64,000 nucleotides of DNA, from positions 521,207 through 585,206 of the forward strand of contig NW_019154050.1 of the NCBI RefSeq assembly GCF_001653235.2, read 5' to 3'. The position numbers and the translations under genes were made by a program. Positions 1 to 64,000 of the stretch are shown here, piece by piece; position 1 is the first letter of the stretch, and every line of letters starts with the position of its first letter. The notes under the pieces were generated by a model. That model was not told where the DNA came from. It searched no databases and worked only from the letters and a program-made list of their open reading frames with translations. Source of the stretch: Pochonia chlamydosporia 170. Its lineage: Eukaryota > Ascomycota > Sordariomycetes > Hypocreales > Clavicipitaceae.

Positions 1-225
1 CCTAGCTGAGCTTTGATATCTACATAGCAAGGGCGATCGCCATTGCATCTAGCCATGATAGTCGGGTTCTAGACGGTATTTGGTTAAAAGATGAATCATA
101 GCAAGGTGAAAGCGAGAGACATTATGACACAATTGTATCTTGATTTGACTCGTAGCCTATTTCATTTTACCTGTGCGGCACTCTGCCTTAAGATCCTCAG
201 CTACAAGATCTCGAGAATCTCCTGG

Positions 226-810
226 TTACATGCTTAGAGACTTGATCTCTCCGGAGAAGATGTTCTTTAACACCTTGCCACCAGGAGCGTTGAGCATGTC
301 GCCAGACCCCCAGTGATTGTAGCTGTCGCCCGACCCCTCTTTTGGCACGGACGGGTCCATTTGTGACAGCGTCTCAATCGCGTCCCGAATTCCCGCGACA
401 TGGTCTTCCATTGCTTCTTTGATTGCCTCGTTCTCGGCCAAGACACACACATTATTCATTATGCCCTTCACCAAGTCCTCTACCATGCGTCCTTCTCCCA
501 CTTCTTTCACAGCCGCCTTGTATAGCTCAAACCGGGAAATCTCTGCTAGTGGTTGAGCGACGCGTTCAAATATGCTCTTGACTAACTTCGCTTTGCTGGC
601 GCACTCCTGCATTGAGTTTCCAGCAAGGTCGCGCCTGCCTATTTGCCTTTGGGCAGTTTGAAGAGCTTCATTGACGAGGTGCAGCCCTTGGCCCGACCCA
701 TGGAAAGCCTTTGGGAGACTTGCATCATCCTTGACAATTTCGTACTGGTTTGCAGCTGCCTCGAGGGTGTTGATTATGTCAGAGATTTGGGGATTGATGG
801 TGGATGGCAT
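226..810 (-). CDS. SesA-type N-terminal domain protein with C-terminal sigma-like amyloid motif (putative NLR effector partner)
   Basis: Single-exon ORF of 194 aa starting at the ATG at 810; the frame is open upstream but has only a non-ATG start there. Residues about 1-155 are helical and resemble the SesA-type domain found in front of fungal NACHT receptors (pattern LPKAFHGSGQGL, then EISRFELYKAAV, then a helical block ending in ETLSQMDPSVP). The C-terminus, about residues 162-187 (nt 250-327), carries the motif DSYNHWGSGDMLNAPGGK followed by KNIFSG. The Gly/Ser/Asn-rich GSG core recalls the sigma amyloid motif of fungal NACHT proteins. The divergent NLR at 1573 begins with a near copy of this tail. 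In known systems the small protein is the cell-death effector templated by the NLR amyloid. SesA-like assignment is fairly firm; amyloid function is inference. Confidence 0.8.
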   Translation of the reverse strand: MPSTINPQISDIINTLEAAANQYEIVKDDASLPKAFHGSGQGLHLVNEALQTAQRQIGRRDLAGNSMQECASKAKLVKSIFERVAQPLAEISRFELYKAAVKEVGEGRMVEDLVKGIMNNVCVLAENEAIKEAMEDHVAGIRDAIETLSQMDPSVPKEGSGDSYNHWGSGDMLNAPGGKVLKNIFSGEIKSLSM

Positions 811-1572
811 CTTGGACGAATGCGGAGTCTGGTCTAAGGCTTTCCTCAGCAGTCTTGAGAAGAAGCTATCCAACAACTACAGATCGCTGGAAGGTAATAT
901 ATATATATGTTGCAGAACACCAGTAGGACGAAGGGCACATAAAGCGCACCCTCCACCTCCATCGGGCGCCTGCAGCCTCAACTCAATGGTTCAGCATTTG
1001 TGTATGCTACTCTGTGGCTGCTGCCTGATGCCGTGCTGCAGCTCGACATCCCCGATGTCTCAGGAGACGCCGACGCTCAATCCGTCACAATGAAGGAGCC
1101 AATGGCAGAGATTTCCAGGCTTAAGGATGCGCGCCTACCTGAAGCTACGCATCTACTTTACCAAACCCGACTCTTCCCGTCCTACATCACCTGTCGTTGC
1201 ATTGTCCGTGGAGATCTAAAGGATGCTGTCAACTGTCTGATTACTGCCTGGCGTGCGAATTCAACGGCAGATTTGCCGAGCTCCAATCTCTGTTCAGGTC
1301 GCAAGCGAGGACTGTACATGCTCACATTTGGTGGCCGCTAATTGCCACTTGTCGCAGTAAGTCGATCTGCAGAACCGTACAGCATCCAAACTGTCGCACA
1401 AATCAAATTCTCAGTGCTGCTCCGCTTGTGATTCTATAGACATTTTTTAATTAGTCCAATATACCTACCAACGGGGAGGTACACCAGACACGAGGGCTTC
1501 TAGCCGCCGAACCGGCCTCGACTTCCTGGAGCTCACGAGTCGCACTGGGCCTTCTCAAAACCTACTATCAAC
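811..1572. promoter_or_regulatory. Shared divergent intergenic region of the effector/NLR pair
   Basis: About 760 bp between two divergent starts. An AT run at about 898-908 (TA repeats) is a possible TATA element for the minus-strand gene. Short open frames exist here but none shows a recognisable domain. The plus-strand stretch near 1100-1170 reads MAEISRLKDARLPEA, faintly like the SesA segment AEISRFELYKAAV of the neighbour, so a decayed SesA-like exon once attached to the NLR is possible but weak. Confidence 0.35.
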
Positions 1573-4500
1573 ATGGACTCATCCGTGCCAGAAGAGCCGT
1601 TAAGAGACAGTTACAACCACAGTGGCTCTGGCGACATATTCAGCGCTCCTGGCGGTAAGGCGACCAAGAATGTGTATCATGGTGCCACGAATGTGTATCA
1701 TGGTAAGAGCGGCCCTTTTGTCGACATTTTCTTCTTAGCTCACGATATCGTGCAGGCACGGACGAGCGCTTAGATCTGCCACAAGATTGCTGGAAATCGT
1801 TGGCTTTTCCGGAGATGGACAGTCGGTTCCACGATATCGAGGACGCGGCAGTGGGGACATGCAAATGGTTATCTGAACACAAAGCGTACAAGGACTGGGC
1901 GGCTTCCAATCAGGCCCTGCTCTGGATCAAGGGCAAACCTGGCTCCGGGAAATCGACGTTGCTGCGGTACACTCGGAACCATGCCATGGAAGCACCCAAC
2001 ATCGGAGAGGAAGCCTCAATCCTTTCGTTCTTCTTCCACGGGCGTGGTTCGGAACTCCAAAAGACGCAGCTGGGACTCTTCCGGTCTCTTCTTTACCAGC
2101 TCCGCGAGATACCTGAAGCACTGTCGCATGTCGTGGATGCTTTCCGACAGCGGTGCGAAACTGTCGGCAAGCCGGGCGAAAAGTGGTCGTGGCACCCTGT
2201 GGAGTTGCGCAACTTCTTTAAATCTTCAATTCTGAAGGCACTAAAGACCCGACCCCTTTGGTTATTCATCGACGCGTTAGACGAATGTGGTGAAGAAAAC
2301 GCGAGGAGCTTAGTTAGAGAGTTCACATCCTTGCAGAACAGGTTCCTGTCCACCGAGTTGAAAGACTTCCACATCTGTTTCACATGTCGTCACTACCCGA
2401 TTCTGGATCTGGATGACTCGCTGGAAATATGTGTAGAGAACGAAAATAGTCTAGATATATCGACTTTCGTGCGGGGCCAGCTCTCTACTTTCCATGAGCA
2501 GGTGCCATCTACGATTCCAGGCTTAATTACTAAACGCGCTAACGGCGTTTTCTTATGGGCTTGGCTGGTGGTGAAGCGAGTTCTGGACCTTCACCTGGAG
2601 GGTGCTGGGTTGAAGCGGATGGAGACTGTTATCTTTTCCGTCCCGCAAGAGCTTGACACCGTATACGACAAACTACTTCGGAAGATGAGGCCGGATTCTG
2701 TGACACTTATTCAATGGATCTGCTTTGCAACGCGGCCATTGTCACTAGACGAATTGCGATGGGCATTACTCATCGATCCCGATTGCCCGCATAGGTCTTT
2801 GGACGACTGCCAGAAAACGGGCGAGTATCCATCTAACGAGGACAGGATGAGGAGACGGGTTCAGACACTCAGCTGCGGTCTTGCTGAAGTCACGTCTGAG
2901 ACGAAGGTCGTGCAGTTCATCCACCAGTCCGTCAAGGACTTTTTGGTCGAGACGGGCCTATCTGCTCTAGCTGGGACGCCGAATTCGGCCGAAGCCTTGG
3001 CGTCCTCTCAGGCGGATTTGGAAGGGAAAGCACACTATGTGCTGTCTAGGACGTGCATAAGGTACCTGGCAATGAATGAGGTCGCTCAGAGCACAATGCG
3101 CGACGGAAATAGCTTGAAGTCTGCCTTTCCTCTGTTACATTATGCTACGACATCGTGGGTGACACACGCAAAGCAAAGCGAGCTAAGGGGGGTCTCTCAG
3201 GATGACCTCCTACGCTATTTCGACTGGCCGTCGGAAGCGCTGGTGCAGGTATGGGTGGGGGTTTACCGTATACTATCGCGATACTCAGACGACTGCCCAG
3301 AAGACGGGACAAAAATGATACACATCGTGTCGCGACATGGGCTACTAGGGCCATTACGGGTTATAACACGGACGGTAAGGCAGGACAGCGCTTTCATCGA
3401 TGCGAAGGATGGCTGCGGTCGGACCGCGTTGTCGTACGCAGCCGAGAATGGACACGAAGCCGCTGTGAAGCAGCTCCTGGCGCCTGGGGAAACTAGAAGT
3501 GTTAAGGCCATAATGAAGCTGCTTCTCGCCAAAGGCGGCAAAGCCAAGTCGAAAGATAACGACGGTCGGACGCCGCTGTCGTGGGCCGCCGCGAACGGGC
3601 ACGAGGCCATCGTCAAGTTGCTCCTCGACAAGGGCGCCAAAGCCAAGTCGGAAGATTACAGTGGTCGGACGCCGTTGTCGTGGGCCGCCGCGAACGGGCA
3701 CGAGGCCATCGTCAAGCTGCTCGTCGACAAGGGCGCCGAAATTGAGTCGAAAGATGACTACGGTAAGACGCCGCTGTCGCGGGCCGCCGCGAACGGGCAC
3801 GAGGCCATGGTCAAGCTGCTCGTCGACAAGGGCGCCGACGTCGAGTCGAAAGATGGCTACGGTCAAACGCCGCTGTCGCGGGCCGCCGCGAACGGGCACG
3901 AGGCCATGGTCAAGCTGCTCGTCGACAAGGGCGCCGACGTCGAGTCGAAAGATAGCTACGGTCATACGCCGCTGTGGCGGGCAATCGAGAAGGGGCACGA
4001 GGCCATGGTCAAGCTGCTCGTCGACAAGGGCGCCGACGTCGAGTCGAAAGATGTCCTCGGTCGGACGCCGCTGTCTCGTGCAATCGAGAACGGGCACGAG
4101 GCCATGGTCAAGCTGCTCGTCGACAAGGGCGCTGACGTCGAGTCGAAAGATAGCTACGGTCGGACGCCGCTGTGGCAGGCTACCGAGAAGGGGCACGAGG
4201 CCATGGTCAAGCTGCTCCTCGACAAGGGCGCCGACGTCGAGTCGAAAGATAGCTACGGTCGGACGCCGCTGTCTCGTGCAATCGAGAAGGGGCACGAGGT
4301 CATGGTCAAGCTGCTCCTCGACAAGGGCGCTGACGTCGAGTCGAAAGATAGCTACGGTCGGACGACGCTGTGGTGGGCTACCGAGAAGGGGCACGAGGCC
4401 ATGGTCAAGCTGCTCGTCGACAAGGGCGCCGACGTCGAGTCGAAAGATGTCCTCGGTCGGACGCCGCTGTCTCGTGCCGCCGCGAACGGGCACGAGGTCA

Positions 4501-4634
4501 TGGTCAAGCTGCTCGTCGACAAGGGCGCCGACGTCGAGTCGAAAGATCGCTACGGTCAAACGCCGCTGTCGCGGGCCGCCGCGAACGGGCACGAGGCCAT
4601 CGTCAAGCGGCTGCAGCCTAACCTACCATCGTAA
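1573..4634 (+). CDS. NLR-type STAND receptor: sigma-like motif, NACHT NTPase, ankyrin repeats
   Basis: Two exons, 1573-1702 and 1756-4634, joined over a 53-bp intron (GTAAGA donor, CTCAC branch, CAG acceptor) give a continuous 1002-aa protein. The first 40 residues hold the motif DSYNHSGSGDIFSAPGGK, then two NVYHG copies. This matches the tail of the divergent neighbour (D-SVP-E, DSYNH, GSGD, APGGK, KN). Next comes the linker usually preceding NACHT domains (LAFPEMDSRF). Walker A is GKPGSGKST at about 103-111; Walker B is LWLFIDALDE at about 211-220. The C-terminus is one divergent and eleven near-identical ankyrin repeats; the last is cut short and ends QPNLPS. The family senses ligand through the repeats and oligomerises by NACHT; here the N-terminus would nucleate the partner amyloid. 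NACHT-ankyrin identity is firm. Confidence 0.92.
3555..4624 (+). repeat. Tandem 99-bp repeat array encoding 33-aa ankyrin repeats
   Basis: Units begin at each D-x-x-G-[RKQH]-T-P-L motif, every 99 bp from 3555 (3654, 3753 and so on to 4545): ten full units and one truncated. Nearly all bases are identical between units. Changes gather at the three residues before the conserved Gly (NDG, YSG, DYG, GYG, SYG, VLG, RYG) and in the first helix (SRAAANG, SRAIENG, WRAIEKG, WQATEKG, WWATEKG). Such high internal conservation implies recent unit turnover by recombination. Confidence 0.92.
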
Positions 4635-6456
4635 CTCCACTTCGTTATTCTTATCATGGCATGCTACTTCGGGTCTAAGAGGATCCTTTCTTTCTCATCT
4701 CTTTGCCCTACAACGGGTCCTAGGGCCCAGTGGAAATTTATACGACTTGATGGCCCGGTGTTGTTGGTGTCGACATTTGAGAATGTTCGAGCAACTTCTG
4801 TTTGTCAGCATGTGATGAGACGCGCATAATATAGCGTTGATTTCTCATCTATAAGCAAAGTATGACGAATACAAGTAGATGGTCCATTGGACACTTGGGC
4901 GGCACCGAGGATAACGCCCAGTGCCACCGGATTCGTACAGACACGAGGCTCCCGCTTCACCGCTGATCGTTGACATACTTGAACAGTCGGGAAAGCTGAC
5001 ATGATTCTACGATAGAGCAACAGCAATGGCTATAAGAAAGATTATTTTAATCCCTAGAAGTAATGCCTGGACGTGTTGCGCATGGACTTCCGCTGTCTTA
5101 GGATTCTAACCCCCCAATTGTCAGTTGGTATAATTCCGTGTGTTGCGGCGGCTTGCTTGATTTCTCTTATTCTAAGGCACCTCCAGTGCTAAATATGTGT
5201 TTCCTACTTATGTTGCGGCAACATCCAGAGAGCATGACAGCGTCACGATGCGATACGGATGTTCAACTTTGTGCAGTATCGTACCTGGAGCAACTCCTTC
5301 GATCGTGTCGGGAACCGGCAGCTCTGTCGCGCATGTTGTTTCTCTATTTGAGCCCACGAGAGCTTAGTGAGTGGTAGAACCGATACATGTCTACGAGCTT
5401 GCTCCTTTGTCCCTAGCCGGGCATGTTCATAACAGTGCACAAAGTACAATCTCGCTCTTTTCGACACGGCCAAATTTTGTCAAATAAGTATCCGTATGTA
5501 GATATTCTCCACGCAGTCAAGTTCATCTACATCACCAATTAACGACGGCCAATTGCAGGCGCCATTATTCCCCAATAGACGTCAAGACAAAAAGGACACA
5601 AGGTCGCTGAATGCTGCATGCCTTTCACCCAGTCATTCTCCCAACCATGAGCGCCGCGGCACTGCTCCTGAATCCCTCGTAGATGTCGGCACACATGTGA
5701 GCACTCCAAAAGAATGCCATCATGAATCTCGTCAGGTCACTCCCCATAATATATGGTAAGCATCGCCAACATCCCCATGCTTTCGAGTCCAAGATCAAGC
5801 ATCCTCCGACGCGTGGCGAGACGACGACGACGAGCTCACCTGGCTTGTACCTCACATAGCCGTGTGACTTGCATACGACAGGCTGTCAAGTCACTACCAG
5901 CGTTGAGAAGGAGCTCAACCTGGAGCGATCAGCCAACATACACCGGGTAACTCCTAATCGTGGAGTAGTCCTTACCGTTGCGTCTGCTTCCCTACCGCTT
6001 CATGCACGGTCAGAAGATCCTCTTTGAAGAGGCTTGTGGACTTGCATCTTGTCTGGACGGCCTGCCAGATGTTCCTCAAGCCGTACCAGGGCTTTCTCCC
6101 CAAATCTCGCTCTGCGCTCAACATTACTCGTTCGAGCAATCTACACCTATCCAAGGTTGGCGGCCCATGGACCTCCAAACTCGTGACCCAGAATTACTCT
6201 AGCAAGTCGAGAATGGCGTGAAAATACTTGCAGTCGGGGCGAGTTGGGCGTACAAAAGGTGCTATGACCGTGTTGGCTATAAAATACGTCTACGTGCATA
6301 TATGATGTGGCAGTATGCAAAAGCGAATGAATTAAGTCACTAGAATCCGCCAACTCTGGACTCCTTGCCTCTCTCGTAAACAAATTTGTGAGGCCCCTTT
6401 TGATAGGTCATGGCAACTCTCTCGCCACATCACAGAAGGCAAGTATACTTAGACAC
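4635..6456. other. Intergenic stretch without a supportable gene
   Basis: About 1.8 kb with only short open frames on both strands (up to about 85 codons), none with a recognisable motif or convincing splice structure. I see no repeat or mobile-element signature. It may hold the 3' ends of both flanking genes. Confidence 0.4.
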
Positions 6457-6942
6457 TCATCGATGCAAATGTAGCTTATTGACGATAACCCCATGTAACT
6501 CGTCGATATTATCCAGGAATTCGATCCCGAACTTTTGGCAAACTATTTGCACGTTGCCCCTCTTCGAATATCCCTTCGGAGCTATGGCGATAACTTTGCC
6601 TGGTACCTGTGCAGAAAGCCCGAATTCCAGAAGGCTTATCGGAGCCACCGTAGCTGGGTGGAAGTAAACCACAACAAGGTCGGCCTGGACTTGTTTGTCG
6701 AGCTCCCACAGGACTTGCTCACGATATGGAGCAAAACTAATGTCCTCACGCCATGTGCTGTCCCAGTCTGGGCGGTTGGGATTGAAAATAGTTATCGGGT
6801 GCTCGGAAAGCGAGGCAGATAGTTTTTCGCGCCAGTCGACATTGTCGACTGTAGTTGTGGTACCTGCGAGGAAGACGGATTTGATGCCTGTTATCGCCTC
6901 CTCCGAAGGTGCCCGTACGATCTGGCTTCCCTGGGAACTCAT
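6457..6942 (-). CDS. Nucleoside 2-deoxyribosyltransferase-like protein
   Basis: Single-exon ORF; the ATG at 6942 (MSSQGSQ) gives 161 aa, close to the size of the stand-alone family, and is preferred over a start 24 codons upstream. Features in order: SVFLAG glycine-containing first strand, FNPNRPDWDSTW, WELDKQ, a hydrophobic strand, PISLLEFGL with the acidic residue typical of the catalytic glutamate, PKGYSKRGNVQIVC. These match the Nuc_deoxyri_tr2 type of Rossmann-like N-ribosyl hydrolase/transferases. The family cleaves or transfers N-glycosidic bonds of nucleosides or nucleotides; the substrate is unknown here. It lies 370 bp downstream of an NLR on the same strand, suggesting a functional partnership, which is inference. 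Confidence 0.8.
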   Translation of the reverse strand: MSSQGSQIVRAPSEEAITGIKSVFLAGTTTTVDNVDWREKLSASLSEHPITIFNPNRPDWDSTWREDISFAPYREQVLWELDKQVQADLVVVYFHPATVAPISLLEFGLSAQVPGKVIAIAPKGYSKRGNVQIVCQKFGIEFLDNIDELHGVIVNKLHLHR

Positions 6943-7312
6943 TTGGCCAAGGGTGTAGTAACAGAGTGGTGCAAAGTGTGAGATGAGCGTCTGATGAAAT
7001 TTGGATCGCAACATGTGATGGTAGTTCTGCGTTACGTTATTTGGTGAGATGCTTCAGTTGGGAACCAGCATGAGGAGTCGGGCAGCGAGAGAGGTTTGTG
7101 GTTGCCTGAGCGTCCATCAGCCTAAATGTAATCGCGCCCATGACGGATGTACAGGTACTCGTGGTACCCGTGCTAACCCCGCATTATCATGGATACGACT
7201 TATGTACAGTACTTCAGTGCTTGAATAAAGACGAGGATCGCACTGTGCTTTGAACATGATGGCCTACGATTTGGCCCTCCGTCTTTCATGGAATAAGAGC
7301 TTAAAGTTCCGC

Positions 7313-10300
7313 TTACGACATCGCCTTATTTCGAGCGTCCGTAACTTGCGTCTCCAAATCCTCGGACTCCACCAATCGCCCTTGCTTTCTATACATGGCT
7401 GCCAGTTGTTCCATACACGTAAGCGTGTGATGGTGCTCCATACCCATTACTCTGATCCGGATCGCCAATGCCTGTAACAACAGTTCCTCAGCCTTTGCTG
7501 ACTGCCCGTCACTAAAGTAAATAGATGCAAGATTGCTCATACTCGTCAGAGTATGATGATGTTCTGGGCCGAGGACCTTCTTGCGCAGTTCCATCACTTG
7601 CACACCTAGCTCTTCTGCCTCGGTCTGTCTACCTTGGCTATGGTACGTCAACGATAGATGAGCCATGCTTGTCAGAGTGGAGAAATGCTCTGGTCCTAAC
7701 AGGTCTTTCCGGGCCGCTACAACCCGTGACTGCATCACTTCCGCCTCGTCCCACCGACCCTGGTTGTGGTAACTAACCCCAAGATTGCTCATGCCGCTCA
7801 ATGTATGTGGATGGTCTTCCCCCAGCACTCTGATGCGGATATTCATCACCTGGACCAGTAACTCTTCAGCTTCTCGATACCGGCCCTGATTGTTGTACGT
7901 GTGTGCTAGGTTCCCTATACTTAGTAGAGTGTCGGGATGCTCAACGCCGAGCACTTTCTTGCGCGCCGTGATTGTCTCTTTTCCAAGCCTCTCGGCCTCG
8001 TCCCACCAACCTTGGCAATTGTACAAATATACCAAGTTACTCATACCGACGAGAGTGTCAGGATGTTCAACTGAAAGAACTCGCTTCCGAAGTTCCAGAG
8101 TTCGTAGCTCCAGCTCTTCTGCTTCTTTCCACTGAGACAGATCGCTATATGTCATGGCTAAGTGACTCATCGTAGACAGCGTCTCTGGGTCTTCCTCGCC
8201 GAGTATTCTTTTTTGACCTTCCATCGCCCTCAGTCCAAGTGCCTTGGCTTCTGGAAACAAACTCTGTGCATGGTAAGCCAGAGCCAACTTTCCAACACTT
8301 CTCAGCGTATCCGGATGCTCCGCACCAAGCACAGATGTTCGAAACTCCATTACTTCTCGAAAGTAGGCCGCTGCCTCGTTGAAGCGACCGTCGCTATAAT
8401 AGCACAATGCAATCTTCCACTCTAGGTCCATCCTGCTCTGATCATCCTTTGCGATCAGCGGGGACTCCAAGATGTGTCGTGCATGGGGGAGATATGCCCT
8501 CCAGGTCGCCCTGTTCCTGTGTTCATGGTCTGGAAAAGCCTCTTCCAATCGCGCAGCGGCTTTACGGGTCCACTCAGCAAGTGCTCCTTTATTTCGAAGC
8601 CAGTTTCGGATCGTGAGCTGCACGAGCCTATGCAAATCAAGTGCCGAATCTTCGGCCCGCCTGGTGATGAACGAATAGGCACCCAACGTCCCAATAGCAT
8701 CCATCTCCTGCTTCCGCGAGGGCCCTGGCGGGAGGAGAAACTGTGGAACGTTCTTGTGATCAACACAAGCCATAAAAGACATGTACTCTGCTGCGAGGGG
8801 GTCACGTTGTTGGATTTGTTGGAAAGATATCAGCCAGGTCGTGGCCACTGGGTTCTTCGAGTCAGAATATCTCGCATCGTCCTCGAATTCCTCGGTGAGT
8901 AAGCCGATAATTTCTTGTTCTTGACATTCTACTAGCGCCAAGTAGTCCGCCAATGTGATCCCATTCTCGTTGATATATGCCGTTGCTTGGGCGATCGCAA
9001 GCGGGAGATGGGTAAGCCAAGCAAGCATTGCTCTTGCCTCGCCAGGTCTCGTGTCGACAAGTGCTTTGTCGATTAAACAATTTTGCAGCATATGTATTGC
9101 GGTAATTTCTGTCATCTTGGGAACTTCCATCACACTCTGTTGTGCGAGTTTGACACCAACCTTTCTGTCTCGTGTCGTGAAAATGACTCGTCCAGCTTTA
9201 CTCCTTGGAATGTAGTCAATCAAACAACTCGACTGCTGAGTTTTAGATCCCGTTTTATCGATCCACATTTGGATATCGTCGGCGTTGTCATAGACCAGTA
9301 TCCACTGGCCTGCGCTGTCCCCATTCAGATAGTCTTGGACCAGTTTCTTAATGTCCACATCTTTTGCGCCAGAGTCGGAGATTCCCAACTGCCGAGCAAC
9401 AGTATGGTACCCTTGATCCAGACTCTCCATGCTGGTAGCCTGTATCCAAATGGCAGAGCAGCTCTTGTCCTTCTGCCTTACTCGGTGAAGGAGCTCCAGC
9501 ACAAGCTGAGTCTTCCCCACCCCTCCAAGTCCACAAACCGCAATTCGCGTATATTGATTGTTAGCGAAGAGCTTACTCTCAAGTTCGGCAAGCTCTGATT
9601 CGCGATCAGTGAAACGAAAGTTCCTTTCAAAGGGCACAATCCATTTATTGACTGGGTGTTGGGTTTCAGATTTCTTGTTGTAGGTAGGGTACTTTCCCAA
9701 CTGCCTCTCAATCTCTGACTGGAGGCGCTGAAGTGCGTGTTGTCTTCCTTCCCCATACATTGCCGGCATGTGAAGATCGAAAATACCGAGCAATGAATAA
9801 ACGCTGTCCTCTTCGCGTGTAGTTTGTCTCTTTTCCATCCAAGTAAGTTTCTCCTCCGTACTAAAGTAAGAAAGAGGATTGCCTTGGAGAGCAGCGATGG
9901 GGATTCCTGTAATCTCGGAAATCTGCTTTTCTAAAGATTTCTTGGAGCCAAATGGTTCCTCTTCTCGCGAGAAGAATTCAACTGAAGGAGATGCTAGAAG
10001 CTCTTGCAATGTCCACCCTCGAGTAAACCACCGACTCTGCCGTAGTTTGGAGTGTATCTGGTCTAAATCGTTATTTGCAAAATGTAATGAAACGTCAGTT
10101 AGAAGCACGTAGCATTTACTAGAGCGCTGATACCAGCTAAACATGGAATTGATTGCTTCGCTTAGTTCAGCGCTGCTAGTCTTGTCGATGCAGCAGGTAT
10201 CAACCCAGAAATATTGCAATCTGTCTTTCTTCGCCTGTTTTCCACAGAAATATAGTTTGTCGAAGTTCGGATCGTTTTCGTTCGTCTTCGCTGTTGTTGA

Positions 10301-10435
10301 ACCAATGACGTCTTGGAATGTCGGCTCATGCTCGCCCCGCCAAGTGTGGGACAAAATTGCGTAGCTGGGGACGTCGTGCTCGCGAAATTGTATCAAGCTA
10401 AAGGTTCCATCACTATTCATTCGCAAAAGGCGCAT
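7313..10435 (-). CDS. HET-NB-ARC-TPR protein (fungal NLR)
   Basis: Intronless 1040-aa ORF. The N-terminal HET domain (about residues 20-150) shows YAILSHTW, WVDTCCIDK, EAINSMFSWY, SRWFTRGWTLQELLA, followed by the usual RQTTREEDSVYSLLGIF block. NB-ARC begins near 275 with P-loop GLGGVGKTQ (302-310), Walker B WILVYDNADD (378-387) and LTHLPLAIA (about 475-482). The C-terminus holds eight kinesin-light-chain-type TPRs of 42 residues (LG-EHPDTL ... EAEEL ... R-RVLG) to residue 1035. HET domains trigger incompatibility cell death and NB-ARC with TPR act as switch and sensor. The TPR units are similar but less uniform than the ankyrin units at 3.5-4.6 kb. The protein appears intact. Confidence 0.95.
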   Translation of the reverse strand: MRLLRMNSDGTFSLIQFREHDVPSYAILSHTWRGEHEPTFQDVIGSTTAKTNENDPNFDKLYFCGKQAKKDRLQYFWVDTCCIDKTSSAELSEAINSMFSWYQRSSKCYVLLTDVSLHFANNDLDQIHSKLRQSRWFTRGWTLQELLASPSVEFFSREEEPFGSKKSLEKQISEITGIPIAALQGNPLSYFSTEEKLTWMEKRQTTREEDSVYSLLGIFDLHMPAMYGEGRQHALQRLQSEIERQLGKYPTYNKKSETQHPVNKWIVPFERNFRFTDRESELAELESKLFANNQYTRIAVCGLGGVGKTQLVLELLHRVRQKDKSCSAIWIQATSMESLDQGYHTVARQLGISDSGAKDVDIKKLVQDYLNGDSAGQWILVYDNADDIQMWIDKTGSKTQQSSCLIDYIPRSKAGRVIFTTRDRKVGVKLAQQSVMEVPKMTEITAIHMLQNCLIDKALVDTRPGEARAMLAWLTHLPLAIAQATAYINENGITLADYLALVECQEQEIIGLLTEEFEDDARYSDSKNPVATTWLISFQQIQQRDPLAAEYMSFMACVDHKNVPQFLLPPGPSRKQEMDAIGTLGAYSFITRRAEDSALDLHRLVQLTIRNWLRNKGALAEWTRKAAARLEEAFPDHEHRNRATWRAYLPHARHILESPLIAKDDQSRMDLEWKIALCYYSDGRFNEAAAYFREVMEFRTSVLGAEHPDTLRSVGKLALAYHAQSLFPEAKALGLRAMEGQKRILGEEDPETLSTMSHLAMTYSDLSQWKEAEELELRTLELRKRVLSVEHPDTLVGMSNLVYLYNCQGWWDEAERLGKETITARKKVLGVEHPDTLLSIGNLAHTYNNQGRYREAEELLVQVMNIRIRVLGEDHPHTLSGMSNLGVSYHNQGRWDEAEVMQSRVVAARKDLLGPEHFSTLTSMAHLSLTYHSQGRQTEAEELGVQVMELRKKVLGPEHHHTLTSMSNLASIYFSDGQSAKAEELLLQALAIRIRVMGMEHHHTLTCMEQLAAMYRKQGRLVESEDLETQVTDARNKAMS

Positions 10436-11899
10436 TTCTGGTGATTCGGCTGCTAACGTGTCTGGATAGGCAGTGGACGGAACCTTGAAGATTGGTTATT
10501 GACATCAGGCAGAGCCTGGATAGAGCGGTTCTGCAACATTAATGTGAGGTGACTTCTTTGCTCGATTTCGTCGTGCTTCGGGACAAGTCTGCGTTTGCAC
10601 TAGCTTGGTTTGTTGTCATCACATTTTTGGTGTGATCAAATACCTCAAAATAGCCATGGTCTCCCACATAGGTACGTGGCGACCTTTGTAGCCCCGCACG
10701 GCTGAACCCGGGGTGCGAGTCGGCTGCGAAGTTCCTATTGGGTCGTAATTCGAGGGCCTTGGTTGCGTATTGCCGGATTGCGATGAGATTGGTAACTGCA
10801 TCGACCCCGCGCCAGCTCCCGATACCACAATGTACATGCCCAACTGGGGGTAAGGATATTCGGGCTGCCCAACTCAACTCGGGCGAAGGTACGGCCCAGG
10901 TCATTGACCGGCGCTGTAGTGCTAACTGCGTGCGACAAGAGTTCTGTAAGGACAACAGTTGTACGAATTTCTGACATTTTGAATACACTATCACGCTGCC
11001 TTTGTAGGTAGCTGAACCCGTCCCGGGTAGGTACCTGGCATGGTTATTGTGAAACCCAGTTTTAGTGGACGTAATGTCAAAGTGGGGAAACGTAAACCTG
11101 TGGTATGGTTTGTCACCAACCGAGCCAGTTCGTACCAAGTCTCGACCTTCTGGGTGAGAGCGTGGCGCTTAGCGGCCCGGCTTGAGTTAGTTTGTCTCCA
11201 AGCCTCTCATGGCCCGGTCTGAGCCTCTCGATCCGTGTGGAAGGGGATGAGTAATATGATTGCTGGCCAATGCTTTTATTGGTTGCGGCAACTGCCTGCC
11301 GCCCTGTTCTTGATTGATAAACATCCTTGGCTGACTTGGATAATAAATGGTCGAGGTTCCGTAGTTGAACTGTTTAGCATAACAACAATACATCTACTCA
11401 TCGTTCTACAGACAATGTAACTAGACGGTGGCACATAAATATAGAAAAAAGCAACAAAAATTTACTGGAAAGACCTAAGCTTTTCACCACAAGCCAGCAA
11501 ATATTGGGGGTGCTTGATGATAATACAGTCCGATGGGCAGTGACCGGGCTTTCACATACCCCGCACAGCGCCATCTCGTAAACAGAGAGCGGAAAATGAT
11601 GGAGTACGAAGCAGGAGACTTTCCTCCGTAACTTGAAATCAGCTGGAACCCTAAACCTTTTCAAGTGACTGGCAAACACGCAGGCTGCCAGGTGCTTCTC
11701 ATTTAGCTGTGTATTGTAGCCCGATTCCTCCTCGAGAGAAGCGTCGTCAGCGTCGCAAAGCCTCTCCTTTTTGGCATGCTAACGTCGGGACCTATCACAA
11801 GCGAGATTGCTTCTCATTACTTCTTAAACTCACGAGCTCTCCTTTTCCTTGTCTCGCTTTCTCTTTCTTCCTTAGCTTGAGATGCTTGTTCATAGTCGC
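10436..11899. other. Intergenic stretch, no gene supported
   Basis: About 1.5 kb. Overlapping frames of up to 200 codons at 10.5-11.1 kb on the minus strand have no domain signature, irregular composition and open frames on both strands. The left end is the promoter side of the HET-NLR. The right end abuts a transposase relic and may hold more of that element in decayed form. Confidence 0.4.
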
Positions 11900-12292
11900 C
11901 TAAGCCAGTTGCCAATATGCTCGCTTGAACCCTTGCAGTGTTGTTTCCGGGACAAAGACTTCGCGCAGCCAAGAGAGACCAATTTCATCAGAAGTCCAGC
12001 CACTTGGTGATACTGTAAAATGCCAATTATGGTATTTATCGAATTTATCAGGAAACCATTGCTGTTGAACGCTTGCTCCTTTGAATATCACGAGAGGGCT
12101 AATCGCTCTGCCGTCTGCTGAGATACATTCGATAATTGTAGTCCAAGAGCGCGACCCAGGCTGCTTCCTAATAATTACTCGAATTTCCGCACTCCCAATG
12201 ATGAGGCCATTGCTCCCTTGACCCTCTTGGATGCCAGTCTCGTCCATGGTGTAGAGGGCCAATGCAATCAGTTTTCTACAATTGCAGGACAA
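11900..12292 (-). pseudogene. Pogo/Fot1-type DDE transposase fragment
   Basis: A 130-codon frame carries the DDE_1 signature: TMDETGIQEGQGSNG, then KQPGSRSWTTIIECISADG, PLVIFKGASVQQQWFP and GWTSDEIGLSWL. This is the first-aspartate region of the pogo/Tc1-mariner (Fot1-like) catalytic core. Full-length relatives are around 500 aa with an N-terminal helix-turn-helix; neither the DNA-binding part nor the later catalytic residues are visible, so it is a truncated relic. I could not find terminal inverted repeats by eye. Confidence 0.82.
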
Positions 12293-13485
12293 TATCTCGA
12301 GACCCTCTGCGCACTAACCCCAAGAATCCCGCAATTCCTCTAAGTGCCGCACGTTTGGTCGAATCTTGGCTTTGTCCTTGTAGGTATTGGAGTAAGGAGC
12401 CAAGGGAGACATGTATATTTTCGGATGCCAGTGCATACACAGAGGAGCCCGGAGTAACTTCCTCTACCAACTTGCACAGGCACATCAAGAATTGATGTCC
12501 TATTTGTTAGTAAGACCTCCCCTAATTTTGGGCTGCCGCCACTCTGTGTTTGACACGCATGCGCACCATCAAGGATGGTGGCAGCAAACGTACCGCGAGG
12601 TGGACAAGGACCCAACCGCACTGCCTTCGCGCGCCCGAATGGCACTGTATCCACATCCGCCGCGTTGGTCAAATATTTCCGCGTCATTTTACCGTAAAGA
12701 GATGAGCAATGTTCAAATGCGCTGCGGCTCCTTGATATCTCCTTGCTCTTAAACAGTTTTCAAGATTCATCCGACTTCTTCGCGTGGACGGATGATCTTT
12801 GCCCAGCACATTCTCACGAATCGACCAGGTGCATGTCGATGCGCTCCGTGGTGCGACGGCGAGAGCGACAGGAGCCAGTCGTGCTCATGTTGGGCGCTTG
12901 CACTGATGATCTTCCTCGCTGCTAAGAAGCGGGAGGGAGGATGGACCAGCCTATTAGCAGTATTCTTGACTAGAACCGGTTCCGAAACGGAGATCGCAAT
13001 GGGCGAAAACTCGAATATGCAGATTTCCTATTTTGCGTCCGTTTTGCGATTTTGGGCCCTCTTTGCCGGCTAGAGACTCGAAGTTGCGACTTCGATTTGG
13101 CCATGTGTACAGTGTGTACGGAGAAAATCTTCAACATGGAACCTCCGCCGGCATCGTTCCATGTGGCCATTGGGTGCCCGTCAAGACACAAGGCCGGTCA
13201 AACTATCGGAATTGATAAGAATATGTCTCAAACTGGCATGAAGAGAAAAGCATGCATTCCCAGACAGACACCCCCGAGCTACGCCGTCAAACAGCCACTC
13301 CTCACCCATGGCTCAAGAGAACTTTGGCCATTCTGCTCGTCCGAGTAACGCAGCGCCGTTCTCGTCAGAAATCTCCTTTAATACACCGATTCAGAAACGC
13401 TTGAAGCCTTCATCTCCATGAATCGCCAACGGCGTCCAGCGGTGCCTGCCCCACCTCGAGACCACTTCCGAGTCTTCATCCGCCT
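12293..13485. other. Intergenic stretch, probable transposon debris
   Basis: Only short frames on both strands with no recognised domain. Bounded by a pogo fragment and a LINE-like fragment, so decayed mobile DNA is likely but not shown directly. Confidence 0.3.
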
Positions 13486-13728
13486 GACGTCAAAGCCCCG
13501 GCCAGAAACTACATCGGCTACGCCAGCCGTGCTCATGTCGCCAGCAAATCTGGCATTGAGCTCAGTCGAATCCCGCAAGTGGATGAAGCCATCCGTGCCA
13601 TAGACAGGCATACACGAGATATTCTCATACTGTGCCAGGCTGAATGGGTCGAAGATCTCGGAGCAACCGCCGTGGAGACTAGCCAGAAATGGTACACTTA
13701 TGCCGTGGAAACCTGCCTTGTTCGTTGA
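13486..13728 (+). pseudogene. Retrotransposon gag/ORF1-like fragment
   Basis: An 80-codon open segment without a start codon reads RIPQVDEAIRAIDRHTRDI, then CQAEWVEDLG and QKWYTYAVE, ending at TGA 13726. The pattern resembles the ORF1/gag-like protein of fungal LINE elements, as I recall it; no alignment was possible. It has no upstream start and the frame breaks on both sides, as expected for a relic. Confidence 0.4.
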
Positions 13729-15584
13729 ATGCTCGAAGTGCGTTCAGGGAAAGAGGCATCTCCGACAATCTCTCCCAAAATTGCCCGGGGGAAATTTGGG
13801 ATGACGAAGTTTTGCTTCTTGGATGCACAACGGTTTGGGTTGTCGTTAGGCGTTTGAATGAAACTCGGGAAGTGTCAACGCCTGTGCTGGCTCCGGCTGC
13901 TTGGTCGGCTGAGTGAAATTTGCGCTGGTCTGATGCACCATCCAAAATGCTCGGGAGGCTATGGAGCCCTCTGCGGAAGGACGCATGGAATATGCTGAAC
14001 AGTACCATTCCCTTTGCCAGGACGTTCACGAGACTTTCCTTCCCAGAGTGTAGCTAACCTAGACCTAAAATGCAACCGCCATGAGCTATCCTATGATAGA
14101 AACACCCAAACACGTACTGGGCACTGTTCCATGAGACGCCTGGCCCTTTCCCCTTGACTGCCGGTGGATATTGAGGATGCCAACCGACCCAACCGAGCCT
14201 ATTACCAGACACTATCCTAGACTTGACTTCCGGAAGCTCAGCGGGGTGGAAATACTGTATGCCCCACCTGTCGCAGTCCAACCGCACGTTCTGTTTTGGT
14301 CGGAAAGTCTATCTGAGCGTAGTGGACCCGACTGTCCGACTCATCTATTAACAATGCCTCAATGGGCGGGATTGTGAAGTGGTCGCCACGATGGTTGATA
14401 CGAATTAGGAAGCAGAAGCTCCATAGTATCTGGGCTATGGAGACCTAAGCATGTAGGTAGTAGACCAAAAGCGCACAAGGCTCTATAAATAGCATACTGT
14501 AAAGGCAACTTGACACTGGGTCTGAAATCGTGCGTCCCATATACGAAACCGGACACAGGCACTGGAAACAGATTTGATTTGAGGTGCGCGGTATAGAAAC
14601 AATGCGGCCACATTCTTTTCCCACCCAAAAAAAGATGACACAGGGTCACCATCGTCATGGAGTAAATATTGGCGCCGTAAAAATATATGCTGGACAGCAG
14701 AAATATGCGGCAACTGATTCCATGCACCTTGGAAAGATGACAACTACTGCCATGGCAAACATGAATGCCACTGAGAGCGCCTTGCCCGATCGGGGTGCCG
14801 CCTAACCCAGCTGGGGAACAACTACTCCCAGACAACGTAAAGCAGGAGTCAAAAGACATTGCTGGCAAAACACCACGAGAGTATGCTGAAGGAAATGGCA
14901 AACTCGCTAACGCCAAGCTAAATTTCCTATGATGGAGCAGTGATATCTCTGCAGGCTTTCGACAAGTCCTTCAAGATTGGAGGTGGTCATCTTAGAAGTA
15001 AGCACAAACATGCCTAACTTTTACCACCAGTGAATGGCTAACCAAACACATCAGCGTTAGAATACCGGATCGTATCAAGCCCTGTTTAAGTCGTCGTAGC
15101 ACCAAGTACTCTCAGGCAGGGGACGAGTACTCTCTGGCAAATAGGACTAGTCAGTACCAAAGCTTGGTGGTTTTAATACTGGAAGCGCCGTTGCTAGCGA
15201 CTGCTTGGTTTCAGGTAGGCCTAGGTGGGCCAAGTTGGGCTTAGGTGGGCAACGGCCCGGCCCGAACCTCTCTCCGCCCTGATGGCTAGTTCCCTGGCTG
15301 GGTGGCGTAACATGTTTTAGGCGTGGCTTGCGTGGTTGTCATCCGATGCTGTCATTCGTGGTTGCAGCCGCGCGCCTAGAGCTCATATTTTCTGTTAATA
15401 CACGCTTAACTTGCCATCGATAATAAGTCGTTCAAACCCCAGAACTGTTCGGCTCTGCATCTTCCTCATCTGGTTTCCTTTCTCTAATAGAAGTGGTCTG
15501 CTAAGCAAGCGAAGCTCACCAAGTCGCAATTCATCCCGTTTTTGTCATATTATCTCAACCAAGCGTCTTCTCCTTTTGCTCATA
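13729..15584. other. Intergenic stretch, no gene supported
   Basis: About 1.85 kb. The longest frame (14359-14916, minus) has a low-complexity Ser/Leu/Pro composition and no motif. The right 200 bp is the likely promoter of the membrane-protein gene. Confidence 0.35.
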
Positions 15585-17016
15585 ATGTCTGCGTCAAGCG
15601 ATCTGACGCGGGACATGCTACACGGTGTCTCACGATGGTTTCCGTATGGCAAAGAACAAAATCTCGGATGGCGTTTCGACGCAATCTCTCTACTCGCCAT
15701 CATCGGCGAGTCGAGCGTAGCTGAGCATTCGCAACTCATCACCTCCTCGATCTTCTGCCTTATGCCCCGTATCATTCCCTCCTCAAGCCCTTCTTAAGCC
15801 ATCTCGGCCTACCAGGCTGCCAGAGATAACGGCAAAGCTCACTGGCGTCTTTAGCGGAGTAACGCTTGATTCAATCAGCTTCTTCGCCAACATTATCCAC
15901 CCGCTGGATAAACTACCACCATATGGATTCGTTGTGTTGGAGATTACGTACGCGGACCAAGGGTATGTTCTTGCACCTCAGCCAGGGATTAGATACTTAT
16001 TTACAAATAGTAGATGCCACTCACGGTCAATGGTCGACAGTGATTGCGGTAGCATGTCCAGTGGAACAGCGGTAGACTCCATCGACGGTGACATGGAGAG
16101 TAGCAGCCGCATTATCCGGCGCCGAACAACCGCTCAGACATTAGTAAACTTCCTAACGAGCCCTGGTGCGAGAGCAGGAGAACGGCCGGCCGTGCCGCCA
16201 AGTTTGTTTTCTCCAATTCATGTCCTCTCAGTGTTCAGTGTCCTTCTGACGGTGGGGCTAATCGCGGGCGCTGCCGTGGCGCAAGACGGCGTTGCGATCC
16301 TGTCTATGGTGCTCATGGGAACTGTCAGCGTGGTCGTCGGCTTGGCCAACTGGTGGAAGCCTATACTACAAACGCGTAAAGATGAAGGCAAGGTGCCTAA
16401 CGGAGATGTCGTGATCCGCACGCGGACGGGCGCCATGATTCTAGTGCGCTGTTCCGAGGATATCGCGCGCGAGCTGTACTCCGGCACAGAGGAATGTGAG
16501 TACCGGCTTGATTCGCACTGGCACCGGGGACTGATGGGCATCGGGGCGGTGCTGCTGATGGTGAGCATCGTGCTCATTGGCAACTGCACATGGTACATGC
16601 AGGCCGCCATTGGCGCGAGTTTCATCATGCTCAACGGAATGTACTGGGCCATGGGGCTATTGCCGCGGGAATGCTTCTGGGACCTGAGTCGCTATCGGAT
16701 TCGGGACGTGACGCCGGCCGATGCACAAAACGCGCACCTCGACGCTGGCGGTGAGGGTATTGAAGGTACAGCTTGCTTCACACGCACATTGTGGTATGCA
16801 GTCCGCGAAACACGTCACATCGAGCGCAGCGGCGCGGCGCCTGGCACCGCAATGTGGAGGAGGTGGCTTGCGGATGCGCAACATGCGGCAAAGGGGGGCA
16901 ATCGGCAATGGAAGGCAATTGAGAGGAAGGATGAGTTGCTTGGCATGCAGGAGAGTGCAGAAAATCATGCCCCCTTGACAGAGGTTGAACCAAACTATAA
17001 TACCCTTCAGTCATAA
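15585..17016 (+). CDS. Fungal membrane protein of unknown function, four predicted TM helices
   Basis: The ATG at 15585 opens MSASSDLTRDMLHGVSRWF, with the block GESSVAEHSQLITSSIF. Reading continues in another frame at ITAKLTGVFSG...HPLDKLPPYGF and then a long open frame to 17016. An intron 15769-15823 (GTATCA to GCCAG, 55 bp) restores the frame and gives about 458 aa; a one-base indel is the alternative. Two hydrophobic pairs (about nt 16215-16360 and 16535-16670) suggest four membrane spans separated by a cytoplasmic or lumenal loop. The C-terminal 100 residues are soluble and basic. I recognise the N-terminal block as widespread in filamentous ascomycetes but know of no assigned function. 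Confidence 0.75.
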
Positions 17017-18402
17017 ACACCATGTATTACAAAGAAAGGGCGAAAGCCGTATCGCGAGACTGGTTAGGTAACAATAATAACCCAATTCCCGACATAATTA
17101 TGGCTTTACACTCTCACTACGTTGTACCTTCAAAGCATCTCGTGGTCAGGATCAACAGGCACGGCCTTGTTCATCAATCTTAAAAAATATCTAGAATTTA
17201 CACAGCTATTTCAACCTTCATTCATTGATTTGAAAAAAGGAATCCGGAATTCGTTCGTTTCTGTTGTGGGCACAAAGCCAAACATAAACATACACTGCTT
17301 ATCCCGGTCCTCTATGCACCACCAACATCGGCCAGGTCACAAGATTGTCGCACAAGCTGGTGGTTTCGAGGTATTTCAACGATGCGACAACCTTTTGTTC
17401 TCATTTCCGTAAGCATGTGATGAGACTAGACAGACAATTTTGATACTCTCGGGTTCGCCAAACACCCCGCCTAGGTTCACTGGCAGTAACCCCCCTTTTT
17501 AGAGGACAATCGCCCCAGCAGCAATATTCAGGCTCCCTAAACGGATGATGGCTAATTTTCCGGATTGCATGCCTGGAACGAACCCAAGATTAAGAGGCAA
17601 GGCAGGTTCCACCTTTATCTACAACAGGGCAAATTGTGATGGAGAGCCAACGCCGTTACCTGCGTGTCAGTTTGCTTCCACCAACAGCTTTCAGGCCCGT
17701 CCGCCGTAATTTCTAGACCTGCCCTCGTGGCTTGCATCGTGTCGAGCCAGTTGGAATAGACATCTTTGGGGCGCCGGTGTAAGGCCAGAGGAGCTCTATG
17801 TACCTATCTCCACCGATTTTCACGGATACATAATCAATTGGTGCTAGATCATTACTAGTAACCCCTCCGTTTCTCGACAATGCGTCTCTGTGTGTGTGCC
17901 AGGTATGTGCACAGTGCATGCGTTGTGGCAGCGGGAGGCGCGGGAAAGACGCGAGACTACATTCGCGTCCCAGCTGCTGGGGGCTGGGGTAGGGGGTAGT
18001 TTTTACACTTTCTGAACGCGTTTGGTCACACACACTTTCCCAATCTTCTCTAAAAACAGAGAAAGTAAGTAAGCAACTACGCCCCCCGACGACGCGCCTT
18101 CTCTTCGCTCTTACACAAGCTGCAACATTACTCCTACTTTTCCCTCTCTGGATGGTGGTGCCTAGCTCTTTCTCACGCAGCTCGAGTGTCTGTGCATCTG
18201 CTCAGCCCCTCGTACTTCCTCAGGTAACTTATTGGACTGACTTCCACTCAAGTCTGGGCTGTCTGGAGTAGACGAAGAACAAATCAGACTAGATCATTCT
18301 GATCACTGCCCAATACTGCTGAAGCCCAACGCAGCTAGAAAACGACTTGTCTGCTATTATATCGGCCCGCCAGACCCATAACCCCCCCTTAGCGATATAC
18401 CA
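17017..18402. other. Convergent intergenic region
   Basis: About 1.4 kb between 3' ends of genes on opposite strands. A 106-codon minus frame at 17713-18033 has no recognisable features. CT-rich tracts near 18050-18200 look like promoter-type sequence, so an unrecognised small gene cannot be excluded. Confidence 0.3.
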
Positions 18403-20236
18403 TCAACGGATGTCAACCATTCTTCCGGCAGAATTCTGACTCTCTCCTTTCATGATGCCATGAACGAAACAAAACCCTCTAATGCGAAACTGATCGCTGT
18501 TTGGCCGCAGTACCAGCGGATATGTGCAACCGTGGGGAACGTAAATAAAGTCCCCAGGGGCAGTTGACGCGATGCAACACCCAATCATTTTCGTTTTGGT
18601 AATGAAAAAGCTAGCTACCGGGTAATTGAAATCCCAAACAGGCTTGCCAAACACATCCCCGTCACCGTCTTTGCATTCCTCGGATGTGGCTTTTGATACG
18701 TATTTATTATATGTTTCCTCGTCGAGCACTTTTTTTAGATAGGCGACGAAGTTCCGAAATAAGGGAACTTCGTCGGATGGTTGACACTTGTGGTCCAATC
18801 CAAAAGAGAAGGAAATTGATGTAGCTGCAAGAATACTGTTCTCGAATGGTACGCCTGGCAGACTCTTCGCCATCATGCCGAGAATCCTATTCCAGGCTCT
18901 GTTCAGCTCGAGTTTTCCTTCTTCCGAAGCCATGATTGTGCTGCCAAAGAAGGTTTCGTAGTAGGGCTCGGCGTATTCGATAGAATCAAGGACGAAGCCA
19001 GAGAGAGACAAAATGTTCTTGTTCTTATCAATGCTCCACACTGGTCGCGACTTGCCCGCTGGTTTCCACGGAACTGGTTTTCCAAACCGAAAAGGGTTGC
19101 GAAACAGCATAGGACGATCCCAACGGGGTATCCATGAGGGATCCTCGACGCCGGAGACGTACAGTAGAGCATTTGTTGACTTATAGTTCACAAAGGCGGC
19201 TTCAACAGTTTGGCGATATACTTCGACTGTAGACTTGCTATAATCGGGGTCTAGCAGCCAGCCGCCTTCCTCGCAGTTCATCATTCCTCGGAGACCATAT
19301 ACCACGTCCCTCGAATCGGTGGCACCAAAGTTGGACGCGAGGTATAGCATGTGCAGCCAGTTCTTGGCTTGCCGGAGCTCTGACGGGGCGGTTGACGCCC
19401 ACCAGCAGTACGCATCTGTAAAGCCATGGGTTTTAGAGAAGTCTGTTTCGAGGATAATATAGCCAGCGACAAGCTCAATTGCATCCCACTCGATGATCTC
19501 GTTGCCACAGTAGGCCAGTCGATGCTTGTTGGCGTTGATTTCCTGAATGACCCACACTCTGGTAAAGTACGGTTGTCTATAGAGCCAAAGTAGCGACTCC
19601 CACATGTTTTTGGTGACGAAGTCACATTCTTGAGGAAGGGGAATGCGATGCCGATTTTGGAAAACAATCTCGTGGTAAACTTCCTCCACTGATGATAGGT
19701 GTTCAGGCGAGATACCCAGTGTCCGACACAGGAAGTTGGTGATTTGACGGACTGAGTCGACGGCTAGAGCTGCTTTTTGGTCTTCATCCGGCCCAAGCCA
19801 TATCACGACGGTTTTTGCGCTTTCATAGATTCTCCGCATCTGCTTGACCTGGGCACCACGCTCAGGGATGTCTATCTGATTGATGCTATCAAGCCATTTT
19901 AGTTGTGACAACGGAACGGAGACGCAGCGGCTACTCACCCAGGGCATCTACCCAAAGAAATCTGGAGCGACTTTCATATCGGAGATGGGTGAGGCAAGTG
20001 TGGAGGTTCCGGGTCACCTCCACAGTGTTCCCATGTACAACGACAGGTGCTTTTGCGCTGGGGTCTCCCCAGGCGTACGAGATTGCTTCATAATCCCGCG
20101 AGTCAGACCAGTCCACTTGATGGAGCAAGCAACTGACAGGATCGTCAGCTTTGCCGGGTAGAAGTTCGGCGACCCTGAACGACGTCGGAGTAGGTAGACT
20201 TCTGTAGCAATACGGGCTGGCAAAAAGTGAAGCCAT
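18403..20236 (-). CDS. HET-domain (heterokaryon incompatibility) protein
   Basis: Two coding blocks. The first, 20236 to about 19939, carries the HET start (LLPG, YEAISYAWGDP, LHTCLTHLRY, FLWVDAL). The second, about 19885 to 18403, continues INQIDIPERGAQVKQM, RIYESAKTVVIWLGP, YFTRVWVIQEI and CRDVVYGL-type sequence (SRDVVYGLRGM). Together about 590 aa, typical for single-domain HET proteins. Between them lies GTGAGT and a GATAG acceptor (53 bp), but this splice does not restore the frame of the core CINQ motif (see findings). HET proteins induce cell death upon non-self fusion in known cases. Possibly a slightly damaged allele. Confidence 0.85.
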
Positions 20237-20659
20237 ATCGCTTGATTAAGTAAATTGACAGCTCTAAGAGGTGTCTGAGGCGTTAGGGGCGGGGAGAAGG
20301 CAATTTCTTACCCCTCTCTTGACTGTTCAACAGCTGTCCTACAGGTATTTGTGGTTGGCTAGTACTGCGACAAGCCTTACACAATGTCAGATTACAGCCC
20401 CAACGGGAACACCCGCCCGTACACAATGCTGTGTGGGTCCTTACCACGGGCCTCGGGCAATGTTCGCGACGCGTACGTTCGGTTCCTGGCAATCAGGGAT
20501 CCGGCCGAGCGATTTTCCGATGGTGTGTATCCTCCTCCCGTTATGTTCACGTTTCGTCTTCGGTGGATCACTCGACCCATTCTCTCCGAATCACCTTTGG
20601 GTCTCGCGTCCAAACAAACTATTCTGCATTCAGAGCCTGTCGTGCTAGCAAGACCGAAA
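20237..20659. promoter_or_regulatory. Divergent promoter region between HET and NIF3-like genes
   Basis: About 420 bp between two divergent start codons. Frames that cross it extend the downstream gene in frame without homology, so they are judged untranslated. No clear TATA or repeat found. Confidence 0.35.
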
Positions 20660-21087
20660 ATGGCGTCAGCTACCATTGTTCGGTTCAGCCTCATATTTTA
20701 CGCGCCACCTTCTGCCGTTCAGGCTTGCAAGACTGCCATCTTCAGAGCCGGCGCTGGCCGCCACTCTGGCCCAGGAAACTACACTGAATGCTGTTGGTCT
20801 ACAATGGGAACTGGGCAGTTCCGTCCCGGAGACGCAGCCAACCCTCATATCGGAAGAGTTGGTGAATTGGAAGAGACACCTGAGGTTCGGGTTGAAACCC
20901 TATGTGTAGGCGAGGACGTTGCCCGGAAGGCTGTCGAATCGCTGAAGTCGTAGGTCTCTCCTTTTATTGAGTGGCTGACCTTTGAAACTTGATGTCAAGT
21001 CACTGTGTTTGATCACTAACTGCAGTCCGTAGTGTTCATCCTTACGAGGAGCCTGTTTATGTCGTAGCCAGATTGGAGGACTTTTGA
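20660..21087 (+). CDS. NIF3/YqfO-like small protein
   Basis: Exons 20660-20949 and 21033-21087 joined over an 83-bp intron (GTAGGT donor, CACTAAC branch, CCGTAG acceptor) give 114 aa. Start MASATIVRF is chosen because the domain begins there. Conserved blocks: KTAIFRAGAGR, GNYTECCW, MGTGQFRPGDAANPHIG, VRVETLC, and, only after splicing, VHPYEEPVY. These are hallmarks of the YqfO/NIF3 insertion domain found as stand-alone proteins in fungi. The fold is CutA/PII-like; biochemical role is not established. The spliced C-terminal HPYEEP motif strongly supports the model. Confidence 0.9.
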
Positions 21088-22044
21088 GCAATGGCTAGCG
21101 ATGCCGACGAGAGCAAAATGCATTTAATTCTACTCGTTTGACTTCCAGGAGCAGACCATCCTATGTTCAAAACTGGTTATCGCGCGGAGATGAAAGAAGA
21201 GGGCTAGGTTGCGTGGGGACTGGAGATTGCGGATCATCCCACCAACTTAGCGTGTGGGATGTCACCATTCTTCGCTAGGGGAGCATGGGAGGGCTAGAGG
21301 AAACACGTGTGGCCAAATGCATTTTCTCATAAATAACGGAGATAGACAAAGTGCCAATGATCCGACGTGTTGCAGGCCATGTTACGACTACGAGGCTATC
21401 TGAAGGAGAAGGAAGTACTTCTGTGTACTATAGCAAGCTCGCTTACTATAAGTCCTGCTTCAAGATGCATATTTGTGATGGGTGTGAACGTGTGTCACCA
21501 TTTATGACCAGGAAAAGCCTTTCAGCCTTGTCCTAACGCTAAGGCGATCAAGGTTCTTTTCTTGGTCAAAGTCTGCCCCACTAGCCGCCTTCTTTTGCTG
21601 TGGAAGCTGTCGCATTACCTTTGAACAACTTCTTTCTATTTTGTTTCTCCCAGGTCAGAAACTGAACGCTTGAGAAGAAAAGCTCCCATTAGAAGCTGCA
21701 GGGCTATGTCGACCTGAGAGCGCAAACGTCATGACTTCTCCGGCGCGGGAGGCGTACCAGATCGGTTGGATATGTGCCTTGCTGGTTGAGGTCGCAGAAG
21801 CCAAGCAGATGCTGGATGAGAATTTCGGGATCCACCAGCAAGCGAAATTGTCACGGGCAATTTTCTAACCGTTTCTTGGTTTGGTTCGCTCTTTTCCCGT
21901 GGTTTCGGATACTCGTGGGCGGCTTCACCGGCTCTCAACGTATTCGCTGGACCTTTGTAGCTTGGACAGTTGAACAAATTATGACACGATGATCTAACTT
22001 TATACTATATACTAGTATGTAATTACATGTCATGCTACATGGAA
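21088..22044. other. Convergent intergenic region, nothing recognised
   Basis: Nearly 1 kb between converging 3' ends. Short frames only. No repeat or RNA gene recognised. Confidence 0.35.
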
Positions 22045-24999
22045 TCAGCGATTCTTTAATGTACACAGCGGACTTCCTATCATAAACATTGCATTGAACA
22101 GAGCCGTATGATAATACTCGCACTCCCCAAAGATAACCGCCTGCGCACTCAGCACCCGCTCTCTCGGCCGCTCAGTGTAATCCTTTGCGAGCGATGACTT
22201 CGCTCGCAAGATTTGGATAGAAAAGCATGATGTCTTGTCACAAAAGGAATTGCATGAACGCTGATGCTTCGCGATGGACCTCCACTCCAACGAGCCAAGA
22301 GCAGGGCGTGCTCGATCGACAAAAGGCATCATCATCAACATACATGGCTGACTGGCCACCAGTAGCCTCGATCCCGGGGGTATGTTGACAAGCCCAAAGG
22401 GGCTTTTTGACGATGCCTTAGGTCGAATTAAGGACCCAAATCCGTTTCCAAGAATCACCAGAGTATTTTTCTCTTTTGCAAGCTCCCACCAAGGGGCGTA
22501 GTGCCCCTCGCGAGGGACTTCCTTTTGGCAGAAGTGTGTTTTCCTACCCAAGAAATCGGTATACTCCCAACCTCTGAGCCCATACTTCGGCATGGGCCAT
22601 ATGCGCGTGGCTTTGCCTTGCGCTACGACGCCATCTCTGACCGACTGAAAGTCCTTCAACATATCCTCTATCACATCTCCGAAAGTCTTGTTCTTGGTTT
22701 CTTCTGCCCATAGCTCTAGTCTGCAGTTCTCTGGTTGTTTGCAGACTCGACGCGCTTCCCTGCCACCGTCAGAACACGGTTCTGCATAAGGCAATAATGG
22801 CCATTCTCCTTCGAGCTGTTTGCAGCCCGTTTGTCGCCGATCTCGTATCTTGTGAGACGACAAGTACGACAGAGCGAGATGCAAGACGATACTGAGCTCG
22901 GAAACCAGCCACGCGGACTTTGTTTCCCCATCATATACGATTGCCGGCTGTTGTTCGGCTTCGTCTACTAATTCGTGGAAGCCACGGCCTCCTAGTGATA
23001 TTCGTAATGTTTTTGTCATGACATATTTGCCACTCAGATTCATATTCAAGATACCCTTAACGGAAAAGCCGCCTGTAAGAGTGCCTTCGTTTGCGAACTC
23101 TACCCTGGGCGGTGAGAGTGGGAATTTTGACTCCGTCGCTTGGAGGCCATTTGAGTCAACGAGCTCCCTTGTCCCCAAAAGCACCTCTGCTTGTGGATAA
23201 TAGCCGAGAAACATCCTTTGGCTGGGAAACTCTTCCATGTTTTGTTCTATGATGGCCACGGCAGAGTCATAACGTTGCGTAGTGTGATCGTCCTCGTCAT
23301 CAACCAAGGCGCAGTGCCATTGCATACCGCCTGACAAACGCTTCGTAGGATACAGTATAATGCCCGATCCTCCGAGAAGAATTGTTTTATCGCCAGCATT
23401 AATCTGAGTACGAATGTCGGCAAGACCTAACATCAGATCGAATGGTATCTCTAGACCCAGACCTTCATGTCGATTTGATATAGGAAAGCCGTAGGCTAGC
23501 ACAGCGCCTCGTAGCAAATTATGCCAACATTGCGTGTTATCGAGATCACGGAAAAGGCAGAACTGACCATCTTGACCCGGCAATACTTTCCTTACATCCA
23601 TCTCAAACATCCCACTTCCGGTGTTTTTTATGAAAGGAACCGATACAGTCAAAATATCTCGCGTGGGGAGAGGGAATGCCGCCGCGAGCCAAGCGAGTTG
23701 CTGAAGGAGTATGGCGACCTTACACAACGGACCGCGAAAATGGAATGACGTCAAAGCTATAGGCAAAGAACGCTCACCGGCTTCATCGTCGTACGTCTTC
23801 GCAATAGTGACCTCTACATTTTCAGAAACTTTGATGTCTTAGTAAGTTAGCTTATGTCCATCGCATCATTCAACACGAGCTGCTAGATAAAGAAGCTTAC
23901 CGTGCCTGGTTGACGGATTTTCCACGAATTTGGCGACAATTTCCATCATCGCTGTGGAGTCCCATATTTTCTTCATAAACTGATTGCAAGTATTCAATTC
24001 CGCACAGGTCAGTGTTCCCGTGAGAGTGACGACCTTGCGAAGATCGGTCCCGGGCTCCAACTCCGTTTTGTATACGGCCAGAACTTGCCAATTCACCAGA
24101 CAAGTAAAGGCCACTACTCGATCGGTATTATCGGAAAGAGGGCTAATGAAGGATTCGATTTGTTTCAGAGAAGGTGATGACTCAAAATCTAGCGTTCTGT
24201 TGACCTCTTTCGGTTGTGAGATGTGCTGCTGCTGCTGGTGTAAGTCAGTGAACGCGGGCGTTTGACTGCTTTCGCCAAAAGGCTCGAAAGCCACGACTGT
24301 TTTGCCATATGGCATTTGATCCTCATCTTCGCTGTCCAGAGTAGATCGAGAAGTGATCTTATCGCGAGCAGGCGCCTGTGGCCGAATATTCGGAGTTCTC
24401 AAGCTGGTGGAATTGGGCGGCAAAGACGATGAGCTAGTATCAACACCTAGTCTATTTCGTGATATTTTACTGCTATAGAAACTCGACGATAAGTTTGGAG
24501 ATGGCAAAGGAGCTGTTTCGAAATGCCAATGATGATTGATCGAATTGTCGCTGTGGATTGGTAGTCGTATCGGGGCTGGCATGATTGATGGCCCAGTACC
24601 TCTAATTGGAAAACTCCTCGGCGGGGATGCAAAAGACGAGGTGCTCAAGACAGAAGAATCTGTACCGCCACCAATTTCTTGAACCCTGAATTCATGTTCT
24701 TCATTTAAGCGATATATTTGTCCCGAGATCTCTTGCATCTCACCACAAGTCGTCTCGATAATCGCATTGCGGTTGGCCTCCTGCTGCCATCGCTGAACGT
24801 CGCGGTACATTTTGTCGTACCGGCGCTGCTTCTTTTCCGTGTCATGGCACAGTTTGCACACGTCGTGCTCGACTTTGATCTCGTAAACGAGTTTAAGGCC
24901 GCAAGTTTCTCCCATGCGATACTCCTTGTTACATTGCTGGCGAAAATGGCCCCATCTCCAATAGCCACATGCCCATTGAGTTTGGTCGAAATAACACAT
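22045..24999 (-). CDS. Large fungal protein of unknown function with N-terminal Cys/His block
   Basis: Two long frames join perfectly over a 63-bp intron (23838-23900: GTAAGC donor, GCTAAC branch, CTAAG acceptor), giving 963 aa. The N-terminus MCYFDQTQWACGYWRWGHF is followed by CNKEYRMGETCG and CKLCHD, a Cys/His pattern seen at the start of many fungal proteins. A Ser/Pro-rich linker with a QQQQ tract follows (about 120-270). The C-terminal half carries CWHNLLRGAVLAYGFP, LGLEIPFDLML, AWLVSELSIVLHLAL and a final AQAVIFGE block. I know this architecture as a large filamentous-fungal family; no function is known to me. Confidence 0.85.
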
Positions 25000-25435
25000 T
25001 GTCTTGGATCAAGTGAATAAAGAGCTTTTGATCTGGCGAAACTGGACTGGAGGTTGCTGTTGATGGATCTTATCCGACAAGTGTTGTTGCGGCCCAATGG
25101 TACCTGATATCAGCCAGGAGAGTGAGGCTGACACTTGGCCGCCATTCATGGCCCTATACTGACTGGTTAAATCAGCAAAAGCGATTAGACCCTGCTGTCG
25201 GCGTCCCCCAAGAGGATTCCGCCCAAGCTCCAATCTGTACCCTTAGCCCAGGCACTCCTGCTTCCAGTCCTGTAATCAATATTGGGGTTAGCCCAGGCAG
25301 TTCCCAGATTACCATGCTTATAAGCCCAGAAGCCGGGGTAGGGTCAGAAATCAACGTACGAATCTCGCCACCAATTCGTAGCTCTCCAACACCCGAGCCA
25401 GATCAAGAGCAGCGGGTGTCAGAGCCTACAGATCA
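25000..25435. promoter_or_regulatory. Upstream region of the 963-aa gene
   Basis: Promoter side of the minus-strand gene. The plus-strand frame entering from the left is Ser/Pro/Glu-rich and merges into the integrase-like relic. Confidence 0.25.
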
Positions 25436-25703
25436 AGTAATTGCGAAAGCCCAGAAGGCAACCCAGAGAGCAAAGCTTCGGATGATGCAGAAGTACTCTA
25501 AGCAGCACATCATTCAACACTTTAATATTGGAGACATCGTCTCCATCAAGGTTCCGAGAGAAGATCGGACCTCCACATGGATTCTAACTGGTGCGTGGCA
25601 TCCCATGTGCCCACGGCAGTGGTGTGAGGAAGTGGGAGTGGTTGCAGTAGGAAACATTGGTTGGCTGTGTTCACTCCACTTTCCAGGCAGCAGCCGTCAG
25701 TAA
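25436..25703 (+). pseudogene. Integrase-derived element fragment (C-terminal, KRBA2-like)
   Basis: Within a plus-strand frame, residues reading AKLRMMQKYSKQHIIQHF, NIGDIVSIKVPREDRTST resemble the domain that follows the integrase core in fungal elements often labelled KRAB-A domain-containing 2-like. The DDE core itself is absent and the sequence becomes non-homologous after the match. Treated as a relic; assignment from memory of the motif only. Confidence 0.45.
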
Positions 25704-25867
25704 GGATATGCTCGTTTCAGCGGCATTTTGTTGTTGTCACGAAAAGATGTTTCGAGGCAGTAGCACCATCATTCTATTGCCACACCTGAAGCGAAGAGCT
25801 TATATGTCAAACACTGCAAGAACAGGCAATGTCAACGGTATTCAATTCCCTTTTTTTGCGGGAGGTA

Positions 25868-27391
25868 TCACGTCTTTGCCTCGCTCAGCCTGATCCCTGC
25901 TATACAATCATCAAATGCCTTGATGATTGGATCGTACAGAATATTCGGATCCCGCGGAGTGCCAGTAAAGAGACCATCTTTATGCGGGAATAATACATCT
26001 CTTATTACCCTGCACAAAGGCTTAACGCCATCAAAAACTTCCGGAAATTCCCTCAGAATGACTTCCAGTCCATGTTTGTCCATATCTCCACGCTTGCTTT
26101 GCGCGATGTCTTCATAACCTCCAGTATACCACCGCGATAGCATGCTTTTTTTCGGCCGACCTGACGCTCTCGATAATGCCCAGCCTCGACGAGCGCAGAG
26201 CCATATTAGAACGTAAAAGAATGCTTCGAGATCATGGCGATACGTGTGCGAAACTCCTAGAAGAACTTCAATAGCCATAAATTCCATCGTGCCCGTCCGA
26301 TGCCGGGCTCCACTAGGACCTTTGCCTTCTTCCTTCGCCAAGTCAAGGTCGATGAGCATGCCCTTGAAGCCATCGGAATTCCCAGGGTCGGTGATAATGA
26401 TGTTGTTTTCGGAAATGTCTCGGTGCAGAATTTTTCCGTCCGTGTAGAGTGATTGATGCACTTTAATGGCGTCACGAAGGCCTTCGAGGAGCTCGATAAC
26501 AGCCTTGAACTGGTTAATGGACCGTCCCGCTGGGGATATGGCTAATACGCGAAGGATGCGGTTGGCATAAGGTATCTGGTCGTGATCTTGCTGAAAAAGA
26601 CTAGTACCTTGCGGGTCTTGGACAGGGTAAGTGGCTCCGTCCTCTCTGTGCTCAGCCTCGGCTAGCTGGCTATTCGACCGAGATCTCTTAGACGCATTGC
26701 TTGACCAATCCGTCGACCTCCTCTTTCTATGTCCGCTGCTGGCAATGCTGAGGCCTGGGAACTGGCTGAAAGAGTGACTTAGTGGGGGTTGCGATTGCGA
26801 TAAGGACGTATTGGCACTGCGTGGCACGCCACGAAACTTATGCGGAGTCGAAAAGACCAGACCTTCACGCAACCTGCTTATGCTAGTGACTTCTTCGTGG
26901 TAACCAACCACTTTCGCAAGACCTTTGACGCCGCGTTCATTTGCCTTGTTAAGCAGATCAGCCTCGGGCGGTCGCATGCTGGAAGTCCAGGAGTATTTCA
27001 CGACCCTATCAAATTCTGCTGCGCCAGTGGTCTTGGCAAGGAAGCAAGACGTGCCACGACAGACAATGGCTCGCTGATGGGCGATTGGATTTGGGTCGAG
27101 TTCAAGTTGCCGTTTCCGCTTCTTCCCGCGAGCTTCGATAGGTATGGTGACAAACAACCTGTTGTCTTTTGCCTTGGTAAAGGTATCCAAACCTAGCTCC
27201 TCGTCACTCATCATCAAATATGCACACATGACCCGAATGAATTTCTCCGGCTCCTTATGGATGTCAAATGCAGCCCCGCTGTACAAGGCACGACAGAATC
27301 GCCAAGACGCTCGTGTTTCGGTGGAGTATGCCATGCAAATCCGGCAGCGGTTGTTGCGACACATTGCGAAGCGGAAGATCAATGCTAACAC
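25868..27391 (-). CDS. FunK1-type protein kinase, 5'-truncated
   Basis: Frame of 507 codons. Clear FunK1 signatures start at about residue 38: FDIHKEPEKFIRVMCAYLM, SDEELGLDTF, HQRAIVCRGTSCF, ANERGVKGLAKV. Catalytic loop HRDISENNI, a DLDLA in place of DFG, and GTMEFMAIEVLLG in place of the APE region follow. The family usually has a couple of hundred further residues upstream. Here the homology begins abruptly where the HET gene frame ends, so the gene is 5'-truncated or fused. A basic Ser-rich insert (about 195-250) sits before the catalytic core, as in relatives. FunK1 kinases are expanded in fungi; substrates unknown. Confidence 0.85.
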   Translation of the reverse strand: MLALIFRFAMCRNNRCRICMAYSTETRASWRFCRALYSGAAFDIHKEPEKFIRVMCAYLMMSDEELGLDTFTKAKDNRLFVTIPIEARGKKRKRQLELDPNPIAHQRAIVCRGTSCFLAKTTGAAEFDRVVKYSWTSSMRPPEADLLNKANERGVKGLAKVVGYHEEVTSISRLREGLVFSTPHKFRGVPRSANTSLSQSQPPLSHSFSQFPGLSIASSGHRKRRSTDWSSNASKRSRSNSQLAEAEHREDGATYPVQDPQGTSLFQQDHDQIPYANRILRVLAISPAGRSINQFKAVIELLEGLRDAIKVHQSLYTDGKILHRDISENNIIITDPGNSDGFKGMLIDLDLAKEEGKGPSGARHRTGTMEFMAIEVLLGVSHTYRHDLEAFFYVLIWLCARRGWALSRASGRPKKSMLSRWYTGGYEDIAQSKRGDMDKHGLEVILREFPEVFDGVKPLCRVIRDVLFPHKDGLFTGTPRDPNILYDPIIKAFDDCIAGIRLSEAKT

Positions 27392-28256
27392 CTCTGTTCG
27401 AAATCACTTCATTCCCTCCAAGAGGTCCTGGCAAAGCTTGAACGCCACTGCTACCTGAGAAACATGTGGGTGATGGTGCCAAGACGCCAATTTTCCCGAC
27501 TTGTGGATCAATATTAGATGCGTCCCAAGCAAAAATAGACTGATCATCGGTCCGCTTAAGTATCTCCTCCTGCAACCGTATGAATGCCTTGTCTCCCTCA
27601 CCATAAAGAAGAGGCATATTAACATCGAAAATGCCTAAAAGACAATAAGCAATATCCTCTATGCGTGTGGTCTGTCGATCAGCAGCCCACGACATCTTTT
27701 GCGCAACACTGGCAAACTGGAAACCACCGTTGGTGAGAATGTCTTCCGGAATTTTGGTGATACCAGCGATTCTACTCGCTAAAAGCTTCTTGTTACCAAT
27801 AAGTCGCCAGGCTGAGTCAAAAAATTGAACATCAGCAGGGGCAAGAAGCTCCTGCAGAGTGAACCCTCTCTTAAACCAGCGCGATTGATCGAACTCTGGT
27901 CCCAGATGACACCCCTGTCTCTCGACATCACTCAGAAAGACACAGCAAAACGCCGAGTCACTATACCACCGAAACATGGAATTTATCGCCTCGGACAGCT
28001 CAGCGCTGCTTGTCTTGTCAATACAGCAAGTATCGACCCAGGCATATTTGATTGTTGCGTGAGACTCTCGCAGCATTTTGCACAATTCCTCAATCTTAGT
28101 CCATCCTTTTTTTTTTGATCCGGTTTTCGAGAAGGCAATGTTACCGAACTCTTGTAGGCTTATCTCCTCGCTGCCCCAGGTATGAGAGAGGGTGACATAT
28201 GGCGGTGGCACGATAAATTCTTCGAGTTGGATAGTGTCAACGTTCAGTAAGCGCAT
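27264..28256 (-). pseudogene. HET-domain protein, 3'-truncated at a FunK1 junction
   Basis: ATG at 28256 (MRLLNVD) begins a canonical NLR-type HET domain: YVTLSHTWG, AWVDTCCIDKTSSAELSEAI, SRWFKRGFTLQELLAP, RQTTRIEDIAYCLLGIF, PLLYGEG. It continues 330 aa to a stop at 27264. The final HET-like segment (NRGVSIDLPL ... SVLAILSCL) stops making family sense near 27295, exactly where FunK1 homology begins in another frame. The first 230 residues match the HET part of the NLR at 7313-10435 closely, including the shared CCIDKTSSAELSEAINSMF. Could encode a short HET protein or a spliced HET-FunK1 fusion. Confidence 0.75.
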
Positions 28257-29057
28257 TATGGAGGTGAAACTGTCATCACCAAGGCTAAGACGAGATGAAG
28301 GAGAGATTACGGCAAAAATCCGTTTAGGAAGGGCGGTAGAGAGCAAATAACCAAGGGACAATCCTCAGCCAGCAAACCAGTTAAACGCCCCTTAGGTGTG
28401 AAGGATGACGTTGATAGATGGAGGCTCATCCCCCGGAACCCACTTAAGAACATTGGGTAGGTACAAGGCGGGCGGGGTAGATGGTGCGGGCCGAAGAGGA
28501 ACCCCGCTTGAACACCCTGCTGATACTGAATTAGACAATCGAGGTCTTCAGAAGTAATTTGTTTTGGACATTCTGTGCACATAAATGTATTTTTTGAGCG
28601 AATACATTCTATATGGACTTATCATATACGGGTCAATAAGAGTATTCTTGTGAGCGATGTTAGCCAGTGGCATTACCGCCTAGGTTAGCCCGTTGACGAT
28701 GTCACACTTCACGACTTGCTTGCATAACTGGACGACACTCGGGCAGATGATCCCCTGTGAATCGGGCCACGAGAGACTCTTGATTTCCCACAAAAAAGAG
28801 TGGAATAATACTAATACTAAATACTTTAGAATACTGCTGCCTTGCAGGCAGCAGTATGATAATTGTTGTTGCCTCGTAGGCAATACCATACTGCGTTTGC
28901 TTTGAATGAGCGACTGGATCTTTACCAACCTCGTGATTTCTGTAAAGAGTGAAACGGCGGGGTTGCTTATGGATTGCTTATTTCCATCAAGTTACACATC
29001 GTCCGACACCTCCAGTAGTCACCTCTCCTGGTCACCACCAAGACCATTCTTCTCACA
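28257..29057. other. Divergent intergenic region with strong hairpins
   Basis: About 800 bp between the HET start and the F-box gene start. Contains the hairpin cluster listed separately. The last 120 bp are CT-rich promoter-like sequence for the F-box gene. Confidence 0.4.
28831..28893. repeat. Overlapping hairpin cluster
   Basis: An 11-bp perfect inverted repeat (ATACTGCTGCC, loop TTGCA, GGCAGCAGTAT) is followed by a 6-bp hairpin (TTGCCT CGT AGGCAA). The outer CAGTATG of the first arm can also pair with CATACTG beyond the second, giving two mutually exclusive folds. No coding frame explains it. It may be a transposon end or an RNA structure. Confidence 0.5.
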
Positions 29058-30452
29058 ATGACCACTTTCAATTTGCTCTCTCTCCCCACTGAGTGTCTCA
29101 CCGAGATCTGCTCTCATCTGTGTCTTCACTGTACTCTGCCCTTCCCTCGATCCATGAGCATTTACAAAGGCTTTGACGAACTGCGTGCTCTCAAATCAAT
29201 CTCTGAGAGCTGCCAAAGACTGCGAGCCATTGCACAGCCCATATTATTTCACGCTCTAGGCCCTCAGAACGATTCAAATGCCTTTCTATGGCTCATTGTC
29301 AGTCGCCCTGACTTGGGCGATCGGACACGGCAAATAAGATTCAACTCAAATTCCGGGGAGGACGTGGAGGTTCTAGAAGATCTTGGAAAGAAGTTAAACT
29401 TGCTATTACCGAACCAAACTTCCCCCGAGGGGCATACTGCTTGGAACCTGGCTAAGCCCACGTTTGCTTTTGAGATTCTGCTCTCCCTGTTGCCCAATCT
29501 TGAGAGTTACACAACACCCATTTTCTGTTATGGTGACCAAGCAAACGAGAACACCGGACCTTTCATGTATTCTCATCTCACACGACGAGCCGAACATCTC
29601 CATCCACGACCTGCACTTCCATCCCTCCGAACGTTAACAATAGCCAGTGGCTACCTTGGTCAAAGGGCAGACGACGCATCAACACTGCAGCCGATCGTTG
29701 CTTTATTGAACGCGGCACCAAATCTGCATCGACTACGCATTGTGCCATTCTTCGAAGGACATATATTCACATTGGATAACTTATCGGATGAAGCATTGCA
29801 AAAGGTGAAGGTGATGGACTTTTTGCACTTCCCCTTGACGTCGTGGAACGGCGAAAATACAAACGCCGAAATTCAGACTTTCGCCAGCCTATGCCCTCGG
29901 TTAGAAGAGGTCAATCTGTGTACTGAGTCTGACAGCAATCCGTATGCTGAACATCGAGAGTTCTCACCGACTCAGATCATTTTAGCTCTTAGCAGAGCCA
30001 GTGCGACGCTGAAGCGCATTGACATTGACACAAGCGATTCAGCTGTGACCACTGACCACGCCAATTTAGACTCGGCTCTTTCAAGCCTAGAATGTCTGGA
30101 GAGTTTATCTTTGGATGAGCAAAGCTTTTGCCACCACGGGCTGCAGGAGCCTAATTTGATGACGCAAGAGCACAATGATGCTAGCTGCATTTCGAGTATC
30201 TTGCCCGACACTGTCAAACACCTTTCTATTAAGCTGGGGAAAAGCCTCAGAGCCATCGATGATGTTGTTGAATTGGGTGGCCAAGTTGTCGCTGGCAAGT
30301 TTACCAATTTGAATCTAGTTGACGTAGTATTTGGCAAGTATGCTGGCTACTCGGTGGACATTTCTGATGCTCAACGGGGTGTTATTCTGGGGGCTTTCAA
30401 GGATACTCCAGTCAATGTTTATTTTCGCTACGTGGCACACGATACCGCTTAG
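29058..30452 (+). CDS. F-box/LRR-like protein
   Basis: Intronless 464-aa ORF with a good start context (CACAATGACC). The N-terminus NLLSLPTECLTEICSHL, then LRALKSISESCQRLRAIAQPILF, is a typical fungal F-box. The rest has irregular leucine-rich segments (LPNLESY, LPSLRTLTI, APNLHRLRI, CPRLEEVNL, LECLESLSL), as in SCF substrate adaptors. Acts by binding Skp1 and presenting substrates for ubiquitination in the known family; the target is unknown. Intact. Confidence 0.85.
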   Translation: MTTFNLLSLPTECLTEICSHLCLHCTLPFPRSMSIYKGFDELRALKSISESCQRLRAIAQPILFHALGPQNDSNAFLWLIVSRPDLGDRTRQIRFNSNSGEDVEVLEDLGKKLNLLLPNQTSPEGHTAWNLAKPTFAFEILLSLLPNLESYTTPIFCYGDQANENTGPFMYSHLTRRAEHLHPRPALPSLRTLTIASGYLGQRADDASTLQPIVALLNAAPNLHRLRIVPFFEGHIFTLDNLSDEALQKVKVMDFLHFPLTSWNGENTNAEIQTFASLCPRLEEVNLCTESDSNPYAEHREFSPTQIILALSRASATLKRIDIDTSDSAVTTDHANLDSALSSLECLESLSLDEQSFCHHGLQEPNLMTQEHNDASCISSILPDTVKHLSIKLGKSLRAIDDVVELGGQVVAGKFTNLNLVDVVFGKYAGYSVDISDAQRGVILGAFKDTPVNVYFRYVAHDTA

Positions 30453-30591
30453 AAGTCGAATGCTACTTTTCGTATCAGAACAAATATTCTGTAAGATCAG
30501 TGGACGCTGAACCTGGACAGCCCTGGATCGAAAAATGGTGTTAATATTATAATGGTGCTGCGTGTGTGAGCAATATCAACTTGGCTGCTTA

Positions 30592-30850
30592 AGTGGACGC
30601 CTCCAAATTGAGCCAAGCGTCTTCCACATCAACGGCCATGTTGGTGCAGCTGCAATAACACTTGAATCCTATATTCATGGCGTCCCAACTAAAACAACAG
30701 AATATATGGGGGCATCAAGCGTATCCACGGCATACGCAGCAGAACTCAAAGGGCTGGTTGGTACTAGCACTCCAGACGGTGCTTGATATCAACGCAGCGA
30801 CAAACACACCAGGAAAGTGCGCCATATTCACCGACAATCACCAAGCTCAC
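30592..30850 (+). pseudogene. LINE RNase H fragment, inverted relative to its neighbour
   Basis: Plus-strand frames read INGHVGAAAI, TEYMGASSVSTAYAAELKGL, then after a one-frame shift LALQTVLDINAATNTPGKC and AIFTDNHQA. These are RNase H-domain blocks of Tad/I-type LINEs. The preceding DGS strand of the same domain is found on the opposite strand immediately to the right. Confidence 0.75.
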
Positions 30851-31301
30851 AGCGCAATGGCGCTTCCGTCGGTATACACACGTATGGTCTCTGGATCTGT
30901 GGCGTCATGTTCTTCGATAGCCTCCTCGGCGGATTCATTGATACAGATGAACGGAGGATTCCACCAAGGCGGGACGACATGTGGTTTGCGTTTCTCAAGT
31001 TTATCCAGTTTCACGTCGTACTTGTGTTCCAGGATGCTCGAGAGTTGATTGAGGGGCTGCACTCATCGCGTTGTTGCCGTGTCCATCGCGCCGGATTTAC
31101 GTTTCCCGGGCACTTTGCCATGTCATCGTATAGCGGACTGGTCCGAATACGCATAGTCGTCTCCAAAACGGTTTGCTCTAGCTGCTGTTCCACTGGGAGT
31201 AGATGAGCTTCCACATCTACCGCTGCTCCCGCGGTAGTGCGAAAAGCTCCCGTGATCACTTGGGCTGCTCGTCGCTGTATCTTCCTAATAGCCGCTATCA
31301 T
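30847..31301 (-). pseudogene. LINE reverse transcriptase C-terminus and RNase H start
   Basis: Minus-strand frames read [36 protein letters not shown], then after a frameshift LEKRKPHVVPPWW, and ETIRVYTDGSAI. This is the region linking reverse transcriptase to RNase H in fungal LINEs. Two frames are needed, so it is decayed. It ends at the DGS motif where the inverted RNase H piece begins. Confidence 0.78.
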
Positions 31302-31604
31302 GTAAGGGGAGGCTCAAACTGAAAGACCTGAGACACGCCACCACCGGACGCTAGACTTGGCGAGGTTTGAGAATTAGAGAGTGCACCTGACGTTGGTTGG
31401 CTTTCGTGTGCTGTTGTGTCCCGCCCAGCAATCGCGCTTTGCTGCAACCCAATCAATTTCAAGCGCTGCTCGCCACATGACGCAGCCCCATAAGACCCCG
31501 AATCTGGCCAGGACAAAACTTCGACCATAACTCCAGCATTCTCCTCGATTTTGACAGCTTCATGCGCGTCATAAGACACGGGTCTGGCCCGTTCGCTCCT
31601 TGCC
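31302..31604. other. Gap holding a divergent overlapping frame
   Basis: A 102-codon minus-strand frame (31298-31606) starts on a CAT that overlaps the ATG of the plus-strand DUF7924 gene. It has no recognisable motif. More likely the promoter of the plus gene than a gene itself. Confidence 0.3.
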
Positions 31605-33173
31605 ATGGTGCGAACCCGAGCACAAACACACGCTGGGCGAGATATTCATGGTGACACGAGTCCACGTCCCAAAGGCTCGATCCTCACCGACATTACAACG
31701 CCAGCGCGCAAAGAACCAGATTGCGGAAGGAAGGGCAACAAAAGGAAGCGCCAAGACGACCGACAAAAGAGTACGAGCAAGAGGACGAAGTTACGGGATT
31801 CAGGCCAAGCACCCGCAACAGACCACGAGAGAGCAATTGCCGAACAACAAGTTGGCCGAAAGGGGCGAAGCGAGGACGAGCAAGGGATTGTGGATTGTTC
31901 ACCCGCGTGTTTACGTTCGACTGACAATAAAGCCAATCCAATCGCTTCCTGGGTAGAGAGTAATAACTGGCCTGAATCTTTCTTCGACCGCAACATGGAT
32001 CGTGTTCTAGCGAGAAAGAAGTCAGCGTCATCACTTCGGGGACGAAGTCGCAAGCGATCGCAACCTGGCTCTGCAAGCTCCGTAACCCCAAGTGATCAAA
32101 AACCGAGAGAAGAAAAGAGTGCCCGTTATCGCGACGTTCGTTACAAGGAAGAATTGAAGGATAACAAAAGTTACATGAAAGACTCGGATTTAGGAATTTC
32201 CGACGAAAGCAAAAAGCTAATTAAGAGACTACTACACTCCGAGCAGAAACCCCCGCGAGACACGTCGTTTAGCGACACTTTATTCTCCAGGACATGCCAG
32301 AGCGTAGTGGATAGGAATGAAACCCGGATTAATCGCGATATCACACCAGAGCTTGTCCCTTCCGCTGAAAAACTCGCACATCGCGGCGTACACAAGCTGG
32401 CATGTCTTCTTGAAAGCACAAATGAAGGTTGGAGCAATTCGGTTCCCTTGACAAATCCCCGCCCTCAGCCAGATTACTCCGTTGGTTTCAAGCGAGAGGC
32501 ATTTTCCAGTGGCCAGCTTGAGAAAATGGCGCCGATGATTGGCAACAGGATAGCCGGAGATCAATCGAAGATTATGGCAACCTACCTGATTTACTTCCCA
32601 TTTTTGTCATGCGAAGTGAAATGTGGCTCTACATCTCTTGATGAAGCAGACCGGCAGAACGCTCATACGGCAACATTGGCCGTACGAGGCGTTGTTGAAT
32701 TGTTCCTTGTGGTGAAGCGGGAGCATGAGATAGATCGCAAGATACTGGCCTTTTCGGTATCACACGATCACCGACAAGTACGACTTTACGGCCATTATGC
32801 CGATTTTACGGGTGGAGAGGCAAAATATTATCGTCATACAATCCGCACATTCGACTTCACAGAGCTTGATGGCAAGGAGAAGTTCACGTCATATCGTTTT
32901 ATCAAGAACGTATATGAAATATGGATGCCGGGTCATTTTTCACTGATCTGTTCCGCAATTGACCAGCTACCTGCTTATCCTAGTCTCGATGTCGCCTCGC
33001 TTCATGAGTCAGATCTTTCCCGCGATCTTGAGGGCTACAACCTGTCACAGTCACAATCGGAGATCGACCCTACCAACGAGCTGGAGAACTGTCAGGTAGA
33101 TGCCACTCCAAACACCTCCTTCACCGTTGCGGGTCCGGCCAAAAAGCAAAGACGGCGCAGTGCAAAGGGGTAG
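31605..33173 (+). CDS. DUF7924-type protein (PD-(D/E)XK-like C-terminal domain)
   Basis: Intronless 522-aa ORF. The first 250 residues are basic and disordered (RKRQDD, KRTKLR, RSRKRSQ), a likely nuclear signal. The C-terminal domain carries PDYSVGFKREAFSSGQLEK, YFPFLSCEVKCG, DRQNAHTATLAVRGVVELF, FSVSHDHRQVRLYGHYA, FDFTELDGKEKFTSYRF and NVYEIWMP. This is the fungal DUF7924 pattern. The spaced D and ExK (PDYS ... EVKCG) fit a PD-(D/E)XK nuclease-like core; catalytic activity is unproven. Ends with a basic QRRRSAKG tail. Next to LINE remnants on its 5' side. Intact. Confidence 0.82.
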   Translation: MVRTRAQTHAGRDIHGDTSPRPKGSILTDITTPARKEPDCGRKGNKRKRQDDRQKSTSKRTKLRDSGQAPATDHERAIAEQQVGRKGRSEDEQGIVDCSPACLRSTDNKANPIASWVESNNWPESFFDRNMDRVLARKKSASSLRGRSRKRSQPGSASSVTPSDQKPREEKSARYRDVRYKEELKDNKSYMKDSDLGISDESKKLIKRLLHSEQKPPRDTSFSDTLFSRTCQSVVDRNETRINRDITPELVPSAEKLAHRGVHKLACLLESTNEGWSNSVPLTNPRPQPDYSVGFKREAFSSGQLEKMAPMIGNRIAGDQSKIMATYLIYFPFLSCEVKCGSTSLDEADRQNAHTATLAVRGVVELFLVVKREHEIDRKILAFSVSHDHRQVRLYGHYADFTGGEAKYYRHTIRTFDFTELDGKEKFTSYRFIKNVYEIWMPGHFSLICSAIDQLPAYPSLDVASLHESDLSRDLEGYNLSQSQSEIDPTNELENCQVDATPNTSFTVAGPAKKQRRRSAKG

Positions 33174-33893
33174 TGCCAGCATATGATGTGCTCGAATTAA
33201 TGGTACTAGCCGGCCTTTCTAGCTTAGGTCTTACCCATCGAGAGATGAATTGCATTTAACGACTACACATACACACAAAACCTGTGCTTTATCAGCCTTC
33301 CTCTCAAAGACAAATAGCATGGCCTTAAGATAGTGATACAAATTTGCTAGGCAAAGGCCCGTTGCGCAAACTCGACGAACTTTGCCTGCACCGTGCCTCA
33401 TGAGGCGCAGGTGGCTGTCACTGTGGTGCTGCAAACACTTTGGCATGTGCGGAAATGGCATTGGCTGTGTCATGGAGGCCGAAAGCGTCCTAAGGAATGC
33501 GATCGTCACTTCAGAGCACTCGGTCATTCACTGATCTGTTGGATATGATCTCATCTGTTGGCTTTGGGTAAAGTATATGGATGGCCCTGGCAGGTATTTC
33601 CTGGCCGCAAATGAGCTAATGAGATATGTTTTGATGCACTCGAACTTAGTGATGGGGCTGTGTGTTACATTAAATTACGTTCTATGTTGGCTGATCCAAG
33701 CTTTCGTCATTTCGCAATCTCCCACACGTTATATAAAATTGGCTATCGAGGACAAGTAGCCCCTTCGCTGCACTCCTCAAGTCGGAGGACTTCTCTTAAC
33801 CTGCTTTTGCTGTCGCTAATGGGCCTGCTTGCCAACAATAGGCTGGAGATGTTATGTGTGCACATGAGGGCATTGCTATGAAGTAAATGCCTT
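33174..33893. other. Convergent intergenic region, nothing recognised
   Basis: 720 bp between converging genes. Short frames on both strands without domains. Confidence 0.35.
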
Positions 33894-35042
33894 CTAATAT
33901 TTGATTGTAGGTGTCTTAGCCAGTCTCAAGACAAACTCATACACCCCAAGTGTGATTACTGCCGACGGAACAGAGCGTACAAGATGTGGTGTCAGACCGC
34001 CGTAAAATCCACGCCAGCCCTCTGTCTGCCATATTATTCGAAAACACTGCAGGAGACCAGAATATGCTTGCTGTCCGTTCTCTACCGGTGCTTGACGCAA
34101 TCGCGTTCTTACAACCTATCAAAAATTAGCTTACATTAAGTGGCAGATATTAGGCGCAATACTTCGTGAGGATACGTCACTAGAACAGCGGCTACTTTAG
34201 CACATCCGGCGGCGCCACTTGTACTGGCCCAGCTGGCTACTTCGCCGAGGGCCGGTGCATCTGTAGTTCTGATCCTGGCCAGCGATTTATGGAAGACTGT
34301 TTTAAGCCGCTCATATATCACAAGATGAATGACCGTTTCAGCTGTGCCCAAGTAGCTGGCCGTCAGCCCTCGGTAGAGCCCTTGTATGCCTTCAGACCGA
34401 ACGACTTGCCGTATGCAATCCAAGCTGCCCCTATATCGACGCATTAAAGAACCTTCGTGTGATTGAGCCATATCAAGTTGCAATCTCGTCTTCACGAGCC
34501 AAATTGGGTTCGTTACCGTTGCAGTTGCTAGGCCTGCGGCGACAGCTCCCAATGCATGTACAATGGGTTCGTCAGGCCCAAAGCCTAGATACCGAACACC
34601 GAGCTGTTTGCAGTTGCCGTAGACATAGAACTTCACGGCGGTTGCAGGGACAACGCCGGCTAGGCTTGGCCCAAGGCCGCGGAACAAGCCATGCCAACCC
34701 TCGCGGCCCCTAATTGTGCCCATGGTACGGAACGTGTCATAAACATGATGAAGGGGGGTTTTAAACGAACGAAGCCCAGATCTCGAGTCGCGTAGGCTAG
34801 TGGAAGGAGAGGAATATAGATCTGACTGAAGTCGAGTTCTTAAGACGTCAAGAGGAGAAGTAATGGTGGCCGTCACCATGCCTCCACTCCTGGGAATATG
34901 TCAGTCTGCAGCCTTCATATCAGAGCTCTGAAAGATCTTACGCGCCGGCGAGTAGATGCACCCAAGGCTGTACCTGAGGCTTCTTTGTCTCATTTACCGC
35001 AAGTTGCGGCAGATGAGTAGGCTCCTGGGTACTCACCACCAT
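33894..35042 (-). CDS. RIM2: Mitochondrial pyrimidine nucleotide carrier, RIM2-type
   Basis: Three exons (35042-34942, 34889-34163, 34115-33894) with introns of 52 and 47 bp give 349 aa in one frame. Three carrier repeats are visible with signatures SPLDVLRTRL, NPIWLVKTRLQLD and YPHEVVRTRL. The last is complete only after splicing. WVHLLAGASGGM precedes the first and GWRGFYGGLTPHLVRSVPS closes the third. The second signature (PIWLVKTRLQLD) and the insert-bearing first repeat point to the RIM2/SLC25A33-36 group, which exchanges pyrimidine nucleotides across the inner mitochondrial membrane. Housekeeping gene, intact. Confidence 0.92.
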
Positions 35043-35311
35043 GATCCTACGATGTCTGGAATTGCAGAGCGGCAGTGGATATTTGCGGCAGAAGATTCAC
35101 CAACGGGGCGGCTCGGCAAAATTAATTTCCGCAAAGAAGAAAGACTGGGAAGTGGGGATTATATACACTACACAATGCAACTAGTATGAGAACATCGATT
35201 TTGCCAACCTTTGTAGAAGCAACCGTGCCAGCCCTCATTAAAAAAAACCACGTTAGTGGAAAAAAAGAGTGTCATGGCTATGGCTGAACTACTTGTGCTT
35301 ATGGATCCTGA

Positions 35312-35467
35312 TCATTTCGCACCTGATCCGTTACAGGATGAACAAGTCGTTTCGCCAGTTGCACCACAGCTAAAACACGTGTATGGTTCGCTAGAGGTGG
35401 CACCAGTACCCCCACACCCTCCACACCTCTCCTTACCAGTTCCACCGCAGGACGTGCACTTCGCCAT
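35312..35467 (-). CDS. 51-aa protein made only of four DnaJ-type CxxCxGxG zinc motifs
   Basis: ATG at 35467, stop at 35312, 51 aa. Cys pairs at 4/7, 15/18, 31/34 and 42/45, each followed by a Gly-x-x-Gly-like tail (CGGTG, CGGTG, CGATG, CNGSG). This is the full set of ligands of the two-zinc cysteine-rich domain of type I J-proteins, with no J domain or substrate domain. A putative 59-bp intron in the 5' leader (35483-35541: GTAACA donor, GCTAAC branch, GTGCAG acceptor) supports a real transcript. Such minimal domains occur in some chaperone-like and redox proteins; the role here is unknown. Confidence 0.72.
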   Translation of the reverse strand: MAKCTSCGGTGKERCGGCGGTGATSSEPYTCFSCGATGETTCSSCNGSGAK

Positions 35468-36158
35468 AATAGGTGCTTTGATCTGCACAGAAAACAGTTA
35501 CCTTTGATAGACAACAGAAAATGGATGTTAGCATTTGTTACCTTGAGATCTAGTTTCGTGCTATATGAAGCTGAAGATGAAGGTTTCGATTGAGAGTGAA
35601 TGCATCTTGAACTTTCTTCCCCGGAGTCAACCTCATTTAAATGTTTAAGAAAAGCTTTGTTGTGTGAAGGTGCGGTAGCATAGGTGGGAGGTTGCGCATT
35701 GCAAATTCAGCTGGTAACCTAGCGCACTCAACACCTGTGCACCAAGAAAACAAGCTGGGCATTTGTACGCACAAATCCGGGCGTTGAGTACGCCTTGCAA
35801 AGTGCAACGGTTTGCATGAACCTGCGGCTGGCGGGGGATAACTCACGGGATGTCAATTACTAAAGCGTGCAGCTGCGCAAAAAAGTGCGCACAACACTGG
35901 GCACTGTGGCGTGCGCAAGACTACGCGTCGATTCAGCTTAAGAGTGCGCACCGTCCTTAGTAGTCTCATGCAGGCAATTTTTAGGCAGTTTTGAAAAAAG
36001 CAAACCGTGCGTAAATCAAGGCATTTTCTGCGCGTACATCTGAGCACATGAGTAGTCAACACCCATGCTTGCAAACAGCACTTCCGTGATGAGCGGAGCT
36101 CTCGACTGAACTCGTCCCTCACGATCATTAAACAAACTGCTCTTGAACCAGTACGATC
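35468..36158. other. Intergenic region with a TGCGCA cluster
   Basis: Besides the leader of the zinc protein, it holds four copies of the palindrome TGCGCA between about 35872 and 35970 and a TGCGCGT near 36030. Frames here are short and unrecognised. Promoter region for both divergent genes. Confidence 0.35.
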
Positions 36159-37140
36159 ATGGACAGATGTCAGGATGAATGCGCTGTCTGCTTGCTAGAT
36201 GAGATTCGTGAGCGAACTTCCATATTTCAGGTATGCAAATTGTCGACGTGATTTATTATCGTTTGAATTGTTGTCTAACGCATCAAGGCTAGCGGGAGGT
36301 CTCAACACTGTATTCACGCCTTCAGCGACGTCTCAAACATCATGAACTGGAGACCGTGCATGCCAATGTGAAGGGCCAAATACGTCAAAAAGAGAATGGA
36401 ATTAGCAACAGAAGTGCAGCGAATCGCGTATTGCATGTTTGTCCCTCTGATGATTGCAACGGACCAGACTCTTCATTTGATCGGCTCCATGACCTCATCC
36501 GACATTATGGAAAACGTAGGTGACCGTAACCCAATTCAGACAACTTTGTATAACAGTACCTATCCTAGATTGCTCTTGCGAGGAGGAATGCGTACGCTGC
36601 CACAAGGAATTTTTCAGAATGAATCAATTTTGGCAACACAAATGCGCTCTCAAAAACCCGACGAATGAGGTAAAGCAACAGATAAAAGAGATGCGGATGA
36701 AGGCCGGAAATGAACTTGAGAAGGCTATAAAGTTAACAAAGAGAACTTCTACTGCGAAAAACACAGATTTTCCTCCCGCAAAAAGGCAGCGAGCGGCAGA
36801 CTCGAGTGTGTCACTCGCCAGCGATATTATTCAACCTCTCCCGAAATCTTTGGATGGGCAAGATCTACTGCAGTCAATTGACGCAGGCTTTGCTAATCAA
36901 ACTCTATCGGCAAGTCTGACGCCAAACTGGCCTGAGCGGGCAGAGCATGAACATGCTCCTATCTGGTCTGTACCTCCGTCAGTGTATAATCAACATGGAG
37001 GTGGAAACGAAATATCTACTCCGTTGTGGCCGCTACCTACAATATCTGGAAGCTGCGTCGCGAGTATGCCTTTTACAGAAAGCACTGCCCTTCCCGTACG
37101 TTTGGACACTGCACAGACGAGCCAACTTCTAGGGCCTTGA
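36159..37140 (+). CDS. C2H2-like zinc-finger protein
   Basis: Three exons (36159-36230, 36293-36515, 36569-37140), introns 62 and 53 bp with TCTAAC and TAACAG-type branch signals, give 288 aa. N-terminal CQDECAVCLLDE is a CxxxxCxxC cluster. After splicing, VCPSDDCNG with LHDLIRHYGKH and CVRCHKEFFRMNQFWQHKC form two C2H2-like fingers. They are followed by basic KRTSTAKN and PPAKRQRAAD (nuclear signal) and a Ser/Pro/Asn-rich tail. Likely a DNA-binding or zinc-binding nuclear protein; not a family I can name. The histidine spacing completed only by splicing supports the model. Confidence 0.68.
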
Positions 37141-37323
37141 GTGCTCAGCAGAACGGATTGTCTTCAACTTTCTTTCGCACTTTCGCTGTCGTCTTGTCTG
37201 ACCATCGGTATTTGCACACCATAAGTGTTCGTAAATCCTTCGAGGATTTGAAACGCCAGCTTCGGGTGGAGAATCGCGCTGCGTCTCTATTAGCTTAGGA
37301 CAGTCTGTTAGGGTCATGAAATC

Positions 37324-37915
37324 TTACATTCCGCCTTTATCCATGCGAACAGAAATGGAGTCACAGCCGTTCATTTTCAGTGAAGCCCTAGTTATTTCCA
37401 GTAGCCCATTTGCGCTTAGGAAGCCTTTTAATTTTTTGGCATGAGATTTCTCATAAAATTCCATTCGTGAGCCAGTGCTCCAAACTTGTATAACCACACG
37501 TCCAGCCTCTTCTGGGGCCGTCGAGAAAGCAAAGGTATGTCCCGGGTCAGCACTGAATATTGAACTCGATTGTGGATTCGGATGCTTCAGATATGGTTCG
37601 AGTATCGGCCGAATACGCTGCGCATTAGTCAGAAATGTACTGAGAAATTTTCTTCCTGCCACATACCGCATCCCCGAACAAGTATCCCGTGAAGAACTTA
37701 AACCCCTCGTTGGTACCGGACAAACCCTGCGCATCCAAGGCGTTTACTATGGCTCCGACTGTGGCATCCTCTTGATAGAAAAGACCCTGTTCTTTGAAGA
37801 AACCTACAGAGTCGGTGGCAGCCACGACTTCAGACACCTTATGCGGTCCCCAGGCTCCGCCTTCTGATGGCTCCGAAGGCTCCATTAGTTGTGATATTCT
37901 GAGCATCGTCGTCAT
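37324..37915 (-). CDS. Hypothetical 180-aa protein
   Basis: Exons 37915-37667 and 37617-37324 with a 49-bp intron (GTATGT donor, CTGACTAAT branch, GCGCAG acceptor) read in phase. Segments such as KVSEVVAATDSVGFFKEQG and ILEPYLKHPNPQ and RVVIQVWSTGSRMEFYEKS look like a folded globular protein. No family recognised. An ATG three codons downstream is an alternative start. Confidence 0.6.
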
Positions 37916-38243
37916 GTTGGGAGTAGGTCAGAAGTGCTGGTTCTCAGGTGGGGGCGGGGCAGGACTTGGCCACGACGGCAGAGTGATTTTCCGAATTTTC
38001 GCCTTTTGAGGGGCATACCCAATTAGACATTTTTGGGATACACTCAAACCTTTAATGCATTGCAATAGGTGCCTAATCACCAGTATCAAACAGCCCAGCG
38101 AACTGGAGAGGGAAAATAAAAGAGTCCAGCACCACCGCACACCACAGCACTCACTGGTATGCCCATCACTTTCTTTTGACTAGTATATACCTCGACTAAA
38201 GGCATCGTTGGTAGTTAAGAGTGAATCCGTATACCTGTTCAAA

Positions 38244-38330
38244 ATGGCTGTATGCCCGGTTTGTAAGGGCACTGGCGAAAGCGAGAAAGGCTTCATATGC
38301 GGACGATGCAATGGAGCAGGAGAAATTTGA
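38244..38330 (+). CDS. 28-aa microprotein with two DnaJ-type CxxCxGxG motifs
   Basis: ATG at 38244 in good context (CAAAATGG), stop at 38330. The chain holds CPVCKGTG at 4-11 and CGRCNGAG at 19-26 and almost nothing else, enough ligands for one zinc ion. It is half the size of the four-motif protein at 35312-35467, 2.8 kb away. Two such motif sets in one window are unlikely to be chance. Upstream exons could exist but none was found. Confidence 0.55.
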   Translation: MAVCPVCKGTGESEKGFICGRCNGAGEI

Positions 38331-39718
38331 CTCGCATTGCATTTGCAACGGTCGACTGCAGACTCTCGGGCGCCGAGTCACTTGTTTCGGCATGGCTAGC
38401 TGAACCTGGTTACATATTGTAGACTGTCGTACAAACTGTCAATAGAGATTATCTTTGCTTTCACCGTAATGGCCGTATCTCATCAGTATCACAGTGCAAG
38501 TGACGCATGTGACGACATTTACCGACCTGCGGGATTCATCAGAAGGTGGAGATCCATGCATGTCTGAAACGATGCCTGAAATGGGCGCATTTGCGCGCAC
38601 GACTTTAAAATGCGCGCAGGCATACTCTAGTGCGCACCGACAAAGGCTACGCACAGATAGCCAAAAGTTCGAGCATTGCTCGTAGCCATATAATATAGCA
38701 GTGATGAACACACATGCTCTCCGCGATGACTGATGGTTCGACAGAGCGCTTTCGAAATTGCCGGCCATGGCCACCGCACAGATACACATAAATGCGCACT
38801 TGGGTGACACGCGCACTTCTTGTTTGAGTGCGCAATGACTTCATGAGACGTGCGAGAGCAAGTCGCCTGCTCCAATAGCCGTCCTGCCCACTTCAAGTGA
38901 GCTGTGTTAATCGTACTGCGGAGCATGGTTCTACGACGAGAAACCTCAGCCCGCCGTAGTACTTGCGATCTTAGTTCTCGGAAACAGATTGTGGGTAGGA
39001 CATGTACTTTTTCGACTTTGTCGACGATGAATGGGTGCAACCTCTTATGATGTGGCTTGCAGATGAGCTTGTTGCTTCTTGCGTTGATGGTCGACGGCTC
39101 AAAGGTCTCGGCCACTGTCTCGCTGGTCAAGGTGCCGAGATCATGACGAACATGTAATATCGCAACCCTGTTACCCATTTCCGGCGACATGAACACTGTC
39201 GCATGTAACCTGCATGTTAAACCATTTAGAAGTGGTATGCAAGTCAGTTCAGTGGGCGCTCACTCTTGCCTACTTGTAATGATCACCTTGGATATTCCCT
39301 TTCTGGTCACATTATTCTCCCTCTAACCCACTGGATGCCTGATTCTTCAATGATGTACCTCGTTGGTTCTGTGTTTCCTATTTGCGAGAGAAGCAGCATT
39401 GTTTCAACTAGATGATAGTCACACACAACCCAGACCATACGGTAGGACCTACAAGATTTGATTTGCAAGGGTTACGGCACAGTGATGGGGGTTGCAGAAG
39501 AGATGTTGGTTGGCATCAGAAAGGGAGTGTATCGATCAATATAGATCAGAACCAGCCTACAGCAACAAACTCTGATATCAAACCAATGTACAAGAGCACT
39601 TGGGGTAAGAGACAAGAATTGATCGGTATATAACGTCCAAGATTTCCGTTGAAGGTCTGTGAAGTTTTAGACAGAGGTCTTCCTACCAGTCTACATTGGC
39701 TCGTAACTATTCTTGAAA
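38331..39718. other. Intergenic stretch, no gene supported
   Basis: About 1.4 kb. A 189-codon minus frame (38627-39196) has no domain and unusual composition. A second cluster of TGCGCA/TGCGCG motifs lies at about 38585-38835. The right end is the promoter of the gene at 39719. Confidence 0.35.
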
Positions 39719-40486
39719 ATGGCTGAACGTCTTATACCCCAGTCTACGAGAGGTGAAGAAGAGTAAGCCAACATTGTGCCGTCATAAGTGTGAAGAAGTT
39801 TGCTGACAATAACAGGCAAGGCATTTCCCCAACGCCTCGCCCAGTTGGAAGCACTCTCCCTGCGCCCTTAGTTCAATCCAGCGAGACGGACTCATCTGGG
39901 CCATCGCGTACACATTACGAAGTAGCTGAAAATTTGGCACCACATACCAGGTATTTATGTGTGCTCTGCAGTGTATATACGTGGCTAAGAAGTACTAGGA
40001 CATCTTCAGCCTTACCATCTTGTGATTCAGAACTCCCGGATACGGCTGGGCCTATGGATTCTTCGACGGCCCGTACAGTGGTAGATCAAGTTGATATTTC
40101 AGACTCTGCGGGTGAGTTGTGACCAACTCCCCAGCCAGCTCGTCTCATACCGTCCCGTGGCACACCACAGCAGTATTCGGATCCATATAATTACAATACA
40201 GTCAGTCGATGCCCAATATTATTGCTAATTGTTTGTAGACCCAAGCGGTCCTCAGGGCACGCAACATGAACTGGGACATGTTACCCACACCGATGAATCC
40301 TACGAGCGGGAAGCCACAATCTCAAGCAGTCCTAACTCCTCTTTGTCTCCGGCTGGCAGCAGAAGCGGGACAGATGCAACGGAATTCGATGAAGGTGATG
40401 GACTACGTGGTATGAACGCTCATGACTGCTTGCCACCACTTTCGGACCATGACAAGGCAACTTGGGCGAAAGGGGGGCGCGGGTAA
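39719..40486 (+). CDS. Hypothetical 179-aa Ser/Asp-rich protein
   Basis: Four exons (39719-39762, 39816-39950, 39999-40111, 40239-40486); introns 53, 48 and 127 bp with good donor, branch (GCTAAG, GCTAAT) and acceptor signals, all phases agreeing. The middle intron is a multiple of three and could be retained. The protein is disordered (SSETDSSGPS, SSSPNSSLSPAGS). Its C-terminal GLRGMNAHDCLPPL resembles GMGMNAHDSLPPF near the end of the 744-aa protein at 41759-44045. Function unknown. Confidence 0.6.
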
Positions 40487-41193
40487 TAGTTTGATGTATC
40501 AACTTCGGGACACAGGGGATGGCTATGTCCACGGCTAAGTGCTCCAGTCACTCATTTTGCATTACACAATAGTATCGCAGCTTCACCCCGACAATTGACA
40601 GTACTCATACGCCAAGACCAAGCCGCTCATTCAAAGCAAGCACAGTATTCTATTGCCTGGGAAGTGACGGCAACTCTAAAACTGCCGCCTCACAGGGAGC
40701 AGTACTGCAATGAGTATTTAATTGGCGTAAACTCGCTCTTTTAGATAGTATTGCAATTGAACTTATTGTTTTCAATTCTGGCTGACAACTCTCATACCTG
40801 TGTAACGTAGTGGCACAGGCCGTGCCACTAGGTAGTGACTCATCTGCTAAAAAATGTCATAGTACATGTCTCAAACCAAATCAACAGATAGAAACACAAG
40901 AGTATCTGGTTGCCCGATTCACAGAGAATATTTTGCCCCGATTATTGTCAGTTAACCAATCAATGGTGCTATGAAATTATGGCTATGCATTGTTCAATAG
41001 CAAGGTAATACCCAGTGTTGCTTGACTGGTCCGTTCAAGTTTGGTGGGTGGACCCGGTTTTAGAGTCACGAGTTTGACGTGCATTACCACAATATCTTTT
41101 TCTTAGGCATCCACTGCCCAGAGCACCTCCTACGAAGATATAAAAGGCCAGTTCCGTGACAGGATTTCATAGACACACGATAATACAAACAAA
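40487..41193. other. Intergenic stretch with a short hairpin
   Basis: About 700 bp, AT-rich. A 9-bp perfect inverted repeat with a 5-base loop (TAGTGGCAC / GTGCCACTA) lies at 40808-40830. No gene. Right end is the promoter of 41194. Confidence 0.35.
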
Positions 41194-41732
41194 ATGGCTC
41201 AAGAAATTCGCTACAAACTCCTCAACCTTGAGCTGCCTCACGGCCTTCTGGGTAGCACCATTGACAACCTAGCTTCTCTACCCGCCACAAAACATGTGGA
41301 CCAGCGGGGTCGACAGGCATGGGTTTATTATGAAACAGTGCAGATTGGAAGATACACTGATGTACTCTTGAAAATGGTAGGCGAACACATTGCTTGTCAG
41401 TGGCACCGAACTAACAGGAACAGGATTCTTCTATCAATGATATTATTCGAGATCGAGGGTTGGAAGTTTGTCCCATCGAGAAAGGGCCGCGAGTTGTCCG
41501 TACCGGGGATGGCCCGGAGGATTTTCATGTTGCAAGCTCTAGTCATATTGTCATACTGACTCCGATGACACATGAGAACACGCAGATTCAAGTGGCAGGA
41601 GTCGGGGAGCCATTTTCGACAGAAACGTTTGTGACTGCTGGGAAACAGGATTGCTTGATGATATACCCGGAGACGAAATTCCGTCTCCGAGTTCCGTATT
41701 ACATGATGGATCGGACCGTACGCAAAGTTTAA
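41194..41732 (+). CDS. Hypothetical 165-aa protein
   Basis: Exons 41194-41376 and 41418-41732 over a short 41-bp intron (GTAGGC donor, ACTAAC branch, ACAG acceptor) in phase. The product starts MAQEIRYKLLNLELPHGLL and the second exon reads EQDSSINDIIRDRG, LEVCPIEKGPRVVRTGDGP, then strand-like SSHIVILTPMTHENTQIQV. A compact globular protein of unknown family. Its stop lies only 26 bp from that of the convergent 744-aa gene. Confidence 0.6.
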
Positions 41733-41758
41733 GAAATCGAAGTTGAAGCCTCTTATAT

Positions 41759-44045
41759 TCATGTACTCTGCTCGTTTTGGAATAAACCACTATTCGAATT
41801 GTCACATGAGCCAAACAGTGACATATCAAGATTCATTTCCATTCTTAACGTGTCCATCCAACTGGAATTAGAGGTAAGGTAGGGGTTGAATGGCGGAAGA
41901 CTGTCATGAGCGTTCATGCCCATTCCGAAGTCCATCGCTGGATCGGTGTTAATTAGCCCTGATAGGTCACCAAAAGTAGGGGAACCAGTGGTGCCATTCT
42001 GCATATCCTGGCCAGGCCAATCACTGTGTGCCGTGAAGGGCTGTAGCGTAGTTTGGGTTGAAGGGTTGTGAAAGAACTGTGCAGGCTGATGTTTACCCTG
42101 AGAGAGTGACTTGTTCCGATTTGAGTTTTTGTGTGGTAGACGGTGCTCGTACGGCACGCCCAAGTTTTCGTCTGTCATATTTTCGGACATTCGTTTTCTT
42201 TTCTTTGCGCGCCTCGGTTTCGGATATCTGTCCAGCAAAACGTCAACTATTACATAGACAACAGCCATCGAAGCCGCAGTCGACTCCTCGGTAGAGGCCT
42301 CCCCGTTCATAATTCGCAGCGCAATATTAATGTTCTCTGCGTCATCCTCGGAACATGTCGCACGTTCCACCCTCAGGTCGTACGGTATGTGCCTCGCCAG
42401 CTTTGGAGCATGCCGAAGGATGAATTCTCTGGATTTATCAGGCTTCAAATGAGACTTAGCAATGCCAACCAGTCTGTCTCGACCCTTTCTCAATATATTG
42501 TCTGAGGAGATTTCATACAGCATCTCTCGTCGGGCTTTCATAAAGATCAACTGATCCAGTGTCTGGCATGTGCGGTTATAGTCGGCTTCTGTATACCACG
42601 AGTGAAAGCCAAATGGGTTTATTGTTGGCACAGTGTGTGGGCCCTCCACTGTCTCTTGCTCGGGTTCTGTGTCCGATTCCGTCTCCATGACTTGCTCTGT
42701 CTTCGGGTCGATCGCAGCCAGGCGCCGCCACAACAAGTCAATAAAGGAGGTAAGCCCATCGTAGAAGAAGTCAGTATGGTCTCCGTCGTCGTCATGGTTG
42801 CCACCACCACCGCCGTCAGTACCGCTATCACTACAGTCGTTTTCAGCATTATTTTTGTCTGTGTCGGTGATTTTGTCGTTACCAAATTTGGGCATGCCGA
42901 AACTTGCAACTGTGTAATCGTCAGCGAGGCATGGTTTGCTGTCGTTTGAGGACTGACCTTCTAGGAACGTAAATATTGTGATTGCGGTGACGCCATAATA
43001 CTCAGCTACTTTCGATACTAGTTTGAGCATTCGGTTGACGGCACATGTACAGGCATACATGGTCGTATCTTCGCGTTTGGTAGGTCGAGGAACAGATTGT
43101 GGCCATAGTTTGGGGTGTGTTGTTATCCCAGACAAATAGTATCCCACACTGCTCGTAGAAGCGACGGCCGTCTTCAAAAAGTTTGTGTGGGAAAAAGTTA
43201 CAGAAAATATCTCATGGCCCTTTACTCCATTTTCCTTACATTCTTGCCAAAACTCCCTGAGATTTATGGTGCGGCCTGCGCTACTTTTCATTCTAGCCAT
43301 GGCCGCGGATTGTCGGATGCCTTTTAGCCTTTTGCTTTGCGCTCTTGTTGGCTTCCTGACAAGTATTTGGCTACCGGTGTTAAAATATTTTGCGTATTTG
43401 AGAATGCTCTTCTCCACAGTCCCTTTCGTTTTGTCCTTCGGAGTGTCTAATTGCGCGTCGAGTTCGGACTCTGCATCATCTGCATCATCTGCATCGTCTG
43501 CATCGTCTGCATCGTCTGCATCGTCTGCATCGTCTGCATCGTCTGCATCGTCTGTATCGTCTGTATCGTCGGTATCGTTGGTATCGTCGATCGGAGCTTG
43601 GGGAGTGCCTGTAACTCGTGCAGCAAACCCCGACATGCTCGGATCAGATGGACGCTGAGGTGAGTTCCTCTGTTGACTATTGACCTCGACCTCTCTGTAT
43701 CCATAGGTTAGTTCCCCGACTCGGTTGCAATTGCCACAGAACGCACAGTTTAGGGCCAAGCCAAACGCCTGACTTGAAAATCTTTGCTCGAGTGTCTTCC
43801 TGAGGAGCATCATGATTCTGCAAATTCAGCTTCAGGGCGCATCGTACATGTGGAATAGCATCTTCGTTACAAAGTTCGATTTGGAATTGCTCCTCGATAG
43901 CGTGAAGGTTGGTGCTATAAGACCGGTACAATATCCACTGGTTGCCAGAAACTTGTGCTTCCGCAACACACCTGGAGAACTCGTCGTCGTTAAGGAATTC
44001 CTCTCGCAAATAGTCGGAAATCTTGGCAAGCAAATTCATCTCCAT
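41759..44045 (-). CDS. Hypothetical 744-aa nuclear-type protein with Asp-Asp-Ala repeat
   Basis: Exons 44045-43747 and 43694-41759. The 52-bp intron has a GTGCGT donor, CTAAC branch and TACAG acceptor and restores the frame exactly, although an unspliced reading is also locally open. Parts in order: N-terminal helical block (LLAKISDYLREEFLNDDEF), a DDT/DDA repeat of about 40 residues, a conserved-looking region (INLREFWQECKENG, FSVTFSHTNFLKTAV), an acidic Gly stretch, RRAKKRKRM nuclear signal, and an Asn/Ser-rich tail with GMNAHDSLPP. The composition suggests a transcription regulator, but no DNA-binding domain is recognised. Confidence 0.68.
43472..43589. repeat. 9-bp microsatellite inside a coding exon
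   Basis: About thirteen units of a 9-bp motif (consensus GCATCGTCT on the plus strand) drift from GCATCATCT at one end to GTATCGTTG at the other. On the minus strand it encodes Asp-Asp-Ala, then Asp-Asp-Thr. The 9-bp unit keeps the frame, so copy-number change would vary length without breaking the gene. Confidence 0.9.
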
Positions 44046-44646
44046 CTCCGTCGTGAAAGAGGGAACGAAGCTGACGCCAGAAAGAACGAAAAAAAAAAAA
44101 AAAAAGGCGAGGGTATCCCTGGCTACACCCTTCCTTGCTACTTGGAGCAGGCTCTAACATCTTTGTAATAATTAGACTATTTCACTGAGCTACGCAACGG
44201 AATGAACGGGGATTAATTCTTGCCATGCATATTGTGGTCTCGGCGAAGTTGGCCATTGGGAGGAGGGGTGTCGTTTGGTCGACAATGTCGACATCGTCGA
44301 CCAAATGACACCCCTCCCCGAAATGGGCCGTCTCGTGCTGTACTGCAAGAAGTCACATTGCGGCCTGTTCCCCCGGCCATGTGAGCACAAAAGTCTTTTT
44401 GTCATCTCCATTATCCATTTCCTAGCTAGGAAATTTGCCCAGACCCTGGTGCTTTCAGGAGAAGTTTGAGCCTCTATTGTCAACCACAATGCGCGATGGA
44501 AGTTACCTCAGATCGGACCGACCCCGGCATCAGAGGACAAACGATTGTTGAAAAGTCATGATGGAACTACTTAAAATGAGGCTGTCCATGCAGGAATGGC
44601 GGTGAGTTAGTTGCCTTGTTGGCGCCATCATTCCATCTCCGATACT
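44046..44646. other. Intergenic region with poly-A tract and long palindrome
   Basis: A homopolymer A run at about 44086-44104 lies just upstream of the 744-aa gene. The palindrome is listed separately. No gene supported. Confidence 0.4.
44262..44317. repeat. 56-bp near-perfect palindrome (A)
   Basis: Arms 44262-44283 and 44296-44317 pair over 22 bp with one mismatch. The middle contains ATGTCGACAT, itself a 10-bp palindrome on the same axis. In all, 26 of 28 base pairs match. It contains three GTCGAC sites. Not in a recognised gene. Confidence 0.85.
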
Positions 44647-45628
44647 ATGCTGCAGAAAGAGCATTCAACTTTGACCCTGAGTCAACAAATCGGACTTTCA
44701 ATTTGCTTCGGGCCACAATTTCTCATTCTTACAGCAGCAGTACTGCTCACAAAACTCATACAACATGACTCACCCAAAAGCCGCAAATTTCCTTGTTGGT
44801 TCATGTCTGTCTTGTTGTTTCTTATTGTGGCAGGACTTGTGGTTGGTGTATTTTTCGTGGTGGTAGCATGGACTGGTCTGGGAAAACATACACCAGATTA
44901 TTGGGCGGATATCGAATTATCTTTCATGCTACTCTGGAGCATGCTTTTAGAGGTGAGTGCAACTTTTGTATGAAGTGGGTAATAAGGCTAACATCAACAA
45001 GAGTGTGGTGTTCACTCGCCTGGTAGCGAATGCCTTAGGAGGAACGTTGATTAAAAGATTATTGCAACTCTTATCTGTTATCGGTATTGCGTTGCTAATA
45101 GTGGATATTGCTTTTTTCGCAGCAGACTTGCGGGTCGGGACGTTTATTCCGTATACGACGATGTTGGCTGTAGCTTTATTTCGTGGATCGATGGCACTTG
45201 GCTACTGCATTATGCGTATCATAGCGGTTTTTCAAAAGACGGGAAGGAAGGGAAACACCTGGGTCACTCTTAACATCCGCATTCCTTTCGAAGTGGCCGG
45301 GTTTGCACTATCATTTCTCTCGCTTTCTGACAGATTATCGCGCATGGATTACAAACTGGTAAGTGGCCTTTCTAGCTGTACCGTAAAGACACTAATCAAG
45401 TAGGTTCAAAACGGTATATTTGTCATTATTGGGATTTTGCATGTTGCCACGCGAACTAGGAGGTATCTCAAGGACAAAGTCGAGAACCGAAAAAATAGCA
45501 TGTTGGAACTAAGTAGTGCGATACCTGGAGAAGGAAGGCGAGCCATGTCAGTATCGGACATATCAAGAACAGGCACAGTAAAGGGTGACTCCGAGGTTGA
45601 GCTCGTGACTAGGAAGGACAATGTATAG
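44647..45628 (+). CDS. Polytopic membrane protein, about seven TM segments
   Basis: Exons 44647-44952, 45002-45358 and 45404-45628 with introns of 49 and 45 bp (GTGAGT/GCTAAC and GTAAGT/ACTAAT), both in phase 0, give 295 aa. Hydrophobic segments: QQIGLSICFGPQFLILTAA, FMSVLLFLIVAGLVVGVFF, a third near the exon 1 end, RLLQLLSVIGIALLIVDIA, TTMLAVALFRGSMALGYC, FEVAGFALSFLSL and NGIFVIIGILHVA. A cytoplasmic Ser/Arg-rich tail ends it. Topology resembles small fungal seven-TM proteins but no signature motif identifies a family. Confidence 0.75.
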
Positions 45629-46059
45629 TGTACTGTTGATAGATCCGTTGTCATACAGAATAGAGCGGTGTGCAAAAGCCAAGCCAGGATAGCTGGGAAG
45701 GACACAATGCAGTATCTGTAACCCACCTGCTTGAACATGATATAAAGTAGAGTTCAGGTCAGTTTGGATTTGCATGGGCATTAGAGGCTTACATCCCCAA
45801 GGAGCCCATTCCACTGCATAGACCCCTGTGGCGGCACCACCATGAGCGCTTTCATAGTCTGCTTCTATATAGCCCAAGGATGACAAATGGAATATTGACC
45901 AAGCCGGAAATCTCAGTCGACCTTCTTGACCGACTGGCGTGAGGCACGGGCTACGTGAGCTTGTAAATGATATATAATGAAAAGTGATAGCTAACTCCCA
46001 CCTGTAGCAAATTCCTCTTTTCCTCTCGTCCTTTACCCTACTCTATCGCACGAAGGACG
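45629..46059. other. Intergenic stretch, promoter of the next gene
   Basis: 430 bp without a supportable gene. Pyrimidine-rich sequence at 46005-46055 precedes the next start codon. Confidence 0.35.
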
Positions 46060-47088
46060 ATGCTTGGCTTCAACGCCGCGACCCGCCTACATCGCCGGGC
46101 TATGGCATGGGCAGATGGCATCGTGGGGATCGAACTACCAGAAGATACGCTAACAAAGCTTGAAAAACAAAAGGCCGCCGCGCTTCTCGTGGCACAGACT
46201 CGTCTTGCGAACGGAACCCTTCAAAAGGCGCATTTGCAATCTCTGGTAGAACTAGTATCAGGGATAACCAACAGGTAATGGCAACTCCTCGACCAATATC
46301 AGCACAGCGTGTTTGTGCATTGCATGAATGCACCCTCAGCAAAGGATATGCAGCCGATAGATACCTTTCAAGCCCAACAAACCACTGACGAGTACGACTC
46401 TAAGGAAACCACAACCAAGAAACGCAAAACAACCAGTGTTTCAAGGCAAAGCCATGCCCAAAAATGCACCAAACTCGCATCTTTAACCAAGGACCATGCC
46501 ATCCTTCCGACTGAGCGGAGTGGGGGCAGAAGCTTGTCGAATGAGGTCAAAAATCCAAAAGACGAAGACGAAATGCTGACACCTCGGCCTGGGAACCTCT
46601 ACTTGGTTCGGTGTCGCCAGTCAGAATACATTCCGGCCGTTGTTCTATTTCCCGGATCCGCTGAAGGCCTATTTTCGGTTGAGAATACTGACCTTATGAG
46701 TTTGAAGATATGCTGTAGCTACAATCAGCAACAGAACATTTTATCCTGCCGATATACACGGGGAATATGCTTCCCTGTCAAGCTTTTTAATTGCGACAAT
46801 CCAGAAAACGGAGATGACGAATGGGTGTCAGCGACAAATCTCAGTCCATTAGATCCTACTACAAGTTTATCGACGCCACATGCGAGAAGGGTTTCAGAGT
46901 ATATGCAGAAATATGGTCATTATGTAAACGACTCTGCTGCGAAAACCCACTTAGTTCCACAAACCGAGAGAAGACGAAAAGTCCCAAGTCGTAGACTGGA
47001 CGATACAATTCCTCGCAGCGAAAGTACGCGAACTCAAGTGACCAATAATGGGAAGGACAAACCTATGGCAATATCACGATTGGTTTGA
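46060..47088 (+). CDS. Hypothetical protein with PWWP/Tudor-like segment
   Basis: First exon 46060-46274 (MLGFNAATRLHRRAM..., a helical 71-aa block rich in Ala/Leu). Donor GTAATG at 46275. The second exon is open to 47088, but its acceptor is unclear: the frame-compatible choices are 46307 (intron only 33 bp) or 46436 (162 bp). With the first the protein is 331 aa. The second exon has a basic stretch (KKRKTTSVSR), then PRPGNLYLVRCRQSEYIPAVV ... WVSATNLSPLD. This recalls PWWP/Tudor-type barrels that read chromatin, but it is only a suggestion. Exon structure needs transcript evidence. Confidence 0.55.
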
Positions 47089-47170
47089 AGAGTGATATGC
47101 ACTCTGTAGAGCTATGTCCGGTTGTTCCGCTTCAGCTCATCCAATTTCCGCTTAAATGGTACCAAAAATG

Positions 47171-47227
47171 TATATGTTCCGGGCCAGTCGCGAACGGATC
47201 CAATTCGCGAATCGCCCGGAACATATA
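47171..47227. repeat. 57-bp palindrome (B)
   Basis: Outer arms 47171-47184 and 47214-47227 pair perfectly over 14 bp (TATATGTTCCGGGC). Inner arms TCGCGAA/TTCGCGA pair over 7 bp on the same axis, with a GGATCC at the centre. Same span as palindromes A and C, different sequence. Confidence 0.8.
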
Positions 47228-47398
47228 TAAAGTTTAGAATAACCGGGACTTTCAAAGAGCATGAAGAATATTCCCTTCTCCTACCTCCCATTGTCCCGAT
47301 TTGCGTGTTCTTGATTGATCATGTAAGTGAATCCAGCTGATCTGGAGTGTACGAGGATTAGAGGGTTTAGTGTGGTCGCAGGGACATTAGCCACCCAT

Positions 47399-47454
47399 GG
47401 GGGAGTGCAAAATGTACCACGATTTGGACATTGCGGTAGATTTTGCACTCCCCC
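47399..47454. repeat. 56-bp palindrome (C)
   Basis: Outer arms 47399-47413 and 47440-47454 pair perfectly over 15 bp (GGGGGAGTGCAAAAT). Pairing continues with mismatches (TACC/GGTA and beyond) towards the centre. Same span as A and B. Confidence 0.8.
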
Positions 47455-47754
47455 AAACGTATGTTTGCCGTAACCGGTGCAACCAAATTACTTTCCCCAG
47501 GTGGACAAAACGCACCGATGAGAGGCCGAACGCACGGTTCATGGCTGGCAGCAGAAGCAACCCGATATTACCAACCGCTCTATCCCACGACAGCCTCATT
47601 TTCCAAGTTAGAGTCCAGCAAAATGAAGCTGCCAATCTTTGTATTTTAATTTTGATCCCTCCAAGTATAAATTGGTGCCAGACCCCAAGGATTTAATCCA
47701 CATCAGCTCTTTCTCCCCTCAGATGCTGTGGGATGTATTCTTTGACTCCTCAAA

Positions 47755-48682
47755 ATGACCGAAAAGAATAAATATTGGTGCCTGGCCATTGCGGCGTGGG
47801 CGAATCCCGGAAGCGTGCATAAACCTGAATCTACCTCTACTGAATACGCCTCCGACCAGCTTGCGATAGCTGCCGCCAAAAACCCTCAGGACTCAGGCAT
47901 TGCCTTGCTAAACGAGGATAACATCACGGCTCGTTTGCAAAAGCTAGTGGACTCTCGGGGATTCGAAAGCATGCTCAAGCTCCGGCAATCTCCAACGACA
48001 GATGATCTTGAAAACCTAGTCAACATAGCGTCCCATCTAAAGGAACTTGACTTTCCAGAATATGAGGACCGCGAGGAATACGCTGACGTTATGTCTCCAA
48101 AACAGCTGACTGAATATCTTTCGTCAATCCTTATAGGGCGGATGTGCAAACTTCTCTGCATCAATCCTCCAGAGACATTGTCCTCCAAGACTTTATATTC
48201 TGAATTGCTACGATTGTACACTGTTGCGTCTTGTCCTAGAGCTGGTCTACCTCCACCACCACCTCCTCCTCTGTATCAAGTGGCAGTACGTGGCAGCTTA
48301 TCGCAGGGAATACGCCCAGCCCATCCGTCCAATCAAGGACTGAATCAAGGAAGACTGAAAATACTGCGGCCTCATACGGTAAGTTGCTGCTAGTTATGCT
48401 CATAGAGCTCAAACTACAATATCTGACTTCTCATAGGAACAGAAGCAGCGGGGTCTTTTCAGGCGAGTTTGGGACGGTATCAAGAAGTTTGGACACCGCG
48501 TTGGTGGCTCGCTGTCAGACGGAGCATCCCTCCAGAATGCCCACCTTCACAAATTCTGCCCTGCGTACTTAGGTTGTTCAACACGACCAACATGGAAAGT
48601 GAAGGTGGGTGGGAACTCCACCCATCGATCAAAAGCGTTATGGCTGCAAAGTTTCTTGAAGTGTTGTACTGGTGGCGGCTGA
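47755..48682 (+). CDS. Hypothetical 289-aa protein with poly-proline stretch
   Basis: Exons 47755-48378 and 48437-48682 over a 58-bp intron (GTAAGT donor, CATAG acceptor) in phase 0. The first part is helical (NITARLQKLVDSRGFESML, DDLENLVNIASHLKEL, MSPKQLTEYLSSILIGRM). A run of seven prolines follows (about residue 165) and a basic aromatic C-terminus (RGLFRRVWDGIKKFGHRVG). Family unknown; the proline run may bind SH3/WW-type domains. Confidence 0.6.
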
Positions 48683-49023
48683 AATTGCGAGGTGGTTGGG
48701 GGTTGGCGGTTGCTTCTGTTGAACATGATACAACATCACGTGCAGGGTCCAGCCCGTGCCTCCCATAAATAGCGTATGTTGGCGGCAATCTCTAGGTTAC
48801 AGAATCAACACACACTTTCATCTGTGTTCCGTTGTGACCTTCAACAGGTTCATGGCCAATGCACATAGATATAAATCCACGCCTGTCACCTGTCTATTCG
48901 TTTGGTGTTTGTCGCCTATATATTTAGTGTTTAGCCCTCTCTTTCACGATTTTCTTTATAGTTTTATCAGTTTTTGTCCAGCTATACCTTGATTACTACA
49001 TCTGGTTTTCTCTCGCCATTTCA
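48683..49023. other. Intergenic stretch, AT-rich promoter-like
   Basis: 340 bp of AT/CT-rich sequence in front of the next start. Nothing else seen. Confidence 0.3.
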
Positions 49024-49545
49024 ATGCCTTGTCAACGACATTACGAGGGGGCATTGTCAATACATCGAACAATACATTATGCCAGCCTTTACTGTTGCCA
49101 TATCTATTACTCCGAGCCATGCGAATGCGACGAGAATGGTGATTGTACTGAGAACGTTGATTTACAATTCAGCTTCGAAATATGCGGGGAGTGCAAAGCT
49201 GTTCTTCACCAGAAACCGATACCAACGGCTCTTTCGATACTATGTCTAGTTTGGGCTGCTCGGGACCATATTGTGCGCGGGGACATAGTTGATTGCGCTG
49301 CGATTGCTTTAGCGGCTGAAGACCTAGATTATTTCAAGAGACACGAGGGCTGTGGGTGGACTGCGCCGGAACTTGCTTGGCGAGAAATTCGACGCATTAT
49401 TGATGATGTAGATCCATCGTCTATCTATATTGTGGATGACCGCATCTCGCTTAATGGGAGTGAATACGACATGGAACGAAACATGGTGGATTCAATAATT
49501 GAATACGTAGGGCGTGGTGTAGTTATTGAGATGCCGCAGTCGTAA
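49024..49545 (+). CDS. Hypothetical 173-aa cysteine-rich protein
   Basis: Intronless ORF with ATG at 49024. The N-terminal half has paired cysteines (YCCHIYY, EPCECDENGDC, EICGEC), suggesting metal binding. The second half is acidic and helical (AAIALAAEDLDYFKRHEGC, WREIRRIIDDVDPSSIY). No signal peptide. Family unknown; one of a run of small unknown genes at 47-56 kb. Confidence 0.55.
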   Translation: MPCQRHYEGALSIHRTIHYASLYCCHIYYSEPCECDENGDCTENVDLQFSFEICGECKAVLHQKPIPTALSILCLVWAARDHIVRGDIVDCAAIALAAEDLDYFKRHEGCGWTAPELAWREIRRIIDDVDPSSIYIVDDRISLNGSEYDMERNMVDSIIEYVGRGVVIEMPQS

Positions 49546-49905
49546 ACTCTTCAATAATTTCAGCTAGAATACGATGGAATTAGACATGGATGTGCGTGGT
49601 GTGGGTGTGCAGGTGATTTTGGGTATCCGCCTGCATCCAGGCTTTGCGGTGGGTTTTAAAAGGAATTTGGACTTTTGCTTGCTATTTTCTGTGCTTGCGG
49701 TTGGATATAGCATTCTTGACCTATAAATGGGTGCTGAGCCTAATTCACTTCCCCTTGCAGCATTAATGAAGCTCTCACTTGTAATTAGTCGACACGTGCT
49801 CAACACTGAGAACTTCCTCCGAATATGAATAATTTGCCAACACACTTCTAGCTGTTCGTTCTTCCACCTTCCATCCCACTTCTGAACGCCTTTTTATCCC
49901 CGAGG
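49546..49905. other. Intergenic stretch
   Basis: 360 bp; GT-rich at 49590-49640, pyrimidine-rich before the next start. No gene supported. Confidence 0.3.
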
Positions 49906-50914
49906 ATGTCGGACCAAGTCAACACGCTCTTTGAAGGCAATTCGGGGTCAACGTATCTGGCCGGTGTGGCACAGACATCGGATGAATGCCTACCCCAGCA
50001 CACATATCAGCGGATGCATCAGCAGATATATGAGAAGCTCTTCTGGAACCGTACAGAGATTTATTTGGAAAATATTCTTCCTCAGTGGCCTATTTTCCAT
50101 CCAGACGAAGTAAGGGCTATGCGGCAAAGATATCTTACTTCGCAGAGTTCCGACAACGATCGACTATCTATATTAGTTCTGGTTGATTTGGCGGATATTA
50201 CAAATCCGTTTCATAGCCAGGATATTCTCGAGTTCCAGTTCAGTGTCCTATATACAAGAACCCTACAAATCCATGCACTCTTGGCACTTTACTGGGTATG
50301 TCGCGGATTTCACAGCCTGGCGAACGAACATATCGTTAAAGCATTTCACCTGGGAATGTTCTCTTGGTAATATAGCATCGCATCCGGTATAGAATTTCAA
50401 AACCTAATACTTCAATAGCGCTCAGTGGGATGGTGCTTCGTTGCAGCGGCATTTCCCAGATATCGTTGCACTCTGGTGCTGCTGCTTCATTGTCTGGTAA
50501 AACCTCTTCAGTCCCCTTCCCGTTTCCTCAGCCCAGAAAGGTTTAGCTAATACCAACAGCGAGTATCCCATACATACAGAAGTGAATGCCATTCCAAACT
50601 TGTATAAGTGCCTACCATTACCATCAAAAGAAGATATCATACGAAGCTTCGGTAGTAATGCGGGAGCCTTTTTCGAGCTCCGAACCGCTTATATCTCACC
50701 ACGGCTTGCCGCAATTTCCCGACCACAGTTACAGTGTCCGACTCTAGAGTCCATCAAAGTCACGGGCCCTCTCGCAATCCTCAAAGACCGCTATGTAAGG
50801 ACACACAGGTTCGGTCAGTCTCTCGCACAGGGGGATTTTACGTCTGTCGCGTCGTACATCGAAAACCTACAAAACTCAGGCCCAACCTACAGACGTTGGG
50901 CATTTCCTTCGTAA
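49906..50914 (+). CDS. Hypothetical 297-aa protein
   Basis: Three exons (49906-50366, 50419-50496, 50560-50914), introns 52 and 63 bp with CTAAT and GCTAAT branch sequences, all phases agreeing. The middle part reads LQIHALLALYWVCRGFHSLA, HLGMFSCAQWDG, FPDIVALWCCCFIVCEYPI. This vaguely resembles the middle homology region of fungal transcription factors, but there is no Zn2Cys6 cluster. Family unknown. Confidence 0.58.
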
Positions 50915-51554
50915 GGTTCTACTCGCACCTAAAAACGGCCTCTGAAAGGGAAACACTGACAACGTTACAGGGAAAGATTCTGTCTGTACAAGTTGGCAGC
51001 CATATGTTCCAATAGCAGTCAGAGACATACCTGCCTATCGCTAGTTCAAAAATCGCTTGATTACTTATGCCCGCTCCCCGAGTGCTTTACACATACGGAC
51101 TTTAACTCAATATGCCTGCTATACTCCAAGTTATGGGCAGCGGAGCAGAGAGCGTGCTAAGATTTCGACAAGTTTTGGAAGGGCCGAGTAGGGTGCGGAC
51201 GAAATGCCTATTATCGCAGTAATCATTTGGATAACTATCTTGTATTTACGTTTAATTTGTTGAAGAAGCTTAATATTCATACCCGTTTATGCGTCCATCA
51301 AGTGTATTGGTGACTCTATTGCGATTGTTTAATAAGCTTTTTCTGCGGTCTTAAGCCGATATCGCAAGGTTGGCATGGTTAAAAGACGAATTAGAAAGTG
51401 GCGAGAGAGACTGAGATTGTTGTTAAGGGCTTTGACATATCACTTCAACATATTATATATGCACCATTCGCCGCTACGCTTTAGCAAACCGGAGCTAAGG
51501 TTCACCACTCAAAGACAGAATTTACTGTAACTGAACGAGATTTAGGTCGACAAG
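50915..51554. other. AT-rich intergenic stretch
   Basis: 640 bp of AT-rich sequence with no frame worth reporting. Confidence 0.35.
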
Positions 51555-51849
51555 ATGCTGGAAGAATATTTCGAATGTGTAAGTCTGTCAGTGCGTACCC
51601 GCAGATCTTGACTAACAGCTGCTATAGCACTGCAAGATCTTACATCGCACTAAGACCCGTTGTCCTACATGCAACTATTTATACAATGTTTTCCGCGATC
51701 AAGTTCAGAGAAGGGCGTATACTCCTATCGGCTCTCATCCGACAACGTTAGTATATGAGACACGAGATAATGAGGGAAATTGGAGGCAAGTTTTTGAGAA
51801 GGATGGTGAAATACAGTGGAATGATAAATGGCATAAGAAATCTTGTTGA
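51555..51849 (+). CDS. Hypothetical 81-aa protein with Cys/His cluster
   Basis: Exons 51555-51578 and 51628-51849 over a 49-bp intron (GTAAGT donor, GACTAAC branch, CTATAG acceptor). Splicing creates ECHCKILHRTKTRCPTC, a CxC...CxxC cluster with two His that could bind zinc. The rest is charged and ends KWHKKSC. The textbook intron inside the cluster is the main support. It is too short to show clearly as a single open frame. Family unknown. Confidence 0.58.
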
Positions 51850-52038
51850 ATAGTGTGAAACATTACAGATGTACTTCAATTCTACTGGTAAGCTCAAATT
51901 TACTGCTATTGTAATACGGTATAGCCGCGTTCGCTTAAACCCACGACGGTCGGTGGCGTCAGAGTCCCATCTATAAGTAATGGCCACTACCGCGGTACTG
52001 AATGTCGCTGTTACATTGTAAGTACTCATTATTCGAGA

Positions 52039-52476
52039 ATGGAGATCTTGTGGAAACGTATCCCTTGTGACCTTTTATGGGTAGATCATGGTGCAGTGCA
52101 ACACAGTCTCCCTTTGCGACCTCGCGACTTCCAAATCGAAAATCTTAAGGAATTTAAGAAAAATTCTATTTATATTTGGAGCATACCGAATAGTAAGTAA
52201 CTATATGTTATCGGTTCTAGTATGCGACTGACATTCTTAGATACACCACTTCCGGACAATATGGTAGTGCGGCACATAAATCATGAACTCTATCAATTGG
52301 AATATAAAAGTAAAATGACCCAGTCATCGGATCCTCAACAAACACTGGAAGAATTTATTCACTTAATTGGATGGCGCTGGAAAAAGAATGCATGGATTGC
52401 TTGGAGGTCTCTTGTAGGTGGGAATGCGGGGACTACAGGAGAGACAGACCATTACACGGACGAGGTCCAGGATTAG
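52039..52476 (+). CDS. Hypothetical 129-aa protein
   Basis: Exons 52039-52192 and 52241-52476 over a 48-bp intron (GTAAGT donor, GCGACTGAC branch region, TCTTAG acceptor), phase 1. Reads MEILWKRIPCDLLWVDHGAV, then LRPRDFQIENLKEF and, after splicing, PLPDNMVVRHINHELYQLEY. Tryptophan-rich and globular-looking. Family unknown; same strand and style as its neighbours. Confidence 0.55.
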
Positions 52477-52914
52477 GCCCGTCCGCGATGCTGGCTGCAC
52501 TAAGATGTCGGCTACGCAACGGGATCGCGAGGTCAATAATGAGAGCCTCAGGCACTAACTGAAGGAGGGCTATAATTTGGATCTTGCTTTATTCCACTTA
52601 ACCTCTCGTCTTCATCATTCTTCGCAGCTTCTATTTCTTAATGTCCTGTCCGATACTTGCAAGAGCCTCTCTATCCAAAATGCACTCGTCCTTCTATAAC
52701 TTGTGTTAATGTATCTACCTTTCCCTCATTGGCCTTATTATCCCCCGAGACTGTCCTGTGACTAGTATGATGGCTTTCACTGCCCCATCACTTGCCTCTC
52801 ATAATCGGAAGACAACTGCGGCCGTAGCTTCACGCAGAGTGGGAATCTAAAGGTAAGTGTTGTTAGTAATGCTATGAATAGACACTTAACAAGCTAACAT
52901 TAAAACTTCTCTAG
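52477..52914. other. Intergenic stretch
   Basis: 440 bp, CT-rich, containing an apparent intron (GTAAGTGTT near 52855 to TCTCTAG near 52914) that would belong to the zinc-finger relic that follows. Confidence 0.3.
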
Positions 52915-53180
52915 GGTTATATGCATCGTCACACTTATGACAATCCTTATTCTTGTGTCCGAGCTCACCAAAAAAAAAACAAGCACATACGGGCTTTAAA
53001 CGTTTTATCTGCAAACTTGATAATTGTGATAAGGCCTTTATGCAGCTTCGTGATTTGAAGGCCCATTAGAAAAAAGTCCACAAGCAAACCTTGAACCATT
53101 TCCAGCCTCATTTGGCTCACCTGGCCTGGGTTGATACTTGGAATAACTTTGGAATGGTTGGAGGCGGGCACAACTATTAG
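52915..53180 (+). pseudogene. C2H2 zinc-finger gene relic
   Basis: The frame from 52995 reads FKRFICKLDNCDKAFMQLRDLKAH, then an in-frame TAG at 53067, then KKVHKQT, a classic C2H2 finger interrupted by a stop. Upstream MHRHTYDNPYSC lies in another frame; an A10 run at about 52971-52980 sits at the shift. Looks like a former C2H2 transcription factor inactivated by a stop and a homopolymer indel. Confidence 0.6.
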
Positions 53181-53796
53181 ATGGGCGGCATGCCTTGTGA
53201 CTATGAGCTCGCATGTAAGCTATTTATATCTATCTAAACTGTGGTGACATAATAGTGCCCTGTTTTACATTTTAGTATATTATGGTTGGACATTAAAAGT
53301 GCGGATCAGTTTAACCCACCAGTAGTCGTATGTGTCTCCTGCTTCTGTAGGTTTAACAGACACGACAAGGTAGTTTTTCCTGTGCGCTTACTTGCCCGGG
53401 GAAAGCAAAAAAAGGAGTTGTGCATGGACAGATAAGGAGGGGTATAAAACGCCCAAAACCTCTCGGTTCTCTACAAACTCTTTATAAATCATAGGTGTTT
53501 AACTTTCTTCGGTCGTTGGATCCAAGGTACACGAACCACTCCATCAATCAACCATAGGCCTCCTGAACGGGTGAACGGCCGGTCGCTCAAAGTCTTCATA
53601 TGAGGAGCAGAGCATACATTACAGAAGACCGAGTTCAACTTCACGCATCGCCTGTCTGCCCAGGATTACAACCTGTTGACTAGAAATCTTACCCCCTCTC
53701 ATCCAAAACGGTGTAACTGTTGCACATGCTATCAGTACATAAGACACCAGCAAGTATTCACTCACCCCGGAATTGTTGGGATTATATATCCTTGAA
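53181..53796. other. Intergenic stretch
   Basis: About 600 bp, no supportable gene. May contain decayed downstream parts of the zinc-finger relic. Confidence 0.3.
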
Positions 53797-55160
53797 ATGG
53801 AAGAAAATAGTTTCGCCTTCTTCACCGGCCTTTCCCTAGAGCTTATCCTGATGATATTTCGCCAACTTGATTGGCCCGACATCGCCTCGTTAGCCGTCGT
53901 TAACCAATGGTTCAACAATGTAATCGAAAGTCACATCTTATATCATCCAGAAGAGTTTGGCTATGCTTTAGCATACGGTGTTCAAGTCAACAACGTCGCA
54001 ACTATACGCAAGGTTCTGCGTTTTGGAGGGAGTTTAGTCCAGGACTTGGGGGAAGCAAGCGCCATTTGCCCACAAACCGCAACCCCATTTGTAAGTAGCA
54101 ACATATTCTCGTACTCTCTACTATCTCAGAAGACTGACTGAATTAGCTAGCGGCAGACGAAGAAGATGACTTTGTAGGGTATTCACTCTGCTAAATGGAC
54201 GCAATGTCTAACGTATTCCGAACATAGAAGCGCATAAGACGTTCCTGGACGTATGATGAGATTAGTAACACAGCTTTGGGCCTTGCAACCTTTCAAGGCA
54301 ACGCTGACATGATTAGAGAGCTTTTAGAGCTTGGAGCTGATCCATATCATTATGCTTCAGTCGATCGATTGGGTCCCTGGCATTATGTATTGAAGAAGGC
54401 ACCGCCACAGACTGCACCTCGTCTTGCCGCAGAGTTCCTTCGATCAAACAGAATAGACACAAACAAAATCCTCCCAGACGGTCTGTTGCCGCTTCACCTA
54501 GCTGTGGACAGCCGTCTCAACAGTGTTTTCGAAATGCTTGTGGATACGTATTTTGCAGACATTAACCTTACGGCTGGGGCAGCCAGCGAGACAGCTTTGT
54601 TGAGGGCAGTATCAAAGCGGCATACACTTCTCATCGACTTCCTCCTCCGAGAACCCGGTATCAAGGTGAATTGTACAGACCACAATGGGCAAAGTGCACT
54701 TATACTTGCTGTTATTCAAGGCAACTCTCGCGTTGTTGAAAGGCTATTGTCTAAAGGTGTCGATGCAAACCACAAGGACAAATGGGGACAGTCGGCGCTC
54801 ACATGGGCAGTAATTCTGAACATACAGGAAGTCTTAGAGCCTCTCCTGGACGATTCCAGAGTCGACCTTAATACTCAAAATACTTCTGGGATGACTCCTT
54901 TAAGCATAGCCTCGTGGTACGGAGATTATTATATGGCGACACAACTGCTTCAATACCAAGACATCGATGTCCATCTGCAAAATGAGAATGGCGAAACTGC
55001 TCTGTCTATCGCCAAATCTTGGCGTGTTGTCCTCAAGGGTGGTGCTAATTGGAGTGAACCCCCCAAACCTGGATTTGTTGCACGAGACGATATTGGGCGT
55101 AACTCCTACAAAGAGAGTTATGACGAAATAGTTGCAATAATTAATAAATACGTTGGTTAA
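53797..55160 (+). CDS. F-box ankyrin-repeat protein
   Basis: Three exons (53797-54090, 54147-54173, 54228-55160) with introns of 56 and 54 bp, all phase 0, give 417 aa. The 27-bp middle exon encodes LAADEEDDF. F-box at residues 8-45: FTGLSLELILMIFRQLDWPD, then VNQWFNNVI. Ankyrin repeats follow (NTALGLATFQGNADMIRELL, GLLPLHLAVDSR, QSALILAVIQGNSRVVERLL, QSALTWAVILN, MTPLSIASWYGD). Start MEENSF is chosen as the ATG nearest the F-box. Likely an SCF substrate adaptor. Unlike the NLR array its repeats are divergent, so old. Confidence 0.85.
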
Positions 55161-55621
55161 CATATATATGGACTTTATAGTGAGGCGCAAAACTGCTCGT
55201 GAAGGCACAATCGAGGTTCTTCCCGAAGACATGCTCAGCCTTATTTATCACACCATCCTCCCCTCAAATAGGGCCTTTTCGGAAAGAAATTTCCATCGAT
55301 TCTACTTCCGATGCCAGCTTGAGACTTAGCCCAAAAGATAATGCTACCTCTAAGTCTATTCCTGGGTGCTTGCCCAATGCACAGAATATCTCTTGGAATT
55401 AGTACGTTTCTTGGTGGCCGATCTGCACGCCATCCAGGTTGTCCTATGGAATGGATTGTCCAGAGTAAGCTGTTAAATCGAGATCAAATGCTACAGGGTT
55501 AAATCAACGGTGTTGGTGCTCTCCCCAAGGCGAATTGTTTATAAAACCTAAACAGCCGGCTTCTGTTACATCCCTTTTCCTCCAACATTTGCGTCTTTCG
55601 AGTAATGTACGTGCACATGCT
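55161..55621. other. Intergenic stretch
   Basis: 460 bp without a supportable gene. Confidence 0.3.
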
Positions 55622-56315
55622 ATGACTACTAAAGTAACTAAACAAGCGTTCACAGACTGGCCGATAATTTGGATCTCTGATCCAGACCGTCCCGGAAAAC
55701 TCTTACTGCTCTTTACAGATGCACGGAGGTGTTCCAACCACGTCTGGGAAGACATCCGATATACCCCATCAAACCCAGATTACCCTCAATGCGCTGCAGC
55801 CTGTCCCACTGGCGATAATAATTTCGGTTATTATTGCAAACGGTGCCGGGTATATTTATGCAGGCAGTGTAAGGTATAACATCGTCCGCTATCCGTAAAC
55901 ATTGCAAAACACTAATAACCCCATGGCATGGGCTACAAGGGACTGTACAGAGAAGCTTGCAAGATCCTCTTACTTCAAACTAACCTAAAATGGATTACAC
56001 CTGAAGCTAAATTAAGATACTACGTGGTCGATAAATCCTTGTCGGAAGATATCGAAGGCTTTACGCAGGGTGAGATCTAGCAAATGTTGTGAGTTGTGGA
56101 GTTCTAGTGTTAACTTTATCACAGCATATAAACTCTCTGAAGCCAGTCAAGACGAAGAGAATCAAATTCTACAGGCTTGTACAAGGTTAAATGTAGCTTG
56201 GGTAGGGCGCTTCTACGTTGTGCGGGCAAGTGTTTTGAAGCAGTTTCCAAGTGTAATTAACGATCTTTACAAAGCAATAGATAATGCAGTTGGTGGGATG
56301 GCATGTGAGCTGTAA
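55622..56315 (+). CDS. Hypothetical 190-aa protein with zinc-ribbon-like cluster
   Basis: Three exons (55622-55873, 55940-56069, 56125-56315), introns 66 and 55 bp with CACTAAT and GTTAAC branch signals, phases 0 and 1. The first exon ends in CAAACPTGDNN, YYCKRCRVYLCRQCK, a run of CxxC pairs that could hold zinc. The remaining two exons are helical. Fully consistent frames support a real gene; family unknown. Confidence 0.58.
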
Positions 56316-56951
56316 AGTTAAGTCTCTGCAGTTAACCGGCTTGAGGGACAGACAGGATGATAGCTATTGTAGACACCAAAATACATGTTTAATTCTTGGC
56401 AGAATAATGTCTATGTATATACCTTGGATGGGCGGCGTAAATAGCTAAGGCAACCATTTGAGCAGTTTACTTGCGTCTAAATTCCGTGCTCTCTTGTTAG
56501 CTACTAGCTAAGTTAATGTATGCCAGAATTAGCGAAGTCTGGTAGCTACAGCATGACCGCTTCCTGTGGCTGCTGCGAAAGTTGTCCGCCACTCATGCTG
56601 ATGGGAGACAGAGGATATTGGGGAAAGCATAAGACTACAGCTTGCATACGAATGTGTAATGAGATAAAAACAGTGCGAATGGATAAATGCATCTTGTCAA
56701 ATAGATGTCTATTTATACGCGTCCAGGCATTGCGTGCGGGCTATTGTTAGTCTAACGGAGTAACCACTCGCCCGCCCTGATACCCGAGAGTTGTGCCTTG
56801 CTCGTGTTTAAGAGTACCTATAGGTATAAAGAGCGCCTCTCAGCGCCAGCCTAGACTTCTTTCTTGTCCTTTTGCCATGCATTAACACTATAACTAGTCT
56901 TTCATTTCGGGATTATTGCTTTACCTAGCCCCCATTACTTGTCGCGCCACT
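56316..56951. other. Intergenic stretch
   Basis: About 640 bp. A 76-codon frame (56520-56750) has several cysteines (CGCCESCPP) but no other support. No gene called. Confidence 0.3.
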
Positions 56952-57881
56952 ATGACACCCATGTATTTAACAACGGCATTACCGAACGACCAATTTAAGC
57001 TAGAGCGGTACGTACCAGGCATTGTGCCAGGACCACACCGATATCATTATTACTACGTCTACAAACCGGAGCTTTTACCAAAGGACACCACAAATACCAA
57101 TATGGTAAAATTAGACCTCGGGCATGACCCATATAACTCCGAGGTCATGTTTTCCGCCTCGCACATATATAATAGCACCATGTTACACAGCCTGCTTCAC
57201 CATGGTACAATTGGTGCTTTCATGGCCGAGAGAGTTAGTCCTCTTGCACTGGCGCGAATTATTCCAGTTGCTTGTAACATGCCTCAGCCGACCTGGGCCC
57301 ATATCTCAAAAATATCACTGCTCTCGTTACAAATCGACGCCGGGGCAGTGTACATACAGCCAGAAATATCAGAGTCCAATGATTTCAAGGCTGCTCTTGT
57401 CCGTCAAATCGCATCCGCAAGTTTGCATGACCTGCTATCGGCCCTGTCGCCACATTTAAGGGAGCTTGATATTGGCTTTCGAATTGATGGGGGCTTCAAA
57501 CAAGAGTATCCGGCTCAATTTGGCTTAACCTTGCCAAATATTTTCTTCCGACAACTACGGCATCTAGCCTATTCGGGATTCTCCGATGACGGTAGTCAAT
57601 TTGTAAACTTCTTGCTCCAGCATAAGAAGACACTTATGTCTATCGCGCTAGAGAATGTTAACTTAAGATCGCAATCATTATCTATTTTGTTTTCAGCCTT
57701 AAAGAAGATACCCTTACAAAGCGTAACCCTCTCAGGAGTGTTTGTAGGGAGAGATGGGCTGGAAACGGTTGTTTTTACCAACACACTAAATCTTAGCGAC
57801 AAGTTTGAGGAAGCACTCAAGACAAAGAATGTCAAAGATTTTGAGGAGTGGTGTGCACTGGAAGTCATTTCTACTTATTAG
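56952..57881 (+). CDS. Hypothetical 309-aa protein, LRR/F-box-associated type
   Basis: Intronless frame; the ATG at 56952 (MTPMYLTTALPND) is used because the frame further upstream has only a non-ATG start. The second half has leucine-rich units (LLSALSPHLRELDIGFRID, NIFFRQLRHLAYSGFSDDG, HKKTLMSIALENVNLRSQS, LKKIPLQSVTLSGVFVGRDG) like those behind fungal F-boxes, but no F-box is visible. Either a stand-alone LRR-like protein or a gene that lost its F-box. Confidence 0.6.
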   Translation: MTPMYLTTALPNDQFKLERYVPGIVPGPHRYHYYYVYKPELLPKDTTNTNMVKLDLGHDPYNSEVMFSASHIYNSTMLHSLLHHGTIGAFMAERVSPLALARIIPVACNMPQPTWAHISKISLLSLQIDAGAVYIQPEISESNDFKAALVRQIASASLHDLLSALSPHLRELDIGFRIDGGFKQEYPAQFGLTLPNIFFRQLRHLAYSGFSDDGSQFVNFLLQHKKTLMSIALENVNLRSQSLSILFSALKKIPLQSVTLSGVFVGRDGLETVVFTNTLNLSDKFEEALKTKNVKDFEEWCALEVISTY

Positions 57882-57921
57882 GTACAGAGGGACGTAACAA
57901 TTTACTTGCTCATTGTTGGAA

Positions 57922-58125
57922 ATGAAATTGATCAGGCCGGGACCATACTTTGCAGCTAGCATTTTAATTCATCTTGTATCATCCATCCCAACTCTGGAGA
58001 TCCGGAAGCAATCAGTCTTCGCAACCCAGTACTCAGACAGCCTCCGCCAAACCAACTCCATCAAAGCCAACGTCAAGCATACCATCCGATCCCTGCCAGA
58101 TGTCAGTTACTCATCCGCTGCATAA
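57922..58125 (+). CDS. Small putative secreted protein
   Basis: A 67-codon frame starting MKLIRPGPYFAASILIHLVSS, a basic-hydrophobic N-terminus that could be a signal peptide. The mature part has no cysteine and no known motif. Weak call; the frame may be fortuitous. Confidence 0.28.
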   Translation: MKLIRPGPYFAASILIHLVSSIPTLEIRKQSVFATQYSDSLRQTNSIKANVKHTIRSLPDVSYSSAA

Positions 58126-58584
58126 CTAAAGGCGAACTAGCGAGGCGGACTGCATTATGAAATCAAGGCGTAAGCGTTCATCGGGGAGGCTAAAGCTATC
58201 AAACATGTGACCTGTCTTCAGATATTTATAGCTCCTAACCCTCCTGGCGGGTGTTTCTTGTTTCTTTTCCTACACAACGCACACACAAGCAACTCATATC
58301 AGCAATACACACCACACTAAATTCTCAGCAGCAATGCGGATCGCACGGGTCGAGCCATACTCGTGGACACACGATGAAACGCACAGAAAGAAACCTCATT
58401 TCTCACGGTGACGGCAACGCTACTAATAAATGCTCTTCGTCTGATCATGTCGTCGACGCACACGTCACCTTAGCTTCAAGCAAGCCAAAATGTAACCTCC
58501 TATACGTAATTAAGGGCAACAATACTTCGAATAGAGATGGGGTCAGCAAGGAAAAGCGCGATGCAGATAACGGGGCGAACGGTG

Positions 58585-58879
58585 AAAAAAAGGGCGGGGG
58601 GACCAATACAGAGAAGAATGGAGATCAGTCGATGACGATTATGACGACAGAACTTCCTTTGAAGGGACAGAGAAGAAGTGTGCTGAGGGCGATAGCGATG
58701 ACGATAGTGATTTCCCTTCCATTCAGGACATCTTGCGGTCAGTCGTCGCGGGAGAATCTGCTCACGCAAGTACTGGCATGTTACCCAGAAGCAAACGCAA
58801 AGTGATGGAGCACGCTGGCTTTAGTGAGCCCCTGACAAAGCGTCGCACTCTGTCCGGCACAAAACTAGTGGGCGATTAA
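58585..58879 (+). pseudogene. Acidic/basic nuclear-like protein fragment
   Basis: A frame without a start runs about 97 codons: acidic block (VDDDYDDRTS, EGDSDDDSDFPSIQDIL) then basic block (PRSKRKVMEHAG, LTKRRTLSG) ending at TAA 58877. Composition is protein-like, unlike the overlapping frames. Upstream exon signals are ambiguous. Probably the 3' end of a broken or unrecognised gene. Confidence 0.3.
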
Positions 58880-58997
58880 ATGTTTAGCTGGTGAGCATCT
58901 GTGTACATCTACGAGACATAGCGGAACATAAGCGAGGAGACCAAGTACGTGATTTTTAATTTAGAGGTCGACTTAAATTAGAGCATCTTGGTGTATT

Positions 58998-59648
58998 TTA
59001 TGCATTACTACACTCGGTACACAGCCTCCCACTCTTGCTACCTTCAAATACCTGCTTAATGGCAGCCCAATCCAAGCCAGCAGCAAGAAGTATTTGTAGC
59101 TCTATGCGACTTTTGGGGGCGTCTCTAAATCCACTCCCAATGCATACATCGCCCAAGCCAAAGGCATTGTGGCCATCAGTATACCCAAAACCTTCTCGCC
59201 TGCTGATGACAACTACGACCTTGCGTTCTTCGATAATTGGCAGTATTCTTGCTCCAGCAATAGTGGTCCAGCTAGCTAGACCCATACCTGCTAACACAAT
59301 GCCCTTTGCACCACGATCAACTGCGGTTATAAACAGCTCTGGGTCCACATCAGGATGACCGTACAGGATGTCTACCTTTGGGAGCCCATCCCTGCAGTTC
59401 CTAATGTCAAAATGATCCCTGTTCGTCTCTCCGTAGAATTTGGGTTTTGAGTTCTGAAAAACGCCCAGCGCACCGGAAAATGACTGGAAGCCGCCAAGTG
59501 AGCTGGTATTTAACTTTACCGTAAATGTCGCCGGCAAGATTTGCTCGCTGATTGCGATGTATAACCAATCATCCAGACCCCTTGCATAGAAGCTAACCGC
59601 CAGGTTCACTGAACAGAGAATGTTCATAACCCCATCAGCTCCATAGGC
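58998..59648 (-). pseudogene. L-asparaginase-like C-terminal half, 5'-truncated
   Basis: Homology begins at YGADGVMNILCSVNLA near 59648 and runs to the stop at 58998: SLGGFQSFSGALGVFQN, GLPKVDILYGHPDVDPELF, DRGAKGIVLAGMGLASWT, KVVVVISRREGFGY, GSGFRDAPKSRIELQILLA. This is the C-terminal half of type II asparaginases. The N-terminal nucleophile-bearing half (TGG motif) is absent, so it should be inactive. The break abuts the truncated transcription-factor gene facing away from it. Confidence 0.8.
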
Positions 59649-59753
59649 TGAACCGGGACCTCACGTCGGCCACTCCAGGACGATTATGCTACTGTACAGT
59701 GGCCGATTCGGGATAATTTGCAGCTTCTTCACGGCCCTGACTCGGCCACTTCG

Positions 59754-60874
59754 ATGATGTGGAATGTGAAAGACATCTGCGACAATCGGCTACACAACCT
59801 GCACATGGAACACTGGACAAGTGTCCCCATCAGCGATCCGTATGCTGCTGCTGTCCTATCATTATACCTCCAAACAGATCACCCGGTGCTTGGGACCTTC
59901 GATGTGGATCTTGTTTTGAATGACATGGTTACACAGCGCCCGAGATTCTGTTCCCCTTTTTTGGTCAGTTCTTTAATGTATCTTGCCTGCGTATGCCCCC
60001 CTTTGAATCCGCTGTGGAAGAGACGAGAGGATTAACAAGGCTGCAGCAAGGATACACACGTGTTGATGTTGGAGTACTAAAATTCAAGTATGCCTTCTTT
60101 GACGAAGCGGAGCGATATTGGCAACGCGAACGAGCTTCGGATAACGTAGTCAACCTCTTTGCCATTACGACCCTATCTCTTGGATGCGTGATTCAAGGCA
60201 AAAATGACTTTGGTAATAAGCTGCTCTTGGAAGCACGGCATATGGCAGAGAGGCTCGGCCTTCTCGATGTTCGTAGTAGTGAAACCGGTACAAATAGACA
60301 AGAATTTTGTGATCAGTCCCCTGAATGGGTGAGAGCAGCTTCACACGCCACATGGGGAACCTTTGGCTGGTTGGGGTAATTCTAGCCCAGTGACGCAATC
60401 TAACCAAAGGACCATCGCTAATGTCTTGGTAGACTTCACAGTATCTTTTTCGTCGATGATCCCGTTACGATTCCGCCAAATCTCCCAATACCTGGCTCTA
60501 CAAAGCGGGATATAGCAGGGCCATCACACCCTCTGCCTGCTTACATGGGGCAGACATTTCCTTATACTTGTGGACTATGGACTATCTGGCAAGAGTATTT
60601 TACGGCAATCACATATCGCGACATGACACTTGGATCCGAAGAACACCTAGCAGTCGCAGAATCTAAGTATCAAGAGTTGTTACACTGGGCCGACATTCTC
60701 CCACCAGACATGAACCGAGGGACGAACTGCCCGGCACATGCGATGATCTTCCAGTGAGTCTAGCACTAGGTGGCGCCGCCTAATAATCTCGACAGGTACC
60801 ATACGCCCATGTCGCAGGCGCAATTCATGCATTCGTCAAGGGGGGCGACCAATTGACGATCCGAGATACCCTTA
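59754..60874 (+). pseudogene. Fungal-specific transcription factor domain protein, 5'-truncated
   Basis: Homology starts before the first ATG (59754), at about 59718 (LLHGPDSATSMMW), and continues HWTSVPISDPYAAAVLSLYL, TDHPVLGTFDVDL, RFCSPFLVSSLMYLAC. Introns at 59991-60046, 60376-60432 and 60754-60795 keep the frame. After them come DEAERYWQRERASDNVVNL, HMAERLGLLD, THATWGTFGW, FFVDDPVTIPP. This is the fungal transcription factor regulatory domain. No Zn2Cys6 DNA-binding domain is present upstream, and the C-terminus ends early (DDPRYP). Likely non-functional. Confidence 0.72.
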
Positions 60875-61656
60875 GCCGTCGAATGGTCAATGAGTTACTT
60901 AAAGCCCAGGAATTAGTTGGTTTGTCAGAAAGCGGTCCAGTGCCCGACTGCGAGCGAAGCGTCAACACAAAGCGGCGTACAGAGGTCAGCACGTCGAAAC
61001 TACTCTCAATTCGAGCTAGGGTCAACTCTTGACGAGGAAGACGCAGCTGACTTACAAGACCAACAACAGCCTCGGCGAAAACGGAGTAAGACTGCTTCAG
61101 TCACACGGACGGTGGTTAGCACACAACCGCCCAGGCACTGTAGGTAGTCCAGTGGTAGTTTGGAAATACTGGATGCATCACTGGTAGCAAATTTAACCGG
61201 GGCATTATCGGAGACCTGCTGTGGCTGAATGTGGGGGGGTGCGTACGAATAGAGATTCGGGTGCGTACAATTAAAGACTGTCATAAAATACGTCCACCGT
61301 AATGACTTTCTATATAAATGAGCGACTTGAACTTGACATCACTTAACATCACAACTACCTACACATCACCTAAACGGCAGAATACATGCCGATGAATGGA
61401 ATAACTCGTTTGCACTCATTTCAATTTGTGGCTTATTTGACCCATCTCGTCGGCCGTGCACCGAATGCGCGTGTCAGCTTTGCCTGTTTTCTTATCCCCT
61501 TGTCTTAACATTGTTATCTACAATTTATCACTATCGCTCGCCAGGCCCGGAACTAACATCAAACATTTATGCCAGTCCTAGTTGTCTACAGATAAGCCAA
61601 AGAGAGGTGCAGCTTAGTTAAACGCCCTAGTGTTCACAAGTAAGCTTCGAAACGGG
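60875..61656. other. Intergenic stretch, decayed 3' part of the transcription factor
   Basis: About 780 bp. Short frames only; basic, Gln-rich segments (QQQPRRKRSKT near 61060) may be remnants. No gene supported. Confidence 0.3.
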
Positions 61657-61944
61657 CTAGAAGCTAGCTTCCTTTTCGGTCAGTTCACCAACATTGCAAA
61701 GGTTCCACCAATTGATATGACCAGACTTGCTGTCACAGCATTTCTTAAAGTCGTCGACATTGTAGTTGGCAACGTAATAGGTACGAAAATTTTCGACGCA
61801 ATAACAGGTTCGTGTATTGCCGAGCTCCTTTGCGCACTCGTCCGTGTCTTCCCAACCAGAGTCGCATCGGATGCTAGTTTCGTGACGGCTGCAAGAGGCC
61901 TGAGCAAGGCCAATGGCTAAAAAAAGGGCAAATATTAACTTCAT
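61657..61944 (-). CDS. Secreted small cysteine-rich protein (effector-like)
   Basis: ATG at 61944 gives 95 aa: signal peptide MKLIFALFLAIGLAQA, then a mature chain with eight cysteines (SCSR, IRCD, DECAK, RTCYC, KKCCD, NLCN), enough for four disulfides. An ATG 17 codons upstream would bury the signal, so 61944 is preferred. A TA-rich box at 62061-62070 lies 117 bp upstream. Small secreted cysteine-rich proteins of fungi act as effectors, antimicrobials or surface proteins; no family recognised. Confidence 0.75.
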   Translation of the reverse strand: MKLIFALFLAIGLAQASCSRHETSIRCDSGWEDTDECAKELGNTRTCYCVENFRTYYVANYNVDDFKKCCDSKSGHINWWNLCNVGELTEKEASF

Positions 61945-62060
61945 ATTAAATATGAACGGTAGTAGCAAAGATACCGTGATCAGACAGATGATCAACCGTG
62001 AAACACTGGCTTCTTGCTTCTTGCTTCTTGCTTCAGCTTGGAGCGGGCCATAACGCTCAG

Positions 62061-62070
62061 TATATATATA
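62061..62070 (-). promoter_or_regulatory. TATA-like element of the secreted protein gene
   Basis: Ten bases of alternating TA about 117 bp upstream of the start codon at 61944. Confidence 0.35.
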
Positions 62071-62142
62071 TTCAGAGTTCCTAACGATATGCGCAGGGCA
62101 ACGGATTTAAATTACCTGTAGGATAAAGACACGTCATGAGAC

Positions 62143-62402
62143 AAGCATTGGCATAGCCGTAGGCAAGCATTGGCATAGTCGTAGGCAAGCATTGGCATAC
62201 TCGTAGGCAAGCATTGGCATAGTCGTAGGCAAGCATTGGCATACTCGTAGGCAAGCATTGGCATAGTCGTAGGCAAGCATTGGCATACTCGTAGGCAAGC
62301 ATTGGCATAGTCGTAGGCAAGCATTGGCATAGTCGTAGGCAAGCATTGGCATAGTCGTAGGCAAGCATTGGCATAGTCGTAGGCAAGCATTGGCATAGTC
62401 AT
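62143..62402. repeat. 22-bp minisatellite, twelve copies
   Basis: Unit AAGCATTGGCATAGTCGTAGGC repeated head to tail. Copy 1 has GCC, copies 3, 5 and 7 have CTC and the others GTC at the variable triplet, so copies 2-8 alternate as a 44-bp higher-order unit. Because 22 is not a multiple of three, all three minus frames stay open, producing spurious ORFs. Lies just upstream of the secreted-protein promoter. Confidence 0.95.
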
Positions 62403-62649
62403 ATTTCATGCTGAGCCTCGCATTGAGCCGATCATTCAAATTAAGCAGCCGCCGGCAAAACCGCTCAACATCCTACCACAGTCCTGGGCTGAAGTGCCGG
62501 GAAAATGATTAACCATAAAAGATGTCCTCATCAGCCCTCTCACCGATGTTTCATTGATCCACATATGTCTGAGACTTGACAGCTCATGCTTTGATAGTAA
62601 AATTGATAGAGCCGTGTTAATGCCGATACGGCATTTGACAGTCACATCG

Positions 62650-62970
62650 TTGTGCGGAAGCTTTCAGTGTGGCTATTTGAGTCTGGTCCCTGGCGAACCA
62701 TCTCCATCCCTTGATACACTTTTCGCTAACGTGAATGCATTTGCGAAGACACATGGCTTTGGTGTTACTAAGGCTAATGGTATAATTCGACCCGGCTAGC
62801 GAAGTCGGTACGTCTTCCAATGCGATAGATACGGAACTCAACGGCCAACTAGAGGTGCTGGCCTTCGGAAGCGAAAGTCTAGAAAGTCGGGATGCCCGTG
62901 GAAAATTGTTGCTGAGACCTTGCCAGAAAACGGATTTCGATGGACTTTACAACACTTCCCAAATATGGAA
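62650..62970 (+). pseudogene. MULE (Mutator-like) transposase N-terminal fragment with FAR1-like domain
   Basis: Frames read LFANVNAFAKTHGFGVTKANG, then after a stop/frameshift SRYVFQCDRYGTQRPTRGAGL, RKSGCPWKIVAETLPENGF and RWTLQHFPN. This is the WRKY/FAR1-like DNA-binding start of fungal MULE transposases. The expected HNH and transposase core never follow; the match ends near 62970, where an ankyrin fragment on the other strand begins. Confidence 0.68.
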
Positions 62971-63003
62971 CAGAAATCGGAGGTCCACACCGCGCTCGCT
63001 TCG

Positions 63004-63370
63004 TTAGCGAAGGATGTGAATGAATTCTACAGTAACTCTTTCGAAAGGTTGGAACATATGGAGCCGGAACATCGGGACACTCCAGTCCAGTGGTGTGCTT
63101 CCTTGGTCATCCTTGTAGTTCACATCAGCACCCTCATCCAAGAGCATTCGTACCATCGAGTCATTGCCTTTTTCGGCTGCGAGAATGAGGGCCATGTCAT
63201 ACCCGCTCTTATCTGACTCCATGTCGCTGCCAACTCCAGCTAGCAATAACTTGACAGCTCCAGTATGCCCTCCAACGATAGCCCAGTGAAGTGCTGTCCA
63301 CCCCTCGTAATCTTCGATTGGCCTGTTCGCGCCTTGCTGAAGTAGTAAGCCCACGGTCGTAGTATGCCCC
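63004..63370 (-). pseudogene. Ankyrin-repeat gene fragment
   Basis: Reads HTTTVGLLLQQGANRPIED, GWTALHWAIVGGHTGAVKLLL, SGYDMALILAAEKGNDSMV, DEGADVNYKDDQGSTPLDW, three ankyrin repeats. No start, no N-terminal domain and the frame decays both ways (last sensible residue near 63050). Probably debris of an NLR or ankyrin gene. Confidence 0.7.
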
Positions 63371-63541
63371 TGCTTTCACAAAAAGCTATCCAAAACCCAG
63401 CCTTGGTAACAACACGTTTGACCATATTTCTAGGAACAAAACGCGGAAGTTGGATGGCGCTCATTTAATCGGAAGGTGATTTTAAACGTTCATTGTAGTC
63501 CAAAGAGCCAATAATTCTAACATTACTCGCAGACCAGACAA

Positions 63542-64000
63542 TTGGAGCGAGAACAACAAACCCTATGGAAGAAGCTCAAGCTTCTCATTCTATTCAATCC
63601 TCTAACGCAATGGATTGATAGGACTCACTTGATGCGATTGTACATGCACGAAGAATCGGTTGCAGAGGGTTTGTACCGAGCATACGACCTTTTCTTTGAA
63701 GTTCAGGTGTTGATTCAACCCACAGGGCGACGAGAAAGAACGACGGCTTCCCGGAAGCGCATCAAGGGTTTTGTTGACTCGTATGGAATTAATATGCGAG
63801 ACTTCGAACCGGCAGATGTCAATTGCTATCCTACTTTCGAGGATTTCTTCACTCGGGCACATCGTCCAGGGTCACGGCCCATTTACGAAGCAGACGATCC
63901 GTCCCGTGCCGTCGTGGTGGCGGACTCACGAGTTGTCGTCTTTGACTCAATCAGCGAGGCAAAAGCGCTCTGGATTAAAGGCAAGAACTTTAGTCTCAAT
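63542..64000 (+). CDS. Phosphatidylserine decarboxylase-like protein, partial (runs off the window)
   Basis: Continuous frame from about 63542 to the window end: PLTQWIDRTHLMRLYMHEES, KRIKGFVDSYGINMRDFEP, YPTFEDFFTRAHRPGSRPIY, DDPSRAVVVADSRVVVFDS and WIKGKNFSL. These are N-terminal blocks of the proenzyme family that makes phosphatidylethanolamine; the LGST-type self-cleavage site would lie beyond the window. The first in-frame ATG is 63632 but homology starts earlier, so an upstream exon (possible acceptor ACTCGCAG near 63532) or a lost start is likely. Downstream portion not visible. Confidence 0.85.
   Translation, partial: MEREQQTLWKKLKLLILFNPLTQWIDRTHLMRLYMHEESVAEGLYRAYDLFFEVQVLIQPTGRRERTTASRKRIKGFVDSYGINMRDFEPADVNCYPTFEDFFTRAHRPGSRPIYEADDPSRAVVVADSRVVVFDSISEAKALWIKGKNFSLN

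Follow-up and report, generated by a model that had tools for sequence, protein, structure and literature searches.

What kind of locus sets a small SesA-like gene beside a divergent NLR gene, and does a peptide common to their products join them in one signalling module? We addressed this question in a window (the whole stretch of DNA analysed, 64 kb) from the genome of Pochonia chlamydosporia 170 (Clavicipitaceae), and our answer is a ses-type (sigma) cluster of receptors and effectors, a type of immune-receptor locus already known from fungi. In order, its genes are NLR-left on the minus strand, the SesB hydrolase on plus, SesA on minus and NLR-right on plus; only SesA and NLR-right fall within the window, and SesB and NLR-left lie just to its left. 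Its features are as follows, in window coordinates except for SesB.

C15:519971-521119, plus strand: SesB hydrolase, which bears the shared tag C-terminally and lies 312 bp from SesA in tail-to-tail orientation.
226..810, minus strand: SesA-like gene, one exon, an open frame of 194 aa; Pfam SesA at 98.6 bits (cut-off 26.3).
439..786, minus strand: SesA domain, residues 9-124, from the Pfam match.
250..360, minus strand: segment shared with the NLR, in the C-terminal part of SesA (residues 151-187), with a reduced sigma motif; NACHT_sigma at 22.6 bits, residues 162-183.
811..1572, no strand: intergenic stretch of 762 bp between the divergent start codons of SesA and the NLR, from the gene coordinates; presumed promoters of SesA and NLR-right.
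1573..1702, plus strand: NLR exon 1 (splice model), with start codon, linker and reduced sigma motif; NACHT_sigma at 17.4 bits, residues 12-33.
1573..1683, plus strand: counterpart of that segment at the NLR N-terminus (residues 1-37), from the alignment and the genome-wide search.
1703..1755, plus strand: NLR intron, 53 bp, GT-AG.
1756..4634, plus strand: NLR exon 2, with a NACHT/NPHP3-type NTPase domain and ankyrin repeats, from Pfam.
3405..4634, plus strand: ankyrin array of 12 recognised units spaced by 33 aa, the first being 49.

The open frame and the splice model confirmed the gene positions of the original prediction, with SesA at 226-810 on the minus strand and the divergent NLR extending to 4634. 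The spliced NLR product comprises 1002 aa, and a public record of equal length (P0122) is 100% identical to it over the 95 residues compared. Its Pfam matches include NPHP3_N (108.3 bits, residues 77-255), Ank families and a NACHT match of 25.6 bits (residues 99-261) that lies slightly below the cut-off of 26.7; a six-frame search gave a NACHT match of 29.1 bits in exon 2. For SesA (P0001), Pfam matches at E up to 1 were SesA and NACHT_sigma and nothing else. Together with the shared tag, these matches bear out the proposal of an effector/NLR module with a common sigma-like motif.

The resemblance between the two protein ends is real and, at 37 residues, slightly longer than the 33 originally noted: SesA residues 151-187 align with NLR residues 1-37 without a gap, and 23 of the 37 positions are identical. 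The segment scores 126, compared with a maximum of 48 across 20,000 double shuffles, and among the 1342 stop-to-stop frames of at least 30 aa in the window the SesA frame ranks second after the NLR itself (126, next best 40). When the first 44 residues of the NLR were used as the query in a six-frame search of the whole genome, SesA was recovered at E 1.7e-9, and the eight places matched comprise seven inside two ses clusters and one broken NLR remnant on contig C1. The statement that the NLR starts exactly where the SesA domain ends holds only roughly, as Met1 of the NLR corresponds to Met151 of SesA, 27 residues beyond the Pfam SesA end at residue 124. In a single-sequence model of SesA (mean pLDDT 48, too weak to rely on or for a fold search), the last long helix spans residues 128-151, with Met151 at its end.

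The locus holds at least four genes and is thus larger than the pair first proposed. It contains a SesA-domain protein, a neighbouring SesB alpha/beta-hydrolase and an adjacent tagged STAND/NLR gene, as ses-type loci do, and a common tag is carried at the C-terminal ends of SesA and SesB and at the N-terminal end of the NLR. NLR-left is an inverted copy of the window receptor with a 54-bp intron at the equivalent position, and the duplicated segment takes in the right part of the SesA-NLR intergenic stretch, from 1026. The two NLRs have diverged under constraint, with dN 0.12, dS 0.31 and dN/dS about 0.40 over residues 45-600. A search for other NLR/neighbour pairs with the motif found a paralogous SesB/SesA/NLR triad on contig C2, which has an identical three-gene layout and carries the motif.

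The neighbouring SesB (P0002), which NCBI also names SesB, is 66% identical to SesB of Fusarium haematococcum (P0024); its nearest relative among the best 120 of 806 matches is P0003 (79% identity, 99% coverage). In its predicted structure, 18 of 27 ten-residue blocks over residues 51-320 reach a pLDDT of at least 75, and the tail is mostly below 50. The top Foldseek rows are alpha/beta hydrolases, monoacylglycerol lipase included, at low TM-scores (0.30-0.41 by query length, rmsd 6.9-11.6). Residues S159 and H292 are invariant among 40 aligned sequences drawn from the same best 120 of 806. Cross-species support rests on SesB because the protein searches with SesA and with the NLR head returned this locus only: the SesA search recovered the query alone among 135 candidates, and the NLR-head search gave two matches among 11 candidates, both from this locus. 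The SesA search also failed to recover the C2 paralogue, so either the search is insensitive or the C2 protein is absent from the database. A PDB sequence search with SesA gave four rows, the best at E 0.16.

How does the tag relate to the classical sigma motif? The classical three-unit pattern of A (GxGxQFNxx) and B (GGTQNINT) is absent from the SesA and NLR of the window. Aligned by eye with GxGxQF, the tag has M or I in place of Q, no second GSGxQF unit and a degenerate B unit; the key-position Q is replaced in all seven aligned Pochonia copies, whereas most of the GSGD core and of the glycine spacing is retained. Canonical tails (58) average 3.0 Q per 32 residues, compared with 0 to 2 per 25 to 32 in the seven variant copies. 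The Pfam NACHT_sigma cut-off of 27.6 bits is missed by SesA (22.6), NLR-right (17.4) and NLR-left (18.1) and passed by both SesB proteins (32.8 for the neighbour and 28.0). The C2 SesA is borderline, at 22.8 bits here and at the cut-off with its neighbours in another search; the Q/N-rich tag of a SesA on contig C6 also falls below it (18.8 bits), and the SesA tags on contig C9 have no sigma-model match.

For the survey of SesB tails we took the best 120 of 806 matches, of which one had no core-end match; 66 of the remaining 119 tails have the anchor pattern. The 54 proteins omitted from the tail counts include many without any sigma tail and some with sigma-like tails that the pattern missed (P0021, P0025, P0037, P0051, P0102), and by eye none of the tails left out of the anchor set has GDM in the first unit. 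M replaces Q in 5 of the 66 anchored tails, all within one six-member group, and the second unit is missing in 3, 5 or 9 of the 66 depending on the strictness of three patterns; a looser classification was discarded. By eye, the second unit is wholly absent from P0002, P0023, P0031 and P0041 and divergent in P0024 and P0073. In a SesB tree of 68 of the best 120 (of 806), whose bootstrap had not settled, the reduced P0002 stands beside full-length P0003 and the reduced P0023 beside full-length P0026, and a single clade of reduced rows could not be rejected (p-AU 0.156 with two rows and 0.116 with four). The tag differs from classical sigma as first proposed, with one A-type unit and Q replaced, but the proposal of a separate subfamily finds no support in that form, since SesB exceeds the family cut-off and its relatives grade from full sigma to reduced. 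By sequence, the tag is a reduced homologue of the sigma motif, a sigma-derived variant in a locus type that published accounts of sigma already describe (PMC3321046, PMC516043).

Over 26 aligned tag positions, SesA and NLR share 16 and 17 identities within their own clusters and 14 and 12 across clusters, and NLR-right shares 12 with the C2 NLR. Between clusters, SesB/SesB (21) and SesA/SesA (19) exceed the within-cluster effector/NLR values; the published grouping of tags by cluster appears to hold for SesA with NLR only and not for SesB. Recent gene conversion found no support as the source of the reduced tag in both clusters (C15-C2 third-codon identity 0.53 in the SesB tail and 0.60 in the domain; for SesA, 0.64 in the tail, which has only 13 fourfold sites, and 0.50 in the domain).

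We consider it probable that the NLR of this ses cluster triggers templating of the SesA and SesB tails, with SesB as executioner and SesA as relay. By analogy with relatives, the ankyrin array would sense a non-self or stress cue and the NACHT domain would oligomerise, clustering the N-terminal motifs, which could then adopt a cross-beta fold and pass it on by templating to the motifs at the ends of SesA and SesB. The SesB serine hydrolase would then act on membrane lipid, leading to growth arrest or cell death, and SesA would relay and amplify the fold. SesB is favoured as executioner because SesA does not begin with the hydrophobic stretch that a pore-former should have: over its first 40 residues, the best 19-residue hydropathy is 0.22. 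The roles could instead be reversed: SesA would be a HeLo-like helical bundle that makes membranes permeable after templating of its tail, and SesB a modulator. SesA does overlap HeLo-like/MLKL-type annotations in published descriptions (PMC4986451, PMC9815663), and a C9 SesA paralogue matches MLKL_N weakly, at 15.5 bits against a cut-off of 27. However, neither the window SesA nor its C2 paralogue (best 19-residue hydropathy 0.61) has a membrane-like N-terminus, and we judge this reversal unlikely; the corresponding values are 1.91 for C6, 1.69 for C9 plus and a low 0.81 for C9 minus, with the C6 and C9 start codons picked by eye. As SesA is needed in Nectria haematococca for sigma and pigmentation, a role for SesA purely as relay may be too simple.

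The tag is probably amyloid-forming, to judge from its relatives. Sigma behaviour in N. haematococca is reported to be altered by a Gly-to-Glu substitution at the SesA end and by a frameshift that lies 120 bp ahead of the SesB stop (PMC516043), and a sigma peptide of this species (AAS80314.1 residues 349-385) is reported to show signs of amyloid-like aggregation by FTIR and Congo red (PMC8086366); its letters match the P0024 tail, whose second unit is itself divergent. Fibrils of a het-eN peptide are mentioned as unpublished results (PMC3321046). The tag might instead be a working like-to-like docking tag without amyloid, if a prion motif became a plain short binding peptide on losing Q and the second unit; the replacements described above would fit this, as would a sigma-like peptide of another fungal NLR that is reported not to aggregate (PMC8086366), which means that resemblance is not proof of amyloid. 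We find the docking reading doubtful, as GSGD and the spacing of the glycines are mostly preserved. Furthermore, other amyloid signalling motifs are not known to be rich in Q/N along their whole length. Returning to templating, we suggest only tentatively that the Q-less reduced motif functions as an amyloid and that its seeding is kept apart from that of the Q/N-rich sigma-like tags of the C6 and C9 SesA, giving parallel private signalling channels, with SesA and NLR further matched per cluster at three columns. Decay of the cluster, with the shortened motif a loss of function, would accord with the broken NLR copy on C1 and the still shorter Metarhizium SesB tails (predicted gene models) but is very improbable, as both window genes are intact, the two NLRs are under constraint and the reduced form is retained in SesA, SesB and NLR of two clusters.

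The cluster offers a natural sigma motif of minimal size, a single A unit whose core lacks Q, in three partner contexts. With the longer natural relatives P0003, P0026 and P0024 it forms a graded series in which how much sigma motif is needed to build and propagate the fold, and what sets seeding specificity, become directly testable. Because the curated sigma profile misses such copies, counts of sigma systems may be low.

Among known systems, HET-S/NWD2 and PP (HELLP/SBP/PNT1) likewise pair an NLR with an adjacent effector through a common short tag, as described in PMC5485727. However, the Pfam matches listed here (25 of 26 for the NLR) include no HET-S or PP (Pfam Ses_B) family, and the HeLo domain with HET-s-type repeats (HET-S/NWD2, HRAM) is absent from the SesA matches at E up to 1. 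Fusarium oxysporum GDQN is also described as an NLR/SesA pair with a motif outside family profiles (PMC12261475), but its GxGDQNxVS pattern, with further Q, differs by eye from the Pochonia tag. Our locus belongs to one type with the locus that governs the sigma element in N. haematococca: as the accounts in PMC516043 and PMC3321046 describe that locus (sesA, sesB, het-eN), SesA and SesB lie on opposite strands, a NACHT-ankyrin STAND gene with a 5' intron is adjacent, and the tag occupies both effector C-termini and the NLR N-terminus. In Pochonia, by contrast, two NLR copies flank SesB and SesA, and the tag consists of one A unit, in which M or I takes the place of Q, and a degenerate B unit, whereas both Q positions are intact in N. 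haematococca SesB (P0024), whose second unit is divergent. The Metarhizium SesB proteins P0031 and P0041 belong to the same six-member group as Pochonia SesB; they carry GSGDMFNAPGG, in which M stands in for Q, and lack the second unit, although their tails end 6-7 residues after GG, unlike those of Pochonia. SesB P0003 resembles Pochonia SesB in its GSGDMLNAPGG but retains TQNISKGSGNQF, which makes it an intermediate between the classical and reduced tags.

The original prediction that SesA and the divergently transcribed NLR share a segment is borne out: SesA residues 151-187 align without gaps to NLR residues 1-37, with 23 of 37 positions identical. This alignment scores 126, whereas shuffling both sides 20,000 times reached 48 at most, and among the 1342 window frames of at least 30 aa, none except SesA and the NLR itself scored >40 against the NLR head. 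The window covers bases 521207-585206 of contig C15 (727,680 bases) in the genome of P. chlamydosporia (Clavicipitaceae, Hypocreales; 44.2 Mb, 49 contigs), and the gene cluster extends beyond its left edge:

C15:513917-516853, minus strand: NLR-left, the leftmost gene of the cluster
C15:519971-521119, plus strand: SesB, between NLR-left and SesA
window 226-810, minus strand: SesA, 194 residues
plus strand: NLR-right, 1002 aa with a 53-bp intron (splice model), at the right end of the cluster

SesB and SesA lie tail to tail, and SesA and NLR-right head to head. SesB is identical to the protein 'SesB protein [Pochonia chlamydosporia 170]', and NLR-right corresponds to the record 'ankyrin repeats (3 copies) domain-containing protein' from the same strain, whose deposited length is also 1002 aa. 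Pfam identifies a SesA domain at SesA residues 9-124 (98.6 bits) and, in NLR-right, an NPHP3_N/NACHT-type NTPase and ankyrin repeats. Approximately 1.8 kb to the right of NLR-right, window 6484-6939 (minus) encodes a nucleoside 2-deoxyribosyltransferase-like protein (Nuc_deoxyri_tr2, 121 bits).

Genome-wide, the first 44 residues of NLR-right returned 8 matches at E <=10: at the C15 locus, NLR-right itself, SesA (E 1.7e-9), NLR-left and SesB; elsewhere, three genes of a second cluster on contig C2 and one broken NLR remnant. The DNA of the SesA/NLR segment is identical at 79 of 111 positions and the codons match at 16 of the 23 identical residues, which indicates that the segment is not a fresh copy. 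The two NLR genes are themselves inverted duplicates: NLR-left matches segments of window 1026-4722, mostly at 84-87% DNA identity. Outside the repeats the two proteins share 80% identity over 555 codons, and their divergence was constrained (dN 0.12, dS 0.31 over residues 45-600), with dN/dS of 0.40 outside the ankyrin repeats and 0.83 within them, where the repeat register is uncertain. The ankyrin units at window 3405-4634 are almost identical, with differences clustered at few columns; strong internal repeat conservation has been reported for some of the NLRs of fungi (PMC4986451). Close to the start of contig C1, near 23 kb (L032:3909-4992), lies a broken NLR copy in which the 5' end (equivalent to window 1474-1985) is followed almost at once by the 3' end (window 4524-5083).

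The second cluster, at about C2:5639.9-5645.9 kb, is a paralogous triad of SesB (plus), SesA (minus) and NLR (plus), with C15/C2 identities of 49% for SesA domains, 72.5% for SesB domains and 53-57% for NTPase regions. According to a published rule, tags group by cluster (PMC3321046). Over 26 columns, SesA and NLR tags share 16 (C15) or 17 (C2) identities within a cluster and 14 and 12 across clusters; three columns (S/N, H/N, G/S) separate the clusters in both tags, two follow gene type, and none shows the crossed pattern. SesB tags are most alike between clusters (21/26), and SesA tags are more alike between clusters (19/26) than SesA or SesB is to its own NLR. These sequence comparisons therefore suggest that the rule holds in part, for the SesA/NLR pairing only, on small numbers.

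Both SesB tags exceed the Pfam NACHT_sigma cut-off of 27.6 bits (C15, 32.8; C2, 28.0). The C2 SesA tag is borderline, and the C15 tags of SesA (22.6 bits), NLR-right (17.4) and NLR-left (18.1) match the same model positions below the cut-off. The published sigma motif is built from three units, each either type A (GxGxQFNxx) or type B (GGTQNINT) (PMC3321046), and a typical SesB tail reads GDQFNAPGGTQNISKGSGNQFPGATFSGPVQFG. In contrast, Pochonia SesB tags (GDMLNAPGGTVTKSNFAGASFPGPVSFG and similar) have M or I in place of Q, a degenerate B unit and no second A unit. Among SesB tails with the anchor pattern in the best 120 of 806 matches, the key position is Q in 58/66, M in 5/66 and another residue in 3/66. 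The M-bearing rows (two Pochonia, two Metarhizium and one further) cluster with one Q row (P0026) in a tree built from 68 SesB cores minus their tails, drawn with a midpoint root and with bootstrap not settled, where the resulting six-row group is supported at 100/99. By eye, the second unit is fully missing in 4/66 of these tails, all within the six-row group; the count changes when the pattern is made stricter or looser.

SesB returned those 806 matches from the same 5.8-billion-protein database in which the search with SesA recovered, among 135 candidates, only the query itself; a protein search listed no public record for the window SesA. Rapid evolution of SesA, or its under-annotation, may account for this. 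Two SesA genes, one on each strand, lie on contig C9 (C9:124001-132000); they have near-identical long Q/N-rich tails and adjoin a NACHT-ankyrin-like frame, and the plus-strand gene gave no match to the Pfam sigma model at E <=0.1. A SesA frame on contig C6 (L031:5785-6480, minus) carries a long tag rich in Q and N, which scores 18.8 bits for NACHT_sigma, under the cut-off. Directly downstream are a NACHT frame (L031:4166-5746, minus) and then a frame that by eye resembles WD repeats, and the three together are probably an all-in-one receptor.

In both clusters the first Met of the NLR aligns with a Met of the SesA linker, and the C6 SesA, directly upstream of its same-strand NACHT frame, has by eye a similar linker, MEPSLP. 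The NLR head could have arisen from a SesA-tag-NACHT fusion that later lost its SesA domain, which would explain both the Met alignment and the C6 arrangement. Fungi have 'all-in-one' and split forms side by side (PMC3321046).

In N. haematococca, making and transmitting sigma needs SesA, at the end of which a dominant Gly-to-Glu change is reported, and mutants of SesB, among them a frameshift lying 120 bp ahead of the stop, retain sigma and pigment and lose the growth alteration (PMC516043). On our own reading, SesB there would be the growth-altering enzyme that must be reached via its tail, although the authors left two models open. The model of the Pochonia SesB core is moderately good (pLDDT at least 75 in 18/27 core blocks; tail low-confidence), and its best Foldseek rows are thioesterases, epoxide hydrolases and a monoacylglycerol lipase, with low TM-scores. 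S159 and H292 do not vary among the 40 proteins that were aligned from the best 120 of 806. The C15 SesA lacks a membrane-like N-terminus (hydropathy 0.22; 0.61 for C2), in contrast to the C6 SesA (1.91) and one of the two on C9 (1.69); the value for the second C9 SesA is low too (0.81). Because of the N. haematococca mutants, the hydrolase-like SesB core and the absence of a membrane-like N-terminus in SesA, we favor a scheme in which SesB is the executioner and SesA the relay. By analogy with the HET-S/NWD2 and PP systems (PMC5485727), the ankyrin array would sense, the NLR would oligomerize, and the tag fold would be templated onto its partners. In FTIR and Congo red assays, a sigma peptide of N. 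haematococca aggregated in an amyloid-like manner, and a sigma-like peptide of a Coleophoma NLR did not (PMC8086366).

Term searches of the main text of PMC9815663, PMC3321046 and PMC12261475 gave no occurrence of Pochonia, Metarhizium or Clavicipitaceae; a table of PMC4986451 includes a NACHT-ankyrin protein from Metarhizium anisopliae, listed as SesB-like. A literature search of titles and abstract openings, with subscription literature mostly outside its reach, returned no match for a reduced, Q-less sigma motif. Because the locus type is already published, as are the tag common to its three partners and the role presumed for it, and no such motif was found in that search, we conclude that what is new here, and of moderate interest, is a reduced, Q-less variant of the known sigma motif.
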